Source of the DNA: Candidatus Omnitrophota bacterium
GTDB taxonomy: Bacteria; Omnitrophota; Gorgyraeia; Tantalellales; Tantalellaceae
Assembly: GCA_028717825.1 (NCBI GenBank)
Contig: JAQUNB010000018.1
Location: 1-10,758, forward strand
Direction of reading: 5' to 3'
DNA length: 10,758 nt
Part shown: positions 1 through 10,758 of the stretch, piece by piece
Layout: each line of letters opens with the position of its first letter
Numbering within the stretch: position 1 is the stretch's first letter
Notes under the pieces: generated by a model
Database searches by the model: none
What the model was told of the DNA's origin: nothing
The model's input: the letters and a program-made list of their open reading frames with translations, nothing else
Translations under genes and position numbers: made by a program

Positions 1-3000
1 CTGATCTTGCCGGAACCCGTATAGGACTTTTGATCTATGGAACTACCCTGAAGGTGCATGTCAAAGTTCATTTTCCCGAAGACAGGGCTGTTCTTATCTC
101 CGGTACTTTTTATCAATAAACCAAAGTCGGTATCTAATATCTCGGAATTAAGGATAAAAGGGAACGTTTTCTTGTCCAGATCGCAAAAAAAGGAGGATGA
201 AAAGCGCCCATTATAGAAGAGACCATTTAGTGTCGCCGCGAAGCGACCGTCACTCAAAGATGTTTTGCCATAAATATCGTCAAAGCCGGTCTTGTTGACC
301 TGTATAGTTTTCAATGAAAAATCAGCCCGCAGAAGCTGGTCTTTTATCTCTTTTTCCTCCGAGAGAAATAATATCGTAGAATGTATCTTTTCCGGAGTTG
401 TTAATGTCCGTATGCCGTTTTTTTTGCGCAGATGTTCAGCGAGGTCGGCGAGGGTCTTGCCGTATCCGCTATAGGCAAGATCAAGTTTAAAGGGCCCCTT
501 GATCTTATTTTTCGGACCCAACATGTTTTTAAAGAGAGATCCGGAATCCATTTGTTCAATCCGTGCATTCAGCGAGAACGGAAATCGTTTACTCGCGAGG
601 TTCATTTCGGCTTCGCCGTGGAACTTGCCGCCGTAGGAATCAAAATCAAGATACGAAACATTCAGTTTTCCCGCGTTCACGGAAAACTTGGTCGAGCAAT
701 TGCCCAACTCGGTTTTATCCAACGCAAGGTTTTTTAAGTTCATCGCCGCGTTCAGGTTTATATCCTGAACATGGTTCTCATTAACAAGCTTGGCGCAAGA
801 TCCGCGGACGATATCGAGCGGGGTAAGCGGTGTTTCGTGCGGTTTTTGTTTCAAGCTTTTAACGGTGTCGGAAATAGTTTTACCGTATCCGTTAGCGGAA
901 AGACTGAAGTTAAAGGGCCCCGTGACCTTATTCTTTGGGCCTAACATATTTTCAAATAAAGACCCGGAATCCATTTGTTCAATTTGCGTGTTCAGTGAAA
1001 ATGGGAATCTTTTATCGGCGAGGTTTATTCCGCCGCTACCGTGGAACTTGCCGCCGAATGAATTAAAATCAAGATACGGAACATTAAGTTTTCCTGTTTT
1101 CAAGGAGAGCTTGGCCGAGCAATTACTTATCTTGGTTTTGTCCAGCTCAAGGTTTTTGAAATTCATCGCCGCGTCGAGGCCGATATCTTGGATACGGTTT
1201 TCATTGGCGAGGAGGATAAAACCCTCCCAAACCTTTTCGAGCGGTGTAAGCGGCGCTCTTCCGTGCTTTCGTTCGATATTTTGAAAGACATCCGCAATCT
1301 TCCTGCCATATCCGCTCAAAGAAAGGTCAAAGTCGAAAGGTCCGTCTATCTTATTTTTTTGTCCCAACATGTTCTTGAATAAGGCCCCGGAATCCATCTG
1401 AGCGATCCGCGCATTTAACGAAAACGGAAATCTTTTGCTCGCGAGGTTCACTTCGGCACTGCCGTGGAACTTGCCGCCGAATGAATTAAAATCAAGATAC
1501 GAGATATTCAATCTTCCAGAATTCATGGAAAGCTTGGCGGAGAGGTTCTCTAGTTCGGTTTTTTCCAGACAGAGATCTTTTAATCTCATTGCCGTCTCGA
1601 GATCTATATCGCGGATACGGTTTTCATTAACAAGTAGGATAAAAACCTCACGGACCGTATCAAATGGGGTCAAGGGCCTTTTACCCGTAGTTTGTTTTAA
1701 ATTTTTAACTGCCTCCGTGATAGTTTTTCCGTATCCGCCGGAGGAAAGGCTAAGATCAAAAGGTCCCGCGATCTTATTTTTTGGGCCCAGCATATTTTTA
1801 AAGACAGTTCCCGAATCCATGCGGTTAATTTCTGTATATAGAGTGAACGGAAGTTTTTCATCCGCAAGATCGACCTTCGCGCTGCCATGGAATTTTCCCC
1901 CAAACGCACCAAAGGTAAGAGGCGAAATAATCAATTTCCCGTTCATTAGTGAAAATCGAGAGACGATATCATCAAAGCGGGTCGTGGTAAGACGCAGGTT
2001 TTTTAGTTTGACCGCGCCGTTAAGTTCCATATTTTGTAAGCGATCCTTATCGGTAAAGATCGTGTTCCACTGTTTGATAATGTCGACGAATTCAAACGGT
2101 TTATTTTGGGCGATACACGGCAAGTCCGCCAGATCATGCCCATATCCTTTAAACGAGATCTCGAGGTCAAGCGGCCCGAAGGATTCTTTTTTTTGATCGA
2201 TGACGCCGCCCAGCGCCGTATCAAGCTTCATGTCGGTTGTTTTTATGCTGAAGGTCATCGGCAGATCAGCGTCGTTCATGTCCATCGCAAAATTAACCGA
2301 TGTGGGACTGTCGAACAAATAAAAATCCATGCGAGGCATGTCGATCCGCTTATCTTTGATAGAAAAATTTACGGACAGATCCTTAACTTCGATCTTGTTA
2401 AAATTTAGACTTTTTGATCTGGCGCCCGCGATAAGAGTAAGGCCGCTCGGATTGCTCTCATTTACGGAAACAGTGATTCCGGTCCTGATCCAGCCGCTGG
2501 AGTTAAGGATGTTCTTAAGTTTCTCATTATTGGGTATGAGCGTGACAAGATTTTTAATATCGCCGCTAATAAAGCCGATCAATTCAAATGTCATGTTGTG
2601 GTCCGAATTAAGGTTTTTGATGATCCCTTTTAAGTTCATGCCGACGGAAAAGAGCGTGCCTCGGAACCTGTGGACAAGGAGCATATTTTTACCGGAGAGG
2701 AGAATGCCGTCCAATAGAAAATTTTCAGATTTGAGTATTACACGATAATCGGCGGTCCTACCCGGGACTTTCATGAAATTAAGCGCGAGCTTCAGGGAAT
2801 TACAAGTAAAAAATAATTTACCCTGGGAAATACCGGAATCGTGTAATTTGAGGTCGCCGCTAATATTTTTGAACTTATATTCTTTCCATTTCAATTTTCC
2901 TTTAACGATCTTAATGTTCTCGACGCGAGCAAGGTCGAAAGTCTCTTTCCACGATCCGGTCTTGCGGAAAATGATCCTTAAAGAAGCATCGCCTGTCAGA

Positions 3001-3338
3001 TGCTCCGCGTGGAGTCCCTTTATCGTGATCTTTGCGACAAGTTTGTGTTTGATCAGAAGGGTAAATATTTCGGGAGTTATTGTAATAGCCCTTATACTGC
3101 CCGCCTTTAGCTGTGTGTCCGGATCGTAAAGGTCGATGTTCTCGAGGATAAAGGAGCAAAGCAGCTTATGCTTGAAAGATCCTATCTTTACTGAGCGATT
3201 GAATACCTCCGAGGTTTTAGTTTCAAGATATGTCTTTACCTTTTCAGCAAAAAACCCCTTGTGGTTCTCGTACCATATAATGGGGACTAGAAGCGAGAGT
3301 AAAAGCAACACTATTATTATTTTTAAGAATTTACGCAT
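1..3338 (-). CDS. AsmA/TamB-like envelope protein with 141-residue internal repeats (3' end outside window)
   Basis: The reading frame is open on the minus strand from an ATG at 3338 to the left edge, giving 1112 complete codons without a stop. The N-terminus is a basic start followed by one hydrophobic helix (about residues 3-22), so the protein is probably anchored in the inner membrane with the rest in the periplasm. The next segment (VKIGSFKHKLLCSFILENI, an amphipathic beta pattern) is typical of AsmA-like proteins. From about residue 344 the chain consists of repeats. Four copies of a 140-141-residue unit start at GKFHG (residues 481, 622, 763, 904). A shorter degenerate copy precedes them, and another begins at about residue 1044. 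Each unit carries MDSGxLFKNMLGxKNKI, then GPF, then GYGK. AsmA-like proteins such as TamB, YhdP and YdbH form long beta-grooves that move phospholipid to the outer membrane; the same role here is inferred. No Shine-Dalgarno precedes the start, and a promoter sits directly on the ATG. Confidence 0.88.
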   Translation of the reverse strand, partial: MRKFLKIIIVLLLLSLLVPIIWYENHKGFFAEKVKTYLETKTSEVFNRSVKIGSFKHKLLCSFILENIDLYDPDTQLKAGSIRAITITPEIFTLLIKHKLVAKITIKGLHAEHLTGDASLRIIFRKTGSWKETFDLARVENIKIVKGKLKWKEYKFKNISGDLKLHDSGISQGKLFFTCNSLKLALNFMKVPGRTADYRVILKSENFLLDGILLSGKNMLLVHRFRGTLFSVGMNLKGIIKNLNSDHNMTFELIGFISGDIKNLVTLIPNNEKLKNILNSSGWIRTGITVSVNESNPSGLTLIAGARSKSLNFNKIEVKDLSVNFSIKDKRIDMPRMDFYLFDSPTSVNFAMDMNDADLPMTFSIKTTDMKLDTALGGVIDQKKESFGPLDLEISFKGYGHDLADLPCIAQNKPFEFVDIIKQWNTIFTDKDRLQNMELNGAVKLKNLRLTTTRFDDIVSRFSLMNGKLIISPLTFGAFGGKFHGSAKVDLADEKLPFTLYTEINRMDSGTVFKNMLGPKNKIAGPFDLSLSSGGYGKTITEAVKNLKQTTGKRPLTPFDTVREVFILLVNENRIRDIDLETAMRLKDLCLEKTELENLSAKLSMNSGRLNISYLDFNSFGGKFHGSAEVNLASKRFPFSLNARIAQMDSGALFKNMLGQKNKIDGPFDFDLSLSGYGRKIADVFQNIERKHGRAPLTPLEKVWEGFILLANENRIQDIGLDAAMNFKNLELDKTKISNCSAKLSLKTGKLNVPYLDFNSFGGKFHGSGGINLADKRFPFSLNTQIEQMDSGSLFENMLGPKNKVTGPFNFSLSANGYGKTISDTVKSLKQKPHETPLTPLDIVRGSCAKLVNENHVQDINLNAAMNLKNLALDKTELGNCSTKFSVNAGKLNVSYLDFDSYGGKFHGEAEMNLASKRFPFSLNARIEQMDSGSLFKNMLGPKNKIKGPFKLDLAYSGYGKTLADLAEHLRKKNGIRTLTTPEKIHSTILFLSEEKEIKDQLLRADFSLKTIQVNKTGFDDIYGKTSLSDGRFAATLNGLFYNGRFSSSFFCDLDKKTFPFILNSEILDTDFGLLIKSTGDKNSPVFGKMNFDMHLQGSSIDQKSYTGSGKI
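210..1898 (-). repeat. Four tandem 423-bp in-frame repeats inside the AsmA-like gene
   Basis: The codons for GKFH recur with their low ends at 1887, 1464, 1041 and 618, which is exactly 423 bp each time. The fourth unit is one codon shorter and ends near 210. Stretches of the second and third copies are nearly identical in DNA: about 40 bp match without a difference around 1039-1078 and 1462-1501. The units share DFNSFGGKFHGSA, KRFPFSLN, QMDSGxLFKNMLG and LTP with little or no length change. Degenerate related units flank the array on both sides. Confidence 0.9.
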
Positions 3339-3374
3339 GCCAAAAAGTATATCACGAAGCGTAGCTTGATACAA
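3338..3374 (-). promoter_or_regulatory. Sigma70-type promoter of the AsmA-like gene, predicted leaderless
   Basis: Read on the minus strand, TTGTAT (3374-3369) and TATACT (3351-3346) are separated by 17 bases. The ATG begins 8 bases after the -10 box. A normal start site 6-8 bases downstream would put +1 at or within two bases of the A of the ATG. No Shine-Dalgarno-like sequence is present in the gap, so translation would be leaderless. Confidence 0.6.
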
Positions 3375-3440
3375 CCCGTGAAAAATAACAAGGTTTATAA
3401 CACAATCAAAAACAGTATCTATCAATATGAAGCAGGCCGG

Positions 3441-3487
3441 ATTACTTTCGTAACTTATTGTGAGTACTGAAGATATCGACAACGTCT
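3441..3487 (-). repeat. 47-bp dispersed element, copy A (upstream of the four-helix protein gene)
   Basis: Read on the minus strand it begins AGACGTTGTC, continues GATATCTTCA, and ends GTTAC-GAAA-GTAAT. The AGACGTTGTC end faces the downstream promoter; its last base at 3487 is followed by 13 bases and then TTGACA at 3501. It matches copy B at 36 of 47 positions (hand count) and shares 19 of its first 20 bases with copy D. It probably acts as an upstream protein-binding site at about -95 to -49. Confidence 0.8.
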
Positions 3488-3500
3488 CCGCTTGGGATTC

Positions 3501-3529
3501 TTGACATAGCTTTGTTTGTAGTGTAACCT
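3501..3529 (+). promoter_or_regulatory. Sigma70-type promoter of the four-helix membrane protein gene
   Basis: TTGACA (3501-3506) is followed by a 17-base spacer and TAACCT (3524-3529), placing +1 near 3536. The -35 box is a perfect consensus and the -10 is moderate. That gives a leader of about 43 bases containing the AGGGAG ribosome-binding site at 3567-3572. Element copy A lies immediately upstream. Confidence 0.6.
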
Positions 3530-3578
3530 TTTCGTGACAGAAAAATAATTGTGTATTTTTAACCCTAGGGAGAAGATC

Positions 3579-4073
3579 ATGAATAGGATACTTGAGCGGG
3601 TCAAAAAGGAAATACTCCACGTGTTACCCGTGGTTATCTATTTCTTTCTTGCCATTACCTTGTTCAGGTTTACATTCGGTCTATGGCTGGCCCATTTTGG
3701 AGTGCCGTCCACGTCTTTTGTGAGAGTTCTCATCCTTTCGCTGGTGATAGGGAAGATCATGTTGATCGTAGATCATCTGCCGTTCCTAAACATATTTCGA
3801 AAAAAACCGTTAATATACGGCATTCTATGGAAAACCTTGGTTTACACATTTTTTAGTTTTTTATTCCGTTTTGTTGAACACCTGATACCACTTGTCAGAC
3901 AATGCGGGAGCATTCAGGCTGGGTACCAACAACTATATGCTATAACGCTGTGGCCTCGCTTCTGGACAATCCAAGTCTGGTGTTTTATACTCTTTTTGGT
4001 TTTTGTAGTTAGCCAGCAGATCGTAGAGTATATCGGCAAAGAGCGTTTGCGTAAATTGTTCTTTGGCGTATAG
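3579..4073 (+). CDS. Four-helix integral membrane protein of unknown function
   Basis: The product is 164 residues. The ATG at 3579 is chosen over an in-frame TTG at 3549 because AGGGAG (3567-3572) lies six bases before it. Hydrophobic helices are visible at about residues 14-36, 46-66, 79-104 and 130-150. The N-terminus is basic (RILERVKK) and the C-terminus charged (IGKERLRK). Between helices 2 and 3 is a loop, VDHLPFLNIFRKKPLIY, followed by LWKTLVY; a similar pattern occurs in small conserved hypothetical membrane proteins of other bacteria, as far as I recall. No catalytic motif is evident. The gene stands alone, has its own promoter, and is bracketed by copies A and B of the 47-bp element, so it probably belongs to that regulatory set. 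Confidence 0.8.
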   Translation: MNRILERVKKEILHVLPVVIYFFLAITLFRFTFGLWLAHFGVPSTSFVRVLILSLVIGKIMLIVDHLPFLNIFRKKPLIYGILWKTLVYTFFSFLFRFVEHLIPLVRQCGSIQAGYQQLYAITLWPRFWTIQVWCFILFLVFVVSQQIVEYIGKERLRKLFFGV

Positions 4074-4083
4074 CCAAAAGCGC

Positions 4084-4130
4084 AGACGTTGTCTATAAAC
4101 TGTTTAATTATAATAAGTTACAAAAGTAAT
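4084..4130 (+). repeat. 47-bp dispersed element, copy B (orphan copy)
   Basis: It begins AGACGTTGTC and ends GTTAC-AAAA-GTAAT, with the same 47-base length as the other copies. It lies 10 bases past the stop of the four-helix protein gene. Unlike the other copies, no promoter can be seen at the expected distance from its AGACGTTGTC end, which would read leftward into that gene. It may be a remote site, a vestige, or something other than a promoter site. Confidence 0.75.
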
Positions 4131-4354
4131 TCCACCTCCAATTCTGCAGGGTCTATTTTCATAGCCGGTCACTATTTGTTTACGTATTTCCATAACTATG
4201 AACATAAAATTTCAAAATTGCCTTTTAATGTAAAAATTTATGTATAAAAGCACATTTAGGCAAGGTATGCCGTGATGCGAAAGTTCTTAACAGTATGTAA
4301 ATAAAGGAGTTATATATTATAAAAATATTTAATTGACTTTTCTCGCCAAAAATT

Positions 4355-4383
4355 TTGCATAAAAGCAATTTATATGATATACT
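4355..4383 (+). promoter_or_regulatory. Sigma70-type promoter of the first receiver gene
   Basis: TTGCAT (4355-4360), a 17-base spacer and TATACT (4378-4383) predict a start near 4390, about 60 bases before the ATG at 4451. An alternative -35, TTGACT at 4333-4338, has no good -10 partner at 16-18 bases. Confidence 0.5.
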
Positions 4384-4450
4384 TGTAGTGTAAATAGAAA
4401 AGAAAGCAAGAAAAAACGTACCAAATATACATGGAAAAGGAGGTGAAGCC

Positions 4451-4828
4451 ATGAATGGGAAATATAGAATTCTTATTGTAGATGACGAGGAAAAAATTTG
4501 CAAATTGATAGAGAAATTTTTGTTAAAAAACGGGTTCGATGTATTGATCGCCTGTAGCGGGGAAGACGCCTTGAACGTTATTGAAAAGGAAGAATTCGAC
4601 TTGATGATACTCGATAAACGGATGCCCGGCATTAATGGAGTGGGAGTATTAAGGGAGTTATTATATCGAGGGATGGCTTTGCCTGTAATCGTTCTGTCGG
4701 GCGTGCAGGATTTGCATGGGAATATTGATGAGATCAAGGCGATGGGCTATTCCGATATACTGGTCAAGCCGGTCGAATTATTCTTTTTGCTGGAATGTAT
4801 CAACAAAAAACTAAACAGGAACGAATAG
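4451..4828 (+). CDS. Stand-alone response regulator receiver (REC) protein 1
   Basis: The 125-residue product is one complete CheY-like receiver with no output domain. The acidic pocket is D11-D12, the phosphoacceptor is D55 in LMILDKRMPG, the conserved hydroxyl is S83 in VIVLSG, and the conserved lysine is K106 in VKP. All key residues are present, so it should be phosphorylatable. The start is fixed by a very strong AGGAGGTGA at 4438-4446. It has its own promoter, and 94 bases including a second promoter separate it from the next receiver gene. No histidine kinase is encoded in the window, so its partner is unknown. Single-domain receivers usually act by protein-protein contact or in phosphorelays; which applies here cannot be seen. 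Confidence 0.93.
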   Translation: MNGKYRILIVDDEEKICKLIEKFLLKNGFDVLIACSGEDALNVIEKEEFDLMILDKRMPGINGVGVLRELLYRGMALPVIVLSGVQDLHGNIDEIKAMGYSDILVKPVELFFLLECINKKLNRNE

Positions 4829-4843
4829 TTAAAACAAGGAAAT

Positions 4844-4871
4844 TTGACTATACTGTTTTCCCAAGTATAAT
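4844..4871 (+). promoter_or_regulatory. Sigma70-type promoter of the second and third receiver genes
   Basis: TTGACT (4844-4849), a 16-base spacer and a perfect TATAAT (4866-4871) predict a start near 4878, about 45 bases before the ATG at 4923. It lies wholly in the spacer after the first receiver gene, so genes two and three can be expressed independently of gene one. Confidence 0.65.
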
Positions 4872-4922
4872 TTTATCATATGCTAAGATGCTTTTCATAT
4901 ATGGCTTTAGGACGGAGAAAAA

Positions 4923-5303
4923 ATGATTAGAGTACTTGTGGTCGACGACGAGAGAGGGGTAACAGATCTGATCACTTCTTTTTTAAGGGACAGGGACTTT
5001 GCCGTGGACGGTGTTTATGGCGGGATAGAAGCTCTTGGTGTGATGAGGGAAAAAAAAGCGGATATAATTTTTCTTGATCTACTAATGAAGGGTGTCGGCG
5101 GCCTTGAGACGTTGACTAAGATCAAGGAGATCTCTGCGAAAGCCAAAGTTGTCATTGTTTCCGCGACCGATGACCGCGTGGTAATTGAAAGGGTGATAGC
5201 GCTCGGCGCGGATGCGTTTATCCCAAAGCCGTTTAGCCTTGGGGATATAAATAAAGTGCTCACGGAAAAAATCCAAGAAGTTTTAAGCGAAAGGCATATA
5301 TGA
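4923..5303 (+). CDS. Stand-alone response regulator receiver (REC) protein 2
   Basis: The product is 126 residues and consists of one receiver domain. D8-D9 form the acidic pocket, D52 (IIFLD) is the phosphoacceptor, S80 (VIVSA) the conserved hydroxyl, and K102 (IPKP) the conserved lysine. The usual MPG after the phosphoacceptor is MKG here, a mild divergence. GGAG at 4914-4917 supports the ATG at 4923. The stop overlaps the next start in an ATGA arrangement, so this and the third receiver are co-transcribed and translationally coupled. The C-terminal tail after the last helix is short and shows no DNA-binding or enzymatic domain. Confidence 0.92.
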   Translation: MIRVLVVDDERGVTDLITSFLRDRDFAVDGVYGGIEALGVMREKKADIIFLDLLMKGVGGLETLTKIKEISAKAKVVIVSATDDRVVIERVIALGADAFIPKPFSLGDINKVLTEKIQEVLSERHI

Positions 5304-5692
5304 AACGGCCCGTGATCTTGATAGTTGATGATGAATCCGACATAAGACAGACCCTCGTAAATTTTTTAAACGACAGGTTTGATTGCGTACTTAAAGAAGC
5401 CGAGAACGGGGAGGAAGCATTAAAGTTTGTTCGCGAAAATATATGCGATGTTATGATCCTCGATATAAAAATGCCTAAAAGAAATGGTTTAAGTGTGATG
5501 AAAGAGGCAAAAAAACTCGGCAGAGCTATCGATATAATAATCATTTCAGCGTGGGAAAGTGATGATGTTGCTAGGGAAGCCTTGGACTTTGGAGCGACAG
5601 ACTATGTAATAAAACCGCTTGATCTGAAAGCGGTAAATTTGAAGTTATCGAATATCTTGGAAAAACGGAACCAGAGGATCAGTAAGATTTAG
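5300..5692 (+). CDS. Stand-alone response regulator receiver (REC) protein 3
   Basis: The product is 130 residues with a single receiver domain. D10-D11 form the acidic pocket, D55 in VMILDIKMP is the phosphoacceptor, S83 in IIIISA the hydroxyl, and K105 in VIKP the lysine. The ATG lies inside the last codons of receiver 2 (4-bp overlap), and AAAGG just upstream can serve as ribosome-binding site. A short basic tail (EKRNQRISKI) follows the domain. The 3' end overlaps the 3' end of the opposing XRE-cupin gene by 14 bases, with no terminator between them. The differences among the three receivers suggest distinct partners rather than recent duplicates. Confidence 0.92.
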   Translation: MKRPVILIVDDESDIRQTLVNFLNDRFDCVLKEAENGEEALKFVRENICDVMILDIKMPKRNGLSVMKEAKKLGRAIDIIIISAWESDDVAREALDFGATDYVIKPLDLKAVNLKLSNILEKRNQRISKI

Positions 5693-6275
5693 GATTTTGA
5701 ATAATGATACAGCGTGCCCTGACCTTTTTTGAGGGGTTTTCGAAATGATGCGGGATATTGCTGGCGAATGACAGTGTATCCCCTTTTTTTATCAGATGTT
5801 TTTCCTCTCCTATGTAGGCGGTAATCTCCCCCTGAAGCATAATAATAAGTTTTTCGAATTTTTCTGTATCTAGAGGGTCTTCTTCTTTCTTTGTCGAGCC
5901 TCCGGGGGAGATAATAAGCTCCATTGCGAGTAATTTCAGGGTTCGCGGGCTTAGTATCTCAGCTATGGCTTTTTCGTTATAAATGTATTTATTTTCGTCT
6001 CTTTCGTTGCTTCTGATGATCGTTACAATAGAGGATTCCTCTTCTTCGGTCCCTTCCTTGAGGGATCGGAGCGAGATGCCCAAACCGGTGCATATTTGAT
6101 ACAGACTTTTTATCCTTAAAGATCCGCGATGTCCCTTTTCAATGCGGCAGAGGCTGTAGTAGGTTAAAGCGCTATCTCCGAAAATCTGCTTTAGTTTAGC
6201 GTGAAATTCTTTTAAACTGAGCTTTAATGTGTCCGTTCGTATTTGCTTTATCTTTTCATAAATTTTCATAGTCAT
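5679..6275 (-). CDS. XRE-family HTH regulator with C-terminal cupin domain
   Basis: The product is about 198 residues from the ATG at 6275; a GTG at 6278 and an ATG at 6269 are also possible. The first 70 residues form an XRE-type helix-turn-helix domain (YYSLCRIEKGHRGS is the recognition region). A charged linker (KEGTEEEESS) follows, then a C-terminal cupin barrel containing IISPGGS, LQGEI and KKGDTLSFASNIPHHFENPS. The histidines expected in cupin motif 1 are absent (KKEED in their place), so a ligand-sensing rather than metal-enzyme role is likely, as in PuuR/SinR-like HTH-cupin regulators. The ligand is unknown. The gene is divergent from the 6519-7534 operon, and two back-to-back copies of the 47-bp element lie between the two promoters, making this protein the best local candidate to bind them. 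Confidence 0.88.
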   Translation of the reverse strand: MTMKIYEKIKQIRTDTLKLSLKEFHAKLKQIFGDSALTYYSLCRIEKGHRGSLRIKSLYQICTGLGISLRSLKEGTEEEESSIVTIIRSNERDENKYIYNEKAIAEILSPRTLKLLAMELIISPGGSTKKEEDPLDTEKFEKLIIMLQGEITAYIGEEKHLIKKGDTLSFASNIPHHFENPSKKVRARCIIIQNPKSY

Positions 6276-6287
6276 CACTGCTACGTT

Positions 6288-6316
6288 AGTTTACTTCGCT
6301 ACTCCTAAAAAGTCAA
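6288..6316 (-). promoter_or_regulatory. Sigma70-type promoter of the XRE-cupin gene, near-leaderless
   Basis: Read on the minus strand, TTGACT (6316-6311), a 17-base spacer and TAAACT (6293-6288) predict a start near 6281. The possible start codons at 6278 (GTG), 6275 (ATG) and 6269 (ATG) would leave a leader of only about 3-12 bases with no Shine-Dalgarno. CTGCTAC (about 6278-6284) and GTAGCAG (6323-6329) form an inverted repeat around the promoter and could be an extra operator. Confidence 0.55.
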
Positions 6317-6327
6317 TAAAATGTAGC

Positions 6328-6374
6328 AGACGTTGTCGCTAACCTTACTAGTTATAATGAGTTACGAGGGTAAC
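6328..6374 (+). repeat. 47-bp dispersed element, copy C (upstream of the XRE-cupin gene)
   Basis: It starts AGACGTTGTC and ends with the perfect dyad GTTAC-GAGG-GTAAC (6361-6374). The AGACGTTGTC end faces the leftward promoter of the XRE-cupin gene; 11 bases separate it from TTGACT, so the element covers about -93 to -47. With copy D it forms an inverted pair covering 6328-6443, with 22 bases between the inner ends. Confidence 0.8.
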
Positions 6375-6396
6375 CCGACTTTAGAACTATAATAGG

Positions 6397-6443
6397 ATTA
6401 CATTTGTAAGCTGTTGTAAATGTTGAAGATATCGACAACATCT
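6397..6443 (-). repeat. 47-bp dispersed element, copy D (upstream of the peptide/TPR operon)
   Basis: Read on the minus strand it starts AGATGTTGTC, continues GATATCTTCA, and ends CTTAC-AAAT-GTAAT. It shares 19 of the first 20 bases with copy A. Its outer end at 6443 is followed by 14 bases and then the -35 box at 6458, nearly the same geometry as copy A with its promoter. Confidence 0.8.
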
Positions 6444-6457
6444 TAAAAATGGTACAT

Positions 6458-6486
6458 TTGCCAATCTGTGTGTTCTCGGGTATGCT
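6458..6486 (+). promoter_or_regulatory. Sigma70-type promoter of the 59-residue peptide/TPR operon
   Basis: TTGCCA (6458-6463), a 17-base spacer and TATGCT (6481-6486) predict a start near 6493. The transcript would carry GGGAG at 6501-6505 and the ATG at 6519. This predicted start rules out the longer open frame beginning at 6468. Confidence 0.55.
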
Positions 6487-6518
6487 TTGGTTTATATAAA
6501 GGGAGAAGTCGGGTTATA

Positions 6519-6698
6519 ATGATCAGGGGGCTGACAAAATATCTTATATTTAAGGTTATTCTACGTTCTTTCGCGACGGGATGTGTTATTCTTGGGTGGC
6601 TTTTGCGCGACAACGCCGTGACAGACTGCTCCTTTTTGTGGAACAATATTTCTTTTTGGGGCGGGATCATACTCACAGTTATTAGTTTTTTTCTTTAA
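6519..6698 (+). CDS. Small membrane protein (59 residues), unknown function
   Basis: The ATG at 6519 follows a predicted promoter, and GGGAGAAG at 6501-6508 is a distant but usable ribosome-binding site. The peptide is largely hydrophobic. One helix covers about residues 9-29 (LIFKVILRSFATGCVILGWLL as two blocks), a short polar loop RDNAVTDCS follows, and a second helix (about 43-59) ends at the C-terminus ISFFL. I recognise no family. It sits 23 bases before the secreted TPR gene and is probably co-transcribed with it. Because it is short and lacks a homologue I can name, the call rests on context and composition. Confidence 0.55.
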   Translation: MIRGLTKYLIFKVILRSFATGCVILGWLLRDNAVTDCSFLWNNISFWGGIILTVISFFL

Positions 6699-6721
6699 AT
6701 GAACGAATTGGAGAGGGCGTT

Positions 6722-7534
6722 ATGAAAGAGAAATTAAAATTGATCGGTTTTTTACTGATCCTTGCCATGTTGCTGCCAGCAGGGCTTGTTCGGGCCGGGG
6801 CAGAAGATCTCGAGGGGACGATCAAACAGTATATCTCGGAGCTTAAAGAAAATCCGGGTAACGATGTGATAAGGGAAAAAATTATCAGGCTCGCACGGAC
6901 ATTGACGCCTGCGCCGATCATCCCGGAAGAAGCGCGTGAACATTTTATAATGGCGGAGGGCTTACAGCGAAGTGCGAAAGGCAGGGAATCTTACCAAGTG
7001 GCCATTAACGAATATAAGGCGGCTTTACTTATAGCTCCGTGGTGGCAGGAAGCGTATAGAAAGCTCGGGAAACTTCAGAAGTTGACCGGCGAGTATAATG
7101 AAGCGATAAGGACGTTCAACCTTTATTTGCTTACGAACCCTGATGACGCGAAGGCTGTACAGAAAGAGATCCATGATCTAAAAGCAGCGGGTACGATAAA
7201 TAGGTCTAAAATCAAAACAAGGTCCGGTGTGCCAAAATTCGAAGGACACTGGTATATGATCGCGCCGCAGGGCGGGAGCCTGATAAAAGATTATATTGTC
7301 ATCGGTCGCACCGACGGAGGAGAACTATTCGCCGATAGGTCGGATCATATCGGGGAAGTTTTTTATCTTGAGATAGAAGCGAGGCGGATAATGGTATATT
7401 CTAAATCCGATGAGTATTCCTACAAACTTGATCTTACATTGTCAAAAGATGATAATAAAATGGAAGGAAAACTTCAGCGGACGCTTCCGGAAGAAGCTCC
7501 CGAAACTTTTCCGATAACGCTGTATAGGCAGTGA
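6722..7534 (+). CDS. Secreted TPR-containing protein with C-terminal beta-rich domain
   Basis: The 270-residue product begins with a clear signal peptide (basic MKEKLK, hydrophobic core, likely cleavage after VRA at residue 25), so it should be periplasmic or otherwise exported. No lipobox cysteine is present. Residues 91-154 form about two tetratricopeptide motifs (YQVAINEYKAALLIAPWWQE, then LTGEYNEAIRTFNLYLLTNP), a helical surface for protein binding. Residues 172-270 alternate polar and hydrophobic and begin FEGHWYMI, suggesting a small beta-barrel or lipocalin-like module; I do not recognise the family. GGAGAGG at 6710-6716 supports the start. It is the second gene of the operon opposite the XRE-cupin regulator, so that regulator may control its amount. 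Confidence 0.82.
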   Translation: MKEKLKLIGFLLILAMLLPAGLVRAGAEDLEGTIKQYISELKENPGNDVIREKIIRLARTLTPAPIIPEEAREHFIMAEGLQRSAKGRESYQVAINEYKAALLIAPWWQEAYRKLGKLQKLTGEYNEAIRTFNLYLLTNPDDAKAVQKEIHDLKAAGTINRSKIKTRSGVPKFEGHWYMIAPQGGSLIKDYIVIGRTDGGELFADRSDHIGEVFYLEIEARRIMVYSKSDEYSYKLDLTLSKDDNKMEGKLQRTLPEEAPETFPITLYRQ

Positions 7535-7560
7535 GTTGAGCGTGGGAAAATAACTGGTTT

Positions 7561-7588
7561 AGTATGTAGTATGTGGTATGTAGTACCG
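7561..7588. repeat. Degenerate 7-bp tandem array 1
   Basis: Four consecutive heptamers AGTATGT, AGTATGT, GGTATGT, AGTACCG. It is the first of four arrays with the same period in this spacer. Confidence 0.75.
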
Positions 7589-7601
7589 GGAACGACCCGG
7601 T
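7585..7601. other. Small perfect hairpin between heptamer arrays
   Basis: ACCGGG (7585-7590), loop AACGA, CCCGGT (7596-7601) form a six-pair GC-rich stem. Only TTT follows, so it is at most a weak terminator for the operon ending at 7534. Confidence 0.4.
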
Positions 7602-7610
7602 TTAAGAACT

Positions 7611-7645
7611 GTATATCGTATTTCGTATATTGTATATCGTGCCGG
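7611..7645. repeat. Degenerate 7-bp tandem array 2
   Basis: Five consecutive heptamers GTATATC, GTATTTC, GTATATT, GTATATC, GTGCCGG. The unit sequence differs from array 1 but the period is the same. Confidence 0.75.
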
Positions 7646-7660
7646 CGGAAACGAACGTCT

Positions 7661-7695
7661 GGCAGATGGCATTTAGCATACGGCAGTTGACGTAT
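7661..7695. repeat. Degenerate 7-bp tandem array 3
   Basis: Heptamers GGCAGAT, GGCATTT, AGCATAC, GGCAGTT, GACGTAT. This is the least regular of the four arrays. Confidence 0.55.
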
Positions 7696-7715
7696 GCGAA
7701 GACAAACGGCGACAT

Positions 7716-7750
7716 CATATGCCAAATGCTATATGCCATATGCAAAGTGT
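7716..7750. repeat. Degenerate 7-bp tandem array 4
   Basis: Heptamers CATATGC, CAAATGC, TATATGC, CATATGC, AAAGTGT. It ends 30 bases before the lipase start codon and lies inside the spurious upstream extension of that reading frame. Confidence 0.75.
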
Positions 7751-7780
7751 GAAACCCGAACGCCTAGATACGGAGTATAT

Positions 7781-8608
7781 ATGAACGAACAGGATCTAAT
7801 GAAAACCGATGAAGCGACAGGGATCATGTACCGCCAGTGGCTTGCGCCAGAGACGAAGGCAGTCTTTTTACTTGTGCACGGGCTTGGCGCACAGACGGCA
7901 AGGTGGGGATTTCTCGCCGGTTTTCTTCTAAAAGAAGGTATCTCTTCTTACGCGCTTGAACTGAAAAGTTTTGGCGAAACAAAAGGGTTGAAAGGGCACG
8001 TGGAATCCTTTAATGTTTATTCGGATGATATTTATTCACTTCGTGATATTGTGGCACGGGCGCATCCCGGTAAAAAAATATATCTTTTAGGGGAAAGCCT
8101 TGGTGCGCTTATATCCATATTGACGGTTGCCGGAAAAAACGGCGAGTTTAGCGGACTTATATGTCTTTCTCCGGCGTTCAAAAGCAAGTTAAAGGTTTCG
8201 CTTCTAGAGCGTTTCAAAATGATATGTGCTCTTTTGGTGAATCCAAAAAAACATTTTAGGATACCTTTCGATTCCAGCATGTGCACGCGCGACGAGGCTT
8301 ATCGCAGAGCGATGAACGGTGACAAAAGGGAACATCGTTTGGCAACGGCAAGATTCATTTTTAATATGGTTACAGCCCAGTTCCGTGTTTATCTTATAAA
8401 CGGAAAATTAAAAATACCTATGCTTATTCTCCTTGCCGGAAACGATAAGATAACGGACACAGAAGCGGCTAAAAGAATGTTCAAAACTATGAAGAATAAG
8501 GATAAAACATTGATCGAATATCCCGGCATGTATCATTCTCTTTCGGTCGAGCTTGGGAGGGAACGTGTTTTTGAGGATATACATAAGTGGGTGCGGGAGA
8601 GGGTTTAA
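7781..8608 (+). CDS. Alpha/beta hydrolase, monoacylglycerol-lipase-like
   Basis: The 275-residue product is a serine hydrolase of the Hydrolase_4 (MGL/lysophospholipase, S33-like) type. The oxyanion motif HGLG is at residues 33-36, the nucleophile elbow GESLG at 104-108 (S106), the probable acid is D222 in LLAGNDKITD, and the catalytic histidine is H252 in YPGMYHSL. The length is normal for the family. There is no signal peptide, so it is probably cytoplasmic. The start is at 7781 because CGGAG (7771-7775) sits six bases before it and the upstream in-frame extension is heptamer repeat. Its likely reaction is release of fatty acid and glycerol from monoacylglycerol or lysolipid, which fits the glycerol kinase gene downstream; the true substrate is inferred. 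Confidence 0.88.
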   Translation: MNEQDLMKTDEATGIMYRQWLAPETKAVFLLVHGLGAQTARWGFLAGFLLKEGISSYALELKSFGETKGLKGHVESFNVYSDDIYSLRDIVARAHPGKKIYLLGESLGALISILTVAGKNGEFSGLICLSPAFKSKLKVSLLERFKMICALLVNPKKHFRIPFDSSMCTRDEAYRRAMNGDKREHRLATARFIFNMVTAQFRVYLINGKLKIPMLILLAGNDKITDTEAAKRMFKTMKNKDKTLIEYPGMYHSLSVELGRERVFEDIHKWVRERV

Positions 8609-8630
8609 ATGGATAATGTAAAAAATTCAT

Positions 8631-8744
8631 GCTGGCATTTACGGGTCCTGCCAGCAGGCATTCTGCGCGCATCCGCGTCCCCCGACCAAGGCGGAGGAAC
8701 TTGTGCTGTGCTCGAATTGCCTGCTGTTACCCGTAAAAGCCAGT
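8631..8744. repeat. 114-bp imperfect palindrome in the lipase-glpK spacer
   Basis: CTGGCATTTACGGGT (8632-8646) pairs with ACCCGTAAAAGCCAG (8729-8743) at 14 of 15 positions. Further in, AGCAGGCA (8653-8660) pairs perfectly with TGCCTGCT (8718-8725). Local alternatives exist on the left arm: GCTGGCA (8631-8637) with TGCCAGC (8649-8655), and CCTGC with GCAGG (8647-8658). In the loop, TCCGC (about 8672) can pair with GCGGA (about 8691). It looks like a palindromic intergenic repeat or a structured RNA; no T-run marks it as a standard terminator. Confidence 0.7.
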
Positions 8745-8802
8745 GGAGTTGGTTGCTAAATTTTGGCATTATCATTTAAACGGATTAGGGAGGATATTTT
8801 AC

Positions 8803-10293
8803 GTGAAATATATTTTGGCGATAGATCAAGGGACAACCGGAAGCCGTGCCGTCATATACGATAAAAAAGGCAAGAAAATAGCGAGTGCCTACCGTGAATT
8901 TCCGCAATATTTCCCGAAACCCGGATGGGTGGAGCACAACCCCGAAGAAATTTGGCATAGCGTCAATGATTCCATCCAAAAAGTCCTCAAAAAAGTCCAG
9001 GGCAGGACCATCGCCGCGATCGGCATCACGAACCAGCGCGAAACGACGATCATCTGGGACAGAAAAACCGGCAAACCCGTTTATAATGCTATAGTGTGGC
9101 AGTGCAGGAGGACCGCGGACCGTTGTGAACACTTAAAAAAAAGGGGCGACTCGGTATTTTTTAAAAAAAGAACGGGTCTTCCGATAGACGCGTATTTTTC
9201 GGCGACGAAGATCGAATGGATACTCAAAAACGTAAAAGGCGCCTCAGCGAAAGCGAAAAGTGGCGGGCTCTGTTTCGGAACAACCGATTCGTGGGTTCTC
9301 TGGAAACTGACAGGCGGCAAGGCGCACGCGACCGATTATACGAACGCATCGCGCACGATGCTTTTTAATATCGAAAAACTGAGATGGGATAAAAAAATAC
9401 TTAAAAAATTCGGCATCCCGGAGAAAATATTGCCCGAAGTTAAAAAATCGTCCGGTATCTTTAATACAACCATAAAAATAGGTAAACTTCCCGCGGGCAT
9501 CCCGATATCGGGGATGGTTGGCGACCAACAGGCGGCGCTTTTCGGCCAGACCTGTTTTGAGCCGGGCGAGATAAAAAATACTTACGGCACAGGTTCTTTT
9601 ATCCTTCTTAATATGGGTAAGAAACGTCCCGTTTCAAAATATGGGCTTATAACTACACTCGGTTGCGGCAAAAAAGGCGAACCGGTTTATGTGCTTGAAG
9701 GCGCGGTGTTTATAACCGGAGCTGCGATCCAGTGGCTCCGTGACGGATTAAAACTTTTTAACCATGCTTCGGAATCCGAACATCTGGCGCTGTCGGTCGC
9801 GGATAACGGCGGCGTATATTTTGTGCCCGCTCTTGTAGGGCTTGGGGCGCCTTACTGGGACTCCGGCGCCAGAGGCAGTATCTTCGGCATTACAAGAGGC
9901 ACAACCAAGGCTCACATTACACGTGCCGCTCTCGAGGCGATGTGCTACCAGACAAAGGATGTGCTTGAGATCATGCGCAAAGACTCAAGGCTTAAGATAA
10001 AAGATCTCAAGGTTGACGGCGGCGCGGCGGCGAATGATTTTCTGTGCCAGTTTCAGGCGGATATCCTCGGCGTCAATGTCATAAGGCCGAAAGTCATCGA
10101 GACCACTTCATGCGGTGCGGCCTATCTGGCGGGTCTCGCGGTAGGCCTCTGGAAAAATACGGGCGAAATAAAAAGGTGCTGGGAAAAAGATCGTGTATTT
10201 TTTCCAAAAATGCAAAAAAGAAGATCCAAATATTTATACAAAAACTGGTTAAATGCGGTCAGTAGGACGCTTTCAAGGTATTCTTCAAAATAA
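8803..10293 (+). CDS. glpK: Glycerol kinase
   Basis: The enzyme phosphorylates glycerol to sn-glycerol 3-phosphate with ATP in the cytosol. The product is 496 residues from a GTG at 8803, a normal length. AGGGAGGA (8787-8794) lies eight bases before this codon; the upstream in-frame ATG at 8743 lies within the palindrome and would add an unlikely extension. The FGGY-kinase N-terminus reads AIDQGTTGSRA. Glycerol-site residues are R79-E80 in GITNQRET, W99, Y131 and D241 in GMVGDQQAA (catalytic base). The phosphate loop NTYGTGSF (about 259-266) and C-terminal VDGGAAANDFLCQF (adenine site) are present. The next gene starts one base after the stop, so the two form an operon for glycerol assimilation. 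Confidence 0.97.
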   Translation: MKYILAIDQGTTGSRAVIYDKKGKKIASAYREFPQYFPKPGWVEHNPEEIWHSVNDSIQKVLKKVQGRTIAAIGITNQRETTIIWDRKTGKPVYNAIVWQCRRTADRCEHLKKRGDSVFFKKRTGLPIDAYFSATKIEWILKNVKGASAKAKSGGLCFGTTDSWVLWKLTGGKAHATDYTNASRTMLFNIEKLRWDKKILKKFGIPEKILPEVKKSSGIFNTTIKIGKLPAGIPISGMVGDQQAALFGQTCFEPGEIKNTYGTGSFILLNMGKKRPVSKYGLITTLGCGKKGEPVYVLEGAVFITGAAIQWLRDGLKLFNHASESEHLALSVADNGGVYFVPALVGLGAPYWDSGARGSIFGITRGTTKAHITRAALEAMCYQTKDVLEIMRKDSRLKIKDLKVDGGAAANDFLCQFQADILGVNVIRPKVIETTSCGAAYLAGLAVGLWKNTGEIKRCWEKDRVFFPKMQKRRSKYLYKNWLNAVSRTLSRYSSK

Positions 10294-10294
10294 T

Positions 10295-10758
10295 ATGAGA
10301 TCATATGACGTTCTTATAATCGGCGGAGGGGTCGTCGGGACGGCGATAGCGCGGGAGCTATCACGCTATAAACTCGGCGTCGGGCTCTTGGAAAAAGAGG
10401 AAGAGCCGGCGTTCGGCGTCTCGAAATCGAATAGCGGCATTATCCATCCCGGCACACAGCACTCTCCCGGTTCCCTCAAAGGGAGGTTGTGCGTCGAAGG
10501 TAACCGCCTGACAAAAAAACTCGCAAAAGAGCTTTATATAGATTTTAAAGAGGTCGGGGAGCTCATAGTGGCTTTCGATGACGAGGAGTGCTCCCGCCTT
10601 TTACAGTTAAAAAAAGACGGCGCCGCCCTGAAGGTCCCCGGCCTTAGGATAGTGGACAGGTCCTGGCTCAAAAAAAATGAGCCGAACCTGTCGGACAAGG
10701 CTATAGCCGCGCTCTACGCTCCTACGGCCGGCATAATCAGTCCATACAGGTGGGTCTA
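10295..10758 (+). CDS. glpA: FAD-dependent glycerol-3-phosphate dehydrogenase, GlpA-type (5' part only)
   Basis: Only the first 154 codons are inside the window. The sequence opens with a Rossmann dinucleotide motif, DVLIIGGGVVGTAIARELS (GGGVVG at residues 10-15), with E33 positioned to bind the FAD ribose. SKSNSGIIHPG (about 43-53) and PGSLKGRLCVEGNRL follow; these are features of the DAO-fold GlpA-like dehydrogenases of anaerobes. The expected reaction is oxidation of glycerol 3-phosphate to dihydroxyacetone phosphate with electrons passed to FAD. The ATG begins one base after the glpK stop, so translation is probably coupled; no strong ribosome-binding site is seen. A related L-2-hydroxyglutarate-type oxidase is possible from this fragment alone, but the glpK linkage favours the glycerol role. 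Confidence 0.82.
   Translation, partial: MRSYDVLIIGGGVVGTAIARELSRYKLGVGLLEKEEEPAFGVSKSNSGIIHPGTQHSPGSLKGRLCVEGNRLTKKLAKELYIDFKEVGELIVAFDDEECSRLLQLKKDGAALKVPGLRIVDRSWLKKNEPNLSDKAIAALYAPTAGIISPYRWV

Follow-up and report, generated by a model that had tools for sequence, protein, structure and literature searches.

Introduction

Several kinds of bacterial sequence resemble, each in some respects, the element described in this article, namely the REP/BIME/REPIN repeats, the TIRYT TIR families, the MITEs, and the operators of PuuR-type XRE-cupin regulators. Regarding the first group, one account (PMC3733652) describes intergenic inverted doublets, with most dimers having spacers of 20–100 bp. These lie near the 3′ end of the gene that precedes them, and their distance from the gene that follows varies. 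Between co-oriented genes, placement just behind the stop codon is described, and the end of a REP can itself supply the stop codon (PMC3733652). The decay of REP singlets is reported in a second source (PMC3116915). The TIRYT TIR families are presented, in the first account, as long inverted-repeat units, some of them partly self-complementary, with a moderate copy number and many dimers or clusters, and MITEs as elements of 70–300 bp that have terminal inverted repeats (TIRs) of 15–30 bp and no coding capacity (PMC3733652).

The window analyzed here, i.e., the whole stretch of 10,758 nucleotides of DNA from a Candidatus Omnitrophota bacterium, contains four copies of a 47-bp element, and these are members of a small inverted-repeat family scattered between the genes of this one uncultured bacterium. 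A sequence-only reading of the window had proposed that the copies mark a candidate new regulon. From that interpretation we retain the constrained, two-part intergenic unit but not the fixed promoter geometry, the XRE-cupin protein as its binder, the conservation in relatives, or an independent origin of the sites. We consider it somewhat probable that a lineage-specific family of dispersed inverted repeats, REP/REPIN- or MITE-like and low in copy number, has this element as its arm. If this is true, an uncultured lineage adds to the known repeats a small inverted-repeat family that has unusually long two-part arms and is without a known mobilizer, along with the caution that promoter-adjacent dyads may prove to be arms of a repeat when just one window is considered.

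The 47-bp Arm

The four copies, located at positions 3441–3487 of the minus strand (arm A), 4084–4130 of the plus strand (arm B), 6328–6374 of the plus strand (arm C), and 6397–6443 of the minus strand (arm D), lie where the sequence-only reading had placed them, and they align without gaps over 47 columns. Twenty-six of the 47 columns are invariant, rather than the 25 counted earlier by hand. Of the 47 positions of arm A, 36 are shared with B, 35 with C, and 37 with D; in a control of 100 dinucleotide-shuffled windows, no stretch matched A at more than 28 positions.

Over its 47 bp, each arm combines an outer decamer, AGACGTTGTC, with an inner dyad, TTAC-N4-GTAA, both of which are conserved. 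The separation of about 35 bases that had been claimed for the two dyads of each copy agrees with the 34.5 bp found from center to center. As for the dyads themselves, the inner one is perfect in 4/4 copies, whereas the outer one, GAC-GTT-GTC, is imperfect only in D, which reads GAT-GTT-GTC, and perfect in the other three. The information content is 1.63 bits per column at the arm ends versus 0.84 in the middle, with the boundaries set after viewing the alignment. These data support the arm as a constrained, nearly length-invariant, two-part unit, and its ends appear constrained as if they were recognized by a protein.

Arm A, a single copy and the best scoring of the 12 in the genome (46.5 bits), lies between an AsmA-like gene, whose start is taken at 3338, and a gene for a small membrane protein (3579–4073, plus strand; 164 amino acids, without a Pfam match), with its AGAC end toward the latter. 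One named relative of the small membrane protein comes from Candidatus Omnitrophota. Arm B, also a single copy (42.7 bits), begins 10 nt past the stop codon of the membrane-protein gene. Arms C (44.2 bits) and D (41.5 bits) were counted separately in the sequence-only reading; both are present, as the left and right arms of one 116-bp inverted repeat (6328–6443), with the AGAC ends outward and an inter-arm gap of 22 bp. The layout of this C-D pair is the same as that of the pairs on contigs C44, C77, and C196.

Copies in the Genome

Scanning the genome with a profile of the element, as had been proposed from the window, yielded 12 full copies at eight intergenic loci on six contigs. The weakest full copy scores 30.5 bits and the next match 15.2 bits; partial matches, four in one search and six in another, are left out of the copy count, and the genome is 75.8% complete. 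With a 46-letter pattern and up to three mismatches, eight matches occur in the whole genome versus none for the reversed control. When the halves of the arm were searched for separately, the outer half without mismatches gave 12 matches, 11 of them within full arms, and with up to one mismatch 68 matches versus 27 for the reversed control, while the inner half gave 11 matches, seven of them within full arms (reversed control, three).

All eight loci are intergenic, and no arm lies inside a long gene, the long genes being taken as real. Short open frames of 52–69 codons overlap some copies, and one arm shares a single base with a stop codon. Inverted pairs occur at four loci, always with AGAC outward, and have total lengths of 116, 125, 115, and 115 bp; the four single arms are A, B, and those on C135 and C180. 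Three pairs are located between co-oriented genes, with left arms that begin 5, −1, and 3 nt after the stop codon. Altogether, four of the six loci between co-oriented genes are within 10 nt of a stop codon and the other two (C135 and C180) are at 304 nt, and the two loci A and C-D are between divergent genes. C135 carries a 61-bp element whose ends keep AGACGTTG and CAACGTCT.

Comparison with Described Repeats

The family resembles the REP/BIME/REPIN repeats because it is intergenic, forms inverted doublets, and has arms close to upstream 3′ ends. It differs from REPs in the length of its arms, 47 bp versus 20–40 bp, and in the absence of a GTAG or CGTC tag beside a stem, its outer end AGACGTTGTC being without a long adjoining stem. 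Moreover, it has 12 copies instead of many, no RAYT was found, and, unlike in REPINs, the single arms are not decayed, as their mean identity is 0.745 versus 0.678 for the paired arms, a comparison that includes only four singles. With the TIRYT TIR families it shares the long, dimer-forming inverted-repeat units; however, those repeats by definition flank a tyrosine transposase gene, and none was found in this genome. The Y1 transposase model (PF01797) has no match in this genome, which is 75.8% complete, and 15 of the 18 other genomes of the family have one.

The likeness to MITEs (NEMIS, ERIC, YPAL, and others) lies in pairs of 115–125 bp that carry arms in inverted orientation at their ends and lack a long open frame. 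Unlike in MITEs, the arms cover most of the element, the spacers between paired arms look unrelated by eye, and single arms exist. In addition, no target-site duplication was seen, on inspection of the flanks by eye, at any of the five two-ended elements (the four pairs and the 61-bp element on C135). Such a duplication is a common criterion for MITEs, albeit not a universal one.

A more specific origin, with one particular insertion sequence as the source of the arms, which would be its terminal inverted repeats, and with its transposase gene outside the assembled sequence, seems to us very improbable. The TIR-like two-part ends, the retention of AGACGTTG and CAACGTCT in the 61-bp derivative, and the incompleteness of the genome are compatible with it, but the genome yielded no other copy beside a longer element and the class sample no full arm, and the lack of target-site duplications also argues against it. 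The same applies to a looser pattern, which matched 27 viral-contig and 94 genome-contig stretches, none of which (0/27 and 0/94) has the AGAY prefix. The genome-contig stretches come from many phyla (80 of 94 titles). A phage or plasmid origin was also considered and dropped, the C-D pair having no match at E 0.01 in either collection searched.

Possible Copying and Constraint

The middle columns of the arms have a mean identity of 0.494 versus 0.320 for a composition null, a value reached in 0/5000 shuffles. Linkage between these columns was reached in 6/5000 shuffles, or in 22/5000 when arm C196m is left out. The variable middles are thus both alike and column-linked, and therefore fall into subfamilies. 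This suggests that the arm middles share blocks as though they had been copied, against an independent origin of the sites, although the linked blocks could instead mark two classes of binding site.

If the arms are dispersed repeats, both ends of each arm would have been recognized by a protein that binds DNA, in the simplest case a transposase now lost or unassembled; the arms would then have spread by copying, and the insertions that spared genes would have survived. As side effects, the copies that remain may today influence mRNA ends or neighboring promoters. The 12 arms at eight intergenic loci, the layout of the pairs, the placement behind stop codons as described for REPs, the constraint at the ends, the subfamilies in the middle, and the failure to find a full copy in relatives all argue for this reading. 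The points that count against it are the missing target-site duplications and Y1 match, the undecayed single arms, the small number of copies (only 12), and the unrelated spacers, along with the finding that partners within a pair are no closer to each other than to the arms of other pairs. The position of A and C-D between divergent genes and the distance of 304 nt between the single arms on C135 and C180 and the nearest upstream stop also speak against it.

The placement behind a stop codon, seen at three pairs and at arm B, is also what would be expected if the inverted pairs acted mainly as RNA, i.e., as a long hairpin by which the transcript of the upstream gene is terminated or protected. 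On both strands, folding is better than that of shuffled sequences for all four pairs (z −1.9 to −9.7), and the pair on C196 reads as a hairpin followed by a T-run. Folding on both strands, however, is expected of any inverted repeat, A and C-D are upstream of divergent genes, and no terminator was found inside an arm or pair (window positions 3340–6800, L056, and L010 positions 1–1500; loops of 3–8). When arms were swapped between pairs, the observed identity was reached in 18 of 24 permutations and the observed RNA pairing in 16 of 24, and the pair counts for the inner dyad contain no change on both sides. A hairpin kept by compensation was accordingly rejected, being without support from either the arm swapping or these counts, and we consider a role mainly as RNA improbable.

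Promoter Geometry

The distances of 13, 11, and 14 bp that had been reported from arms A, C, and D to promoter-like pairs with a 17-bp spacing are correct. The pairs are TTGACA-17-TAACCT (3501–3529, plus strand) at 13 bp from A, TTGACT-17-TAAACT (6288–6316, minus strand) at 11 bp from C, and TTGCCA-17-TATGCT (6458–6486, plus strand) at 14 bp from D. For arm D, a different pair at 47 bp, which overlaps the start codon, scores higher (11.7 versus 10.4). The room between arm and start codon is 52–58 bp for C, 75 bp for D, and 91 bp for A, and the short promoter distance of arm C is forced because just 52–58 bp precede its start codon.

The fixed geometry expected for the genome copies is, nevertheless, confined to the window. 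Among the seven full arms that face a gene start, three have their pair at 11–14 bp and four at 34, 40, 61, and 103 bp; downstream of the three stop-adjacent inverted pairs, the distances are 34, 103, and 40 bp. Helical phasing is also absent from the seven distances, whose remainders at 10.5 bp per turn span 0.5 to 8.5.

These distances bear on the possibility, which we regard as real but doubtful, that a transcription regulator specific to the lineage, the XRE-cupin protein or another one, uses the arms as operators, binding the two dyads at their spacing of 34.5 bp and controlling several genes or operons. Such a site would explain why both ends are strongly constrained while the middle varies, in single arms too, and all 7/7 full arms facing a gene start have a promoter-like pair within 103 bp. 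The pair lengths of 115, 115, 116, and 125 bp differ by about one helical turn (n = 4). The 3/7 arms at 11–14 bp can be set against a chance of about 1% that a pair scoring at least 10 starts in a given 4-nt window (11 intergenic stretches), a figure whose threshold was picked after viewing the sites and which includes the sites themselves.

Against operators stand the scattered distances outside the window and the presence of pairs scoring at least 10 at arms that face away from gene starts, namely B (28 bp), the C44 left arm (16 bp), and C135 (228 bp). The C44 left arm, a control that faces the 3′ end of a gene, has a pair scoring 10.1. Conversely, the short right-hand end on C135 does face a gene and has no promoter-like pair above a score of 4.5 within 260 nt. 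Four arms directly adjoin an upstream stop codon, the variable middle has subfamily structure, and the site is absent in the closest XRE-cupin relatives, with no conservation alongside genes seen.

The two readings may also be combined, in that a repeat family seeded the two-dyad 47-bp site and the host now uses the arms as a lineage-specific control network, which we consider unlikely. With similarly low probability, such a network would sit near the promoters of a few very large uncharacterized proteins, of a nucleoside-diphosphate kinase, and of the XRE-cupin locus. If the operator reading is true, it provides a route for a dispersed repeat to found a regulon.

Relatives and the XRE-Cupin Protein

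Conservation of the element in relatives, another expectation of the sequence-only reading, found no support, as no copy is present at the loci of the closest thioesterase match in 15 relatives (one match per relative was used, leaving out a second, weak match in G003 with 27% identity). A coarse search did not find a full copy in 383 other genomes of the class. Matches in G353 and G219 (E 2.9e-4 and 3.8e-4) were dismissed as noise because they span only model positions 10–47 and 6–41, without the outer decamer, and the partial matches in 16 of 18 other genomes of the family (E 0.01–0.5) were likewise dropped. One of the dropped partial matches, in G002, sits in an unrelated repeat. Rfam gives no match above the gathering score in the window, and, at the level of titles, no description of the 47-bp element was found in the literature on the decamer, Omnitrophota repeats, giant genes, or XRE-cupin footprints.

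The gene of the XRE-cupin-type regulator (5679–6275, minus strand) neighbors the C-D pair, and a gene for a 59-residue peptide (6519–6698, plus strand) is downstream of arm D. The cupin domain is assigned via Pfam, and a helix-turn-helix is predicted from the sequence together with a weak match to the PuuR model. The neighboring gene for an XRE-cupin protein is the likeness to PuuR-type operators; unlike in that system, the protein scores 22.3 bits, far under the cut-off of 211, and the closest relatives are without the site. Furthermore, a two-part site of 47 bp is long for an XRE-cupin regulator.

The protein had been put forward for a test of binding to arms C and D, and its candidacy as the binder is lowered, since the element occurs at none (0/4) of the promoters or fetched loci of its four closest relatives. 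These relatives, from genomes of the family, have 58%, 39%, 43%, and 38% identity and are four of 17 matches outside the own genome. Single consensus 8-mers upstream of the relatives in G012 (ACGTTGTC and TATCTTCA) and G018 are attributed to chance. The protein and its relative in G002 share 16/23 residues by eye in the presumed recognition region, and the other relatives share fewer; because these residues differ among relatives, the binding site may be altered as well.

Size of the family in the genome

The four copies of the 47-bp arm in the window, A (3441-3487, reverse strand), B (4084-4130, forward), C (6328-6374, forward) and D (6397-6443, reverse), are as the sequence-only reading described them, aligning without gaps over 47 columns; the high invariance it reported stands, although its hand count of 25 invariant columns becomes 26 of 47. 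Copy A agrees with B, C, and D at 36, 35, and 37 of 47 positions, far above its best match in 100 shuffled windows, which is 28.

The window makes up the entire contig C18 of its genome. In the genome itself (1.44 Mb, 261 contigs, 75.8% complete), a strict pattern finds eight sites, and its reversed control none. A first, sequence-only profile built from these sites, with which 150 of 314 first-look candidates were scored, gives 16 matches among them at E up to 10; four of these are partial, and the other 12 are full arms, none with an E above 0.004. A second profile, built from the 12 full arms and applied to 150 of 1571 candidates, so that weaker copies may be missed, recovers the same arms at 46.5 to 30.5 bits, with the next match at only 15.2 bits. 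These 12 arms are spread over eight loci: single arms A and B and the inverted pair C-D in the window, inverted pairs on contigs C44 (6529+/6607-), C77 (632+/700-), and C196 (626+/692-), and single arms on contigs C135 (2385+) and C180 (2732+). Eleven of them align without gaps over 47 columns; the exception is the right arm on C196, which is two bases longer. The C135 copy carries CAACGTCT at its far end as well, making a 61-bp element with inverted ends.

Layout and position among genes

All four pairs have the AGAC ends outward and the GTAA ends facing each other, so C and D are one inverted repeat. The gap between the GTAA ends is 22 bp in C-D, 31 bp in C44, 21 bp in C77, and 19 bp in C196, for total lengths of 116, 125, 115, and 115 bp, respectively. 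All eight loci are intergenic when judged by long open frames, a call to be taken with caution: several copies are overlapped by short open frames (52-69 codons), and unless the AsmA-like gene starts at 3338, the start adopted here, its frame runs open through arm A.

The genes flanking the pairs on C44, C77, and C196 are co-oriented, and the left arm begins 5 nt past a stop codon on C44, shares the last base of the stop codon on C77, and begins 3 nt past it on C196. Arm B begins 10 nt past the stop of the membrane-protein gene (3579-4073), and arm A and the C-D pair lie between divergent genes. The single arms on C135 and C180 lie between co-oriented genes, each 304 nt from the upstream stop (2080-2385 and 2778-3083 of their respective fetched loci, L011 and L055), an equality that is probably a coincidence.

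One published account (PMC3733652) places REPs between co-oriented genes close to where the upstream gene ends, at a variable distance from the downstream gene, and describes them as often forming inverted dimers. Such a pattern fits the placement of the arms better than an operator model does. The element behaves like a small inverted repeat dispersed in the genome. Its main rival reading is an operator for a putative lineage-specific protein, perhaps on arms that copying has distributed. It departs from REP, REPIN, and TIRYT repeats in tag, size, singlet decay, and transposase, and for this reason is not filed under any of them.

Sequence constraint and possible signs of copying

The arm ends (columns 1-14 and 35-47) hold 1.63 bits per column versus 0.84 in the middle, a difference reached in none of 20000 random column splits, with boundaries picked after viewing the alignment. 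This strong constraint points to recognition of both ends, most simply by a protein. Middle similarity among copies is 0.494 versus the 0.320 predicted by composition (0 of 5000), and its columns vary together (6 of 5000), as in a GATATCWT block common to A, D, the right arm on C77, C135, and C180. Linked blocks in a less conserved middle are the expected trace of copying, although binding sites of two classes could produce them too. Within a pair, neither arm has the other as its closest relative, and a simple mobile doublet is disfavored because conservation is no lower in single arms than in paired ones.

Distance to promoter-like pairs

The fixed promoter geometry proposed from the sequence proves local to the window. 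Seven full arms face a gene start, and their AGAC ends lie 13, 11, and 14 bp from a promoter-like pair for A, C, and D (for D, the pair with the second best score), but 34, 40, 61, and 103 bp for C44, C196, C180, and C77. Arm C stands 52-58 bp from the start codon, hence its short distance is forced. Pairs scoring at least 10 also occur next to arms that face gene ends, 28 bp from B, 16 bp from C44 left, and 228 bp from C135; at the short right end of the C135 element, no promoter-like pair scores above 4.5. In favor of the sequence-only reading, a pair scoring at least 10 would fall in a given 4-nt window by chance only about 1% of the time in these intergenic stretches.

Search in relatives and for a mobilizer

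The strict pattern is absent from 98 other genomes, and the profile finds only weak partial matches, with no full copies, in 18 other family genomes. Across 383 other genomes of the class, a coarse search, which applied stricter filters, scored 15 candidates in each genome, and recovered 11 of the own genome's 12 arms, gave no full copy and two partial matches lacking the outer decamer. The XRE-cupin protein (5679-6275, reverse strand) has 17 matches across 13 other family genomes, and the association of the element with this regulator fails to extend to its four closest relatives (G002 at 58%, G012, G017, G018), with no copy upstream or in their loci. Close matches to the thioesterase gene abutted by the C77 pair occur in 15 other family genomes, and none of these 15 loci holds a copy. 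To the extent tested, window gene order is not kept in the relatives' fetched loci, which prevents the demonstration of an exact empty site. No Y1 transposase family match was found in the own genome, of which a quarter is missing; this transposase is present in 15 of the 18 other family genomes. Target-site duplications are not visible at five elements.

Other features of the window and loci

A CGTCATTGCGAG-type palindromic pair in relative G002 (L172, 15601-15800) resembles a CGTC-tagged REP. Very large proteins (1742+, 2164, and 735+ aa) adjoin element copies at L010 955-6180, L009 29-6523, and L055 1-2205; they have no Pfam matches, and very large proteins of this kind fit the Omnitrophota phylum. 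One homologue of the window's small membrane protein carries the name Candidatus Omnitrophota.

By eye, the C135 copy directly adjoins, at its outer end, a strong hairpin (CCCGTTGG...CCAACGGG; L011 2348-2384), and a second, terminator-like one lies 3' of the element. Degenerate intergenic tracts of short ATGGCATTTAGCATA / GTATGTAGTA-like repeats, also seen by eye at 7556-7745 and L011 2100-2330, are a dispersed repeat distinct from the 47-bp arm. A 49-bp direct repeat (4204-4252 and 4319-4367, 71% identity) lies upstream of the first receiver gene.

The AsmA-like gene (387-1955) has four internal 300-bp repeats at exact 423-bp spacing, 63-72% identical to the first, which correspond to four 141-residue modules. 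At 4451-6278, stand-alone receiver (CheY-like) genes converge tail to tail on the XRE-cupin gene, an arrangement also present in other family genomes (L173, L174, L175) and absent from L172, and is thus a partly conserved neighborhood.
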